This document shows positions 1 to 48,963 of a stretch of DNA of 48,963 nt, piece after piece (positions within the stretch are counted from its first letter, which is position 1; each line of letters opens with the position of its first letter). Where the stretch lies: positions 1 to 48,963 of the IMG/VR virus record IMGVR_UViG_3300008107_000180. One strand, written 5' to 3'. This stretch comes from a virus. Position numbers and translations under genes: made by a program. The notes under the pieces are model-generated. The model was not told the origin of the DNA, did not search any database, and worked only from the letters and a program-made list of their open reading frames with translations.

Positions 1-216
1 TCCTGTAATTGTTCTAGCTTGAGCTAAGTTAGAAGCATTACCTACAAATAATTGTCCAGAATTAAGTCCTGTACTTAAATATACAGAAGGATCAATAGCT
101 GGAATTTCACCAACTTCTTTGGTTGTAGCATCTCTTGTTAATATAGGATCGCCAGTACCAGAACCAACTGTTCCAAGTAACTTTTGACCACCTCGTATTA
201 CTAATCTATTTGCCAT
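1..216 (-). CDS. Tail fibre protein, N-terminal part (cut by window edge)
   Basis: The reading frame starts at the ATG at 216 and is open to the window edge (72 codons). The product begins MANRLVIRGGQ and ends with a VGNASNLAQART-like stretch. That low-complexity Gly/Asn/Thr-rich style is common in phage tail-fibre shafts that join a conserved virion-binding N-terminus to a variable receptor-binding tip. It starts 17 nt after the stop of the preceding fibre gene and is probably co-transcribed with it. The fibre role is inferred from composition and from its position at the distal end of the tail gene block. The receptor-binding part lies outside the window. Confidence 0.6.
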   Translation of the reverse strand, partial: MANRLVIRGGQKLLGTVGSGTGDPILTRDATTKEVGEIPAIDPSVYLSTGLNSGQLFVGNASNLAQARTITG

Positions 217-233
217 TTTTATTATTTAAGCTA

Positions 234-677
234 TTAAGCTTCATACCAAATAATTAATCTAATTAACGCATTACTGTAACCGGGATCATCATAACTACCA
301 CCAATAGATGCTGGTCTCCTACAGACAATTATATATGAAGAATCTAACCCTTGTATACCGCCATTGTAATCTAAAAACGCTATATCTGTAGAGTCCGTAG
401 AAGTTGTACTATAAAAGTTTTTTCTACCTCCTATTTTATTTTTTAGTGTTCTAGTATTATCATAGACAAATCCATCATAACTTAAAATTTTTTGGTAGTT
501 AAGTCCATGATTAATAGCAACATTTTCTTGCATATCTAAGTTAACACCAAAGTCAACTATTTTATATCTTATGTAGCTTCCAGAAGATTCTGTTCTAAAT
601 CCTAATGGAAATTCTCCTGTAGTATTAGTTTTAATTGCAGCCAGCAGGAACATTTTGCCAAGTAGCACTTCCTCCAA
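234..677 (-). CDS. Tail fibre C-terminal fragment (third piece of a frameshifted gene)
   Basis: The open frame encodes a TTGEFPLGFRTESSGSY-like stretch and ends with LIRLIIWYEA. It probably forms the distal, possibly receptor-facing, end of the fibre encoded upstream. Its only start is a TTG directly after an in-frame TAG, so it is unlikely to be translated on its own. It lies in the same frame as the piece at 1556-1047, while the sequence between them is open in a different frame. The natural reading is one ~440-residue fibre protein interrupted by two frame changes that cancel out. Function is inferred from context; I recognise no domain. Confidence 0.5.
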   Translation of the reverse strand: MEEVLLGKMFLLAAIKTNTTGEFPLGFRTESSGSYIRYKIVDFGVNLDMQENVAINHGLNYQKILSYDGFVYDNTRTLKNKIGGRKNFYSTTSTDSTDIAFLDYNGGIQGLDSSYIIVCRRPASIGGSYDDPGYSNALIRLIIWYEA

Positions 678-1053
678 CTACTGTTAATACTTGATTGTTT
701 GTACCTATACCTAATCTAATTGGAATTGTACCATTATGAACAAGTAAATCTCCTAATGTTGTAAGAGGACTTGTTAACTTACTTGCTAATAATCCAGTTA
801 AAGAAGAATCAATATCTACATATCCTAATGTTGTAGGATTAAGAGTTGATGATATTAGTTTACCAGACCCATTTGTTATTGGAACTATATTGTTATTTAA
901 AGAAGCTAATTTAGTTAATGCTATATTAGCTGTTGCATTAATATCTGCATCTATAATAGAATTTGCTGTAATTGAAGCAACTCCTGTAGGACTAAATGTT
1001 ACATCTCCTGTTATAGCAAATGCTTGAGCTTGATTAGATACATTACCTATTGT
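631..1053 (-). pseudogene. Middle segment of the frameshifted tail fibre gene
   Basis: This stretch has no start codon, but 140 codons are open in a frame offset from both neighbours. The translation contains two typical tail-fibre motifs, an NQAQAFAITGDVTFS-like segment and an SPLTTLGDLLVHNGT-like segment followed by RLGIGTNNQVLTV. It continues the protein from 1556-1047 after a -1 change at the A-run 1053-1056. It rejoins the frame of 677-234 after a +1 change between 680 and 631. Single-base indels from mutation or assembly error are the simplest explanation. The upstream slip site is not a canonical heptamer. Confidence 0.6.
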
Positions 1054-1556
1054 TTTCCTGTATTACTTAATATAAAGTATTCCCATTTAGCAGCTTTTGC
1101 ATCTGTGAGTAAAAAAGAATCAACTATTACAGTTGTATTTGCATTTATTACAGAAAAATCAGTAGCAACTCCAGGATCACCTTTTGGTCCAGTAATTGAT
1201 GATCCAGGATTTCCTTGTAGTCCTTGATTTAGTATTACAGGAGTTACGTTAGGTAATAAAGAAGGAACAACAGGATATTTATTTAATTCTCCTAATTGAA
1301 CTAAACATCTTACTAATCTATTTACTTGTAACTCTGTAAGTCTATATAATGTAGGTATATTAGTGACAGGATCAAATTTAATCTGTCTAGTTAATATCTT
1401 TAATATTATAGACATTTTTATTCCTTGTTCAAACAAAGCTCTTTGAGCAGGTAATGTATTTTTACCTATTTTCATCTTTAAAGCTATTGCATAGGAAATA
1501 TCTCCTATTTTTGCATAAGCTTTTGATATAATACTTTGTAAGTTAGGATCAAGCAT
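1047..1556 (-). CDS. Tail fibre N-terminal part with collagen-like segment (frameshifted)
   Basis: The 169-residue product starts at the ATG at 1556, which overlaps the stop of the previous gene (TAATG). Residues ~1-90 are helical. A short collagen-like Gly-X-Y stretch follows (GNPG, GPKGDPG), typical of trimeric fibre linkers. The frame ends at a TAG right after ILSNTGKQ. Restoring one base in the A-run at 1053-1056 reads straight through into GKTIGN and the fibre repeats of the middle segment. I read it as the virion-proximal third of a ~440-residue tail fibre. If the frameshift is real, the made product is truncated. Confidence 0.6.
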   Translation of the reverse strand: MLDPNLQSIISKAYAKIGDISYAIALKMKIGKNTLPAQRALFEQGIKMSIILKILTRQIKFDPVTNIPTLYRLTELQVNRLVRCLVQLGELNKYPVVPSLLPNVTPVILNQGLQGNPGSSITGPKGDPGVATDFSVINANTTVIVDSFLLTDAKAAKWEYFILSNTGKQ

Positions 1557-2263
1557 TAGCAGCAGAATTGTTTAGTTGCAGCTTTAATTATAATTTCTGA
1601 TCTAGTTTGTTTGTTTTGCCAATTATTAGAATTAGCTCCATCTAATAATAATTGTGCAGATAATGTTGGAAATAGTTTATCCCAACTTGTACATAATCCA
1701 CATAATATATCATCAGTAGTTTCATCAATATATTCTACAAGACAATCTTCATATCTAAATGTTATAATATCATCTTTAATAAAAGTATTAGTCTTAGTAT
1801 TAGATACTTCTAATGTAAAGTCAGGATCAGCTTGCCAAGATGTTGCCCATCCAACAGTAACTCCAGGTTCTATTGCTGTAAAACTAGTAGCTATTGCTTT
1901 ATAGAATTTTGCAGTTCCAGGATGCCAAACAATATCAGCATATACAGATACTACACCTCCAGAAGATACTTCTTTAGTATATGTTCCTGTACCAGAATAA
2001 AAAGGAGGATTAAATTGAAACATACGATATGCTCCATCTACAGAATTTGCAAAACTATAATTAGTTGCTGTTAAAGGTGCAGAATTGTCAATTCCAGAAA
2101 TGAATGATAATACTTGATTTTCATCCATTTTAGCTATTAGTACATAATGAGCTTCTTGATTTCTATTTAACTCTGGTGTACCATATACAGTACTATCAAC
2201 AAAAACAGCTTGAGAAATATCTACTGTTGTTTTTGTTATTCCCCAAATTCTTGTCAATGCCAT
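1556..2263 (-). CDS. Putative tail/fibre-associated structural protein
   Basis: The 235-residue protein begins MALTRIWGITKTTVD. It is rich in beta-strand patterns with many Ser/Thr/Asn/Tyr residues, has a CGLC motif near residue 190 and ends in CC. I do not recognise a family. Its position between the virion RNA polymerase gene and the fibre genes, and its 1-nt overlap with the fibre gene downstream, suggest a distal tail or fibre-attachment component made late in infection. It starts 71 nt downstream of the giant gene, and a 17-bp repeat shared with the 45 kb region lies in that gap. Confidence 0.55.
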   Translation of the reverse strand: MALTRIWGITKTTVDISQAVFVDSTVYGTPELNRNQEAHYVLIAKMDENQVLSFISGIDNSAPLTATNYSFANSVDGAYRMFQFNPPFYSGTGTYTKEVSSGGVVSVYADIVWHPGTAKFYKAIATSFTAIEPGVTVGWATSWQADPDFTLEVSNTKTNTFIKDDIITFRYEDCLVEYIDETTDDILCGLCTSWDKLFPTLSAQLLLDGANSNNWQNKQTRSEIIIKAATKQFCC

Positions 2264-2316
2264 ATTTCATATTTTCTGAAAATATAGTTAAAAAGCGTTG
2301 TTTGGGCAATAGGCGT

Positions 2317-2333
2317 TAAAAAGATCGCTAGTA
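2317..2333. repeat. 17-bp repeat, copy 1
   Basis: The 17-mer TAAAAAGATCGCTAGTA occurs here and again at 44996-45012 in the same orientation. This copy lies just after the stop codon of the 3,423-codon gene, and its minus-strand reading leads into the tail-fibre genes. Flanking bases differ on both sides, so the identity is exactly 17 bp. The sequence just left of it (2290-2316) carries a direct repeat of the type GCGTT next to A-runs. Function unknown. Confidence 0.6.
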
Positions 2334-2334
2334 A

Positions 2335-5300
2335 TTATTTTCTAAAACTTTCTTGAGCTTCTCCTTTATTAATTAAGTTAGTAACTGCTGTTGTAAGAGG
2401 TAACAACTTAGCTCCTTTCCATAACAACTTACTATCACCAGAATGTTTACCAGATTTATATTCTCCATTACCTTCTAATGTATCTACAAAACTGTCACTA
2501 AATTTAGCAAAATCTACAATTATACTTGATACAGGAAGTGCTGATCTAGTTATATTATCAAAAGCCATAGGACTATAATAAAACTCAATATCATCTTGTA
2601 ATCTAAGTATTGTGTTAAGACTATAGTTTTTAGCTCTTCTAGTCCATTCATCATCATCGTCTAGTCCAGATAATAACATGAACATACCCATCATAGAAAG
2701 TTTGAAATAAATCTCTCTAAGATTCTTCTTCATGTTTTCTTTTACTATATTTAGATTATCTTCTTCTAGATTTAAATCTTTAAAAGAAGAATCTTTACCT
2801 CTAGTAATAGCTAATTTCAATAAAGTTTTTAGTGAATTTTTCCAACCTAAATCGTAATATGTTAAGTATCTACCTTTAGTTGTTCTTTCTAGATAGTTAT
2901 CATACTTTTCTCCATCAAATCTTTGAGCAACACCTTCTGGAATCCATCTTCTAAATTGAATTAAAGCACGACCTACAAACTTCTCATTAATAGCTATATT
3001 AGCATTAGGATCGTAGTTACCATGTATCTTTTTCAATAAGCTATCTAACTTGAACTTGAATTTTAAAGTGTTAGCTCCTAACTCTGAATACTCTGAATTT
3101 TCTCCAAATTTTTCAGTATTCCAATTACCATTTTCATCAAATGCTTCAAATAAGCTTATTTCTTTTTCTACTCCATCTTCTGTTACTTTTACTTTAGTAG
3201 CATTAAGTAATGCCACCATAACTTGACCTTGTACAAAATATTCACCTTGTGCATATAACTCATATGGAGATAATTTTTGAAGTCCTTTTCTAGCTTTGTT
3301 ATAGTTAGTTGTAGCACTATATATTTTATCTCTAAGTTGTTTTACTGTATTAAATTTAATCATTAAAGATTCAACCTTTTTTCTTGTAGAAGAATCATTT
3401 GGAGATTGAGCAATTAGCATTGTACCAATTGCTTTTTGTAAATCATCATCTGAATAATCAACTCCAGTTGCTGCCCAGTTAGCATTAGCTAATTGACCAA
3501 ATAAAGCATTGTTTACTCCACCAAATATATTCCAACCCATACCTTTAAGTTGAGTATATTGTAATAAAGTATCACCTACTTTTGACCAAGTTAAAACTCT
3601 AGTATATTTTTCTGTAGCTTTACTTATAGCATTTGCTTTCTTTACATCTGTCATATCAGATGCTTCAATTTTTTGTATTTCTCTTGCTAATTTTTCTTTA
3701 TCTGCTGATGTTATAAATTGAATATTTGATCTACCTTCTTTATTATCTTTCTTTATTCCATATAAACCTGCATCTATTGCATAATTAAGTTGACTTCTTA
3801 AATTAGCTAATCCTTTTGTAGTTGTAGTTTTACCAACTTTATCAGTTTCTAAAGCATTATCTAATATAGATTGAGAAAGTCTTATCTTATCTTCAATTTG
3901 AGATTTATGTTTATATCCAATTGCTTGTGCTGCAAATAATTTAATTACTTGAGTAAGATTATAAGATTTATCTTTTGGATCTAATTCTTCTAAGTATTGA
4001 AAACTAAATTGTTTTTCTTCTTTACCTGTCTCTGGATTTACAAGTTTTTGTACTTCATTTTTCTTAACACTAAGTTCTTCTAATAAAGCACTCCAAGTTC
4101 TATTTGCATATTTGTTTATACCAGTATCATGTAACTCCTCAAGTAACTTCTTGCTTATTGAAGGAATATCAGTTGATTTAAGATTCTTTCTAACATTATA
4201 CGGTAAGTATTCATTCAACTCTTTCATTGTAGATACATACCAATCGTAATATTCTTTTAAATCATCATTTTTTTGAAGTTCATTATATTTAGAATCTTCC
4301 CATTGAGATTTAGCTCTTTTAGATATAAATTGCCATCCATGATTATATATAATTTTTCCTTCACTCTTTCTAATAGTTAATCCATTTACTAAGTTATCAA
4401 TGTAGATTAATGGACTATTTTCTAGTTTCCATGTTTCTAATATTCTAGCTGCATCAGGATTATCTTTAGTAGCTTCTATTTGCAATCTTAACAAATCATT
4501 ATATTCTTCTGTCTTTTCTTTTGCTTCTTTAATTACTTTTTGATAATCTTCACCTAATTCTTTTTCTAATGCTTGTAGATATTTTGCATCTGGTTTATAG
4601 ATAAATATACCATCATTATCTTCTTGATACAATTTGTTTGGATCAACTATAATATGATTTTCTTTTATCCAATTATAATACTTTTCTGATGCTTTTTTCT
4701 TAGCTCCAGGATTAGGTGCATCTTTTATGTTCTCTAATAGTAAATCTCTAACTCTAAAATATTCATAAGATAAAGCACTTACTACTGAACCTGTTAGTTG
4801 TCCATCTTCATCTACTTGACCAAATACTCTAGCAAAATCCTCTCTTGAAGTAATGTTTAATTTAGATAATTTTTCAGTTAAATCTTCTACTCGTTTAATT
4901 AGTTTATTTAATTCTGTAGTTGTTGCAAAATCAGCAGTACGAATTAATTGATCTACTACATCAAGAATTACATTATTAGATGTAGATATATCTCTAGTTT
5001 TTGATTGAGTATATCCTACATCAGAATGTACAGTTAATTGATCTCTTGATACATTTCTTTTTAATAAATCTTGCACTAATTGTATTTCTACTTCTATTTT
5101 TGCTTCTTCAATTCTTGTATTTAATCTTTTAGCTTTTTCAGCTATTTCTTTAAATATAATTGCTTTAGGTGATTCAGTTCTAACATCATAACTAGATAAA
5201 ATTTTATAAATATCTATGTTATCTATATTAGACCAAGTACCTAAGTATAAAGAACTTCTTTCTAATTCACTTTCATTTAACTCTGGTTTTGCTAAAATAG

Positions 5301-8300
5301 ATTCTATATATTTAAAATCATTATTAGCAAACTTAATTAAAGTTTCTAAAGTGTTATCTGCAATTAGTTCTTCTTTTTCTAATCTTATTTCTTTTAATCT
5401 ATTAGTAAGTGTAGTAGCTAAAACTTTATCTTTGTTTGCATTTGCTTTAGTTATATCTTCACTAATTCTTTTTTCTCTTACTTCAAAATCTTTAATTACT
5501 TTTTCATAATTCTTTTGTTCTTCTTTCTTGATTTTCTTTTCTGCTAAATCATAGAAAATTTGTTCATCTTGAGTTGTATTATCTGACTGTTGATTTGTTT
5601 CATTTGTTAACTTAATTAACTGAACAAATGCTTCTTCAAGAGCTGATCCTTTATTAATATTAACTAATTTACCAAACTTATTAAGTATCTCAGATATTAA
5701 ATCTATAAATCTATCAAGTAAAGATTTATCAGCATCATAAGGTATAGAATTTAATAAATCTCTAAATTCTTCTTGTAATAAAGCATCATGTAAGAAATCT
5801 TCTACATTAGTTAAGCCATAAAACTTTGCTTTATTAGTAAGTAAAAATTCATTCTCTTGATCTGTTACTCCTTTTTTACTTCTAAGTTTTGCTAATATAC
5901 TTTCGTATTTAATAAAATCAGCACTATTCCATTGAGTAAGTTCTCCAGATAATACTCTTTCTCTTATAGAATTGTATAAAGTATTTATAGCTGCTCTAGC
6001 TTGTATTTGCTCTGGTGTAGGAGTAAATTCTGATCTAAATAGTTTTGTATTAAGAACATGTACAATCTCTTTTAATATTGTAGATTCTACAGTTTCTCTA
6101 TTTAATCTTCCTTTATCTTCTAATTCTTTTAAACTTACTCCGATAGTCTTTTGATCCCATCTACCAAAGTAACCTACTTCTTCTGTAGATTCTATTTTAA
6201 TATTTCCTATAATACCTTCTAATTTCTTAAATAGATTAACTAGTTCTTTATGATATTTATTATTGTTTATATTAGATAATGCTTCTGATACAGTAACATC
6301 TAATATACCATCAAACTCATCTTCTACAAAAGGATTAGGATAAGTCTGTGGATTATTAACAGTTTCTCTTATTTGAAAATCTACAGGATTATCTACTTTG
6401 TCTTGTTGATATTCATTAAAGAATTTCTTACCTAAAGTTGGAATAGAACGATAGATATAATTACCATCTTCATCTCTATTATCTAGTTTATATAATTTCT
6501 TATTTAAATTAAATACAACTACAGGTTTTGTAGAACTAGCAGATATTAATTCTCTAGGTATTTTTTCTTTATTAATAGTTATTACTCCGTCTTTTATTTT
6601 AACATCAGCAGTATTATTTAATCTAACTGTTAAATAAGGTTTGTGTTGAAATAATTGTAATAGTACATCAGAAATTTCTGGTTTATAACCATAAGTTTCT
6701 GGTATAGAAAAGTTTACTGTTTTTGCAAATTCTGATAATCCTATGTTGGTAAGCATAGAAGCATCTATAAATCTACCCCAATCTTTCGAGTTAGTTATAC
6801 CTCCATTAAGATAAAAATATCTAATTAAATCTTGTCCTATTGATACTATCTCTGGATCTTCATTATATACTAATTCATAGAAACTCTTGTAAGTATTTAA
6901 TTCTTCTATATCAGCTTCTTTTGAAGAATTATAAAATACATAAGAAGGATTTTTTCCACTTAAATCTACTTTAGATAAATCTAATCTTAAAATAAATTGA
7001 TTATTTTTAAGTTTAGTTTTTCTTAAAGCATTTATTCTTGTATTTAATGATTTGTTATCTTTACCATCAAAGAATATTCTAGTTCTTTCAGTAGGATCAA
7101 AGTAGTTAGAGAATATAAAAGCTTTTATAGCTTTCCATACTTCATATTTTTGATCAGTATTAGGTTCTTTGTTTGTAATACTCTCGTATTGTTTTAGTAA
7201 CTTTTTAAATTCCTCTGTTGAGTAAGGCATTAAGTTAGAGTTCTTAATTACATCATCAGCAGCAAATATTGAATTTGTAAGTGCATAACCAGTAATAGTA
7301 TTAGGAGTCAATTCTCCTTCATCAAATTCACCAACTAATTTGTTTATATTTTTAAACTGAATTGAGTTAAATAATTTATCAATAGAAGTTCTTCTATCAG
7401 ATAAATCTAATAAACTTTTACCGACTCCTTTAGATTCTATATTTAATAGATTCTGAAATCTTGATAACTTATCTCCTATTTCTTTAAGTTGTGCAAACTT
7501 TTGTAAAACTAGTACTTGAATTTCTTCATTAGTTAAGTCAGTTTTACCTTCATTAAATAAAACTTGATTAAAATGATTTTTAGATAATGGATAATTTTCT
7601 AGATCATCCATTTTAAGTTTAGTACTTAATTCGTTGTATAGTACACTATTTTCTTTTATAAGATCAAGTAATATATCTTCTTCTTTTTTTACTTCATCTT
7701 GTAACTTACTTTTACTTAATTTTACTCTTTTTGTATATTCTTTAAGTATTGGTTGAGCAAGTAATCCATATATCTCATCTTCTTCTAATCCTAAATCAAG
7801 CATTAATGTTAATGCAGATGATGTTGCAGGATTTACGTTAATATAAGATAATATAGGATTGTTACCATTATCTACAGATGCAGATTGAATTGATTGATGA
7901 AGTTCATTTTTCTTTCTTCCAGAATATGTAAATGCAGAACTTAAATCTGAAAATTCTTTTATTTTACCGTCTACCTCAAAAATTATATAATTTGGTACAT
8001 ATTGTTTTTCATCATTTATAACTACTACTTTTTGTAAGGATATTTCTTTTCCTTGTAATAGCGTACTAAATGTATTACTTACAGAAGTAATACCAACCAT
8101 AGCTTTACCATCTACTGATTGTAAATATTTGTTTTTAGAATAATCAGGATTAAGATAATTTTCTTTATTAGTATTCTCTTGTTTTTTTATCTTTTCAGCT
8201 ATACCACCTTTCTTGCCATCAGCAGTTTCATAACTAATTTTTCCTAAATCAAGAGGTTTAACTACTGATTCAAATACTGATTTGTTATATAATACTGATT

Positions 8301-11300
8301 TATGTATATCAACTAATTTATTTTTTGCATCATCTTGTTTAGAAAGATTACCTTCTTTATCTGCATTTAAATAATAGTTATATACATATAGCTTGTCAAC
8401 ATCGAAATCTGAACCCATTTGAGTTACAAAATTTCTACTTGCAATTACTACACCTTGATATATATCTGGTAAGAATCCAACTATTTCTATCAATGACATA
8501 GAATTATGTCCTTGATTTGGTATTCTAAATCCAAATTGATTTAATAATTCTTTAGGTATTTTTTTAGTATCTAGGAATTTATTACCTTGTTCATCTGTTG
8601 TGATATAATCATTTTGATTTAATAACTTTCCATTCTGATCTCTCAAGTTCCAAGACATTATAACTTGAGCAGGTTTTACAATTTCTCTATATCCTTCTCT
8701 ATCAGCTTTAGATAATTTTTTATATTCTTCTTCTTCTAATTGTTCAGTATCTTTTTTATAAACAATCCTCATAGGTTTTAAACCAGTAGCAGGATCATAA
8801 GATTGAGAATATAAAGCGCCTACTGATTTTCCTTGCATACCTTCTTCTGATACAAGTACATAAGAACCTCCAGGCATCTTTTGCTTCAAGACTTTGTTAG
8901 TCCAGATAGAAGTAAGCATTGATTGCTCTTTATCATTATTTGTGTGTGCCCAAAAAGGTATTTCAAAATCTGTATTTTCTAAGTTACTTATTAAGAAACT
9001 TATTTGAGCAGGAGAATAATTTCTTTTAATACCTTCTCCTTTTAATAGCTTTATTAGTTCTGGTTTATTAAGTTGTCCATTCTTTACTATTCTTTTTTCA
9101 ATAGATTTCAAACCATCTTCATATATTTGATTTTGTAAATCATCATATATTTTCTTTAATTCTTGTCCACTATATACTTTATTATCATATCTAAAACCAG
9201 ATACTTCTTCAATACTATCAAATAATAATTTAAGTACTTGAGTTGATCTTACAGTTTCATCTTTAGTTTCATCATAAGGTATTTCTTGTTGAATACCAAA
9301 GTTACTTCTATCAAGTTCTACTGCATAAGATGTTAAATCTAAATCATCTTTTATAGTTCCATCTGTATTCCAGATATTAATACTTTGCTTACCTCCTAAT
9401 TTAGTAGCAGTATTAAATGCAGCACGTACAGATTTACTAGAAGAATTTTGTAATTTCTCCATAGCTACTCTAAGTTTATCTATTTCTAAACCTTGAGTAA
9501 ATTGAGGAATTAATGGTAATGATGAAGATTTAATATATTCTCTATATATTGTATCATCTTCTTTAGAGACTATTCTTGAAGAATATACAGGTTTATCAGA
9601 ACTAAATAATATTTTTTCTAATTCATCTTTTGTAAGTACTAAATTATTTCCTTGAGTTTTGATTTTCTCTAATAGATCATTATATAATTTAGTAGAGATT
9701 TCTCCATACATATACATTACTTTTAATTTTTCAGTTAAAGTAATATATTCTTGAGCATCTGTTCCTTTAATAGCATCGTAAGGAAGTCCAATATTATTAT
9801 CTTCATAATATTTTGACAATCTTGCAGCTAGTTGTGCATTGTTTAATGCAGATGATTCTATATCAGCTAATTTTACAGATAAAAAATATTTATTAGTTGA
9901 ATCTATCATACCTTCTTTAAAAGGTGCGATAAGATTAGTTAATCTTTTACCAACGTTATCCCAAGTTGTAGCTACATCAGTTTTGAAATAAACAGCAGGA
10001 TCATCAATAAAAGTTTGATGAGAATTAAATTTAGCTAATATACTATTAACAATATAATCAGCAGCAGCTAATGTTAATTGATTATTTTGATCATCTGTTT
10101 GAGAAGCAAGTATCTTTTGTAAGTAATTATAATCTACTAACTTTAATGTTTGAGAACTAATACCTAATTCTTTCCATTGTTGTAATTTGTTAGATACATC
10201 ATTTTTTATGATGCGATTTAATTCTTCTTTTATGATTTGTTCTACTGTCTTATCTCCTATTTTATCAGTAGGTAATTTAACTGTAGTTTTTTTACCATTT
10301 TCATCTTTATTAAATATTAGATCATTTAATGTAGGAAAGAAAAAGAAAAAATTAGAACCTTTATTGTATGCTTTGTTTTCACTTTTTCTTGCTTGTTGAG
10401 AAAGTATTCGATTGTGCTCAGATGCTACTACAGAATATAACGCATCTATTGTTCTCTTTCCTATTCTATATCCTTCTTTATCAAAAAATAATTTAACATC
10501 TATTCCAGTTCCTTGTACTACATAAGATGTAGTTTTATCAGGAACAGTTATAAGATATTTTATGATTCTAGTTCCTTTTGTATCTTCTCCTCCAAGACCT
10601 TTCTTTCTACTTCCAGAATTTTGCATTAAAGCAAGTTGAGTTATTTCTAAGTCTAAGTCTGACATAGAACTTAACTTAGTTCCATCTTTACCTACTTTTA
10701 AAGTATCTAAAGGTGAAATAGTAAATATCTCTTTAAATAATTCTGGTTTAGTATCTCTTAAATATAACCAAGTATCATATATAGGAGTTTCTCCGTTAAA
10801 TATCGGTTTGTTAAAAGTAATATCTAATAATGATTTTACATGATTATCATCATTAAGTATCTTGTTAAATTCTTTAGTTAAGAATTTATTAAATGTATAG
10901 GAATAAACTGTATTACCTTCTCCATCTTTAAATGTATTAGAGTAATAGCTTTCGTTATTATAAGAATCTAATTTTGCTAATGCTCTTATTGCTGAATTGT
11001 TTACAGTAGGATCATTAACAATTGTTTCTTCATCTAATTCGTTAAATTCATCTTCTCCTTCTTTTACTTCTTTAGCTCCTAATCTAAGATCAATTAATTT
11101 AAATAAACCTGAATCAGAAGTAAATTGTTGATTAATTGATAATCTATTTACAACTCCATTTACTAATCTATCTAAAGTATTATCTGAAATAGTAATACCT
11201 ATCTTTTCTAATACTTCTTTTACATTTTCTAATGTAGGTTCTTCTTTAATTTCTTTTAATCTCTTACGATATTCTTCTACCTTCTCTTTTGATAAAATCA

Positions 11301-12606
11301 AATCTCCATCTACTTCATCAAATAGATTTGATCTTTTGAAATCTCCTTGCCATTTAGATATAATAGTTTTTTCAATAGAAGTTCTATCAGTATCTATTAC
11401 ATTAAAATATTGACCAAGTATATTTCCTTCTCTATCTGTTCTATCTTTTACAATTATAGTTTTAAAGTTACCATAAGAAGAACTCATGGTAGATACAAAT
11501 TGACGTTTTAGTTGTTCTTTATCTTCTTTATAATTGTTTATCTTTTTCAATAAGGTGTTAATAAAAGGTTTACCTTTTGCATTTAACCTTAATTCTTCTT
11601 CCATAGCTTCCCAAGTATTATCTACTCCAGCAAGTACAGATTTTAATTGTTCATATACTTCATCGTATGATAAAAAGACTGGTTGCTTAGGAATTATACT
11701 TTCAACAAGTTTAAAACTATCATCTGATTTGTTATAAACTGTTTTAGGAATAAATGCTAAAAACTTTTTAATAGCTTCTAATGCATTATCTTTTGAGTCA
11801 TATTGAAATACCCATTCATCTTGACCTTGTGAACCTACTACTTCTGCTCCTTCAACTCCTTCTTCATCTTCTGTAACTTCCGTAGATTTATCTAAAGATG
11901 TTCCTTCTAATTTAGGTTTTGCTATTAATCTTAATGCTTGTAGCTTATCTCTAACTTCTAAAGATAAAGCATCTAAATTATTAAGTATTAATTGATAAAC
12001 TTCTCTAGGATCAGATTTGTTTATATCTGTTATATTCTGTTTAATTGATTCAATAGCTTTACTATACAATAATTTCTCTTGTTTGTTATCTCTATAGTAA
12101 GCTAAAACACTACTAGATAAAACATCTACTACTTCTTTTTGTTGATAGAAAGATTTAAATCCTGGAAGTAATAGATTGTTTGTAGTGTTAGTAGATGGTA
12201 GATCAAATAAAGGTAATTGACCTTCTATAACAGATACAACTATTTTACCAAATCTATCTTTAGATAATTTTACTTTTCCAGGAAATTGAGAATTGATACT
12301 ACCTAGTACTTTGTAAGCATTAGATAGATTATAGTCTGATCCTTTCTTATTTACAATTTTTAGTTGTCCTTCTTCTTCTCTAAAAAGATTAGCTCCATTA
12401 GGAGCTTTCTTAGATTTAAGATAAGTAATTAAACCTTCTTTATCAGTAGGTATAAGTTCCTTACCTTTAAAATATTCTTCTATTTGTTCAATAGAAGGAG
12501 TTTCTTCTCCATTTTGTATAAAAAGATCAAAAGCAGCATCATACAATCCTGCTTTCTTTTCTAATAACTTCCATTCTAGAGAATTAGTATTAGGACAAGC
12601 TTTCAT
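2335..12606 (-). CDS. Giant virion-packaged RNA polymerase (crAss-like, phi14:2 gp66 type) with long C-terminal extension
   Basis: The 3,423-residue protein has a GSDFDVDKLYVYNY motif with aspartates at 1400, 1402 and 1404. This matches the DxDxD metal-binding loop of double-psi beta-barrel RNA polymerases, as in the virion polymerase of crAss-like phage phi14:2, which is injected with the genome to transcribe early genes. A GNNPIL element follows about 160 residues later. Around residue 2180 is a zincin-like helix reading KEIVH, so the first histidine of HExxH is missing. Residues ~2330-2700 are charged and coiled-coil-like. Near 3215 is an FRRWIPEG motif, and near 3305 a hydrophobic stretch followed by DDDDEW. 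At this size it is probably a fusion of the polymerase with another cargo protein. It follows the 1,304-residue cargo gene by 9 nt. Confidence 0.85.
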   Translation of the reverse strand: MKACPNTNSLEWKLLEKKAGLYDAAFDLFIQNGEETPSIEQIEEYFKGKELIPTDKEGLITYLKSKKAPNGANLFREEEGQLKIVNKKGSDYNLSNAYKVLGSINSQFPGKVKLSKDRFGKIVVSVIEGQLPLFDLPSTNTTNNLLLPGFKSFYQQKEVVDVLSSSVLAYYRDNKQEKLLYSKAIESIKQNITDINKSDPREVYQLILNNLDALSLEVRDKLQALRLIAKPKLEGTSLDKSTEVTEDEEGVEGAEVVGSQGQDEWVFQYDSKDNALEAIKKFLAFIPKTVYNKSDDSFKLVESIIPKQPVFLSYDEVYEQLKSVLAGVDNTWEAMEEELRLNAKGKPFINTLLKKINNYKEDKEQLKRQFVSTMSSSYGNFKTIIVKDRTDREGNILGQYFNVIDTDRTSIEKTIISKWQGDFKRSNLFDEVDGDLILSKEKVEEYRKRLKEIKEEPTLENVKEVLEKIGITISDNTLDRLVNGVVNRLSINQQFTSDSGLFKLIDLRLGAKEVKEGEDEFNELDEETIVNDPTVNNSAIRALAKLDSYNNESYYSNTFKDGEGNTVYSYTFNKFLTKEFNKILNDDNHVKSLLDITFNKPIFNGETPIYDTWLYLRDTKPELFKEIFTISPLDTLKVGKDGTKLSSMSDLDLEITQLALMQNSGSRKKGLGGEDTKGTRIIKYLITVPDKTTSYVVQGTGIDVKLFFDKEGYRIGKRTIDALYSVVASEHNRILSQQARKSENKAYNKGSNFFFFFPTLNDLIFNKDENGKKTTVKLPTDKIGDKTVEQIIKEELNRIIKNDVSNKLQQWKELGISSQTLKLVDYNYLQKILASQTDDQNNQLTLAAADYIVNSILAKFNSHQTFIDDPAVYFKTDVATTWDNVGKRLTNLIAPFKEGMIDSTNKYFLSVKLADIESSALNNAQLAARLSKYYEDNNIGLPYDAIKGTDAQEYITLTEKLKVMYMYGEISTKLYNDLLEKIKTQGNNLVLTKDELEKILFSSDKPVYSSRIVSKEDDTIYREYIKSSSLPLIPQFTQGLEIDKLRVAMEKLQNSSSKSVRAAFNTATKLGGKQSINIWNTDGTIKDDLDLTSYAVELDRSNFGIQQEIPYDETKDETVRSTQVLKLLFDSIEEVSGFRYDNKVYSGQELKKIYDDLQNQIYEDGLKSIEKRIVKNGQLNKPELIKLLKGEGIKRNYSPAQISFLISNLENTDFEIPFWAHTNNDKEQSMLTSIWTNKVLKQKMPGGSYVLVSEEGMQGKSVGALYSQSYDPATGLKPMRIVYKKDTEQLEEEEYKKLSKADREGYREIVKPAQVIMSWNLRDQNGKLLNQNDYITTDEQGNKFLDTKKIPKELLNQFGFRIPNQGHNSMSLIEIVGFLPDIYQGVVIASRNFVTQMGSDFDVDKLYVYNYYLNADKEGNLSKQDDAKNKLVDIHKSVLYNKSVFESVVKPLDLGKISYETADGKKGGIAEKIKKQENTNKENYLNPDYSKNKYLQSVDGKAMVGITSVSNTFSTLLQGKEISLQKVVVINDEKQYVPNYIIFEVDGKIKEFSDLSSAFTYSGRKKNELHQSIQSASVDNGNNPILSYINVNPATSSALTLMLDLGLEEDEIYGLLAQPILKEYTKRVKLSKSKLQDEVKKEEDILLDLIKENSVLYNELSTKLKMDDLENYPLSKNHFNQVLFNEGKTDLTNEEIQVLVLQKFAQLKEIGDKLSRFQNLLNIESKGVGKSLLDLSDRRTSIDKLFNSIQFKNINKLVGEFDEGELTPNTITGYALTNSIFAADDVIKNSNLMPYSTEEFKKLLKQYESITNKEPNTDQKYEVWKAIKAFIFSNYFDPTERTRIFFDGKDNKSLNTRINALRKTKLKNNQFILRLDLSKVDLSGKNPSYVFYNSSKEADIEELNTYKSFYELVYNEDPEIVSIGQDLIRYFYLNGGITNSKDWGRFIDASMLTNIGLSEFAKTVNFSIPETYGYKPEISDVLLQLFQHKPYLTVRLNNTADVKIKDGVITINKEKIPRELISASSTKPVVVFNLNKKLYKLDNRDEDGNYIYRSIPTLGKKFFNEYQQDKVDNPVDFQIRETVNNPQTYPNPFVEDEFDGILDVTVSEALSNINNNKYHKELVNLFKKLEGIIGNIKIESTEEVGYFGRWDQKTIGVSLKELEDKGRLNRETVESTILKEIVHVLNTKLFRSEFTPTPEQIQARAAINTLYNSIRERVLSGELTQWNSADFIKYESILAKLRSKKGVTDQENEFLLTNKAKFYGLTNVEDFLHDALLQEEFRDLLNSIPYDADKSLLDRFIDLISEILNKFGKLVNINKGSALEEAFVQLIKLTNETNQQSDNTTQDEQIFYDLAEKKIKKEEQKNYEKVIKDFEVREKRISEDITKANANKDKVLATTLTNRLKEIRLEKEELIADNTLETLIKFANNDFKYIESILAKPELNESELERSSLYLGTWSNIDNIDIYKILSSYDVRTESPKAIIFKEIAEKAKRLNTRIEEAKIEVEIQLVQDLLKRNVSRDQLTVHSDVGYTQSKTRDISTSNNVILDVVDQLIRTADFATTTELNKLIKRVEDLTEKLSKLNITSREDFARVFGQVDEDGQLTGSVVSALSYEYFRVRDLLLENIKDAPNPGAKKKASEKYYNWIKENHIIVDPNKLYQEDNDGIFIYKPDAKYLQALEKELGEDYQKVIKEAKEKTEEYNDLLRLQIEATKDNPDAARILETWKLENSPLIYIDNLVNGLTIRKSEGKIIYNHGWQFISKRAKSQWEDSKYNELQKNDDLKEYYDWYVSTMKELNEYLPYNVRKNLKSTDIPSISKKLLEELHDTGINKYANRTWSALLEELSVKKNEVQKLVNPETGKEEKQFSFQYLEELDPKDKSYNLTQVIKLFAAQAIGYKHKSQIEDKIRLSQSILDNALETDKVGKTTTTKGLANLRSQLNYAIDAGLYGIKKDNKEGRSNIQFITSADKEKLAREIQKIEASDMTDVKKANAISKATEKYTRVLTWSKVGDTLLQYTQLKGMGWNIFGGVNNALFGQLANANWAATGVDYSDDDLQKAIGTMLIAQSPNDSSTRKKVESLMIKFNTVKQLRDKIYSATTNYNKARKGLQKLSPYELYAQGEYFVQGQVMVALLNATKVKVTEDGVEKEISLFEAFDENGNWNTEKFGENSEYSELGANTLKFKFKLDSLLKKIHGNYDPNANIAINEKFVGRALIQFRRWIPEGVAQRFDGEKYDNYLERTTKGRYLTYYDLGWKNSLKTLLKLAITRGKDSSFKDLNLEEDNLNIVKENMKKNLREIYFKLSMMGMFMLLSGLDDDDEWTRRAKNYSLNTILRLQDDIEFYYSPMAFDNITRSALPVSSIIVDFAKFSDSFVDTLEGNGEYKSGKHSGDSKLLWKGAKLLPLTTAVTNLINKGEAQESFRK

Positions 12607-12615
12607 TAATGTAGA

Positions 12616-15600
12616 TTAAGGTTTACATCTATCTTTATATTCTTTAGATTCTTCTTCTGTAGGATTTTCAGATTGAAATTCATCAGCTTCAAATTCATCT
12701 AAAGTATTAAGACCACTTTTTTTATTTGTGGTTAAAGATACAAATTTTTGTCCATTTTCAGTTGTAAAATCCAAATTTTCTTTTGACTGTGACTCTTTCA
12801 AGAAATCAAAGTTTAAGTTAATTGTAGGTTGTACAAATACTGTTTGTTTATTATTACCTATGTTAACAGCTATTACATTAGTTCTTGATATAGAAGATAA
12901 GTGCTCATTATAACTTTTCTTTTTATATTCAATTACATTATTATCTTTTGTATTTAATATAGGAACTTTAAATTCTCTTTTACTATTTATCTTAGTTAAA
13001 TCTGCTCTATAGAAAGTATTATTTAATAAAGCAATAACTCTATTTCTTTTACCTTCATTAGTAATATCATTAGCTCCATAAAATAAAGGTTTACCACTTT
13101 GTCCATTCTGTACAGATGGATTAGATAATATTTTTAGTCCTCCAGATACTAATTCAAGATAGTTGTTATTACTTCTTAAATCTTGGTTAATTCTTTCAAC
13201 ATTAGCTTCTCCTTTATCAGTACTTGATAAGTCTGTTGCTGTAAACCATTGATTAAAATACCAAGATAATCCTTGTGGAGTAGTTATATCTTGATCGTAT
13301 TCATTTTGAATTTTAACAACTAGTTGTTGTTCTTCTTCTGTCAATTTAGATTCTTGTCCTTTCTTTCCTTTTTTAAAGAATAAATTAAAAGCTTTCATCA
13401 ATGAATCTACTATCTCAGAATCAACTCTATCAATATCAACAGGTAAAGCTATTTGCTTACCATCAGGAGTTGGAGTCATTGTATATAGATAACCTGATCT
13501 TGAACCTTGTTTATTTAATAATTCTTCTTTGTCATAAATACTATTTAAACTATCTTCAAACTGTTCATTTCTTCCTATTAGAAAATCAGGAGTAAAAGAA
13601 AAGTTATCTGCAACTAAAGCTTTTTCTCCTATATTTAAAACTCCTGCTGTTTTTCTACCAACTGTATCTTTAACTTCTTTATTTTTAAAGATAAAATTTC
13701 TTGCAAATACTAGTTGTTTATTTTGTCCTCTATAAGTTGGTAAATAACCTATAAGTTTTTCTTTATAATAAACTCCTATTGGTACTGTGTTTATATCATC
13801 TTTATTTGCTTCATAGAAAGGAGAATCTGTATCAATTTTAAGAGTTAACTCTGTACCAACGGAGATGGTATTATCATGTAATATTTTGTAATTATCATTA
13901 ATAATGGTACTATCAATAGTGTTTCCTTCTTGATCTTGTTCTTGAGCTTCGTAAGCAAGTTTGTTGTGGTTACCATAAATTTCTGTAGTTAGAGTTTCTT
14001 GTTTATTTAATTGTTCGTTTATAATATTTTCTTGTTCTTGTTTTTCTTTTTCAGTAGGAGGTACATAGATTTCAGATATAGGAGTAAGATTAGAAAGCTG
14101 ATCTACTGCTAACGTTTTATCTTGTACTTCTGCATCTTTTTGAACTTCTTCAATAACATTGTCAACTTTCTGAGTATTTTCTTCATTGTTTTGTTTATTA
14201 AGTTCTTCTCTTTTTTTAGAAATTTGATCAATAATTTCTGGAGTAGTTAAATTATTTTTATCTGATTCTTCTAAAAAAGCATCTAAATCTTTTTCAGTTT
14301 GAACATTATTTATTTGTTCACTTAATTTAGTTCTTTTCTCTTGATCTGCTTTTAATTTAGCTTCTTCATAATCTGCTTTTTTCTTAGCTTTGACTTCTGC
14401 TTCTTTTTGCTCTTTCTCTTTTCTTTCTTTCTCTTTTGTTAACTCTTTGATAGCAGGATCAATTACTTCTTTTTTAAACTTCTTTGGATCGTTTAATATC
14501 TTAGAATAATTATCTTTTGCTTTATTAATTTCTTGTTTAGCAACAAGTTGATTTGCATAATCTTTTGCTAATGGAGCAAGTACACCAATCTTAGATTCTA
14601 GTTCTTTATCTAAATTAGGATTCTCTTTTACTAAATCACTATAAAGAGATGTTACTATTTGACTTTCCGATCTAAGAAGATCAGCAGATTTTTTATCACC
14701 TTTTGCTTCTTGATAAAGTACTGCACTTTGATATGCTAAGGTTTCTGCTTTGTATTTTGCAGCATCTATTTGATTAATTGGAAAATTAACATTAAGATTT
14801 AGCTCCTTATTTTGAGAAGCTTTTGTTAAATCTGTTAATGTTGATTCTAGTGAATATACATCTAATCTTCTTCTAAATGCTTCTGATGCTACATGAGGGT
14901 CTTGTATAATAGCATTTAAATCTCTAAACTCTTTATTTAATTGTCTAAGATCAATTGCTTTTTTAGCTGCTGTTTCTTTATATTGATTATCATCTACATT
15001 ATCTGCAAGACCTTGATTTTGAGCATCTGTTTTTCCATTCTCTCTAATTATAGTATTATCTACAGATGCAATACTTGCAATTTCTTTACTTAGTTCTTCT
15101 GATGTTTCAGTTCTTATAGATTTAAGTGCTGCAATATTAAATAGATTATTTCTAGCTACTTCTGCACCTACTCTATCATCATTTTTAATTGCTGTATTTA
15201 AATCTTCTTGATTCTTTCTAAGATATTCTATATCTGTTTTTAAAGTAGATATAGTTTCTTTATGATATTTCTGTTTTTCTATTCCCTCTAATTGATAAGC
15301 AGATACTCTTTGAGTTTTACCATTTTCATCTTCATAAGTTTTATATGGAACAAACTCTAATCCAGCAGTTTGTCCTATACCTCCTATAGCTCCTAATATA
15401 CCTGTTATAGCTCCTTCTTCTGATGCTAATGTATTTAAATATATATCACTATTACTTTTTCTTTTAGCTCCTTTAGTTTGTTCTAAACCTATTTTTTCAC
15501 CAACTAAAGTATTAGTTTCTTCTAGATATTCTTGCCCAGATTCTCTAGCTAATTTACCTAATGTACTTGCTTGTTTAGGTAATTCTTTTTCTAACAAAGT

Positions 15601-16530
15601 TAATCTTTTAACATAATCACTAAGATTTTCTTTATTACCTCTTATTAATTGAGATTTTGCAGATTGACTTAAATTACTATATGATTTAAAAACAGGATTT
15701 AAAGATGTAATATTAAGAAGTAAATTAGTATTAAAACTAAAATTATAAGTATTTGCAGCACCTTCTGATGCAAGTCTTATAGCTTCTTGTTCTGGTACAG
15801 GAACTTTAATTCCATCACCATAATCATATCCATTATTTATAATATCATCTTTTAATTTACTATACACATCTGCTCCTGATCTAACTGCTTCTGCATGAGT
15901 CAAACCTGCTGCTGTACCTAATTGAGCTAAACCTTGTGTAGTTTTTGCAATAGCTTCTGCTCCTTTAGTTGTTTTTATAATATTTTGAATAGTTCCATTT
16001 AATAATTTTGCTCCTTTACCTAAAGCACCTCCTATACCTGCTCCAGTTAAACCAAAAGAAGCAATAGATGTTATTAATCCTTCTGCATGATTAACCCACC
16101 ATCCAGAATCAGATAAAGGTGCAAATTCATTTGATGGAGTTTCTTGATAATTTTTTAGTCCTCCAAGAAAATCTTTATCTAATTTCTTTTTACCTTCTTT
16201 TGCTAATTCTGTAATAGCATTAGTATATTCTTTAGTGTCATCTCTATCAAATAATTCTACTATATCTCCTGTAGTTTCTAATATATCTAATCCAATAGCA
16301 GGAACTATTCTAAGTAAAGTATTACCTACTTGATCTATAGCAGGTTGTTGTCTAGCTTTATATCCATCTAAATCTCCATATGCAGGTAAATAACCTTTAT
16401 CATATTGAGTTTTTTCATATATAGATTGAGTATTACCTACTTTTTCAGAAGTAGCTAATAGTGGATCAACATCTTGATTAAATGTTGATTGTAGTTCTGC
16501 CTTACTTTTTAAACTTAACTTTTTTCCCAT
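12616..16530 (-). CDS. Large internal virion (cargo/ejection) protein
   Basis: The 1,304-residue protein sits between the 592-residue gene (1-nt overlap) and the virion polymerase gene. Residues ~72-92 and ~150-178 are hydrophobic and glycine-rich (SIASFGLTGAGIGGALGKG), as is a second Gly-rich patch near 380. These resemble membrane-inserting segments of podovirus ejection proteins. Residues ~690-750 form a highly charged Lys/Glu/Ala coiled coil. crAss-like phages encode two or three such large proteins that are packed in the capsid or tail lumen and leave with the DNA. No catalytic motif was seen. The cargo role is inferred from order, size and composition. Confidence 0.7.
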   Translation of the reverse strand: MGKKLSLKSKAELQSTFNQDVDPLLATSEKVGNTQSIYEKTQYDKGYLPAYGDLDGYKARQQPAIDQVGNTLLRIVPAIGLDILETTGDIVELFDRDDTKEYTNAITELAKEGKKKLDKDFLGGLKNYQETPSNEFAPLSDSGWWVNHAEGLITSIASFGLTGAGIGGALGKGAKLLNGTIQNIIKTTKGAEAIAKTTQGLAQLGTAAGLTHAEAVRSGADVYSKLKDDIINNGYDYGDGIKVPVPEQEAIRLASEGAANTYNFSFNTNLLLNITSLNPVFKSYSNLSQSAKSQLIRGNKENLSDYVKRLTLLEKELPKQASTLGKLARESGQEYLEETNTLVGEKIGLEQTKGAKRKSNSDIYLNTLASEEGAITGILGAIGGIGQTAGLEFVPYKTYEDENGKTQRVSAYQLEGIEKQKYHKETISTLKTDIEYLRKNQEDLNTAIKNDDRVGAEVARNNLFNIAALKSIRTETSEELSKEIASIASVDNTIIRENGKTDAQNQGLADNVDDNQYKETAAKKAIDLRQLNKEFRDLNAIIQDPHVASEAFRRRLDVYSLESTLTDLTKASQNKELNLNVNFPINQIDAAKYKAETLAYQSAVLYQEAKGDKKSADLLRSESQIVTSLYSDLVKENPNLDKELESKIGVLAPLAKDYANQLVAKQEINKAKDNYSKILNDPKKFKKEVIDPAIKELTKEKERKEKEQKEAEVKAKKKADYEEAKLKADQEKRTKLSEQINNVQTEKDLDAFLEESDKNNLTTPEIIDQISKKREELNKQNNEENTQKVDNVIEEVQKDAEVQDKTLAVDQLSNLTPISEIYVPPTEKEKQEQENIINEQLNKQETLTTEIYGNHNKLAYEAQEQDQEGNTIDSTIINDNYKILHDNTISVGTELTLKIDTDSPFYEANKDDINTVPIGVYYKEKLIGYLPTYRGQNKQLVFARNFIFKNKEVKDTVGRKTAGVLNIGEKALVADNFSFTPDFLIGRNEQFEDSLNSIYDKEELLNKQGSRSGYLYTMTPTPDGKQIALPVDIDRVDSEIVDSLMKAFNLFFKKGKKGQESKLTEEEQQLVVKIQNEYDQDITTPQGLSWYFNQWFTATDLSSTDKGEANVERINQDLRSNNNYLELVSGGLKILSNPSVQNGQSGKPLFYGANDITNEGKRNRVIALLNNTFYRADLTKINSKREFKVPILNTKDNNVIEYKKKSYNEHLSSISRTNVIAVNIGNNKQTVFVQPTINLNFDFLKESQSKENLDFTTENGQKFVSLTTNKKSGLNTLDEFEADEFQSENPTEEESKEYKDRCKP

Positions 16531-18308
16531 TATTTAAAAAATAAAGCTATCTGAGTAACATCATCTAGAGATACTTCTTTTCCATGTTCTTTTACAAAAT
16601 CAGGATTGTCTGTCCTTAAAATAACTCTACCTTCTGGAGTTTCTTGTATCTCAAAGTTAATACCTGCAATATCTACATTGTTTACAATTCCAGGAAGTTC
16701 TTTCATAGCATTGTAAGCTTTATTTACTAATGCTGATTTTTGAGCATCAGAACTATTGTAGTAACTAGCTTCTCTTGTTACTGCTAAATCTTTACCATTT
16801 AAAACAGCAGCATAAGGATTTGCAAAAGCTTCATTTCCAGCTATTACAGTAAATCTATTCTTAGGAGAATACTCACCTTTAATATCTATTGCATTTTGAA
16901 AATCTTTTACTGTATCAAAATCAGTATCAAATTGCTCGTTTATCTTTTTTAGGAACTTAGGATCAGAACCAGATATTTTTTCTCCTGTAGTTGGGTTATA
17001 AAATACTCTATTATTAAATGATATTTTTAAATCATCTGTAGCTTTCTGTCCTAAACTTTTACCTGATGCTCCAACTGCTGTATAATCAAATCCAGGTTTA
17101 TATGTATCAGGAGCAGCTTTTATAATAGGTGTATTTTCATCTGCTTCTTTTGTTTCTACTTGCTTAATATAATCATTTACTATCTTAAATGCTTCCTTAG
17201 AATTAGGTTTAGTTTCTGGACTAAATGTTTTTAATATTCTATCAAACTTAGTTTTCTCATTAGCATCTAAATTAGTATATGCTTTTTCTGCATTAAATGC
17301 TTTACCAGATGTTTGAGCACTTCTACTATTTATAGGTGCAAGTCCTCCTATAATATTATTATTTGCTTGTGTTTGTACAGGATCAGAACCTAGTTTTGTT
17401 TTACTAATAATAGGAATTTTTGTTTCTACACTTTGTGATAATTCATATTTACTTCCATCATTATCAGTTAATACTTTTCCTTGATTAGATAAATAAAACT
17501 CACTATGTCTCTGGCTATCTCTTTTTGAGAAGCCATATACTTTTTCTAATCCAGTAGCAAGTATAGATTTTTCAATTTCTTTATCTGCTTGTTCTGATGT
17601 AAGACCATCAAGTTCTTGTAACTTTCTTTTTTCTTGTCTATACTCATTAGTTCCTCTATATCTCTGAATTGCAGGATTTAAATATTTGTTTTTAATATCT
17701 TGTGAAGATATACCTCCTCTAGTTATACTTTGTAAGAACTCAGGATTATTTTTATCTTGAGATAATTCACCTTCATTATAACTAGCTTCTATTTGATTAA
17801 ATAATGCTTCTTTAGGTTTATCATAATCTAATCTTTCTTGTACATCATAACTAAAACGATTATAAGTACCATCTTCATTTACTGTACCTTTAAAGTTTTC
17901 TGGTCTTGTAAAATCTAATGCTTTTTCTCCAAGCCTTTGTTTCTCTGAAATATATTGTTCGTATATTTTTTTATTATCTAATGCAGCAATTCTATCTCTA
18001 TCTGATCCGTAGTTCTTTACTAATTGAGATACTATGTTAGATGAGTTTTCAAAACTATCATCTGAACCAGCTATTTCGTCAATAGCTTTTGAAAATTGAT
18101 TATAATGCTTTTCTCCAATAGCTTGATCTTGTTCTAAATATTGATCATTAGCCATTTGAATAGCTAATGCATTAGATATATCTAAATTCTTATTATAGCG
18201 ATCTTGTAAAGTATCACCTAGACTTTTTAAAGTATCAAAATTACTACCCACAAATTGAGGTACATATTTTGAATTACTTTGTCTTACTTGATCATATAAT
18301 TCTGCCAT
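16530..18308 (-). CDS. Virion cargo/internal structural protein
   Basis: The 592-residue protein begins MAELYDQVRQSNSKYVPQFVGSN. It is charged and mostly helical in its first ~250 residues, with a more mixed C-terminal part. It has no signal peptide, membrane segment or catalytic motif that I can see. It is the first of three overlapping or abutting genes (592, 1,304 and 3,423 residues) that match the cargo block of crAss-like phages upstream of the virion polymerase. Stop and start overlap with the next gene, so translation is probably coupled. The exact role is unknown. Confidence 0.65.
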   Translation of the reverse strand: MAELYDQVRQSNSKYVPQFVGSNFDTLKSLGDTLQDRYNKNLDISNALAIQMANDQYLEQDQAIGEKHYNQFSKAIDEIAGSDDSFENSSNIVSQLVKNYGSDRDRIAALDNKKIYEQYISEKQRLGEKALDFTRPENFKGTVNEDGTYNRFSYDVQERLDYDKPKEALFNQIEASYNEGELSQDKNNPEFLQSITRGGISSQDIKNKYLNPAIQRYRGTNEYRQEKRKLQELDGLTSEQADKEIEKSILATGLEKVYGFSKRDSQRHSEFYLSNQGKVLTDNDGSKYELSQSVETKIPIISKTKLGSDPVQTQANNNIIGGLAPINSRSAQTSGKAFNAEKAYTNLDANEKTKFDRILKTFSPETKPNSKEAFKIVNDYIKQVETKEADENTPIIKAAPDTYKPGFDYTAVGASGKSLGQKATDDLKISFNNRVFYNPTTGEKISGSDPKFLKKINEQFDTDFDTVKDFQNAIDIKGEYSPKNRFTVIAGNEAFANPYAAVLNGKDLAVTREASYYNSSDAQKSALVNKAYNAMKELPGIVNNVDIAGINFEIQETPEGRVILRTDNPDFVKEHGKEVSLDDVTQIALFFK

Positions 18309-18310
18309 AA

Positions 18311-18541
18311 TTATTCATTTATAATTACCATTCTAAAACTTTCCATTGGTAAACCATTGTGAAATCTACGTTCTTGTAACTCCATAAAAGATTTTTCTTT
18401 AGTCAAACCTTTATAATTAAATGTTGATATTTCATTTAGAAATTTATTAGACCAAACAATTTGAATTTGATTTTCTATATACTTAACTTGGTATGACCAA
18501 AAGAAACTATGATTAAAAATTTTTTCTTTTAATTTTAACAT
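18311..18541 (-). CDS. Small hypothetical protein
   Basis: The 76-residue product begins MLKLKEKIFNHSFFWS. I chose the ATG at 18541, 10 nt after the previous stop, over an upstream ATG at 18574 that would overlap the preceding gene by 23 nt. It contains several aromatic residues and ends FRMVIINE. No family recognised. Its tight spacing inside the tail/cargo operon suggests a small virion or assembly factor, but nothing in the sequence shows this directly. Confidence 0.5.
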   Translation of the reverse strand: MLKLKEKIFNHSFFWSYQVKYIENQIQIVWSNKFLNEISTFNYKGLTKEKSFMELQERRFHNGLPMESFRMVIINE

Positions 18542-18551
18542 ATTATAAATT

Positions 18552-18848
18552 TTAATTGTAAGTTTTATTAACAAAATCTATCCAATTAGAAATTTCTTGA
18601 ACATTAGTAGATTTGAATTCAGCTAATACAGTATCTTGTTCTATATTAACATTATTAAATAAATCTTTTAAGGGAGTTTCTCCTCTTTTTTCATTGTTTA
18701 TTACAAATGACCTATAAATACCATTACTATTAAAAATAGGATTTAATTCATCACTCATGTCTCCTATTCCTAAGAAACCTTGAATAACTGTGTACTTTTT
18801 CTTATTACAAGTAAAAGTTTTTTCTGGTAACATTTCTTGTGTAAGCAT
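18552..18848 (-). CDS. Small hypothetical protein
   Basis: The 98-residue protein starts MLTQEMLPEKTFTCNKKKYT and looks like a compact soluble alpha/beta domain. No membrane segment, cysteine cluster or known motif stands out. It lies 30 nt after the 479-residue HEEGG-block gene and 10 nt before the next small gene, so it is in the late tail operon. Function unknown. Confidence 0.55.
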   Translation of the reverse strand: MLTQEMLPEKTFTCNKKKYTVIQGFLGIGDMSDELNPIFNSNGIYRSFVINNEKRGETPLKDLFNNVNIEQDTVLAEFKSTNVQEISNWIDFVNKTYN

Positions 18849-18878
18849 AATTTAGTTTATTTAAGTTTATTATATTTA

Positions 18879-20318
18879 TTAACATCTCTTTAATTTTCCA
18901 CCAAGTCTTTTAATTTTCATTTTAGGAGTAGAACTATTTCTAACTGATATAGGTCTTTGAGTTGCAAATTGACCTTGATCATTAGTTTCTTTTCCCATTA
19001 TATCATGAGGTTTAAGTACCTTTACAGGAACTGGTTTAGCTACAGATTTAACTGGATCTCTGCGTAATACAAATTCATCAGCACCATATTCAGTACCTCT
19101 CTCTGTATCGTATTCACGTAATTTTACACCTAAATAACCATTATCTCCAGCAAAGTTCTTATTTACTGTAGCTCCTCTATTAAAAGGTTTATTTAAAACT
19201 AAATCTATTTCTTCTTGAGTTAGTGACTCTTTTATAGGAGTTTCTCTATTTGGAGCAACACCAGTAAATAACGGTTTACCATTTATTCCTTGATAGTTAT
19301 TTAATTTAGCTTTTTGAGCTTTGTACAATTTAGCTCCATCGTATTTAGCAGAGTCTAATATATTGTTTTCTTTAAATGTAGTAGGAAAAAGAACTTCGTT
19401 AGATTTTTTCCATGGTATTTTCTTAGGATCAGGATCAACTTCTCCTCCTAAAGCATATCCTCTTTTACTTCTTTTTGCTTTAAGTCTATCATATACAGAA
19501 GTTCCAGAAGTATTTTTTTCATAGAAATCAGGAAGATAAGAATTTTTTTCTCTTTCTAATTCTATTGCAGCGTTATCAGCTTTTTGTTGTTGAAATTTTG
19601 TTCCAACATCAGCTAAATTATCAGATAATAAATTTTGTTGTTGAATATTTCTACCAACTAAATTAGTGTTAAACTCATTCTCTCTTTGAATATTTCTAGC
19701 TATAACACCTTGATTAAATTGACTAGTTTGATTTTTAATTTGAGCATTTTGATTAGTTTCTTCTTGAGCTAATTGATTTTTAGCATTTACAGTTTTTTCA
19801 AAAGTAGCAGCTTTAATTGCTTGAGCTACTGCTGGATTTGATACTCTATAATCAGTTTCTCTATCTAAATTTCTTTGAGAATTATCTATATTAGTACGTG
19901 CTGCATCTAAATTTACTAAATTAGGAGATATTGTAGACTCAGCTCTTGATGCAATAGGTTTAGGTAACTTCCTAAGAGCATTAGATATATTACTAGCATA
20001 AGGAATTAATGAATCAGCAACATCAGTAAATGAATTATTACCTTCTTTACTTGCAAGAAAATCTTTTTCTTTTTGAGTAGGTTGCCATTTACCTACCTTA
20101 GTATATGGTTTTCCAGATACAGATTTAGTTAAATTTAAATCAGATAAAGATTTTCCTGCTTGAATATTACCAGTTTTAAAATTTAATTTATTTGCTCTAG
20201 AAGTAAAATTAATATCTCTTAATGATTTACCTACATTTCCTCCTTCAGCATATACTATATCACTAGACTTTACACCAGTAAAAGTTGGATTATTATATTT
20301 TCTAATTTTTTGGTTCAT
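18879..20318 (-). CDS. Putative virion structural protein with YAxGG motifs
   Basis: The 479-residue protein begins MNQKIRKYNNPTFTGVKSSD. It carries short Tyr-Ala-x-Gly-Gly motifs (YAEGGNV near residue 23, YALGGEV near 290) that also occur in the gene just upstream (YAYGGRI, YAKYGGN). Residues ~170-265 are Gln/Asn-rich and helical, with many NQ and QQ pairs. It follows its upstream neighbour by 1 nt. The shared motifs and tight linkage suggest that the two products work together in tail or portal-lumen assembly. That is inference; no fold recognised. Confidence 0.6.
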   Translation of the reverse strand: MNQKIRKYNNPTFTGVKSSDIVYAEGGNVGKSLRDINFTSRANKLNFKTGNIQAGKSLSDLNLTKSVSGKPYTKVGKWQPTQKEKDFLASKEGNNSFTDVADSLIPYASNISNALRKLPKPIASRAESTISPNLVNLDAARTNIDNSQRNLDRETDYRVSNPAVAQAIKAATFEKTVNAKNQLAQEETNQNAQIKNQTSQFNQGVIARNIQRENEFNTNLVGRNIQQQNLLSDNLADVGTKFQQQKADNAAIELEREKNSYLPDFYEKNTSGTSVYDRLKAKRSKRGYALGGEVDPDPKKIPWKKSNEVLFPTTFKENNILDSAKYDGAKLYKAQKAKLNNYQGINGKPLFTGVAPNRETPIKESLTQEEIDLVLNKPFNRGATVNKNFAGDNGYLGVKLREYDTERGTEYGADEFVLRRDPVKSVAKPVPVKVLKPHDIMGKETNDQGQFATQRPISVRNSSTPKMKIKRLGGKLKRC

Positions 20319-20319
20319 A

Positions 20320-21162
20320 TTATTTCTTTATTCTAATTAGTCTATTATCTACTACAATAAATTTAGAAGAATCTTTAGTTTTAGAATTTTGTGGAATCCT
20401 ACCTCCATATGCATATTCACCTAATTCTTTTAAACCAAACTGTTCTTTAAATTCTTCTTGTTGCATCTTTAATGCTTCTTCTTTTTGTTTAAGAAGTCTA
20501 ATACTATTATTTGTAATTGTATTAGGTACTTTCTTTTCCATCTTACCAATTGCTTTAGCAATAGGCTTATGAAGTTGTGCAAATCCTAATTCTTCTGAAA
20601 ATACAAATGGTTCATTTTGATCTAATCCTTGTAAAGTTTCTCCTCCTTCAACTTCAACTTCTGGTGATAACATTACTCCTCCTTCTTCATGTGAAGCACC
20701 TTCTACTTCTGCTGATCCATCAGATAATTGTTTAAGATTACCTCCATCAAAATATTTAGTTATATTACCTCCATATTTAGCATATATTTGATTATTATTA
20801 GATCCAGTAGTATCATATATAGATAATTTAGCATTATCTTCTTGAGTTTGTATATAATTTCTTCTATTTAATTCTTTTTGTTTAGCTTCTTTAGCTTTAT
20901 TATTTGATAATACTCCACTTATTCCTCCTATAATTCCTCCTGCTGCTGCACCAACTGCTGTACCAATTCCAGGAATTACTGAACCTATTGCAGCTCCAGT
21001 TCCAGCTCCACTTAAAGCCCCAGAAGCTCCAGCAGCAAAATCATCTTGAACACCAAATTCATCTTGAGGAGAAATATTATTAACTAAATCTGATCCAATT
21101 TGTCCTAGTTGAGCATAAGGAACTGCACCTCCACCTTTAAATTTTTTTAGTGTTCTTTTCAT
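20320..21162 (-). CDS. Glycine-zipper virion protein with SHEEGG/EVEGGE motif
   Basis: In this 280-residue protein, residues ~45-85 form a Gly/Ala-rich zipper (GAGTGAAIG, IGTAVGAAAGGIIGGISG) of the type that packs helices in membranes. After a YGGNITKYFDGGN stretch comes SHEEGGVML (157-165) and EVEVEGGE (~168-175), a pattern I associate with structural proteins of Bacteroidota phages. The C-terminal third is a helical Glu/Lys-rich segment. A membrane-interacting ejection or inner-tail role is plausible. It overlaps the muzzle gene by one base and precedes the 479-residue gene by 1 nt. Confidence 0.6.
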   Translation of the reverse strand: MKRTLKKFKGGGAVPYAQLGQIGSDLVNNISPQDEFGVQDDFAAGASGALSGAGTGAAIGSVIPGIGTAVGAAAGGIIGGISGVLSNNKAKEAKQKELNRRNYIQTQEDNAKLSIYDTTGSNNNQIYAKYGGNITKYFDGGNLKQLSDGSAEVEGASHEEGGVMLSPEVEVEGGETLQGLDQNEPFVFSEELGFAQLHKPIAKAIGKMEKKVPNTITNNSIRLLKQKEEALKMQQEEFKEQFGLKELGEYAYGGRIPQNSKTKDSSKFIVVDNRLIRIKK

Positions 21163-24100
21163 TAACTATTAGATTTTCTGGTTGAAGCATTGAAACTCTG
21201 TAAATATAACTCTTTATTTGCAATATTATCAAATTCTAACCTCACAATAAAATACTTACCTCTTAATGGTTGTGAATCATACCAAACAGGAGTAGTAATA
21301 TTAGAAACTATAACTTGACTATCTAGAAGTAAAGAATCTACAATTGGTAATGAAGGATCAATAACATTATCATTAATATCATTAAAAGACCAAACTTCAT
21401 CTACGACTTTAGCATTAACATCTATAAATAAAGATTCTGTTTCATTTGTAATAATTGGTATTTTTCCAGTACAACCTTGATCATTCCAAATAGTAATAGA
21501 AGTAATAGTTTTTCTTTGATCAATTGAAGTAGTAGTATTTTTATATTTAGTAATCCAACTTACTACTTCTAAAATTTTTTGTGAGTCAGGATCATTATTA
21601 ATTACAAAATCAATATAAAAAGGATACAATACTCCATAATATCTACCTCTATCACCTACTCCATGAGTATATAAATCATTATTTTTAAAAGAAAAAAGAT
21701 TTGATCTTGTATTAAACATAAAATCAGGTACAAAATCATGTGCATATACCCATTGTTGTTTAATTAAATCATAAGAAACTGTAAAATTTATATCAGCTTT
21801 TTGAGAAAGTATTACACGACTTTCTTCATTTTGATATGCAAAAACAATTCCATGATCATTGTAAGGATTATCTTTCTTGCAATTAAGATAATCACTAAAA
21901 AAGTTTTTTAAACCTCCACCAAAATCTTTAAGATTTTTTCCATCATATAAGTAGACTATTTTAGTTTCTTCATCTACAGATAAATATCCAAAATCAGTTA
22001 ATAAACAACTATATTTATGTTGAGTACCTCCTGTGCCAGTCTTTGTAGGAGATTCTTCTTTTGGTTCTATTTCAAATATATCTTCTGAACCTAAAGATAT
22101 ATTTATAATATTAGCTTGTAATACTGCTTTATCTCTTGTTTTATATAATGCTCTCTTATGATGTATTAATAATGCATCTGTTCCCCAAGCTTCAAGATTT
22201 ATTATATCTCCTTTATCTCTAACTGTATCAAAATAATCTAACGGTTTAAATGTTCTCCATCCATCATCTATACTATTTTCTTTATTTCCTTGTGTTGATC
22301 TAATTATTCTAAATTTATAATCATTTTGATTTATATTATTAGGATTAAATATTCCATATACTTCTAAATCTGTTACAGAACTAAAATCCTTAGAATATTG
22401 AAAATTATTAAAAATTTCTGATCTCTTTCTAATTGTAGGACTAAACCAGTAATTAGATATATTACCTGATCCAATTTTTCCAAATAATCCAGCATCACTA
22501 AAAAAATATGTGCTTGGATCACCCAATGTTATATATCTTTGATTAACATTATGTCTACCAACAGTTAAATGAATATTAAATACTACTACAGATTTATTAT
22601 AATCTAAATAATTAACAGAACCATATCCAGCTAATGAAACATAAGAACTTACTCCTATAAAACCATCTCCTATATTATTTATAATATTAAATGATTTGTT
22701 TCTAATTATTATAGGATTAGATACTATTTCTTGATTATTATAACTTATATAAAAATCACTTTTTGGTAATACTAAAGAAGATAAATAACTTTCTTCATAC
22801 ATTGAAGCATCAGCAAATCTTGCATTTGTTTTTGTAACTAATCTACCACTTACATCAACATTTAAATTACTTCCTTCTATTTTTGCATGTATTGTTTCTT
22901 CTGATCCTCTATTATCAACTATATTACTTCCTACTTGCGCTCTAATATTATTAGGTACATATGTTTGATCTGATAATCTTCTTATTATATCTGAGGAACC
23001 TACATTAGAAGAAGTTGTTCCTCTTATAGGGGGAGTTCCTGTAGTTAATCCTATTGAAGTATAATTAAATGAATAAGCAACTAAATTTAAATCATTATTT
23101 CCTTCTGCAATTAATCCATAACTACCACCAGCAATTGTATTTTTATCATCAGGAACTAATTTATTTAATCTATATTTAATATGATTTTTTAAATAGCAAG
23201 ATTGAATATTAGGTCTATCTTGCCATATATCAAAACTATTAAATCTTAAATAATTTTTATTAGTTACAATATTATCACCACCTCCTCCTCCTTCATCAAT
23301 ACAATCATTAAATACATTTCCTCCAGCATTTATAAGTGGTAAATCTGTACCTGAACCATTATTTCCATTTGCTGAAAATTTAGTTAATCCTGTACCTAAA
23401 ACTATTATATCAGAGAGATTCTTTTTTGCATAACCTATTCTATATCCTTTTATTTTAGTTTCATCATAAGCATCATTTTTAACTATAATATCTAAATTAT
23501 CTAACTGATCTATTCCATAATTTTTAGTTCCAAAAGTTGTTTGTGTTCCCCAGACATTTTCATACATATATCTTATGCTAGGAAATTTATGATGCCTTAC
23601 TTTTTGATTAGGAAAATCAGGAAAACTTGCAGGGTATGTTTCATTTTCATTTTCCCAATATCCCATAGTACCTTTTCTTTCAAAAGGAATACTAGTATCT
23701 CCATCAAATATACAAGTATCTTCTATTTCAAATTTTTTAGGAGTTCTTGCTGATATTAATAATCCTCCTGTTGGTAAAGTAGAAAAATTAGTTTCACCTG
23801 TTAATGATTGCCTTCCGGGAATATGATACCATTCAGTAAATGATCCATTATCTAATAATTCAAATTGTATATAAAAAGCTACAACTTCATCATGAACAAA
23901 AGTTTTTTTGTTTCCAGTTTTATATTTTGAATTTGATAATAAGCCTGTTTCTAAATCATTATTAAAAGCTAATTTACTTCTCCATTTTATAATTGTTTGA
24001 TTTGCTATTGATTGGAAATTTTCAATTATTGGAGATTTTAGTTCTGCAAGGAACAATTGATTATTTAATGATTTTATATGTTTAGAAGATTTATATATTA

Positions 24101-24956
24101 TATTTTTTGTAACTAATTCACCTATAGTAACAGTATTTAAAGATTCTGTACCATTATAAACTGTAAAAAGAGTTGAACTTGTTATATCTACTTCTTTTAT
24201 TATTCTAGAAGATATAATACCATTTATTTTTGATATAACAGCGATTGCAATTTTACTATAAGAAGTATCTAAATTAACTAAAGTAATTTTTATTGATTTA
24301 TTAGAACTTTGATTAGAATTTACACCTTTACTAGTAAAAGGATGTTGAGTAATATCAAAATTAGTTATATAAATAGGATTACTTATAGTAGTAAAACTTG
24401 TTCTACTTTGATCTTTTGATATATATTGAAATGTTACAAAATATGCACCTGTTGTTACAGAACCAGATTCTAAAGTTTCTAATTGAATATCAGTTGTATT
24501 ATTTATAGTAGGAAATAAATTATAAAAATTTAAAGGATCACTAATATTAACTGTATCTAAATTTACATATTTATCAGTATTAAGACCATCTACAAAAGTA
24601 ACAATTAATTCATTTTTAGAATTTAATTTAGCTTCTGCTGTTATAGGTTTATTTATATTAAAATTAAAATCAGTTCTTTCTAACTTTAAAGAAAATGTTT
24701 TTGTAATTTCATCAATTACAGCTATACAATCTTTATTTGTATTTGATTTATAAAATAGAATAATCTTATTACCTAATACACATACTCCATTTTTAAATTG
24801 AATATTTAAAGAAGTTAGTGCAATTTCTATTGCATTACCTTTTTCATTTAAAGCCGTATCATACTTTCTACCATTAACACCATTTTTTGCCCAATAGATA
24901 AAACCATCAGGAATACTTTCTGGATTAACGTTTTGATTTATTCCTTTTAAATTCAT
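21162..24956 (-). CDS. Tail muzzle / tail-stabilisation protein (P22 gp10-like position)
   Basis: The 1,264-residue, beta-rich protein opens with MNLKGINQNVNPESIPDGFI and WAKNGVNGRKYD. This resembles the starts of podoviral tail stabilisation proteins, where a Pro-x-Gly-x-x-x-x-Ala-x-Asn segment precedes a beta-propeller-like body. Gly-rich turns occur mid-protein (DEGGGGGDN near 558). It lies directly after the gp4-like ring gene with a 1-nt overlap, the position of the muzzle or stabilisation gene in crAss-like genomes. It should close the distal end of the short tail. Assignment rests on order, length and N-terminal pattern. Confidence 0.7.
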   Translation of the reverse strand: MNLKGINQNVNPESIPDGFIYWAKNGVNGRKYDTALNEKGNAIEIALTSLNIQFKNGVCVLGNKIILFYKSNTNKDCIAVIDEITKTFSLKLERTDFNFNINKPITAEAKLNSKNELIVTFVDGLNTDKYVNLDTVNISDPLNFYNLFPTINNTTDIQLETLESGSVTTGAYFVTFQYISKDQSRTSFTTISNPIYITNFDITQHPFTSKGVNSNQSSNKSIKITLVNLDTSYSKIAIAVISKINGIISSRIIKEVDITSSTLFTVYNGTESLNTVTIGELVTKNIIYKSSKHIKSLNNQLFLAELKSPIIENFQSIANQTIIKWRSKLAFNNDLETGLLSNSKYKTGNKKTFVHDEVVAFYIQFELLDNGSFTEWYHIPGRQSLTGETNFSTLPTGGLLISARTPKKFEIEDTCIFDGDTSIPFERKGTMGYWENENETYPASFPDFPNQKVRHHKFPSIRYMYENVWGTQTTFGTKNYGIDQLDNLDIIVKNDAYDETKIKGYRIGYAKKNLSDIIVLGTGLTKFSANGNNGSGTDLPLINAGGNVFNDCIDEGGGGGDNIVTNKNYLRFNSFDIWQDRPNIQSCYLKNHIKYRLNKLVPDDKNTIAGGSYGLIAEGNNDLNLVAYSFNYTSIGLTTGTPPIRGTTSSNVGSSDIIRRLSDQTYVPNNIRAQVGSNIVDNRGSEETIHAKIEGSNLNVDVSGRLVTKTNARFADASMYEESYLSSLVLPKSDFYISYNNQEIVSNPIIIRNKSFNIINNIGDGFIGVSSYVSLAGYGSVNYLDYNKSVVVFNIHLTVGRHNVNQRYITLGDPSTYFFSDAGLFGKIGSGNISNYWFSPTIRKRSEIFNNFQYSKDFSSVTDLEVYGIFNPNNINQNDYKFRIIRSTQGNKENSIDDGWRTFKPLDYFDTVRDKGDIINLEAWGTDALLIHHKRALYKTRDKAVLQANIINISLGSEDIFEIEPKEESPTKTGTGGTQHKYSCLLTDFGYLSVDEETKIVYLYDGKNLKDFGGGLKNFFSDYLNCKKDNPYNDHGIVFAYQNEESRVILSQKADINFTVSYDLIKQQWVYAHDFVPDFMFNTRSNLFSFKNNDLYTHGVGDRGRYYGVLYPFYIDFVINNDPDSQKILEVVSWITKYKNTTTSIDQRKTITSITIWNDQGCTGKIPIITNETESLFIDVNAKVVDEVWSFNDINDNVIDPSLPIVDSLLLDSQVIVSNITTPVWYDSQPLRGKYFIVRLEFDNIANKELYLQSFNASTRKSNS

Positions 24957-25747
24957 TATCTTACAAATTTACGTTGTTCTCCACCAGTAAAAAATGATTC
25001 GTAATAGTTATCAGGAGGTATTAAATTATTTCTTAATTGTACTTGATTTTCTTTTTCATCAGTTGATTCTGCTTTAATTATATTCTTTGCTTTTCTAAAG
25101 AATTTAGTTGCTTGAGCATCACAATATGCATATGTCATATCACTATTAGGAAGTTTATATCCAGTAAATACTAATTTACTACATACATACCAAAATACTC
25201 CTTCTCTTAATTCTTCAAGATCAGGAGCTATAGGATAACCTTCACTATCAATAGGTGCTACTTTATAACAAACAATTATTTGTCCTTCTTTAAATGAAGT
25301 TTTAATATAGTTATAACTTAAATCATAAAAGTTATCTTGTAATTCAGTACTATCTACTTTTACTATATTTCCTCCTCTTAATAGATTTATATTTTGAGAA
25401 TTAATATCTTCTGCTTGTATTTCAGTATCAGTTACAAAATAACTTTTTAGTTCAGATATTGGAACTTTTTGTATTCTAACATCTATACTTGATGTTCCTT
25501 TTCTCAATCTTCTTCCGTTATATATTACTCCAGATAAACTAACTAATCCACATGGAAGTTTTGCAGAATGATTTGATATAGTAAGTACTTTATATGTCTT
25601 TTCAAGTCTTGATCTAATCATGCATCTATCTAAAGCTTCACCTATCCATTCCATTATATCATCAGCATAAGTCATATCAATAATACGAGTATTACGAATA
25701 ACTCTTGCTATTAATGGTTTTATAGATGTTGTTTTATATACTGCCAT
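24956..25747 (-). CDS. Tail tubular / head-tail ring protein, P22 gp4-like
   Basis: The 263-residue protein starts MAVYKTTSIKPLIARVIRNTR and has a DDIMEWIGEALDRCMIRS helix near residues 29-46. It continues with short beta strands (KLPCGLVSLSGVIYNGRRLR) and a helical C-terminus ending in GGEQRKFVR. This helix-then-sandwich layout, the length and its place just before the large tail protein match the P22 gp4-like tail ring (tail tubular) proteins conserved in crAss-like phages. It would sit below the portal and connect it to the tail. It ends with a 1-nt overlap into the muzzle gene. Confidence 0.75.
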   Translation of the reverse strand: MAVYKTTSIKPLIARVIRNTRIIDMTYADDIMEWIGEALDRCMIRSRLEKTYKVLTISNHSAKLPCGLVSLSGVIYNGRRLRKGTSSIDVRIQKVPISELKSYFVTDTEIQAEDINSQNINLLRGGNIVKVDSTELQDNFYDLSYNYIKTSFKEGQIIVCYKVAPIDSEGYPIAPDLEELREGVFWYVCSKLVFTGYKLPNSDMTYAYCDAQATKFFRKAKNIIKAESTDEKENQVQLRNNLIPPDNYYESFFTGGEQRKFVR

Positions 25748-25748
25748 G

Positions 25749-26327
25749 TTACTTTTCTTTATAAGGTATATAAGGATATAAAGCTAATAGACTAGGATTA
25801 CCAGCTATTGTCTTTGACATTAATTGTTTAAAACCTTTTCCGGGTTGTCCATTAGCAGGAGAAAATTTATAAAATAATATGTTACTTGTATATGTTACTT
25901 TAGACCAATTAGTTCTTACAAATTCTTCATCTGTATAATATATTTTCCAATTATCTTTAGTAACTTCTTTTCCAGCAGCTTCTAAATCTTTCTTATATTT
26001 AAAACTTTCACCTTTGTTTAATCTAGGTTTATTTGCAGGATTTCTACCTTGTCTCATTATAAATAAATAACCTAATCCACTTCCAAGATTAAAGTTATGT
26101 CCATTTATTAATTTAACTCCTGCTTTTATAAAATATAAAGATAGTATTTTTTTATATAATTTATAGTCTATGTATATACTACCATCTTCATTACATATCT
26201 GTCCAAATTTTAAAGTATATGCCCTTTTACCAGTTAATGAAGTATTTTCTTCAAGTAAATTTTTAGCATATTCAATATATGAATGTCTTACTGATAATGT
26301 TTTTGGAGTAGTAGATACTTTAAACAT
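25749..26327 (-). CDS. Putative tail ring/connector protein
   Basis: The 192-residue protein begins MFKVSTTPKTLSVRHSYIEY, has a GHNFNLGSGLGYLFI segment near 77-92 and ends LYPYIPYKEK. It overlaps the preceding gene by 8 nt (ATG inside its stop region) and precedes the gp4-like ring gene by 1 nt. In crAss-like phages this spot holds one of the stacked ring proteins of the portal-tail joint, so I infer that role. No enzymatic motif seen. Confidence 0.6.
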   Translation of the reverse strand: MFKVSTTPKTLSVRHSYIEYAKNLLEENTSLTGKRAYTLKFGQICNEDGSIYIDYKLYKKILSLYFIKAGVKLINGHNFNLGSGLGYLFIMRQGRNPANKPRLNKGESFKYKKDLEAAGKEVTKDNWKIYYTDEEFVRTNWSKVTYTSNILFYKFSPANGQPGKGFKQLMSKTIAGNPSLLALYPYIPYKEK

Positions 26328-26976
26328 TCTTATCTTCTTTTATTTCTATCTTTTCTTTCTCTGTCTGCATCCTAAATTCTTTAGTCATTATACTTTCTAT
26401 TACTAATTGAGTAAGAGCTTCATCTTGAATAAAATCAGACGTTGCAGTATAACAAGGTACATTATCAGTTGCTGAACAAGTAAAAGTAGCTAATTTTCTT
26501 GGATCAGACCAAACATCTTCAATTCTTATTTTTTCTATATTTTTTTCTCCAAAGATATACCCTCTATTATTAAGCATTGTATATCTTGTTCTTTTACCAA
26601 CAACTTTACTTGTCTGCATATATTGTTCTGCTGCAAATGTAGTCCATCCATATGCTTGACTACCTCCTACAGAACCAAAATAATCAAAAGGATTAACTCC
26701 TATTTTTAAGACTTGAGGTATTTCCTTTACTGTTCTTAGAACATTTTCACAATTACATTCTGCTAGTTCTTCACATTCTTCTTTACTAACTTCTTCTAAA
26801 TCAATAATTATTGATTGAGAATAATATTTCTTTTGTGCAGGATTTTTAGATAAAGTATTACTTAACATTCTTGCTCTATGTATAACAATTAAATCTTCAC
26901 ACATAATCCTAAAAGGAATTGTGAATTGTTTACCAGAACGTTCAGCTAGAATTTCAGCTATTTGAGATAGTAACAT
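26320..26976 (-). CDS. Putative structural ring/adaptor protein
   Basis: The 218-residue protein starts MLLSQIAEILAERSGKQFTI. It has an ECEELAECNCEN cluster near residues 67-78 and a GSVGGSQAYGWTTF stretch near 100-115. It is the first gene after the terminator that follows the auxiliary capsid gene, so it probably starts its own transcript or is reached by read-through. Its place with the ring and gp4-like genes suggests a connector component. The cysteines (CNC) could bind metal or be structural; only position supports the role. Confidence 0.6.
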   Translation of the reverse strand: MLLSQIAEILAERSGKQFTIPFRIMCEDLIVIHRARMLSNTLSKNPAQKKYYSQSIIIDLEEVSKEECEELAECNCENVLRTVKEIPQVLKIGVNPFDYFGSVGGSQAYGWTTFAAEQYMQTSKVVGKRTRYTMLNNRGYIFGEKNIEKIRIEDVWSDPRKLATFTCSATDNVPCYTATSDFIQDEALTQLVIESIMTKEFRMQTEKEKIEIKEDKNV

Positions 26977-26994
26977 ATAAGTAGTTTTAAAGTA

Positions 26995-27024
26995 AAAAGG
27001 AGGAGAATTTCCTCTCCTCCTTTT
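26995..27024 (-). terminator. Rho-independent terminator after the auxiliary capsid gene
   Basis: An 11-bp perfect inverted repeat, AAAAGGAGGAG (26995-27005) and CTCCTCCTTTT (27014-27024), encloses an 8-nt loop. On the minus strand the GC-rich stem is followed by a T-run, as expected for intrinsic termination 26 nt past the stop at 27050. The T-run on the plus strand makes it potentially bidirectional. Confidence 0.85.
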
Positions 27025-27049
27025 CTGACCTGTATATTTAAACTAACTA

Positions 27050-28285
27050 CTATGTTCCAAACAATGTGTTTAGTGAAGCAGTTAAACCACCTGCTGATCT
27101 AGGTGCTGCAATAGTAATAAATTCTTTAGCTCTATCAGAAGTAGAATCACCAGTTTGATTAACAAACTGATTTACTTCGATATTGAAAGTATCATAAGTA
27201 TCAGTTTCTACTGCAAACAAATCTTCTACACCAAAAGCAGAGTTACCAAATTGAGTATTACCAGCAGTTAAACCAGTATAAGTATTACCTTCTTTTTCAA
27301 GTTCAGCAATGCTTTGTCCAACTCCATTACCTTTTGTATAAGCAGTCATGTTTTGTTGAGTTGCATTAGCAAGACCTTGACGATCAATAATTCTGAAATG
27401 TTCATCATTATTGATTGCAGTAAATTCAAGACCTCCTGTTACAACTGCGGTAATTCTGTTAATACGAGTACCTTGAGCTTCTGCTTGTGTAAATGTTTGA
27501 GTTGCTCCTTGATAAGGTCTATCTAAAGTTATTGAAACACCTGCTGATACTGCTGTTACAACATAAACATCACCAACTAAGTTTGTAGGTGCTGCTGCTG
27601 CATCAATAGACATTAAATCTCCAACTATTGCACTTGATACAGGACTACCACCACCTAAAGTAAGTATATTTGATCCTCTAGTTGCTGTAAGAGTAGGACT
27701 AGTTCCAGTTAAAGTCATAGCAGCATAAGTACCGTTTACTTTAACTTTAGCAGTAACAAGTGGTTTATTATTTCTATATTGAACAGAAGTTAAATCATTT
27801 ACTTGCTTTGCTAATTGAGAAATAGCAGTAACTTGAGTATCTCCAGTTACAAGTCTATATTCAAAATTCCAAGTAGGGAAAGGTTGATTACCTTCTGTAG
27901 TTTCAATGATAGCAATTTCATAAATTTGTCCTGCTGCTGGTGTTGCAACGTTTAAGTTACCAACTGTTCCAGACCATCCAATTGATCCTACAGCTTTAAT
28001 AGGTGCTACATAAGACTTACGTCTTACTGATACAGTAGACCAAAGTTCAGGAGTAGTTTTACGAATACTACCATCTGATCTTTTTTGTACAATAAAAAAT
28101 TGCTCGTTAGCAGTAATTGCATCTATATGTCGTGCATTATTACCATCATAAACTCCAATTTCTCCTACTAGAGAGTTAGCTATAAATAATGCAAGTGTTG
28201 CATCATCTGAAATAGCTACAGCTCTAGGTACGAAAACTTGTTGATTTCGACCTTTTGTGTATCGTGTAAATTTTTTTACTGGCAT
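27050..28285 (-). CDS. Probable auxiliary (head-decorating) capsid protein
   Basis: The 411-residue protein begins MPVKKFTRYTKGRNQQVFVPRA. It is rich in Ala, Thr, Val and Gly with beta-sandwich-like stretches (AAMTLTGTSPTLTATRGSNILTL type) and no membrane or catalytic motif. It is flanked by an A-rich leader and its own strong terminator, which fits high-level independent expression of an abundant virion protein. Position shortly after MCP and two head genes matches the auxiliary capsid protein of crAss-like virions. An alternative is another abundant head or tail component. Confidence 0.6.
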   Translation of the reverse strand: MPVKKFTRYTKGRNQQVFVPRAVAISDDATLALFIANSLVGEIGVYDGNNARHIDAITANEQFFIVQKRSDGSIRKTTPELWSTVSVRRKSYVAPIKAVGSIGWSGTVGNLNVATPAAGQIYEIAIIETTEGNQPFPTWNFEYRLVTGDTQVTAISQLAKQVNDLTSVQYRNNKPLVTAKVKVNGTYAAMTLTGTSPTLTATRGSNILTLGGGSPVSSAIVGDLMSIDAAAAPTNLVGDVYVVTAVSAGVSITLDRPYQGATQTFTQAEAQGTRINRITAVVTGGLEFTAINNDEHFRIIDRQGLANATQQNMTAYTKGNGVGQSIAELEKEGNTYTGLTAGNTQFGNSAFGVEDLFAVETDTYDTFNIEVNQFVNQTGDSTSDRAKEFITIAAPRSAGGLTASLNTLFGT

Positions 28286-28317
28286 ATTATTTTAAGTTTT
28301 TAATGTTTACAATATTT

Positions 28318-29364
28318 TTATTCTATTCTTCCTTTATTATCTTGTACTTCTTTAACATATGATTCATCTTCTATTTGCTTCTTTAACAACTGTATTGCTA
28401 AATCACATATTTCTTCATGTACCGATCCATTTAGTTCCGAACTTTGATTCAAAGCTAAACTTATTTTTCTAGGTGTCCTAATGTAATTTATGGCAATCTG
28501 ATTAACTAGGAATCTTTCTGTTCCTAACACTAAAATTCTGTCATTTTGAACGCTGGCGAGTGGAGAAATAGGAATACTTTTATTATAAAAAGATTGATTT
28601 GCTGATAATAGAAAATCAGCTTTTACATCTCTATTTAATACTTCATTAATAGTTGTTAATCCTGATTTAAAAGTATTAACAGTTTTATCTTCATATAATA
28701 TAGTTTGATAACCTACATCATCTATATTTAGATTAACTGTTTTATTAACATCTAGAGATGGAATTAAGAAACAATTAGGTTTGTAAACATCTTTATATTC
28801 TTCCCAATAAGCATCAACACCTAAGATTCTATATTCATTAATAATGTTACTTATAATAGATACATTTTCTTCTTTGGTTTGATAACCTGTAAAAGTTAGA
28901 ACTCTTTCTGTTGCTAATACTTTTACTTTTATATTAGTATAATAAGGAGCAGGAGGTGTTTTAGTTGAAACAAAAGGTACAATAAATATTCTTTCTGTTT
29001 TACTTTCACTAGAATCTGCAAACTCATCTTTACAATCTTCAATTACATTAGATGTATCACTTACAAGATAAGAAAAATCATACGGTAGTACACCGTATGA
29101 TTTATTTCCATCTTTAAAAACAGTAAGTTGTTTATTAAATATTATAATACTCTGTATATCAGAAACATGTTTTTGATTTATCTGAAACTTAAAAGGAACT
29201 CCATCAGGATCAGGAAACAATCTATCTTTGATAATTCTAGATTGTGCTTTATTTAAAGCTATATCAATTGCTTGAGGCAATTGTTTATCTTTCTTTTGTG
29301 CTCCTTGCCTTTGAAGTCCTTGTTTTACATAAATATGTTTCTCTAATACAGATAGTTTATTCAT
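28318..29364 (-). CDS. Conserved head/connector structural protein
   Basis: The 348-residue protein opens with a helical, charged N-terminus (MNKLSVLEKHIYVKQGLQRQ, then a KDKQLPQAIDIALNKAQSR segment). The body is beta-rich and the C-terminus helical. It overlaps the previous gene by 1 nt. crAss-like genomes have two conserved uncharacterised genes right after MCP, and this is the second. A head-completion or connector role is likely, but no fold was identified. Confidence 0.6.
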   Translation of the reverse strand: MNKLSVLEKHIYVKQGLQRQGAQKKDKQLPQAIDIALNKAQSRIIKDRLFPDPDGVPFKFQINQKHVSDIQSIIIFNKQLTVFKDGNKSYGVLPYDFSYLVSDTSNVIEDCKDEFADSSESKTERIFIVPFVSTKTPPAPYYTNIKVKVLATERVLTFTGYQTKEENVSIISNIINEYRILGVDAYWEEYKDVYKPNCFLIPSLDVNKTVNLNIDDVGYQTILYEDKTVNTFKSGLTTINEVLNRDVKADFLLSANQSFYNKSIPISPLASVQNDRILVLGTERFLVNQIAINYIRTPRKISLALNQSSELNGSVHEEICDLAIQLLKKQIEDESYVKEVQDNKGRIE

Positions 29365-30341
29365 TATGCAAGAACTTTACTTTTACCTTTCTTTTCGTCA
29401 TATTTAGCTTTCAATCTATTTAACCTAGAAGTTTCTTTAGGATTCCATAGATTCATAACTACATCATTAATTGTATCACCTAAAGCTGAATTGTTATCTT
29501 CAATGTCTACAAACGTATTGCCTATTCTAGTTAATATATTTACAGCTAAACATTCTTCAATAAAATATCTCTTTTTTAAGTCTTTATCTATAGCAAATTG
29601 ATAGAATTTCTCTGGTCTATTTGTTGCAAGATCACGTAATGCAATAATCTTTTCTTCAACTCCAAGATTATTGATATTAAGTGGAGGTTTTCCAGGTTGT
29701 TTCCTAATATATGTCTTTAATACTGTAAGTAACATATTTACTCTATCAGGATCAGATTTAGCTTTAACATATTCAGTCCAAGCATTATCTTTAATTTCAA
29801 GTTCCTTAAAGTTATTTTGAATAACTCTAGCAGGATCTTCTATATAATACTGAATTAAAGAATTTCCAATAGCTTCTTCTGTTGATTTTGCAGTATCTGG
29901 AAAGTTAATAGCATGTCTATATCTTACATACTGTTCTATATTATCAGGTAAATTAATTACCTCTATTTCAGTTTCAATACCTTCTGATGTTACTTGTTTA
30001 ACTTTAATTTTTGAACATACTGGTTTAGTATTATCTCGTAAACCAATATTTAAAGGTAAGCCTACTTTACCTCCAGGAATTTTAGTTACAATATCATTAA
30101 AGTAATCAAACTTTGCTTTATTGTATTCTGTTGCATTACTTTCACTTACTTCTAATAAAATAGGAAGTAATATACTTTCTTCTGCTGGAGTTAATCCTGT
30201 TGCTGGTCTTTTATTTGTCTTACTAGTAAGATAACTACCAATACTTCTTTGACTTAGAGCTAATTGCTCTTGCATAGCCTCTGAGTTCATAGCTTCATGA
30301 ACAAAAGGTGTTGCTCTTTTTAAATATACTATCTTTTCCAT
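29364..30341 (-). CDS. Conserved head-associated protein downstream of MCP
   Basis: The 325-residue protein begins MEKIVYLKRATPFVHEAMNSE. It has a GGKVGLPLNIGLRDN turn region near 90-105 and ends in a basic tail (RLNRLKAKYDEKKGKSK). It starts 36 nt after the MCP terminator hairpin, with an A-rich leader of repeated AAACTAAA-like units and no Shine-Dalgarno. Position corresponds to the conserved uncharacterised gene next to MCP in crAss-like phages. The basic tail could contact DNA; the function is otherwise unknown. Confidence 0.6.
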   Translation of the reverse strand: MEKIVYLKRATPFVHEAMNSEAMQEQLALSQRSIGSYLTSKTNKRPATGLTPAEESILLPILLEVSESNATEYNKAKFDYFNDIVTKIPGGKVGLPLNIGLRDNTKPVCSKIKVKQVTSEGIETEIEVINLPDNIEQYVRYRHAINFPDTAKSTEEAIGNSLIQYYIEDPARVIQNNFKELEIKDNAWTEYVKAKSDPDRVNMLLTVLKTYIRKQPGKPPLNINNLGVEEKIIALRDLATNRPEKFYQFAIDKDLKKRYFIEECLAVNILTRIGNTFVDIEDNNSALGDTINDVVMNLWNPKETSRLNRLKAKYDEKKGKSKVLA

Positions 30342-30377
30342 TGTTTAGTTTAGTTTGATTTAGTTTTAATTAAAAAT

Positions 30378-30406
30378 AAGTAGAGGAGATTTTACCTCCT
30401 CTACTT
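30378..30406 (-). terminator. Rho-independent terminator directly after MCP
   Basis: An 11-bp perfect stem, AAGTAGAGGAG (30378-30388) with CTCCTCTACTT (30396-30406), has a 7-nt loop. On the minus strand it is followed by ATTTTTAATT. It begins 10 nt past the MCP stop and closely resembles the hairpin after the auxiliary capsid gene in stem sequence (GAGGAG core). Confidence 0.85.
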
Positions 30407-30415
30407 GTTAGTTTA

Positions 30416-31912
30416 TTATAGACCTGCAATACATTGCAAGTCAAAGCATTTGCTTGCACGAAGCATTTGAATACCTGCTGATTTAAACCTGTGATATGCA
30501 CTCTTATCTACTTCATTAGCCATAACAGCTACTTGACTTTCCATGCTACCACCATTATTCATGATCTGAATTGACTTAGGAGCTTCTGACAATCCACCTA
30601 CAATTCCGTGACGGAAACTACGTCCTTTTTGAGAAACGTGAGTAATGTTAGGTTGACCATCATAATCGTTATCATCAATAAATACCATTCTATGAGACTC
30701 AAGTGGTAAACCTGATTCAGGATGAAGAGGAGATTTAGATGCAATCTTACCTTTATCAAAGATAGGATTGTACTTGAACTTAATGGTATATCCATCAATA
30801 TGATAGAAACCAGTAAAGAATCCACCTAACATCAAGTCTCTATTAGAACCTGATACAAATTTATCAGCAACTCCAGTGAAATCAGTCAAGAAAGTTACTC
30901 CTTGAGCTTTCAACATACGATCAAGATCGCGTCTTGCTCCAGTTCCACCTTGAAGTGTAATACTCATACCTTCTGTATCATTTTGTCCAAACAATGCATC
31001 TCCAATTTTATTTTGAAGAGAAACGTAAGATTGTGATGCAAAAGTAGACTTATTTTGAATTTGCTCAAGCAAACCAGAACCACGAGGAATAATTTTTCCA
31101 GTAGTTAAATCTTTAAGAGGTACTTCACCAGAAGCTAATCTGTTATAACGAGAATACCAGTAAGCATGTTCACACTCATCTAAGTATCTGTTTTCAAATT
31201 GCCACATAGCAAAATCCATCCAAGCAGTAGATTCATTACCTGTTTGTGGATTTTTTACAGAAATATTCATTGTCTTGTTAACAGCATTACCTGCCCACTC
31301 GAAAGATGATCTGATAAAGCCCATTTGGTTCTTGTACAAACCAGAGCTTACCATTTTACTTCTAGTTCCTCTAGATTCAGATTCTGCAACTTGAACGTTA
31401 ACTTCTACCCACAATGTTCCTGCGGATGTTTCAGAAAAAGGACAGAAATCAGTAGCTTCTGCTGGATCGAGCTGAACTGTATATTCCCACTCATCACCTA
31501 ACTGAATTGGATCATCAGTTACATATGCTTGTATACCACGAGCAGATTCGATAATGTAATAACGCTTAATCCAGTTGTCATTGAAACGTAACTTGAATAA
31601 AGAGTTACCAATTCCAGGTTGGTCATTTGCGCTGTAAAGATTAGAGCTAATTGCACTAGCTTTATCTGTACGACCCATTACTGGGTAGGTAAATTGAACA
31701 TCTTCAATTTCCTTTGATGAATTGCTACTAGCTAAGTTTCCCATCGTCATCATAGAGATAGGGTACTTACTAGCATAGTCTCCTAAAATATATGTTAGTT
31801 TATTAGTCAACTCCGATACCTTACCGTGATTTTGGTGGTAAAAGTTGAGTTCATCCAACATACTTTTAGAATCAAATACTTGTTCTTTTACTTGATACTG
31901 AAAGTTTCTCAT
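30416..31912 (-). CDS. Major capsid protein, crAss-like HK97-fold
   Basis: The 498-residue product begins MRNFQYQVKEQVFDSKSMLDEL, and its length of about 500 is typical for crAss-like major capsid proteins. It contains a long N-terminal helix, a YILGDYASKYPISMMTMGN segment, a mixed alpha/beta core and a GGSMESQVAVMANEVDKSAYHR stretch near the end. It lies directly after the scaffold gene, with TerL and portal upstream. Codon choice is noticeably less AT-extreme than in neighbours, and its own terminator follows, both consistent with very high expression. It would assemble the icosahedral shell. Confidence 0.85.
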   Translation of the reverse strand: MRNFQYQVKEQVFDSKSMLDELNFYHQNHGKVSELTNKLTYILGDYASKYPISMMTMGNLASSNSSKEIEDVQFTYPVMGRTDKASAISSNLYSANDQPGIGNSLFKLRFNDNWIKRYYIIESARGIQAYVTDDPIQLGDEWEYTVQLDPAEATDFCPFSETSAGTLWVEVNVQVAESESRGTRSKMVSSGLYKNQMGFIRSSFEWAGNAVNKTMNISVKNPQTGNESTAWMDFAMWQFENRYLDECEHAYWYSRYNRLASGEVPLKDLTTGKIIPRGSGLLEQIQNKSTFASQSYVSLQNKIGDALFGQNDTEGMSITLQGGTGARRDLDRMLKAQGVTFLTDFTGVADKFVSGSNRDLMLGGFFTGFYHIDGYTIKFKYNPIFDKGKIASKSPLHPESGLPLESHRMVFIDDNDYDGQPNITHVSQKGRSFRHGIVGGLSEAPKSIQIMNNGGSMESQVAVMANEVDKSAYHRFKSAGIQMLRASKCFDLQCIAGL

Positions 31913-31948
31913 TTTTTATTAATTGTTTATTGGTTATTTGTTATTAGT

Positions 31949-33202
31949 TTATATTTGACTCATTCCTACAAATCCTTTTGGTGCGTCAGGTGAATTTTTT
32001 GGTGTAATTTTATATTTAAATACTTTGTTCTTAATCTCTTGTGCTTTTAAAGTAGCAGCTTTACGTTGTGCAATTGTTGCTAAATCACCTTTCTTAAATC
32101 TAAAGTAACTTGCAGCTAATTCATCTTGTAAGTTATTTCCATTTATTTCTCTTAAAAATACTAACTTACCATTTTGATTAAAGATGCTATTCTTAATAAA
32201 CTCTCTAAATTCTTTATGATCTGTCTTTGGTATATTTACTCCTTTTATACCGCTTGTCAAAGAAGTGTCAACGGCAGACCAAAATGCGCTACTTAATTTT
32301 ACATCTCTTTGTTCTGCTTGTTTTATTGCTAATTGTTTTTGCTCATTATCTTTATCTTGTTTTGCTTGTAAAGCTTCTAATTCTGCTGTGCTTCGTTCAA
32401 ATAACTTACCTTTATCTTTAGCATAAGTTACAAGAGCATCTACTTCATCTGCATCATTTCCTTTTAATCTTAATGCTTTTCTGTAAAATGCTTCTTGTGC
32501 TTTTACATCTCCTTTTGTTATAGATACTGCTTGATAATCTTCATCTCCACCTTCATCAAGGAAACTTCTTACATCTCCTCCAGCTTTAAGATGTAACATC
32601 AAATTATATGCAATAGGAAATTCTTGTTTGATTTCCTCATCATATTCTCTTGCTGCTTGATCTCTAATATATTCTTCTCTTTTAGCTATTCCTTGCGCAC
32701 TTTTAGGATCAATAGTACCATAATCAATTTCTACTTTCTTTCCTATAATTTCATCTACTTGATCATATAGACTAAGTTCTTCTTCTGTATTCTCATTAAG
32801 AAAATCAATTTCTTCTTGAGTTCTATCTTCTTCTTTCTTTGCTAAAATTGCAGCTAACTTAGCTTGTGTAGCAACTATAGCATCTTTCTGCTCTTTAGTT
32901 ACTGGAGTACCATCTTCATTTAGTTCTTCTACATTGAACTTTAACTTTAATGCTTCTAAAGAAGTTTTTTCTTCTGCTGTTAATGATGCAACATCTTTAG
33001 CTAAAAGAGTTTCTAATTTAGCTTGTTCTGCTGCTAATACTGAATCTGCTCCTCCTTTAGCTGCTTCTGCTGCGTCTGCTTTAGCTGCATCTGGTTCTGG
33101 TGCTTTAAAAGATGCAAATGTGTCAAACAATGAGTTCTCTAACCCTGTTGGAGCTGTTCCTCCTGTTCCTCCATCTGGACTTAAATTTCTTGTGATTTTC
33201 AT
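31949..33202 (-). CDS. Capsid scaffolding protein (coiled coil)
   Basis: The 417-residue protein starts at the ATG at 33202 (MKITRNLSPDGGTGG); a TTG 9 nt upstream is less likely. The N-terminus is Gly/Pro/Ala-rich, then long Ala/Glu/Lys/Gln helices run through most of the protein (LAAEQAKLETLLAKD, KLAAILAKKEEDR types), with a basic C-terminal tail ending GFVGMSQI. Acidic, helical, low-complexity proteins between portal and MCP are usually scaffolds that guide shell assembly through a positively charged C-terminus. The start is preceded by an A-rich leader with an AAACTAAAT-like motif. Confidence 0.7.
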   Translation of the reverse strand: MKITRNLSPDGGTGGTAPTGLENSLFDTFASFKAPEPDAAKADAAEAAKGGADSVLAAEQAKLETLLAKDVASLTAEEKTSLEALKLKFNVEELNEDGTPVTKEQKDAIVATQAKLAAILAKKEEDRTQEEIDFLNENTEEELSLYDQVDEIIGKKVEIDYGTIDPKSAQGIAKREEYIRDQAAREYDEEIKQEFPIAYNLMLHLKAGGDVRSFLDEGGDEDYQAVSITKGDVKAQEAFYRKALRLKGNDADEVDALVTYAKDKGKLFERSTAELEALQAKQDKDNEQKQLAIKQAEQRDVKLSSAFWSAVDTSLTSGIKGVNIPKTDHKEFREFIKNSIFNQNGKLVFLREINGNNLQDELAASYFRFKKGDLATIAQRKAATLKAQEIKNKVFKYKITPKNSPDAPKGFVGMSQI

Positions 33203-33279
33203 ACTGTTCAAATTTAGTTTAATTTAGATTTATGTTAAAATTTACCGATTAATTATTATTTCATTTATAGCAATCTTTC

Positions 33280-35601
33280 TTATTTTTCTCCTGATACTTT
33301 GTTCTTTAAGGAAGCTGCAATTTTCTTTTGTTCAGTTTCGTCTTTCATTTTGGCATGTTTATCATCTTGTTTTAGTTTCATTTCTTGGAGTTGAAGCTTT
33401 CTTCTTTCGATGCTACTTTTCTCAAGACGCTCTAATCTCTTATTAGATTCAGCCTCAATTACTCCCATATCTATATCAACTGAATTAGCTGCTGTTCTTC
33501 CAGCAATTTCACCTTTGATATATTCGTTATTATCTTTTCTATCCCAATCTCTTTCTTGCTTTTCTATTTGAAGCATGTTCTCATACATCATATAGTCTTT
33601 CTTTCTAGCATCTGCTGCTGCCTCTGCTTCTTGTTGATTCTTTGCAGTAATCTTTTGTATTTCTGCTTCAATAGCTTCTGCTTCTTTTAATTTGTTTCTA
33701 AGTTCTGCATAGCTATCTGTATATATCATATCAGCTATAGTACTTAACTTTACTTCTTTTCTTTGTGCTACAGCATTTATTTGATTTTGTAACAACTGTA
33801 ATTTACTAGCTGTTCTACCTGTAAAATCCATAAATACACCATATTCACTATTAGCGTAATCTTCTGGATCAATGTTAAACAACTCTGCTCTACCATCATC
33901 ATTTCTATAATATCCTTTTTTACCATCTATCCAAGCAAATTTACTTAAATCAAGTAAGCCTTGTAACTCACTTTCAACCCACTCATCAAATGTGCTGAAT
34001 ATAATATCTGATATAACAGAACTTCTAAATATAGCTTCTTGACTTGCTCCTAGTCCATCAGATGCAGATACATCTCCTTTTCTTTGACGAGATATACCCA
34101 TTAACTCTTCCCAACTATCTTTATAGAATTGAGCAATACCTATAAGTTGATTTATATGTTCAAAGAGTGACATGTCTTGTACAGAATATCCTGTCCAAGT
34201 TCTATCTACGTCATCTGCTGCCCTATCTAAACCTAAATAACCTAATGTTTCTGCATAGTAGAATACATTATCTTGTTCTTCTTCATCATCAGATATTGTA
34301 TTTTTATCGTAGATAAGAATCTTACCTTTAGATTTAGCTATAGTTAATTCTATTCTATAGTTAATTATAATGTACATCATTTGATAAGGAATACCTAAAG
34401 ATAGAATAGATACATTTTCTGATTCCATATCAGAAAAGTTTCTTCCATTTATAGGTAATTTACAACTAGAGAAGTTGTTCATCTCATTACGTTGTACTGC
34501 TACAGGTTGTATATCAAGATATATATCATCATTGATTCTCCATCCTTCCCAAACTTCATTTACCCAAACCCAATCTACTGTTTCACCAGCATCTTTATCT
34601 ACAGGATAATTTTCATCTACTTGTTCAAGTTGTTCTTCTCCAGTAAAGGGATCAATATAATTTAAGAAACCTATTTTCTTTCTACTTTTCCATGTTACAT
34701 AATATAAATCTACTTTGTTGAAGCGATTTGCGTTAGTATCATTGTTATTAGCTATGTTAGTATAATGAGCATACATAGCTGTTTTATGAAAGCTCTCATT
34801 CTTTTCTAAATTCTTTAAATCTTTATCTTTAAGACTATCATAAAACATATCAACTAAATCTGCTACAGTAACTCTAAACTTAACAGTAGCATAACTACCA
34901 TCTTCAAAGTTTTTAACTTGTGGAGATTTATCTATATCTATCCAAAGAGGTGATAACTTTTCATATTCTATGTCTGATCTTTTAACATACTTTAAAGATG
35001 ATGTAGTTCCAGCTATACACCAAGTTTTAAATTGATCTTTAAACTTCTCTTTTAGTTTAAGTTCAAATTCTAAATTCTTTACTGCTTTATATCCTTTAAC
35101 TGCTTTAATATCTTTATAGTTACTATTAATATCTTCTATAATAGTCTTAGGATTAGGAATTTCTTCTACTTGTTCTCCTTGACTTTGTTTAATAGTATTA
35201 ACAACTCTTTGAGTTACATTCTTCTTATAAGTTTCAAACTTAGTATCATTGAAACTATTAATTACTCCATCTCCATCTAGATTAAGTACATCAAATTTAA
35301 AAGGACGTTTTGACCACTCTCCTATAAGTAAATCAATTGTAGGTCTAAGAATATTATATGATCTTATTCTTGCAGGGAAGTTTTTATATAACTCATTCTT
35401 TGTATTTAATGGATTAGTTACATAATTAAAATCTTCCTCATTTATTTTGTTGTTGTAGATGTTAAACCACAACTGCATATTATTTGCAGATGTTTTCTTA
35501 TCACTAGGTAATGTACTTTGAACTGCTTTATATATAGAACTTTGTATATAATATTCTATATTCTGTTTTCTCCAAGTTTCTGTATAATGGTCGTTTTCCA
35601 A
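33280..35601 (-). CDS. Portal protein
   Basis: The 773-residue protein has an N-terminal helical region, an FPARIRSYNILRPTIDLLIG motif near 75-95 and a helical wing/stem. From ~630 a very long charged helix (EAEIQKITAKNQQEAEAAADA onward) fits the portal barrel. It lies between TerL and the scaffold, as expected. No ATG is available near the start. The frame upstream is open to a TGA inside the TerL region without an ATG, and the best candidate is the TTG at 35601, giving a 74-nt overlap with TerL. The next ATG would remove 41 residues. The dodecamer would form the DNA channel and bind the terminase. Confidence 0.8.
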   Translation of the reverse strand: MENDHYTETWRKQNIEYYIQSSIYKAVQSTLPSDKKTSANNMQLWFNIYNNKINEEDFNYVTNPLNTKNELYKNFPARIRSYNILRPTIDLLIGEWSKRPFKFDVLNLDGDGVINSFNDTKFETYKKNVTQRVVNTIKQSQGEQVEEIPNPKTIIEDINSNYKDIKAVKGYKAVKNLEFELKLKEKFKDQFKTWCIAGTTSSLKYVKRSDIEYEKLSPLWIDIDKSPQVKNFEDGSYATVKFRVTVADLVDMFYDSLKDKDLKNLEKNESFHKTAMYAHYTNIANNNDTNANRFNKVDLYYVTWKSRKKIGFLNYIDPFTGEEQLEQVDENYPVDKDAGETVDWVWVNEVWEGWRINDDIYLDIQPVAVQRNEMNNFSSCKLPINGRNFSDMESENVSILSLGIPYQMMYIIINYRIELTIAKSKGKILIYDKNTISDDEEEQDNVFYYAETLGYLGLDRAADDVDRTWTGYSVQDMSLFEHINQLIGIAQFYKDSWEELMGISRQRKGDVSASDGLGASQEAIFRSSVISDIIFSTFDEWVESELQGLLDLSKFAWIDGKKGYYRNDDGRAELFNIDPEDYANSEYGVFMDFTGRTASKLQLLQNQINAVAQRKEVKLSTIADMIYTDSYAELRNKLKEAEAIEAEIQKITAKNQQEAEAAADARKKDYMMYENMLQIEKQERDWDRKDNNEYIKGEIAGRTAANSVDIDMGVIEAESNKRLERLEKSSIERRKLQLQEMKLKQDDKHAKMKDETEQKKIAASLKNKVSGEK

Positions 35602-37699
35602 ATATTCCAGTATTAGGCTTCTTTTCTTTCTTCTTTGCTTTCTCTTGAATACGTTCTTTCAATGTAAACATTTTAACTATTTGAGCAGATATTCTATCAA
35701 AGTTACCATCTGCATTAAAGCTTTTTAATTCTTGTAAATAACCTAAGTCGTAAATATAGTGTAAATTCCAAATTTCATGACCATTTTCATCTAAACCTAC
35801 TACCTTTTTTAAGTAATCTGACAAATATTGTATTCCTTCACGTTTCTTATCAGTATCAAGGTCAAGAAAGAAACTTCTGTTTTTAGAAATCTTTTCAACT
35901 TCTTTTTCATTTATGTAAATTGGTTCAAACATTAATCTTCCTTGCTTTTTACGCTCTCTTGCATAATCAATTAAACCTTGTCCACCTCCAGCTATTTCAC
36001 ATTGTATTTTTGCATTATAGAACTCTGCAAGATTCATTATAATCTCATGTAACTCATTAGTTCTTCCCGGTCTACCTACAAACCAAGCAACATCTTGTTC
36101 AGTCTTATTATTGAAGTATATACTAGTTTGTTTAACTACATATACAGCACCTAAAGATATTGTAGATTGTTTTCCTTTAGGTTCATCTTTATAATAAGGG
36201 TCAACTACTACAATATATACATCATCAGGTATAGCTGTAATGACTTTATTATTTTTATATATCTTTGCAGTCAATGGTCTTTCAACCATAGTAATACATC
36301 CTCTTATATCATCACTATCTTTATGTGGATAATTAATAACTGGTTTAGCATTTTCTTTTACAAAAAATTCTAAGCCTTTCCCTGGATTGTTTTTGATTTC
36401 ACCATGTAGTAATAATCCCTGTATCTCTTTGCTTCGTAAGACACGATTGGTCTGTAGTAGAATTTCAGCTTGTGGAAAATCAGTAGTTGTAATTCTAAGA
36501 AGTGCTTCACTAGGAACTTTAGGATTCTCTGCTATACGAAGATCATAATCTCTAGGATCTTTTGATTGTCTCTTTAACTCTCTTTGTTCATCTTCAAATG
36601 CAATAGCTTTCTCTTTATTTACATTACCATCATTGTCCATAAAGCTACCATTAGCCATATAACATGGAATAAATACTCCACATTCACTTCCTTCATATCC
36701 TTCTTCCCAATCGTTCTCAAAAGCAAGCATCCTATGCGTTCTAGGATTATTAAAAATTTCTTCTAGTCCATTTATATCAACTCCTTTTTCTTCACCACCT
36801 GTACCAAATACAGAAATTTGTCCAGTAAGTGTAGCACCTTCTGATACAGATGGAACAGATATAGCAAGAGCTCTTTTTAAATCTTTAAAGCTTCCTGCTT
36901 CTTCATATACTATCTTAATACCTTCTTTACCACGAACTTTATCAGGATCATTAATAATAACTCCTATTATCTCAGATAAAAAACCTTTTACTTGTTTTTC
37001 ATCATCTATAAAAGAAGCTTTTTGATGCATAAGTGTAGACTTCTGCATCCTATTTTTTAACCACCAACCATCAGTATTTTGATTAAGAAACTCTAGATTA
37101 TATTCTACTTTATTAAGAATACCGTCAGTAGTAAGATATTGTTCTATTGCTGCAAAGTAGTAACTTTTTGATCCTGGAATAAAGTTATAGTTATACACTC
37201 CATCAGCTCCTTCTTTAAAAGAAAATCCAGCTCTACGTGTTTTTAAACAACCTAAATGCATTGCACCTCCATATTCATCCAATACTTTCTTTGTAATAGG
37301 ATCAACATTTGGAGAAGGATTTCTCCATAACTTTAACTTATCTAAAACTGCTTTATTACAACCATGCCATGCAATTTCTTTATACCAGAACCAGTCATAA
37401 TCTATTTCAAAGAAAGATGGAAAATCCCAATCTTTATATGATACTTTTTTGCCTTTATTCTTTTCATCTATCTTACGCAACTGCGTAAAATTCATATAGA
37501 AGTAATGTCTACCAGTTACTTTAACTCCACCTACTTTATAACCATATAAACATCTTCTTTCTTGTTCTTCCCAAAACTCATACCATTCTTTACTTTCAAT
37601 AGGTGCAAGAGTATATCTACCACCATTCTTTTTATAAGCAATAGCTGCTTCACGAAAGTAACGCGTGTTCACAAAATGGTGAGATAATTGACTAGTCAT
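35528..37699 (-). CDS. terL: Terminase large subunit (TerL)
   Basis: The 723-residue packaging ATPase-nuclease has an atypical Walker A region GCLKTRRAGFSFKEG near 150-164. Its Walker B is IKIVYEEAGSF (261-271, catalytic Glu after an acidic pair), followed by a coupling-type ISVFGTGG near 295-302. The RNase H-like nuclease half shows VYIVVVDPYYKD (Asp500) and IQCEIAGGGQG (Glu568), candidate metal ligands. Length and the unusual P-loop fit crAss-like TerL proteins. It starts 1 nt after the upstream gene and overlaps portal by 74 nt. It would pump DNA through the portal and cut concatemers. Confidence 0.9.
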   Translation of the reverse strand: MTSQLSHHFVNTRYFREAAIAYKKNGGRYTLAPIESKEWYEFWEEQERRCLYGYKVGGVKVTGRHYFYMNFTQLRKIDEKNKGKKVSYKDWDFPSFFEIDYDWFWYKEIAWHGCNKAVLDKLKLWRNPSPNVDPITKKVLDEYGGAMHLGCLKTRRAGFSFKEGADGVYNYNFIPGSKSYYFAAIEQYLTTDGILNKVEYNLEFLNQNTDGWWLKNRMQKSTLMHQKASFIDDEKQVKGFLSEIIGVIINDPDKVRGKEGIKIVYEEAGSFKDLKRALAISVPSVSEGATLTGQISVFGTGGEEKGVDINGLEEIFNNPRTHRMLAFENDWEEGYEGSECGVFIPCYMANGSFMDNDGNVNKEKAIAFEDEQRELKRQSKDPRDYDLRIAENPKVPSEALLRITTTDFPQAEILLQTNRVLRSKEIQGLLLHGEIKNNPGKGLEFFVKENAKPVINYPHKDSDDIRGCITMVERPLTAKIYKNNKVITAIPDDVYIVVVDPYYKDEPKGKQSTISLGAVYVVKQTSIYFNNKTEQDVAWFVGRPGRTNELHEIIMNLAEFYNAKIQCEIAGGGQGLIDYARERKKQGRLMFEPIYINEKEVEKISKNRSFFLDLDTDKKREGIQYLSDYLKKVVGLDENGHEIWNLHYIYDLGYLQELKSFNADGNFDRISAQIVKMFTLKERIQEKAKKKEKKPNTGIFGKRPLYRNLEKTEYRILYTKFYI

Positions 37700-37700
37700 T

Positions 37701-38441
37701 TTAACCTATTATATCATCAAATATACCTGCTGTACCAGTACTAGTATCTTCTACTTCTCTAGTTGGTCTTTCAACAGCTTCTTCTCTGTGTCCTTTTTGT
37801 CTATCTCCTCTCAAACCTTTCTTCTCTCCAAGTTCAAGTTTAACTTCTTCTTCTAACTCTTTAATAGTCTTTAATGCTGGAGCAACTTCATTAGTTAACT
37901 TCATTAAATTTTGTAAACTAACAGTTAGTTTAGTTACAGGATCAACTTTCTTCTTTTTATTCTTACCCTCTTCTTCATCTTCTTCAATTATATTACTAAA
38001 ATCTAAATTAGCTAATTCTTCTTCTAAATAGTATCTAATCTTACGAATAACTTTATGAGCAGAATGTAATCCTTCTCTAGCTTCTGCTAACATTTTTAAT
38101 GCTGGAGTTTCTTGTAAGTCTCTATACTTTTTAACAGCAGCTACTATATCTTCATCTTTAGTATAGTCAAAATCATCTGGTAGATCAGCATTGAGTTGAC
38201 ATGCTTTTAATTTATCATCCTCTGAATAGTTGCTAAACTTACTAGCATAATCACAATAATGATAAATAAAAGTAAACTCACGAGTCGCCTGTAGTTTCTT
38301 TCTTCCATCTATATCTCCTTTAGAACCTTTATCTCTAGTTAGTATCTTTTTAAATTCTTTTATAGTACTAATCCACTCTTTATCTAGATCAACTACTCTA
38401 TATTTATTAAGTTCAAAAAATCTTATTATACTTGCTGCCAT
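37701..38441 (-). CDS. Candidate terminase small subunit / packaging accessory protein
   Basis: The 246-residue, almost entirely helical protein begins MAASIIRFFELNKYRVVDLDKE. Its middle is charged (EEDEEEGKNKKKKVDP), a coiled-coil segment follows near 170-205, and the tail is disordered and basic/acidic. It abuts TerL with a 1-nt gap, the usual place of a DNA-recognising small terminase. No clear helix-turn-helix is visible, so this role rests on position and helical character. It overlaps the previous small gene by 1 nt. Confidence 0.5.
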   Translation of the reverse strand: MAASIIRFFELNKYRVVDLDKEWISTIKEFKKILTRDKGSKGDIDGRKKLQATREFTFIYHYCDYASKFSNYSEDDKLKACQLNADLPDDFDYTKDEDIVAAVKKYRDLQETPALKMLAEAREGLHSAHKVIRKIRYYLEEELANLDFSNIIEEDEEEGKNKKKKVDPVTKLTVSLQNLMKLTNEVAPALKTIKELEEEVKLELGEKKGLRGDRQKGHREEAVERPTREVEDTSTGTAGIFDDIIG

Positions 38442-38704
38442 TACCCTCTTTTTATTTTACCCATAGCTTTTTGCAATGATCTTGGTTTAGATTTTAATTT
38501 ACCTAAATAAGGTAATATAAAACTTTCAAGTGCTCCTGCTTCAATTACAGATTTTGCAAATTTACTATTTGAACCTACTACTTCTTTTACTAACTCAATA
38601 TCTAATCTTAGTTCTTCTGATACTTCTTCATATAACTGTTCATTACAGAAGTTCTTATCTCGTTCATTATTCTTCTTGTAATCTAATACATTACTTATTG
38701 GCAT
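38441..38704 (-). CDS. Small conserved phage protein with FILPYLGKLK-type motif
   Basis: In this 87-residue protein, residues ~24-75 read as LYEEVSEELRLDIELVKEVV, then FAKSVIEAG and FILPYLGKLKSKP. This helix-helix-strand pattern is familiar to me from small proteins of many Bacteroidota phages next to packaging genes, with no function that I can name. A small, basic-ended protein here could bind DNA or assist the terminase. It overlaps the 59-residue gene upstream by 14 nt and TerS candidate downstream by 1 nt. Confidence 0.55.
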   Translation of the reverse strand: MPISNVLDYKKNNERDKNFCNEQLYEEVSEELRLDIELVKEVVGSNSKFAKSVIEAGALESFILPYLGKLKSKPRSLQKAMGKIKRG

Positions 38705-38870
38705 ACTTTATTAGTTCAATATTGACTTTATAAAATAATTCTCTTTCTATTTCAACTATATAAACATCAGTTTTATAATCCAGTTTAATATATGTATATA
38801 CTTTTTTAGCTAAGTCTAATAAAGACAAAACTTCATAATAGTATTCAACATAATGTGAAACTGTAGGCAT
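38691..38870 (-). CDS. Small hypothetical protein, first gene of the packaging block
   Basis: A 59-residue frame from the ATG at 38870 (MPTVSHYVEYYYEVLSLLDL) ends at TAA 38691, overlapping the next start by 14 nt. It is Tyr-rich and helical. It begins 33 nt after the terminator hairpin at 38904-38925, so it would be the first gene of the packaging transcript. A TAAATTTG box 4 nt before the ATG resembles a Bacteroidota -7 element, but such matches are common in AT-rich DNA. No family recognised. Confidence 0.5.
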   Translation of the reverse strand: MPTVSHYVEYYYEVLSLLDLAKKVYTYIKLDYKTDVYIVEIERELFYKVNIELIKYANK

Positions 38871-38903
38871 CTTTCAAATTTAGAACTTATTTATAAATAA
38901 AAA

Positions 38904-38925
38904 AAGGAGCTATCTCTAGCTCCTT
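38904..38925 (-). terminator. Strong rho-independent terminator separating small-gene and packaging blocks
   Basis: A perfect 8-bp stem, AAGGAGCT (38904-38911) and AGCTCCTT (38918-38925), has a 6-nt loop. On the minus strand it is followed directly by a run of seven T residues. It lies just past the stop of the gene ending at 38946 and before the gene starting at 38870, so it marks the boundary between two transcription units. Confidence 0.85.
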
Positions 38926-38945
38926 GTTTATTAAGTAATTACGTT

Positions 38946-39230
38946 TCAAAAACCTTCAAAAATAGAAGGATTTACTTGTTTTGGGGGGTCACAATTATTT
39001 TGTCCATAGAATTTTTTAATGTGATGATACTGTCTTTTCCTACTTAAACTTTTACCATCTACATCTATTATTATAGAACTGTTACTTTTATAAACTATTT
39101 TTCTAGATAGTTTATCATACACTATTACAAATTCTCTAAGTTCTAAATGATACCAAGCTACAGAATATCTAGTATCAGGTAGTGGATCACTAGGAAATTG
39201 TTGATTTAATTCTTCCTGAGTTAACATCAT
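38946..39230 (-). CDS. Small hypothetical protein
   Basis: The 94-residue protein starts MMLTQEELNQQFPSDPLPDTR and has beta-rich central stretches (FVIVYDKLSRKIVYKSN, IIIDVDGKS) and a basic RKRQYHHIKKFYG segment. The first 41 nt overlap the end of the 196-residue gene. Last gene of its transcript before a strong terminator. Function unknown. Confidence 0.55.
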   Translation of the reverse strand: MMLTQEELNQQFPSDPLPDTRYSVAWYHLELREFVIVYDKLSRKIVYKSNSSIIIDVDGKSLSRKRQYHHIKKFYGQNNCDPPKQVNPSIFEGF

Positions 39231-39780
39231 CGGTAAGGAGTAAATGGTTTAAAGATAGAGTAATTAGTTCATTATACATATTTCCATATAGAGCATACTT
39301 CCATGCAGCTTCATCTCTTACATCTCTTATATGAGTAAAACCTACACTTTTCTTAATCATTATTTTGTAAGTATCACCTCTTCTTACTTCTAACAATAAA
39401 TCTGCTGCAAAGCTTTCACCTTTTCTTGGATTCTTATTATTTCTTAATATCAATTTAAGTTGTAAATTGTCTGTAGGATTAATTTTATTATATTGTTTAG
39501 CATATTCATTTAATGAAGATTGCATACAATCTTTAACTATATCATGTAGTTTAATACCTTTTACAAATCTTGCAAACTTTTGATCAGGAGTTAAATCTTC
39601 TAACAATCCTTGTTTAGTAGCTATATCAATTAATTTGTCAATAGGTAACTTATCTTTTAATTTTTGCTCTTCTTCAATTTGTTTATTAAAATTAGTAGTA
39701 TCTTTTTCTACTTGAATTTTTTCTAAGATAATTTTTCTATCTTCAAGAATTTCTATCTCTGTTCTTTTCTTTTTACTCAT
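39190..39780 (-). CDS. Hypothetical protein
   Basis: The 196-residue protein has a charged helical N-terminus (MSKKKRTEIEILEDRKIILE), then a mixed domain with LLLEVRRGDTYKIMIKKS near 127-145 and a helical end. It overlaps the preceding gene by 4 nt and the following one by 41 nt. The long overlap suggests either tight coupling or a later true start for the downstream gene. No family recognised. Confidence 0.55.
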   Translation of the reverse strand: MSKKKRTEIEILEDRKIILEKIQVEKDTTNFNKQIEEEQKLKDKLPIDKLIDIATKQGLLEDLTPDQKFARFVKGIKLHDIVKDCMQSSLNEYAKQYNKINPTDNLQLKLILRNNKNPRKGESFAADLLLEVRRGDTYKIMIKKSVGFTHIRDVRDEAAWKYALYGNMYNELITLSLNHLLLTDDVNSGRIKSTIS

Positions 39781-40142
39781 AACGCTCTATTTTCAGATTT
39801 AACATAACTAAATACTCTGTTGTTATCAACTTTTTCTCTATAATCTACATCAATAGTAATTTTGTTTCCATCCCACTTATATCCTGGAAGTGGATTACCA
39901 TAATGATCAAGATATTTCATCATCTCTTCTTGAGCTTTAGTAGGAGGTGCAAATCTATAAACTTTTTTTGTCTTACCTCTCATGTTAGGATTACCTTTTT
40001 GAGTAGTCTCTACATGATTCTGATACCATTTACGTTTTTCTTTTTCAGTCATTTTACCAGCATCAATTTCCCAATCTTGCTTACCAGTAAGAGCTTTTTC
40101 TGTTTCAAGTATTTCTAGTTTACTTGGAGATTTCTTTGCCAT
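39777..40142 (-). CDS. Hypothetical protein
   Basis: The 121-residue basic protein begins MAKKSPSKLEILETEKALTG. It contains a Lys/Arg-rich segment (MTEKEKRKWYQNHVETTQKG, MRGKTKKVYRF) and a YGNPLPGYKWDGNKIT turn. The positive charge could suit nucleic acid binding, but no motif proves it. It overlaps its neighbours by 23 and 4 nt in the minus-strand operon of small genes. Confidence 0.5.
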   Translation of the reverse strand: MAKKSPSKLEILETEKALTGKQDWEIDAGKMTEKEKRKWYQNHVETTQKGNPNMRGKTKKVYRFAPPTKAQEEMMKYLDHYGNPLPGYKWDGNKITIDVDYREKVDNNRVFSYVKSENRAL

Positions 40143-40419
40143 ATAATTCTTTAGTTAATTCTTTATTTAATTCTTCTTTTAATTTATTGATAATTAAATC
40201 ATACTTTCTACTATCAATTTGTCCAGTTTTAACTTCTACTTTATTTAATAAAGAAGTTTTAAATATGTCTATAATAACTTTTTGTAATCCACTAGAAGGT
40301 ATTCCAAATCGTATCTTATAGTCTTTAATATGTTCACCTACTCTAATTATATACTGCTCAAATGTCTCATATTGAGTAGTACCAAAATCTACGGAGTCAT
40401 AAAATTCATCTTTTGTCAT
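40120..40419 (-). CDS. Hypothetical helical protein
   Basis: The 99-residue, mostly helical protein begins MTKDEFYDSVDFGTTQYETF and ends with a charged helix (IINKLKEELNKELTKELYGK). It overlaps both neighbours by 14-23 nt, typical of this compact operon. No recognised domain. Confidence 0.5.
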   Translation of the reverse strand: MTKDEFYDSVDFGTTQYETFEQYIIRVGEHIKDYKIRFGIPSSGLQKVIIDIFKTSLLNKVEVKTGQIDSRKYDLIINKLKEELNKELTKELYGKEISK

Positions 40420-40627
40420 ATTGTATTCCTTTAATTAAATCTTTAATATATATTTCAGTTAAAACTATTCTATATAATATACTATAATATAAATGCATAA
40501 TCTTTTTATAACATTCAAATTTAATAGTAGCTATAAAACCTCTTATTTCACCATCATACCACCATGTATTTTCTCCTTCTTTATAAGTTCCTCCAAAGAA
40601 CTTAATTAATTTATATTTTGTTGTCAT
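40406..40627 (-). CDS. Small hypothetical protein
   Basis: The 73-residue protein has an N-terminal KFFGGTYKEGENTWWYDGEI stretch followed by a helical, Tyr/Ile-rich half (LYYSILYRIVLTEIYIKDLI). The aromatic turn and basic residues give no family clue. It overlaps the next gene by 14 nt and the previous one by 4 nt. Confidence 0.5.
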   Translation of the reverse strand: MTTKYKLIKFFGGTYKEGENTWWYDGEIRGFIATIKFECYKKIMHLYYSILYRIVLTEIYIKDLIKGIQYDKR

Positions 40628-40869
40628 ATACTTTTCTTTTCTATATAGTTATCTAATTGTTTAATAAACTCTTGAATATCTTTGTTTCTAATTGAATCAA
40701 TGTGAGTTTCTGCTGTATCTCTAATACCTTTCTTATTTACTATTTCTACTTTCTTAAATATCCAACAATTAAATATTTGTTCATTGCTAAATAAAGATAA
40801 TAACATAGTATATCCTTCTTTAGGTTTATACAATGTTTTAAATTTATCTAGTTTTTCTTGTTGTGTCAT
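40624..40869 (-). CDS. Small hypothetical protein
   Basis: The 81-residue protein begins MTQQEKLDKFKTLYKPKEGY. It is mixed alpha/beta with a charged C-terminal helix (IQEFIKQLDNYIEKKS). It overlaps neighbours by 4 and 26 nt. No motif or family recognised. Confidence 0.5.
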   Translation of the reverse strand: MTQQEKLDKFKTLYKPKEGYTMLLSLFSNEQIFNCWIFKKVEIVNKKGIRDTAETHIDSIRNKDIQEFIKQLDNYIEKKSI

Positions 40870-41089
40870 TTTTTAAACCATCTAATATACCTCTACCTTT
40901 TGAATTTCTACTTCCAGCTAAAATACCTTCAATAACTTGAAAATTAAAATTTTTTCTAGAAGTTTCTTCTATATACTTATACCAACTTCTAAAGTAATTT
41001 AAATGTAAATTATTTTTAAATTTAATAAATCCACTACTTTTCCACACTCTTCTACTTTCTTCAAAACTATTATCTTTCTTGTTTTTCAT
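40844..41089 (-). CDS. Small basic hypothetical protein
   Basis: The 81-residue, strongly basic product starts at the ATG at 41089 (MKNKKDNSFEESRRVWKSSG); a TTG 6 nt upstream is less likely. It contains many Lys/Arg/Asn and Ser residues and a GILAGSRNSKGRGILDG segment. Its charge would fit nucleic acid binding but no fold is recognised. It overlaps its neighbours by 20 and 26 nt. Confidence 0.5.
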   Translation of the reverse strand: MKNKKDNSFEESRRVWKSSGFIKFKNNLHLNYFRSWYKYIEETSRKNFNFQVIEGILAGSRNSKGRGILDGLKNDTTRKTR

Positions 41090-41252
41090 ATTCAAATAAA
41101 TCAGGTCTTGTAAATTTCATATGTTCTGTATATTCTTTTATATCTAGTATATACTTTTTATCTCCAAATTCAAAGTCTATATCTTTAGCTTCTTTTATCA
41201 TTTGTAATGATAACTTATCTAAATATTCTCTTTTATAAGTTATTTTACTCAT
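41070..41252 (-). CDS. Small hypothetical protein
   Basis: The 60-residue protein begins MSKITYKREYLDKLSLQMIK and has a DFEFGDKKYILDIKEY stretch. Its ATG overlaps the stop of the J-domain gene by 4 nt, so the two are probably co-translated. A partner role for the J-domain protein is possible but unsupported. Confidence 0.5.
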   Translation of the reverse strand: MSKITYKREYLDKLSLQMIKEAKDIDFEFGDKKYILDIKEYTEHMKFTRPDLFEYEKQER

Positions 41253-41791
41253 ACATTTATCAATTGATACTTTCTAAACAACTCTTTAGCTACATGAACT
41301 TTATCTCCTAGTTTGAAGGTTACATATTTGAAATGATCAAGATTTAAATCCCACTTCTTTTGTATTTCACCATATATCCACAACTTACTAAGATTGTTAT
41401 CTTTAGACTTTTTAATTATATCATCTATATAATTAAAAGTAATATCAGTAGCTCTAAGATTATTAAAGTGATTAATAGCTTTCTTACGTTCAATTTCATC
41501 TGGTGATAAGTTTGTTACTGTTTCTTTTTTATATGCTTCTTGTGGAGTTTTAGGATATTGAGCAACAAATTGTTGTGCTTGTGTTGTATTTAATACATTA
41601 CTAATTGGAAATTTAATAAGAGAACTTTCTGTTATAAAATCATATTCATTTTTCAATGCTACAAAACTTTCATGTGATCCTGTAGGTTTATCAGGATGAT
41701 GATATTTAACTAATTCTCTATACTTGTTGTTTACATGATCTATAGTTGCACAACCTAAAAAAAATCTATATTGATCTAATCTTCTGCTCAT
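41249..41791 (-). CDS. J-domain (DnaJ-like) protein
   Basis: In this 180-residue protein, residues ~6-55 match a J domain: a first helix with YRFFLGCATIDHVNNKYREL, then KYHHPDKPTG with the diagnostic His-Pro-Asp at 32-34, then a helix with FVALKNEYDFI. J domains stimulate the ATPase of Hsp70 (DnaK), so this product could recruit host DnaK for virion folding or replication. The rest lacks the Gly/Phe and zinc regions of full DnaJ; it has a separate C-terminal helical domain (IYGEIQKKWDLNLDHFKYVT). First residues MSRRLDQ follow an ATG 1 nt after the previous stop. Confidence 0.75.
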   Translation of the reverse strand: MSRRLDQYRFFLGCATIDHVNNKYRELVKYHHPDKPTGSHESFVALKNEYDFITESSLIKFPISNVLNTTQAQQFVAQYPKTPQEAYKKETVTNLSPDEIERKKAINHFNNLRATDITFNYIDDIIKKSKDNNLSKLWIYGEIQKKWDLNLDHFKYVTFKLGDKVHVAKELFRKYQLINV

Positions 41792-41792
41792 A

Positions 41793-42095
41793 TTAATTTA
41801 AATTAAATATTTTTCTGTTTTCCTTCCACAACTTATATCTAGCCCAATCATTACCAAATTCATCAACATCTCCTTTACAGACATAGTTACCTAATTTAGT
41901 ACAAACAGTAACTCTAGAACTACTATCTGATTCTGGAAATACGCCAGTTTTTACAAATTCTTCAATACCTCCTATACTTTCCCACTCTATATATACTACT
42001 GCATTTATAACTTTTCTAATAGTTCCTTGTGAAGAAGGTCTATCTTCAAGATACAAAGTATTAAGTTTTAAAGGTAATCTATAATCTACCTCCAT
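41793..42095 (-). CDS. Hypothetical protein
   Basis: The 100-residue protein begins MEVDYRLPLKLNTLYLEDRP. It is beta-rich (IRKVINAVVYIEWESIGG, VCTKLGNYVCKGDVDE) and ends with a charged WKENRKIFNL tail. It reads like a compact beta-barrel or SH3-like domain, but I recognise no family. It lies directly upstream of the J-domain gene with 1 nt spacing. Confidence 0.5.
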   Translation of the reverse strand: MEVDYRLPLKLNTLYLEDRPSSQGTIRKVINAVVYIEWESIGGIEEFVKTGVFPESDSSSRVTVCTKLGNYVCKGDVDEFGNDWARYKLWKENRKIFNLN

Positions 42096-42131
42096 ATAAC
42101 AGATTTGTTAACCCAATATTGATTCTTACCT

Positions 42132-42278
42132 TTACTTCAGACCACTTTCATTTAATTGACTAACTTTTTCTAAGTCACCAATAAGTACTACATCTTTTGG
42201 TGAAACAACTAAGAAAGGATTACCTTCATGTATAACTTCCTTTCTAGCTTTTTCTTCATAAACAACACTTTCTTCCAT
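42132..42278 (-). CDS. Small acidic hypothetical protein
   Basis: A 48-residue frame from the ATG at 42278 (MEESVVYEEKARKEVIHEGN) runs through PFLVVSPKDVVLIGDLEKVS to TAA at 42132. It fills most of an otherwise empty gap and has protein-like composition. It starts 15 nt downstream of a good Bacteroidota-type promoter match with a palindrome in its spacer. No family recognised. Confidence 0.5.
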   Translation of the reverse strand: MEESVVYEEKARKEVIHEGNPFLVVSPKDVVLIGDLEKVSQLNESGLK

Positions 42279-42292
42279 AAAATAAATTTTAC

Positions 42293-42323
42293 GAAAGATA
42301 GACAAATTTTGTCTATGGACAAA
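42293..42323 (-). promoter_or_regulatory. Bacteroidota-type promoter with palindromic operator candidate
   Basis: On the minus strand TTTG (42323-42320) is separated by 19 nt from TATCTTTC (42300-42293). This fits the Bacteroidota consensus TTTG / TAnnTTTG with one mismatch. The spacer holds a near-perfect palindrome, AGACAAA-T-TTTGTCT (42300-42314), a plausible repressor site. The first downstream gene starts at 42278. Confidence 0.5.
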
Positions 42324-42369
42324 TAAAGACTGGAATTTTTATTGCTTTTTGATAAAGTATGCAAGGGAA

Positions 42370-42403
42370 GTTATCAACAATTTATTCACAATTTGTTGAT
42401 AAC
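42370..42403 (-). terminator. 11-bp inverted repeat after the SPFH gene (possible terminator)
   Basis: GTTATCAACAA (42370-42380) and TTGTTGATAAC (42393-42403) pair perfectly around a 12-nt loop, 33 nt past the stop of the SPFH gene. No T-run follows on the minus strand, so it may terminate weakly, stabilise the mRNA 3' end, or act as a DNA site. Confidence 0.45.
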
Positions 42404-42435
42404 TCTATTTTGGAGAAGGAATATTTAAATCCTGA

Positions 42436-42957
42436 TTATTGATTAATAAGTCTAATACTAGTTATCTTACCTAAAGATTTAATAGATACACTAACTACTT
42501 TAATGCCCCACTTATTTCCTTCTTTTTTACTTTTATCGTTAATACTTTCTTCAAGTGCTTCACTATTTATTTCATTAAAGTTAGTCTTAACAATTTCATT
42601 TCTAATTATACTTTGTATTCTTTCTTTAACTGCACTTATTTCATCACCTACTTTAAATAATGCTTTTTCTATATCTTCAATTTCATAAGTAAGTACTGCT
42701 TCAAGAACAATACACTTATCATCTAAAGTAGTAATAGTTTGTGATCCTAATTCAGTTGCTTGTCTTGCAATAGATACTGTATGTATTACATCTATGGTGA
42801 ATGGAATAATCCAATGAAATCCAGCTTCTAATACTTTTACTGGTTCAGGATATTTACCCAATCTAACTCTAATACCTTCTTCCCACGGTTGTAGTACATC
42901 CCAAAATTTAAATAGTTGTATAAAATTTAATATTGTTTCAACTAATTTATCTAGCAT
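42436..42957 (-). CDS. SPFH / Band-7 (prohibitin-stomatin-like) protein
   Basis: The 173-residue protein is counted from the ATG at 42957; a TTG four codons upstream is possible. An N-terminal hydrophobic/amphipathic stretch (LVETILNFIQLFKFWDVL) is followed by a Band-7 core: GIRVRLGKYPEPVKVLEAGFH, IPFTIDVIHTVSIARQA, then DDKCIVLEAVLTYEIEDIEK and a helix ending RNEIVKTNFNEI. Such proteins form membrane-associated rings; host relatives HflK/HflC control FtsH protease. A phage copy may mimic or recruit these, but the target is unknown. It lacks the long coiled-coil tail of full-size family members. It overlaps the gene upstream by 11 nt. Confidence 0.75.
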   Translation of the reverse strand: MLDKLVETILNFIQLFKFWDVLQPWEEGIRVRLGKYPEPVKVLEAGFHWIIPFTIDVIHTVSIARQATELGSQTITTLDDKCIVLEAVLTYEIEDIEKALFKVGDEISAVKERIQSIIRNEIVKTNFNEINSEALEESINDKSKKEGNKWGIKVVSVSIKSLGKITSIRLINQ

Positions 42958-43117
42958 CTTTTTTAGCAAAAGCTTGTTTAATTAATTTATCTGCTTTTTC
43001 TATCTTCAATATTTTCTCTTCTAATTGTTCTACATGAGATATTAGATCAATTATAAAATATAACTGACTTTCAAGTTTTTCTTTTACTTCTTTTATTTGT
43101 TTTAAGTCTTTATTCAT
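42947..43117 (-). CDS. Small coiled-coil protein
   Basis: A 56-residue frame from the ATG at 43117 (MNKDLKQIKEVKEKLESQLY) is followed by IIDLISHVEQLEEKILKIEK and ends FAKKDAR. Regular Leu/Ile spacing and many Lys/Glu residues give a coiled coil over nearly its full length. It overlaps the membrane-protein gene by 4 nt and the SPFH gene by 11 nt, so the three are likely co-translated and could form a membrane-linked set. Confidence 0.55.
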   Translation of the reverse strand: MNKDLKQIKEVKEKLESQLYFIIDLISHVEQLEEKILKIEKADKLIKQAFAKKDAR

Positions 43118-43356
43118 ACAACTTTATTTATAATCCAATGTTTAATAGTATATAAGTTATTAAAGAATCTTCTTATAATATATCCTCTTAGTATACTAAT
43201 TATTGTAAATATTACTGTTGAACTACTTGCTTGAATAAAATTCATTTTAATTCCACATATATAATTTACTAGTGGAAGTGCTATCATAGTTATCATAAAT
43301 CCAATAAATGTATTAACTAGTGCTTCTACAAGACTTTCTACTTTACTTTGTTTCAT
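43114..43356 (-). CDS. Two-helix phage membrane protein (DUF7220-like)
   Basis: The 80-residue protein begins MKQSKVESLVEALVNTFIGF, has a first hydrophobic helix at ~15-33 (FMITMIALPLVNYI) and a second at ~45-58 (TVIFTIISILRGYI), and ends with basic residues. The KQSKxESLVEALVNTxIGF start and TIISxxRxYxxRR end match a small membrane-protein family common in phages (I recall it as DUF7220) with no known role. It overlaps neighbours by 4 and 14 nt and sits next to the SPFH gene. Confidence 0.65.
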   Translation of the reverse strand: MKQSKVESLVEALVNTFIGFMITMIALPLVNYICGIKMNFIQASSSTVIFTIISILRGYIIRRFFNNLYTIKHWIINKVV

Positions 43357-43624
43357 TTAGTTTAATTTTTGGTGAGCAACCTAAATATATTTTAAATCTA
43401 AGAGATTTAGCATAATAAGGTTCAAGTTTAAATTTCTTTACTGTTTGTTCTATAATTTTACTCATTTTGTCTTGCTCTATTTCATAGTCCATAAATGGAA
43501 TATCTTTTTGACCAAATTTATTTAATTTAGCATTTTTAACTAATTCACTAAAATTAGCTTTTGGTGTGCTATTCTTATATAATTCTGTATAACAATAATT
43601 TAATATCTTATCCCAGTTTTTCAT
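43343..43624 (-). CDS. Conserved small phage protein, IYLGCSP type
   Basis: The 93-residue product starts at the ATG at 43624 (MKNWDKILNYCYTELYKNST), 10 nt after the phosphoesterase stop; an ATG at 43672 would add 16 residues inside that gene. The pattern YKNSTPKANFSELVKNA, DIPFMDYEI and a terminal FKIYLGCSPKI is one I recall from small proteins of many Bacteroidota phages. No function known to me. It overlaps the membrane-protein gene by 14 nt. Confidence 0.55.
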   Translation of the reverse strand: MKNWDKILNYCYTELYKNSTPKANFSELVKNAKLNKFGQKDIPFMDYEIEQDKMSKIIEQTVKKFKLEPYYAKSLRFKIYLGCSPKIKLNETK

Positions 43625-43634
43625 ATTGCAAAGA

Positions 43635-44783
43635 TTAATAAAAGATGTGAGTAAACCTAGCAATTTGTCCATGTTCTTTATGATGTAAAAAAGCTTCTAT
43701 TGCTTTCGCTGCATGTTGATAACCATTTCTATGATGCCATCCATCAGTACCACTTGGTGATCTTACAGATTCTACAGTTACAGAACCATATTCTTTTGAT
43801 CTCTTATGATGTATATGATGTTCGTAAAAATATCTATGAATACAATAATGCCAATGTTGACTAGCTTCTTGAGCCATAAGAATAGGAAGTTCTGCTGTTT
43901 TAGCACCATCTCCATGTGTACTACCTATTAAGTTCTTACCATAAGCTAAGTACTTTCTATGTGCAATACTAACTTCAAATTCAATACTATCTACTTTAGA
44001 ATACCAACTCTGGATTGTATCGGCAAGAAAAAAACCATGAGTAAAGTCATGGTTTGAGGGGTTGTGTTTGATACTTAATTTCTTCGCTAAAGGTATTAAT
44101 CTATCTATTATCTTTATATAAAGCTGCTTCGCTCGTATAAAGTTTGAGTACCACATACCATCTGTATCTTGTGGTGTACCACTTGTAGTTGTTCGCTTTG
44201 CATTATCAACATGAAGTATATCATTACCAATTAACAGAAGTATTTCATCTATTGCAAATGGTGATACTTTAGACAGTAAACCTTCTAAACCTTCAAGTAC
44301 TCTATTAAAAGCTATTTCTACATTATATTCTTCTCCACTTTCTAACACTTGACAAAGTTTACCTATATGAATATCTGCTGGATCAATAACAAGTAAATGA
44401 GCTTCTTGAAGAACTGAGTAGTTATAATTAATGTTTGTATAATTAGGAGCATGAGCTTTCATACTCTCAATTATTTCATCTCTTACAGTAAAATAAGTTT
44501 TGTGATTGTTCTTAGTAAATATAGAGAAGTGTTCTCCTTTGTACCAATAATGAGAAACATCTTTAATAGGTATACCTACTTCTTTAGCTTCTTCTTCTAA
44601 TGCTAAATGTTCATTTATATCTTTATGTTTATAATGATGATCATAATAAATCTTTTTTACAAATTCAAAGGTAGTATTTTCTTGAATTGCTAATCTTCTA
44701 AACCAATGTTGTTTACTCTTATCTTTCTCAATATCTAACGGATTATTTGCAAATATACTTTTCCAATCTCTTCTCTTGGGCAT
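43635..44783 (-). CDS. Calcineurin-like metallophosphoesterase
   Basis: The 382-residue protein carries family motifs in order: DPADIHIGKL (Asp137, His139), LLIGNDIL (Gly-Asn-Asp 186-188), NPSNHD (243-246, a Ser variant of Gly-Asn-His-Asp), STHGDGAK (289-294) and EHHIHHK (321-327). These are two-metal phosphodiesterase ligands, so DNA, RNA or nucleotide phosphodiester cleavage is expected. The first ~130 residues are an extension with a helical, possibly DNA-binding segment (QENTTFEFVKKIYYDHHYK). Many His residues appear near the C-terminus. The substrate cannot be read from sequence. A long GC-rich leader precedes the start. Confidence 0.8.
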   Translation of the reverse strand: MPKRRDWKSIFANNPLDIEKDKSKQHWFRRLAIQENTTFEFVKKIYYDHHYKHKDINEHLALEEEAKEVGIPIKDVSHYWYKGEHFSIFTKNNHKTYFTVRDEIIESMKAHAPNYTNINYNYSVLQEAHLLVIDPADIHIGKLCQVLESGEEYNVEIAFNRVLEGLEGLLSKVSPFAIDEILLLIGNDILHVDNAKRTTTSGTPQDTDGMWYSNFIRAKQLYIKIIDRLIPLAKKLSIKHNPSNHDFTHGFFLADTIQSWYSKVDSIEFEVSIAHRKYLAYGKNLIGSTHGDGAKTAELPILMAQEASQHWHYCIHRYFYEHHIHHKRSKEYGSVTVESVRSPSGTDGWHHRNGYQHAAKAIEAFLHHKEHGQIARFTHIFY

Positions 44784-45006
44784 ACTTATTCGATAAGGTA
44801 TAGTAACTTAGACATATACTAACTAGTTGATTCGTTCATAATTGGACACACCTCTCCAATATACTACCTATATCCACTTTCTTTTCTCTGTGTGGAGGTT
44901 CATGTCCTGCGGACGGCTGGGACATGTTCCATTTGCTCGATCCCTCGCAAATGTAACGCTGGTGGAAATACAAAACAAGAAAAATCGTAAAAAAGTAAAA
45001 AGATCG
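44784..45006 (-). other. Structured GC-rich leader upstream of the phosphoesterase gene
   Basis: This gap of 223 nt is much richer in GC between ~44890 and 44965 than the surrounding DNA. Perfect hairpins occur: CATGTCC/GGACATG (7 bp) and ATTTGC/GCAAAT (6 bp), plus TTGGA/TCCAA nearer the start codon. The minus strand is the 5' untranslated leader of the phosphoesterase, so a regulatory RNA or RNA-processing element is possible. A short minus-strand frame also lies inside. No tRNA fold could be drawn. Confidence 0.4.
44836..44925 (-). CDS. Possible leader peptide (low confidence)
   Basis: A 29-codon frame starts at the ATG at 44925 (MSQPSAGHEPPHREKKVDIG) and ends at TGA. It sits inside the GC-rich leader and its GC-rich codons contrast with all neighbours. 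It could be a leader peptide, or chance coding in a structured RNA. No supporting homology. Confidence 0.2.
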   Translation of the reverse strand: MSQPSAGHEPPHREKKVDIGSILERCVQL

Positions 45007-45012
45007 CTAGTA
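44996..45012. repeat. 17-bp repeat, copy 2
   Basis: Identical to 2317-2333 over 17 bp in the same orientation, 42.7 kb away. Here it overlaps the stop codon (45007-45009) of the 72-residue gene; the other copy lies just past a stop codon. Both copies precede a minus-strand gene with a long or structured leader. Confidence 0.6.
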
Positions 45013-45225
45013 TTCCAAAAGATTATCATCTTGTTGTTCATTCACTAATTCTATCAAACCTAAATATTCTTCTTTACTTGTTATTGAGTTAGAACTATTG
45101 TGAATACAAAACATATCACCACTATCTTTATCAATATAAACTATTGGATTACACTGACATTCAGTTCCAGCTTCGTCACTTATATCATGTTCATAATTAT
45201 GCTCAACTTTAAATATATGTTGCAT
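45007..45225 (-). CDS. Small acidic protein
   Basis: The 72-residue acidic protein begins MQHIFKVEHNYEHDISDEAG. It has a TECQCNP pair of cysteines (24, 26) and a later FCIHN, so a small metal site is possible. It follows the zinc-ribbon gene by 4 nt. Its last codons and stop lie within the 17-bp repeat. Function unknown. Confidence 0.5.
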   Translation of the reverse strand: MQHIFKVEHNYEHDISDEAGTECQCNPIVYIDKDSGDMFCIHNSSNSITSKEEYLGLIELVNEQQDDNLLEY

Positions 45226-45229
45226 AGAG

Positions 45230-45415
45230 TTAAAAATTTATAACTAATTGATGAGTAGAATAAACCGTATATTTTTGAAGTGTAGGTTTTAATTCCTCTT
45301 TTATAGATAAATATACTTGTCTATTACCACATTGACAAGATACATATATAGTAAGAGCTTTATTGGTAAATTTTACCTTATCTCTTTTATTACAAGTATT
45401 ACAGTGAAATATCAT
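45230..45415 (-). CDS. Small zinc-ribbon protein
   Basis: In this 61-residue protein, Cys5-x-x-Cys8 (HCNTCNKRDK) and Cys27-x-Cys29 (YVSCQCGNRQ) form a probable zinc ribbon, leaving little beyond it. It is the first minus-strand gene left of the divergence, so is likely expressed from a promoter in 45416-45654, perhaps early. Small zinc ribbons often act as adaptors or transcription factors; no target is visible. Confidence 0.6.
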   Translation of the reverse strand: MIFHCNTCNKRDKVKFTNKALTIYVSCQCGNRQVYLSIKEELKPTLQKYTVYSTHQLVINF

Positions 45416-45654
45416 ATTGTAAGTTTACGACATATATATCTTGGAAAAAAATTTTTTTATAATTTTTTAAAAATGATTCGTATATATGGGTTAGACCTAT
45501 CAAAAAAATTTTTTATATAATTTTTTATTTTGTTTGTATATTTAGATGGAAGTACCTCCCCCACACAATGCCCCCTACAAAACTTTGGGATGGAACTACC
45601 CGTCATCAAGTTTCGTTCGTAAAATAAATCGTAAAACCTTAAAAAACAATAACT
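45416..45654. promoter_or_regulatory. Divergent intergenic region with tandem A/T-tract elements and direct repeats
   Basis: The gap separates minus-strand and plus-strand gene arms. It holds two copies of an A7-T6/7-(AT)-T6 element (45445-45468 and 45502-45526, 57 bp apart) of the kind that bends or melts easily. To the right, a locally GC-rich stretch carries the imperfect direct repeat GATGGAAGTACC (45545-45556) / GATGGAACTACC (45589-45600). Divergent promoters are certain in principle but no clear -33/-7 pair was found, as would suit phage-polymerase promoters. An origin is possible. Confidence 0.5.
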
Positions 45655-45957
45655 ATGATTACTGAAAACATCGTATCTCGCAAAAATGTCGTTAAAGACA
45701 GCAAAGAACTAGTATTAGTTACTACTGCATCAGGTGCAGAAATTTGGGTTCCAAAGACTCAACTAAATGATGCAGCAGAAACTGTATCATTTAATGTACA
45801 CAAAGCTGGTTCTACATGGACTAACAGTAAAACAGGAGCAACTGGTGTGCGTAAAGCTGATGCAACTGAATACATTGGTTGTGGTCGCATCAACAAGTTT
45901 GCTATCTTGGACTATCTCAAGTCACAAGGAGTAACACCAACATTTACTTTGGGTTAA
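45655..45957 (+). CDS. Small, probably highly expressed early protein of unknown function
   Basis: The 100-residue protein begins MITENIVSRKNVVKDSKELV, with LVTTASGAEIWVPKTQLND near 20-38 and FAILDYLKSQGVTPTFTLG at the end. Codons are more balanced (CGC, GTC, ATC) than in neighbours, a sign of high expression. It is the first plus-strand gene after the divergence, with an A-rich leader ending AAAAAACAATAACT. A terminator-like hairpin follows at 45965-45995. It might bind DNA or RNA as a small beta-barrel, but I recognise no family. Confidence 0.6.
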   Translation: MITENIVSRKNVVKDSKELVLVTTASGAEIWVPKTQLNDAAETVSFNVHKAGSTWTNSKTGATGVRKADATEYIGCGRINKFAILDYLKSQGVTPTFTLG

Positions 45958-45962
45958 TAAAT

Positions 45963-46049
45963 ATGAGAGTTGTAGCTATAATGGTTATAACTCTCTATTT
46001 TATTGTTATTGGCTACGCGTTGACACACGAATTAAAACAATTAGAATAA
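45963..46049 (+). CDS. Possible 28-residue membrane peptide
   Basis: A frame of 28 residues begins MRVVAIMVITLYFIVIGYAL and ends THELKQLE: a single hydrophobic helix with a short charged tail. It begins 5 nt after the stop of the 100-residue gene. Against it, the start lies in a hairpin (GAGAGTT 45965-45971 with AACTCTC 45989-45995) that is followed by TATTTTATTG, so the same bases may simply be a terminator. Confidence 0.35.
   Translation: MRVVAIMVITLYFIVIGYALTHELKQLE
45965..46003 (+). terminator. Terminator-like hairpin after the 100-residue gene
   Basis: GAGAGTT (45965-45971) pairs with AACTCTC (45989-45995), with an inner TATAA/TTATA pairing, and is followed by the T-rich TATTTTATTG. 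It lies 8 nt past the stop codon. It overlaps a possible small membrane-peptide gene, and either reading could be right. Confidence 0.5.
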
Positions 46050-46230
46050 AATATAGTATCAGCTATATATTAAAACTAATAATCTCTCTGATAGGAGATT
46101 GGGAATATGCTATGCCCCGTAGCTATTGATAATATCTTGCGCATTAAGATATTATACAGAAAATACAAAAAAATAAAAGAATGTAAATATCAAATTAGTT
46201 TTGCAAGACTAGTTTGATTGCCTTTTATTT
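46050..46230 (+). ncRNA. Candidate small RNA: four tandem hairpins plus terminator
   Basis: Between 46050 and 46410 I see no credible gene. Four adjacent hairpins tile 46051-46155. They are ATATAG/CTATAT (46051-46068), AATCTC/GAGATT (46081-46100), AATA-GCTA/TAGC-TATT with a one-base bulge (46104-46127), and a 10-bp ATAATATCTT/AAGATATTAT (46129-46155). The terminator-like stem at 46191-46216 follows, and a fifth perfect hairpin (TATTTTAC/GTAAAATA) lies at 46236-46261. The rest, 46262-46410, is AT-rich leader with nothing I can assign. No promoter was identified. Confidence 0.5.
46191..46216 (+). terminator. Strong terminator-like hairpin with TGCA tetraloop
   Basis: CAAATTAGTTT (46191-46201) pairs over 11 positions (two G-U) with AGACTAGTTTG (46206-46216) around a TGCA loop, followed by ATTGCCTTTTATTTT. 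This is suitable for intrinsic termination on the plus strand. Confidence 0.7.
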
Positions 46231-46410
46231 TATAGTATTTTACAGAATAACACGTAAAATATGTGATTAACAGTATGTTTATGTTTTGCTACTCGTTATA
46301 ACTCTCCTTTAACCCTCAATATTACACGAATTATCACTAACCTAATATTATCAATCTATATATTAGCAATCTTTCTCATAAATTAACAGAAACTAACCAT
46401 AAAAACTAAC

Positions 46411-46536
46411 ATGAAAAATCTAACAAACGAAGAACAATCAGCCAAAATTGTGGGCAACATTATTGTCGGAATCATTGCTATTCTTGGTGCAACTTACATC
46501 ATAGTAGGTCTTTACATGCAAATTAATCACTTATAG
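46411..46536 (+). CDS. Small single-pass membrane protein
   Basis: The 41-residue product begins MKNLTNEEQSAKIVGNIIVG and continues as one hydrophobic helix (IIAILGATYIIVGLY) to a short tail. An A-rich leader (AAACTAACCATAAAAACTAAC) with no Shine-Dalgarno precedes the ATG, as for other plus-strand genes here. A membrane peptide expressed early could act in host takeover or superinfection exclusion. That role is speculative; the membrane segment is clear. Confidence 0.55.
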   Translation: MKNLTNEEQSAKIVGNIIVGIIAILGATYIIVGLYMQINHL

Positions 46537-46539
46537 ACT

Positions 46540-46617
46540 ATGGAAATCACAGTATTCATCCACGGTGTTGCTCATACTGCAATAATAATTGCTGGTATTG
46601 CAACTTTAATTGATTAA
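46540..46617 (+). CDS. Possible 25-residue membrane peptide
   Basis: A 25-residue frame begins MEITVFIHGVAHTAIIIAGI and ends ATLID, hydrophobic from residue 9 on. It starts 3 nt after the stop of the 41-residue membrane protein, so coupled translation is plausible. It is too short to be certain. Confidence 0.35.
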   Translation: MEITVFIHGVAHTAIIIAGIATLID

Positions 46618-46623
46618 CTATTC

Positions 46624-46654
46624 TTTCGAGATTAGTAAAAACTTAATATCTTTG
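46624..46654 (+). promoter_or_regulatory. Bacteroidota-type promoter
   Basis: TTTC (46624-46627), 19 nt, then TATCTTTG (46647-46654). The -7 box matches TAnnTTTG exactly and the -33 box differs by one base from TTTG. It should start transcripts near 46660 through the genes at 46861 onward. A long imperfect palindrome begins in the -7 box. Confidence 0.65.
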
Positions 46655-46860
46655 CAGTCTAATACGTACACTAATAATGTATCAGTATTAGCTGCAATAG
46701 ATATTATAATATTAAAATTAGATTAGTAGCATTAAGATAGAGTGGCTACCTAGATTAATAATAATCTTCTGGTGTTATTAATTGCTAGTTTAATTCCAAC
46801 ATTGTAGGACAATCGAATCTACCTAATTTTATTAACACAACAATCTAAACAACAAACAAG
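46655..46860 (+). other. Structured 5' leader of the 143-residue gene
   Basis: The 200-nt leader has an extended hairpin, GCAG-CTAATAC/GTATTAG-CTGC with inner TACA/TGTA (46654-46695). It also holds GTAGC/GCTAC (46726-46749) and CTAG-ATTAATAA/TTATTAAT-CTAG (46750-46788). The last 30 nt are A-rich and unstructured, leading to the ATG. Together with the promoter this looks like a regulated leader; no known riboswitch was recognised. Confidence 0.45.
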
Positions 46861-47292
46861 ATGAAAACAAAAGAAACATCATACATTTGTAAAAAATGTA
46901 ATGGATTAGGAAAACCTTCTAAAGCATTACAAAACACATTAGTAGAATTTATAGATTTTCCTAATGGTAAAAAAGGAGATAGAGGTAATACTTTATCGAG
47001 ATCAGGACAAGCTATATTAATTAATTGTATTAAATGTATATCTTGTGGTCATTCATGGATTCCACATGAAAAAATATTTGAAGAACAAGCTCATTTAGCT
47101 GGTGCTGTTCTAGAGCTTAAAACAAATCAAAAACAATTCAAAGAGTTTGATCCTAAACTATTCAAACAATACATAGATAAGTTTAGTGACGACCATAAGT
47201 TTAATATGTTCTTAGTCTTATTGAAAGACTTTAAATTAGAACCATATATTGAATCTAATATAATGACATTAGTAGCATTAAGAAACATATAG
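46861..47292 (+). CDS. Zinc-binding hypothetical protein
   Basis: The 143-residue protein begins MKTKETSYICKKCNGLGKPS. Cys10/Cys13 and a second cluster CIKCISCGHSW (Cys56, 59, 62) suggest a split zinc ribbon in the first half. The second half is helical and ends SNIMTLVALRNI. A large share of small phage proteins of this type bind nucleic acid, but the target is unknown. It is the first gene of the transcript from the 46624 promoter and ends 2 nt before the next start. Confidence 0.6.
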   Translation: MKTKETSYICKKCNGLGKPSKALQNTLVEFIDFPNGKKGDRGNTLSRSGQAILINCIKCISCGHSWIPHEKIFEEQAHLAGAVLELKTNQKQFKEFDPKLFKQYIDKFSDDHKFNMFLVLLKDFKLEPYIESNIMTLVALRNI

Positions 47293-47294
47293 AT

Positions 47295-47572
47295 ATGAAA
47301 ACACCAATAGCTCAATCTAAACATGATCTACATGAATGTTATGGTAAAAGAATTGTAAGCACAATAGCTTACAATCTACCATATCGTATTGCTAGACATA
47401 AAAAGAAACTGCTAAATATTATCAATTACTTGAATGGAAAGATAGTAATATCAATAAGTTCAAATTGTGGTGTCATGAGTATAGATTTATATTTGCAGAA
47501 ATACAGTATGAGACTATTAATCTATTTACTCAACCAGCTTATGATGCATTATTAGATTTTAGTAACATTTAA
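47295..47572 (+). CDS. Small gene with an apparent -1 frameshift at AAAAAG
   Basis: The frame from the ATG at 47295 (MKTPIAQSKHDLHECYGKRI) stays open to a TAG ending at 47555, but after residue ~36 it becomes Ile/Leu/Ser-rich and unlike a protein. The -1 frame is closed by TAA just before 47402 and then opens as ETAKYYQLLEWKDSN and on to AYDALLDFSNI, ending TAA at 47572. It looks like the real C-terminus. The switch must occur at the A-run and G 47400-47405. Programmed -1 shifting or a one-base deletion would give a ~92-residue protein. Function unknown. Confidence 0.55.
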
Positions 47573-47581
47573 AATATAAAT

Positions 47582-47785
47582 ATGCAATACATAACTAAAC
47601 TTAAACTTGCAGCTATTCATCAATTATGTGATCACAAAGATAAATCAACTGAATATATGTATCAGCTAATGCAAGATACAGCTAAAGTTGATTTAGATAC
47701 TGTTAATAGTTATATGACTAACGAAAATCATAGTAAGTTATTTAAAGAACTAAATAGTTTACTTGAATTAATTGAGAAACTATAA
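47582..47785 (+). CDS. Small helical hypothetical protein
   Basis: The 67-residue helical protein begins MQYITKLKLAAIHQLCDHKD and ends FKELNSLLELIEKL with regular Leu spacing. It follows the frameshifted gene by 9 nt and is the last gene before the structured 552-nt stretch. No family recognised. Confidence 0.5.
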   Translation: MQYITKLKLAAIHQLCDHKDKSTEYMYQLMQDTAKVDLDTVNSYMTNENHSKLFKELNSLLELIEKL

Positions 47786-47787
47786 GA

Positions 47788-48339
47788 CTTAACTCTTCTG
47801 CTTGAAGATAAACACATCAAGACTTGTTCTTAAAAAGCAATAATGAGATGGTCTGTTCTAGCAGTTAATGTTTGTTGTAGAGATAGTATAACGCAGGAAC
47901 AATAGAAATATTGGGAAAATAGCCTGACTGCTATTTCAACTAGAAATTTGGACAGAAGAGTTATTAACTATTAAAATCAGCTGTTTAATCAGCAAAATAC
48001 TTATGCACATCTGTTAATAAGCTCATTACTTATTAAAATCTGATTATAGTAATATAATTAATGAGAGAGGTTAAATTAAGGATAATGCCAGAAAGCTCCT
48101 TATAAGTATTGATTTTGAAAAAGGTTTTTACGTTGGTAATAACAATTTTATGGCTTTAAATGTAGCTATCATTAGGTGCATCTGGAAACGATGCAGCTAC
48201 CAACTGTAAAGACTGAAAAGAAATAGATTGGTAGTAGGGATTAACAAATATAGGAGTGTCCTTGATGCTTGATCAAATATGTAGACTGCCTTGAAACTAT
48301 GTAACTACCAATCTTATTTTAAACTAAAATTAAAACAAC
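47788..48339 (+). ncRNA. 552-nt gene-free region with four tandem structured RNA domains
   Basis: I find no credible coding frame. There are four closed domains. (1) TAACTCTTCTG/CAGAAGAGTTA, 11 bp (47790-47800, 47953-47963), encloses CTTGA/TCAAG, TGTTC/GAACA and a 7-bp AAATAGC/GCTATTT. (2) AATACTTAT/ATAAGTATT, 9 bp (47996-48110), encloses an 8-bp hairpin whose loop CTCATTA matches TAATGAG at 48059-48065. (3) A continuous 3' strand 48190-48204 pairs with TGCATC, GTAGC and GTTGG. (4) AGATTGGTAGT/ACTACCAATCT, 11 bp (48225-48314), sits 26 nt before the next ATG. It may be one large RNA or a riboregulatory leader. Confidence 0.5.
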
Positions 48340-48963
48340 ATGAACAAGAAACTACAGGTAGTAATGCTACCATCTAATGGTGAAAAAGATTTACAAACTA
48401 GAGATAGTTTATATTTTTATTCAGCAATTGACAATTTAGTAAAAGGGTTTTTAAATGCTCGTTCTACTAAACATGTACCTCAACATCTCTACTTTCTTTC
48501 AGATGAAGAAATAAAAGAAGTTGATTGGTGTTTATATAAAAAAACAGTTGTAGGCGAACAACCTTTTCAAATGAGAAAGGAGTTGTTGATTAATAAAGCA
48601 TGGTTCAAGAAAATCATAGCTACAACAGATAGTTCATTACTAGTAGAACATAAACTACCTTTAATGACACAACATTTATCATTACCTCAACCATCTCAAT
48701 CATTTCTTGAATTGTATGTAAAAGAATACAACAAAGGAAATCAGATTAAAGAAGTATTGGTTGAGTATGAAGAAATAGATTCTGATAAACTGTATACTCC
48801 GCAAGAAGCAAATTTGTACCCTAAACTTAAAATCAATCCAAAAGACAACACTATCAACATTAAGAGTGTAAAAAATAGCTTTACTAGAAAAGATATGTTA
48901 AATGCTTATGCTGCTGGATTTAATAGGGCAGAGTGGTTATATTGGAATGAATATTATCAAGGT
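48340..48963 (+). CDS. Hypothetical protein, C-terminus beyond window
   Basis: 208 codons are open from the ATG at 48340 (MNKKLQVVMLPSNGEKDLQT) to the window edge. It is mixed alpha/beta, with EEIKEVDWCLYKKTVVGEQP near 57-76 and an aromatic SFTRKDMLNAYAAGFNRAEW stretch near the edge. The VMLPSNGE start and EVDW element remind me of a family of hypothetical proteins in Bacteroidota phages, with no function known. The A-rich leader (AAAACTAAAATTAAAACAAC) has no Shine-Dalgarno, and a possible attenuator structure precedes it. Confidence 0.6.
   Translation, partial: MNKKLQVVMLPSNGEKDLQTRDSLYFYSAIDNLVKGFLNARSTKHVPQHLYFLSDEEIKEVDWCLYKKTVVGEQPFQMRKELLINKAWFKKIIATTDSSLLVEHKLPLMTQHLSLPQPSQSFLELYVKEYNKGNQIKEVLVEYEEIDSDKLYTPQEANLYPKLKINPKDNTINIKSVKNSFTRKDMLNAYAAGFNRAEWLYWNEYYQG

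What the first reader, a model, noticed from the sequence alone, without database searches (positions are those of the whole stretch)
46050..46230. Candidate early small RNA of four tandem hairpins ending in a terminator
Four hairpins tile 105 nt with almost no spacers and are followed by an 11-position stem with a TGCA loop and a T-rich tail. There is no credible frame. This is the layout of a discrete regulatory sRNA, possibly a protein- or nuclease-titrating decoy made in the early arm next to the transcription divergence.
Basis: partly seen in the sequence, partly recalled or inferred. Interest (0 to 1): 0.7.

Follow-up and report, generated by a model that had tools for sequence, protein, structure and literature searches.

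The report
Structured phage RNA before a terminator

Summary
Four hairpins (46051-46068, 46080-46101, 46104-46127, 46129-46155) are followed by a 33-pair terminator-type hairpin (46160-46241). The + strand folds far better than shuffles (z -5.6, 0 of 200; opposite strand -2.1). Most of that signal is the terminator (z -5.9); the four hairpins alone are modest (z -2.6, 1 of 200). 'No credible frame' needs a correction: a 36-aa ATG frame spans 46107-46217, but a 1-nt deletion truncates it to 22 aa in the sister contig.

The phage is Crassvirales. The segment lies between the first + strand gene (plus a 28-aa membrane-like ORF) and the next small operon. A TTGACA-16-TAGAAT box ends 3 nt before hairpin 1, though Bacteroidota phages need not use that promoter type.

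RNA-model searches of relatives, including one with a complete syntenic arm, found no homologue. Nothing supports a titrating decoy.

Best reading: a lineage-specific, untranslated, terminator-ended RNA, either a discrete sRNA or a structured 3' UTR. In passing, a neighbouring RNA (47787-47972) proved conserved with covariation in three phages and is the stronger lead.

The parts
45655..45957 (+). first + strand (putative early) gene after the divergence, 100 aa, no family match
   Evidence: short ORFs in the same place in L139 and L147
45963..46049 (+). possible 28-aa single-pass membrane mini-ORF MRVVAIMVITLYFIVIGYALTHELKQLE
   Evidence: a 29-aa mini-ORF of similar character in L084 at 2620-2709
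45965..45995 (+). hairpin with T-rich tail directly after the first gene, in the position of the simple terminators of L139 and L147; overlaps the 28-aa ORF
   Evidence: relatives
46020..46047 (+). sigma-70-type box TTGACA-16-TAGAAT, 11/12; the only match this good on the + strand of the arm (0.24 expected in shuffles of the whole arm)
46051..46068 (+). hairpin 1; its UAUCAG apex is complementary to the loop of hairpin 2
46080..46101 (+). hairpin 2, loop CUGAUA
46104..46127 (+). hairpin 3
46129..46155 (+). hairpin 4, 11 pairs
46107..46217 (+). 36-aa ATG frame inside the structure, truncated to 22 aa by a 1-nt deletion in the sister contig; probably not a gene
46160..46241 (+). 33-pair terminator-type hairpin (core 46189-46218, loop TGCA, T-rich tail); A-rich 5' arm makes it look bidirectional
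   Evidence: reverse-strand self match

Best explanation
It is a lineage-specific small untranslated RNA of about 180-190 nt. Transcription would start near 46053, just after the first + strand gene unit, run through four short hairpins and stop at the strong intrinsic terminator 46160-46241. The hairpin-packed RNA would be stable and act by its shape, for example by binding a host or phage protein, rather than by long antisense pairing to phage messages. Shown: the hairpins, the terminator-type hairpin, the + strand bias and a promoter-like box at the right distance. Inferred: a discrete transcript, early timing, and any action in trans.
For: Fold z -5.57 on the + strand against -2.1 on the - strand; gap-wide + z -4.84, - z -0.94. 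Terminator hairpin z -5.9, 0/200. TTGACA-16-TAGAAT, 11/12, ends 3 nt before hairpin 1; about 0.003 such sites expected in any given 60 bp of the + strand. In two relatives the first gene is followed at once by a simple terminator, and the window has a comparable hairpin at 45965-45995, so the structured block looks like an additional unit. The contained ORF is broken in the sister contig while the four 5' hairpins are unchanged. Best pairing with phage translation starts is no better than for shuffled RNA, which argues against antisense action on phage messages.
Against: No transcript data. The E. coli-type promoter is not the usual Bacteroidota promoter (TAnnTTTG; own knowledge), and none of that type lies just upstream. 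The four hairpins alone are only modestly better than shuffles. No homologue in any relative, so no covariation. The block could equally be a 3' UTR of the first gene unit.
Confidence: 0.42

Rival explanations
1. It is the structured 3' untranslated end of the first early transcript (100-aa gene plus 28-aa ORF). The hairpins protect the message and the last one terminates it and insulates the next operon. Nothing acts in trans.
For: The block begins right after the 28-aa ORF stop (46049) and ends at the terminator. In L084 an 85-aa gene is followed by a hairpin and a GGGGATTATTCCCC-TTTTTT terminator (fold z -6.3). L139 and L147 have a simple terminator in that place.
Against: A terminator-like hairpin already follows the 100-aa gene at 45965-45995, and four hairpins plus an 11/12 promoter box are more than a 3' UTR needs.
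Confidence: 0.33
2. The palindromic DNA matters only as a terminator (or as DNA), and the four upstream hairpins are chance folds in AT-rich sequence.
For: Most of the folding signal is the terminator; the four hairpins alone reach only z -2.6, 1 of 200 shuffles as good. One of the two changes in the sister breaks a terminator pair.
Against: Strand asymmetry; loop-loop complementarity of hairpins 1 and 2, matched by only 17 of 1000 shuffles.
Confidence: 0.12
3. It encodes a 36-aa basic peptide (46107-46217) whose ribosome site (AGGAG in hairpin 2) and start codon (hairpin 3) are held in hairpins.
For: Open frame with ATG 9 nt after GGAG.
Against: A 1-nt deletion truncates the frame to 22 aa in a 99.6% identical contig; Bacteroidota rarely depend on Shine-Dalgarno sites (own knowledge).
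Confidence: 0.07
4. A protein- or nuclease-titrating decoy RNA, as the first reader suggested (a special case of the sRNA reading).
For: Several hairpins in a row; early-arm location.
Against: The hairpins share no repeated loop or stem motif; no partner known; TROVE (Ro60) absent in 22 related records.
Confidence: 0.06

Closest known systems
Phage-encoded small regulatory RNAs with an intrinsic terminator (general kind; own knowledge, e.g. IpeX and DicF of lambdoid elements)
   Same: Short, untranslated, hairpin-rich RNA ending in a terminator, encoded in a phage
   Different: No sequence homology tested or known; no transcript or target shown here
Structured 3' UTR and terminator of early phage messages
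   Same: Position right after a short gene and its ORF stop, ends at an intrinsic terminator
   Different: Four extra hairpins and an apparent second promoter
Y RNA / YrlA RNAs bound by TROVE (Ro60) proteins
   Same: crAss001 early genes are reported to include a TROVE protein (PMC8375218)
   Different: No closing stem joining the 5' and 3' ends here, no YrlA match over its cut-off in six related records, no TROVE gene in 22 related records

Membership tests
Phage small regulatory RNA (discrete sRNA) | stable secondary structure on the transcribed strand | tested here: met
   z -5.57 on +, -2.1 on -
Phage small regulatory RNA (discrete sRNA) | intrinsic terminator at the 3' end | tested here: met
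   33-pair hairpin 46160-46241 with T-rich tail
Phage small regulatory RNA (discrete sRNA) | own promoter | tested here: inconclusive
   11/12 sigma-70-type box at 46020-46047; promoter type of the host and phage polymerase unknown
Phage small regulatory RNA (discrete sRNA) | no translated frame | tested here: inconclusive
   36-codon frame, broken in the sister contig
Phage small regulatory RNA (discrete sRNA) | conserved in relatives | tested here: not met
   model R1 matches only the window and its 99.6% identical sister; conservation supports but does not define an sRNA
Phage small regulatory RNA (discrete sRNA) | discrete transcript | not testable with these tools
   needs RNA-seq of infected cells
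Any Rfam family | score above the gathering threshold | tested here: not met
Y RNA / YrlA | TROVE-domain partner encoded in the phage group | tested here: not met
   PF05731 absent in 22 records, control positive
Protein-titrating decoy RNA | repeated binding motif | tested here: not met
   four different stems and loops

The most novel reading that the evidence does not exclude
The early arm of this Crassvirales group carries a set of distinct structured RNAs (46050-46241, 46652-46807, 47787-47972, 48108-48224) that work as early non-coding effectors on the host. The reported one would be the fast-evolving, lineage-specific member, possibly folded by a loop-loop contact between hairpins 1 and 2.
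Probability: 0.2. Interest if true: 0.65.

Novelty: new member of a known kind. Interest (0 to 1): 0.33.

Why it matters
I found no report of non-coding RNAs in the early module of crAss-like phages in the few papers searched. If the RNA is made, it adds a non-coding early product to phages whose host takeover is poorly understood. The conserved neighbour at 47787-47972 gives a concrete family to look for in RNA-seq of relatives.

Tried and rejected
Rfam at gathering and at lax thresholds: nothing above chance. BLAST against phage records: none. A 16-mer of hairpin 3 in IMG/VR: chance matches apart from the sister contig. RNA model R1 over relatives and six complete named phages: only the sister; the weak cr3_1 match (E 0.05) lies across the end of a tail sheath gene. 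Antisense pairing to phage translation starts: same as shuffles. TROVE/Y-RNA idea, suggested by crAss001 early genes: not met. The exonuclease gene as a guide to relatives gave phages that lack this capsid. Two folding scans of the window: one with shuffles timed out, one done without shuffles; the intergenic gaps were then tested with shuffles. Paper searches for decoy and sRNA gave nothing on these phages.

Full report
What the window is. The - strand genes include a capsid protein matching Pfam Crass_capsid (E 7e-54), a crAss muzzle protein and a large terminase and capsid whose best relatives are crAss-like and Flavobacterium phages, so the window is a Crassvirales fragment. An exonuclease gene lies on the terminase side next to the strand divergence; crAss002 also has a PD-(D/E)XK exonuclease upstream of its terminase. 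Genes switch to the + strand at about 45.6 kb. In crAss001 the early genes sit at the right end of the genome and are expressed first; in the related phage phi14:2 a similarly organised operon is transcribed by a virion-carried polymerase (PMC8375218). 'Early' for this arm is inference by analogy.

The observation. The four hairpins and the TGCA-loop hairpin are at the stated coordinates. 46030-46250 folds at -50.8 kcal/mol, z -5.57 with 0 of 200 shuffles as good; the opposite strand has z -2.1. The sister contig's copy has z -4.98. Taken apart, the terminator hairpin 46160-46241 (33 pairs) has z -5.9, and the four 5' hairpins alone z -2.6. So the terminator hairpin is firm as a predicted structure, while the hairpin cluster is significant but not extreme. 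Among the intergenic gaps of the window, 45958-46410 shows + z -4.84 against - z -0.94. In a scan of GC-corrected folding energy it is among the most structured + strand places.

Surroundings. 45655-45957 is a 100-aa gene without family match, followed by a 28-aa membrane-like ORF 45963-46049. A hairpin with a T-rich tail, 45965-45995, follows the 100-aa gene directly. In two relatives, L139 (capsid 67% identical) and L147 (69%), a short first ORF is followed at once by a simple terminator. The best sigma-70-type match on the + strand of the arm, TTGACA-16-TAGAAT (11/12), ends at 46047, 3 nt before hairpin 1. Chance gives 0.24 such sites per arm, so the position rather than the existence is suggestive. 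It lies inside the 28-aa ORF, and Bacteroidota promoters normally look different (own knowledge). The segment after the terminator, 46242-46410, is unstructured (z +0.6) and G-poor (12 of 169) and leads to the next small ORF.

Coding. A frame from ATG at 46107 is open for 36 codons. In the sister contig (99.6% identical over the 453-nt gap) one A is missing in the A-run and the frame stops after 22 codons. The only other change in 46048-46244 (a G to C in the 3' outer arm of the terminator) breaks one pair of that stem. Two sequences this close cannot test the structure by covariation.

Relatives. A protein search with the 100-aa gene found only the sister contig. A covariance model of the region found only the window and the sister among 25 loci, 24 records, five more early-arm stretches and six complete named phages. 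L139 carries the syntenic arm and lacks it. The approach is not blind: in the same arm a second RNA model (47787-47972), built from the window and L139 after a BLAST match, went on to find a third copy in L148. The reported RNA is therefore lineage-specific or too fast-evolving to detect. A model from two near-identical sequences is weak for distant homologues, so absence is not proof.

Mechanism. I weigh two readings nearly equally: a discrete sRNA from its own promoter (0.42), and the structured 3' UTR of the first gene unit (0.33). For the first, the RNA would act by shape; pairing with phage translation starts is no better than shuffled RNA, and host targets cannot be tested because the host is unknown. 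The loop of hairpin 2 (CUGAUA) is fully complementary to the apex of hairpin 1 (UAUCAG); 17 of 1000 shuffles show a loop-loop match as long. I noticed this after the fact, so it is a lead only. The decoy idea lacks a repeated motif or a partner. The TROVE idea, prompted by crAss001, failed its test.

A neighbour worth more. 47787-47972 is a conserved RNA, with copies in L139 and L148 (capsid 64%). On the three-sequence alignment 97.8% of cells pair and 7 pairs change on both sides, values reached by 1 of 500 shuffles; sliding the partners by 1 to 3 columns drops pairing below 50%. That alignment was fitted to the model, so the count leans towards the structure. The closing stem AACUCUUCUG/CAGAAGAGUU becomes AAACUUCCUG/CAGGAAGUUU in L148. 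The window copy has no Rfam match. The L148 copy contains a tRNA-like element (ARAGORN tRNA-Pro at 5638-5714; Rfam tRNA-Sec 18 bits, below cut-off).

Noticed in passing
window 47787-47972 (+); L139 9710-9908 (-); L148 5550-5755 (+): Conserved structured RNA in three Crassvirales early arms, with a covarying 10-pair closing stem whose 3' side is followed by a T-rich stretch in two of the three; window copy not in Rfam. The L148 copy carries a tRNA-like element inside.
   Followed up: partly
window 48108-48224; L084 5640-5738 and 5822-5968; L089 3130-3250 (-); L096 6690-6805: Second apparent RNA family: stem GTTGGTA/TACCAAC followed by CTGTAAARACTGA, identical 28- and 25-nt blocks in L084, two copies there.
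   Followed up: partly
window 46647-46807: Another structured gap (fold z -2.6) with a Bacteroidota-type TATCTTTG box at its start; a similar TATCTTTGCAGT occurs in L084 near 8530.
   Followed up: no
window 45592-45607; L139 rc 7175; L147 rc 3176: Motif close to GGAACWTACCCGTCAT just before the first early gene, shared across relatives with looser versions in L140, L149 and L150; candidate promoter or replication element.
   Followed up: partly
window about 47411; L083 5551-5657: The window lacks about 106 bp present in the sister contig, which fuses two small ORFs into a chimeric 86-aa frame.
   Followed up: partly
L139 rc 9848-9985 and L147 rc 4850-4950: Shared RNA-like gap with closing stem ATAACTCTC/GAGAGTTAT and an inner hairpin CAAGGTGCAACCTTG.
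   Followed up: no
L084 4841-4937; L140 1988-2331 (-): ARAGORN calls a tRNA with a 4-base anticodon gtac, and a tmRNA, in related phage contigs; unverified.
   Followed up: no

Follow-up and report, generated by a model that had tools for sequence, protein, structure and literature searches.

GOLLD and ROOL are elaborate phage RNAs that lie beside tRNAs and have no known function. Both are found near tRNA islands and form kissing loops (PMC12286853). The variable region or linker of GOLLD sometimes contains a tRNA, and ROOL combines a conserved kissing loop with covariation support and a non-conserved linker (PMC12286853). The locus described here resembles them in some respects. Comparison with relatives indicates that region 47786-48339 is a genuine RNA locus, in which two or more distinct structured noncoding RNAs follow one another on the + strand; taken as a whole, together with the processing, trans action and role proposed for them below, this explanation is judged probable.

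The window (the whole stretch of DNA analysed, 48,963 nucleotides) forms the terminal part of a contig from a crAss-like phage, with a large terminase (phrog_6681, E 2.8e-95) and a major head protein (phrog_11589). The region is flanked by a 67-aa ORF, which ends at 47785, and by a gene starting at 48340, all on the + strand. It contains no credible ORF, and an ORF check gave nothing of note, in agreement with the preliminary description of a gene-free region. ARAGORN reported no tRNA genes in the window. No Rfam family matched the window at its curated threshold; with thresholds relaxed, only weak matches (tsr26, SNORD43, RAGATH-19 and others) appeared, which were dismissed as far under their cut-offs. 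Four helix-closed domains (D1 to D4) had been proposed, and stems of all four were located in the sequence:

47790-47800/47953-47963, + strand, closing stem of D1, 11 bp
47996-48004/48102-48110, + strand, stem of D2, 9 bp, extended by 6 bp at 47973-47978/48111-48116
48127-48138/48198-48210, + strand, stem of D3, about 12 bp with a bulge
48225-48235/48304-48314, + strand, closing stem of D4, 11 bp
48340-48963, + strand, downstream gene of the phrog_15656/VOG6379 family, annotated as of unknown function, running off the contig and used as anchor for relatives

Perfect stems of at least 8 bp at such spacing were equalled in number in 97 of 300 dinucleotide shuffles, and a stem of at least 11 bp was present in 20 of 300. 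Stems of this length are common in shuffles of this AT-rich sequence and by themselves are weak evidence. The folding z of the whole region against shuffles is moderate (-2.34), with values of -2.1, -1.2, -4.7 and -3.0 for D1 to D4, respectively. Because stems are so frequent in shuffles and the whole-region z is moderate, the observation alone does not suffice for the claim; the evidence from relatives, not the stems, is decisive.

Searching by the downstream protein retrieved a twin contig (L001), which is 99.6% identical to the window across the region with two base differences, and a 51% relative (L002), which has part of domain 1; its version of the closing stem shows two compensatory changes. 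When the region was compared directly with phage records by blastn, there was no match. The twin contig has about 108 additional bases at window position 47408/47409; because these fall within ORF 47295-47555, the window probably carries an altered form of this ORF. The twin contig also carries a tmRNA (6045-6434, 75.6 bits) that was missed by ARAGORN and lies past the window's end, about 400 nt downstream of where the match to the phrog_15656 gene stops. Elsewhere in the window, 44784-46860 is a gene-poor stretch of about 2 kb with one 100-aa ORF and strong local hairpins, e.g. near 45965-45999, and might contain additional RNAs.

Islands of domain 1 sequence were found in further loci, and pattern scans for this family, here called family A, yielded 16 and then 77 viral contigs. 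Family A is present in at least 75 viral contigs. Among about 85,000 species genomes the pattern matched one bacterial record, a Lutibacter MAG contig. A covariance model, R1, was built from 12 seed sequences that included neither the window nor L002, with the interiors of the variable arms trimmed. In the first loci R1 picked out about 25 distinct members, among them those of the isolated Cellulophaga phages phi14:2 (1283-1439, beneath annotated gp003) and phi17:2 (beneath gp172); the phi17:2 copy was also found in phi4:1 by blastn. In the window the only good R1 match in 49 kb is at 47789-47963 (55.3 bits, E 1.5e-9), and R1 run against D2-D4 with filters off gave just P1-like chance matches. 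The exonuclease at 43635-44783 was tried as another route to relatives and was rejected, with family A in 0 of 80 loci; these loci (1.07 Mb of other phage DNA) were retained as negative control and contain no R1 match. The window member is a unit of 175 nt, referred to as RNA 1, with the following features:

47789-47963, + strand, RNA 1, member of family A, model positions 1-124 (cmsearch with R1)
47791-47800, + strand, P1 5' strand, pairing with 47953-47962; changes on both sides at 10 of 10 pairs in relatives
47807-47814, + strand, P2 5' strand, GATAAACA, pairing with 47869-47876; pairing kept in relatives
47815-47850, + strand, variable arm P3; covariation among relatives at its CATC/GATG base, no conservation inside
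47853-47864, + strand, hairpin H1, loop UUCUAG at 47856-47861
47869-47876, + strand, P2 3' strand, TGTTTGTT, pairing with 47807-47814
47883-47934, + strand, variable arm P4, closed at the base by ATAG/CTAT; compared in relatives
47935-47952, + strand, hairpin H2, with CUAGAA at 47940-47945 complementary to the H1 loop
47953-47962, + strand, P1 3' strand, pairing with 47791-47800; covaries in relatives

Family A thus consists of a closing stem P1, a stem P2 bearing the variable arm P3 and H1, a second variable arm P4, and H2, with a size of about 150-280 nt. In the twin contig U47936 is replaced by C, making a U-G pair of H2 a C-G pair. In a set of 30 distinct sequences, pairing holds in 93% of cells and double changes occur in 32 of 37 pairs, with 0 of 500 shuffles as high; 50 further distinct sequences gave 94.5% and 30 of 37, with all shuffles lower. 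These shuffle controls ignore ancestry, and the structure-fitted alignments are biased towards the model. Slid-alignment controls were paired at 33-54% (33-47% for the 30-sequence set), compared with 93-95%. In a MAFFT alignment made without structure, in which P4 is misaligned, pairing in P1 and P2 reaches 99%, with a covariation score above that of every shuffle. Those members that were retrieved by a pattern spanning H1 and the 3' strand of P2 are conserved there by construction. Taken together, the comparisons make it close to certain that family A is a structured RNA family. The preliminary description had named covariation among related crAss-like phages as a check; covariation is seen in relatives, for an RNA on the + strand, and phrog_6681 and phrog_11589 mark the phage as crAss-like. 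The tests it had set for itself (no covariation, free drift, a match to a known intron or protein) were run, and its claim of a structured RNA came through them.

The loops of H1 and H2 were left unpaired in R1. In the window UUCUAG (47856-47861) and CUAGAA (47940-47945) form six complementary pairs. This complementarity is kept across at least six different sequences, the two loops changing together: UUCUAG/CUAGAA (window and L002), UACUAG/CUAG, UAUCAG/CUGAUA, GCUAAG/CUUAG, UUCCA/UGGAA, UUACAG/CUGUAA and UUCAG/CUGAA. The observed complementarity was reached by 0 of 5000 re-pairings. Several of the loop pairs lack self-complementarity, so that a loop of one kind needs a partner of the other. 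The contact may form within one molecule or between two; either would fit the sequences.

In nine contigs (L189, L193, L201, L208, L217, L224, L226, L239 and L242) family A has a tRNA gene on either side, 5-13 nt away, in tRNA/tmRNA arrays of up to 24 genes. Since tRNA genes lie this close on both sides, family A would be a stand-alone processed RNA, probably released as a free RNA from the tRNA transcript. This location is that of a subset of the family A phages, and in the window ARAGORN found no tRNA near RNA 1. Some phages have two copies with different arms (L101, 7495-7681; L225, 6554-6786 and 9058-9292; L244; L202), and between the copies of L101 the kissing-loop pair differs as well (CUAAG/CUUAG). 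A P3 arm in L101 contains a tRNA-like cloverleaf (7316-7382) with a clear T-arm, scoring only 16 bits with the tRNA model. Further tRNA-like elements with a clear T-arm and long inserts occur at L005 1470-1647, L007 1468-1645, L008 2941-3110 and L006 1758-1850, with no ARAGORN or Rfam call; in Calle_1 the element immediately precedes an annotated RtcB RNA ligase gene. Of the 49 contigs found through the RNA, about 20 have a strong match to a crAss-like terminase and the others do not, some of them being fragments. Family A may be wider than one phage order.

Domains 2 and 3 form a second element, RNA 2 or unit C, and domain 4 is separate:

47973-48216, + strand, RNA 2, unit C (D2 + D3), with tandem homologs in L249 and others in L252, L257, L259 and L260
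47973-47978/48111-48116, + strand, P1 of RNA 2, part of unit C
47980-47993, + strand, hairpin of RNA 2, part of unit C
47996-48004/48102-48110, + strand, P2 of RNA 2, part of unit C
48127-48138/48198-48210, + strand, stem of RNA 2, part of unit C
48225-48314, + strand, domain 4, helix-closed element with an 11-bp closing stem, z about -3

L249, a relative reached via the protein at 46861, has two tandem units directly after that gene (5578-5740 and 5754-5965), both of which match 47973-48216 of the window. They keep AAAATC, the hairpin GCTG..CAGC, P2, GATTTTGAAAAAGGTTTTTACGTTGGTA and TACCAACTGTAAAGACTGAAAAG, the second copy less exactly, and the interiors of their arms are wholly different. 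One or both halves of unit C occur in L252, L257, L259 and L260. P2 changes together with its partner (AATACTTAT/ATAAGTATT, CACTTA/TAAGTG, CAAT/ATTG), as judged by eye, the automatic alignments being poor. The support for RNA 2 comprises about six sequences with few compensatory changes; the family C pattern was present in nine contigs, several of which were rejected as chance matches inside protein genes. RNA 2 thus appears to be a conserved scaffold with replaceable arms, and D2 and D3 may be one unit or two modules that usually co-occur. The hairpin loop CUCAUUA of domain 2 (48022-48028) matches, without a mispair, the complement UAAUGAG located 30 nt further on (48059-48065), a possible pseudoknot. 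For domain 4 similarity searches among relatives gave no homolog, and it is listed as a structured-RNA candidate.

A second unlisted RNA, family B, was observed at roughly 25 distinct loci, with a length of about 300-450 nt:

L006 (phi14:2) 2994-3399, family B locus
L246 7240-7740, family B locus
L207 12564-12998, family B locus
L014 5733-5982, family B locus
L044 5615-5902, family B locus

It has a hairpin with a GNRA loop, a CUUGAGAA loop complementary to a later UUCUCA, and the stem ACCCTACTCTTAT/ATAAGAAAGAGGGT. Family B often adjoins family A and precedes the VOG6379 gene. D2-D4 were considered as a diverged copy of family B, which in L014, L044 and L019 lies upstream of the same gene, and showed no similarity to it.

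We propose that the RNAs are released in tRNA fashion by cleavage of a polycistronic transcript, and that they would be stable when free and would act in trans. A common partner, such as the ribosome, the host RNase/tRNA machinery or other copies of the RNA, would hold the conserved core and the loop-loop contact, and the arms would bear elements specific to the phage or host; a tRNA-like cloverleaf is contained in one P3 arm. The likeliest role, offered as a guess with rather less than even confidence, would be to support or protect translation and tRNA function during infection; it is favoured along the lines on which GOLLD and ROOL are viewed.

The preliminary description had joined all four domains into one large multi-domain RNA comparable to GOLLD or ROOL, a single ornate molecule over all 552 nt. 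Four closed domains in a row, an overall z of -2.3 and the kissing loops that GOLLD and ROOL form near tRNA islands (PMC12286853) speak for it; however, family A occurs alone between tRNA genes spaced 5-13 nt away, unit C occurs without family A in L249, L252, L259 and L260, and the predicted fold has no long-range pairing joining the domains. A single large RNA is therefore very unlikely; the stems of the proposed grouping hold, and the grouping itself gives way to an autonomous D1, a joint D2 + D3 and a separate candidate in D4. The region might instead act in cis, as a leader or terminator of the phrog_15656 gene at 48340, e.g. a riboswitch or attenuator. It lies immediately upstream of that gene, and RNAs of other families lie upstream of the gene's homologs in L002, L014 and L044. 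Family A itself, however, is found in L002 about 3.2 kb downstream of the homolog, not upstream, and elsewhere inside tRNA arrays, and the gene is present in only 16 of the 49 contigs found through the RNA, many of them fragments; a cis role is judged unlikely.

Variable arms on a constant core, the tRNA setting and the cloverleaf of L101 7316-7382 (16 bits) would also suit decoys or regulators directed against host defence, for instance as tRNA mimics aimed at anticodon nucleases or as antisense RNAs that work by way of the arms. Most arms are not tRNA-like, however, and the target is only hypothetical, so that this would hardly be a probable account. A degenerate or highly divergent known RNA (tmRNA, RNase P RNA, tRNA, group I or II intron) is extremely improbable: tmRNA and tRNAs do share these neighbourhoods, but the window lacks an Rfam match to any such model even at relaxed thresholds, the twin contig has a separate tmRNA, and the architecture fits none of these classes. 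The earlier exclusion of RNase P RNA, tmRNA and introns is thus upheld. An array of separate, trans-acting RNAs remains the preferred reading.

Rfam searches of the window and relatives gave no match for the RNA, in keeping with the preliminary claim of a new phage RNA, and members of families A, B and C have no match in Rfam 15. No earlier description of families A-C was found in the open-access journal articles searched. The families may already be listed, without a name, among the 3161 candidates from human microbiomes of Fremin and Bhatt 2021 (PMC8040213). Family A appears to be a previously unlisted, widespread phage RNA family. In phi14:2 and phi17:2 it is concealed by an annotation as hypothetical protein. 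Hypothetical proteins overlap the RNA families at L006 1321-1434 (gp003) and 3106-3431 (gp007-gp009) and at L008 2757-2915 (gp172), and they are unlikely to be real genes; some of the annotations no longer appear in RefSeq NC_021806. As a small and common RNA that cultured phages carry (phi14:2, phi17:2 and phi4:1 on Cellulophaga baltica), family A makes the role of such RNAs testable.

Among known systems, the manA and wcaG motifs of cyanophages are likewise phage structured RNAs found by covariation, but they are reported to be linked to particular kinds of genes (PMC2864571), whereas family A is tied to no one gene. Phage tRNA and tmRNA genes share with family A common arrays, tight spacing and ends joined by a closing stem; family A differs in its conserved core and has neither a cloverleaf core nor a tag reading frame, and neither ARAGORN nor Rfam found a tmRNA (RF00023, with tRNA-like domain and tag frame) in the window. 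ROOL is also phage-encoded near tRNA islands, with a kissing loop and a variable linker, but is about 650 nt long and assembles into a homo-oligomeric nanocage, with a different structure and no Rfam match to family A. GOLLD is likewise a phage-encoded structured RNA near tRNA islands with loop-loop contacts and a variable region, and it is often over 800 nt with another structure; the autonomous 175-nt family A unit has neither the length of about 800 nt nor the universally conserved 3' region of GOLLD. A GOLLD-type association with tRNA islands was found for family A in nine contigs and not in the window. By cmscan the GOLLD and ROOL models were negative in the window and relatives. Of the comparison first drawn with GOLLD and ROOL, the setting therefore holds (tRNA islands, kissing loops, variable linkers), while size and homology do not. 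More speculatively, and with considerable doubt, family A may represent compact phage RNA scaffolds, co-processed with tRNAs, with a loop-locked core and exchangeable arms, some of them tRNA-like, which would be small counterparts of GOLLD and ROOL co-located with B and C; families A, B and C would then be a set of co-located phage RNAs.
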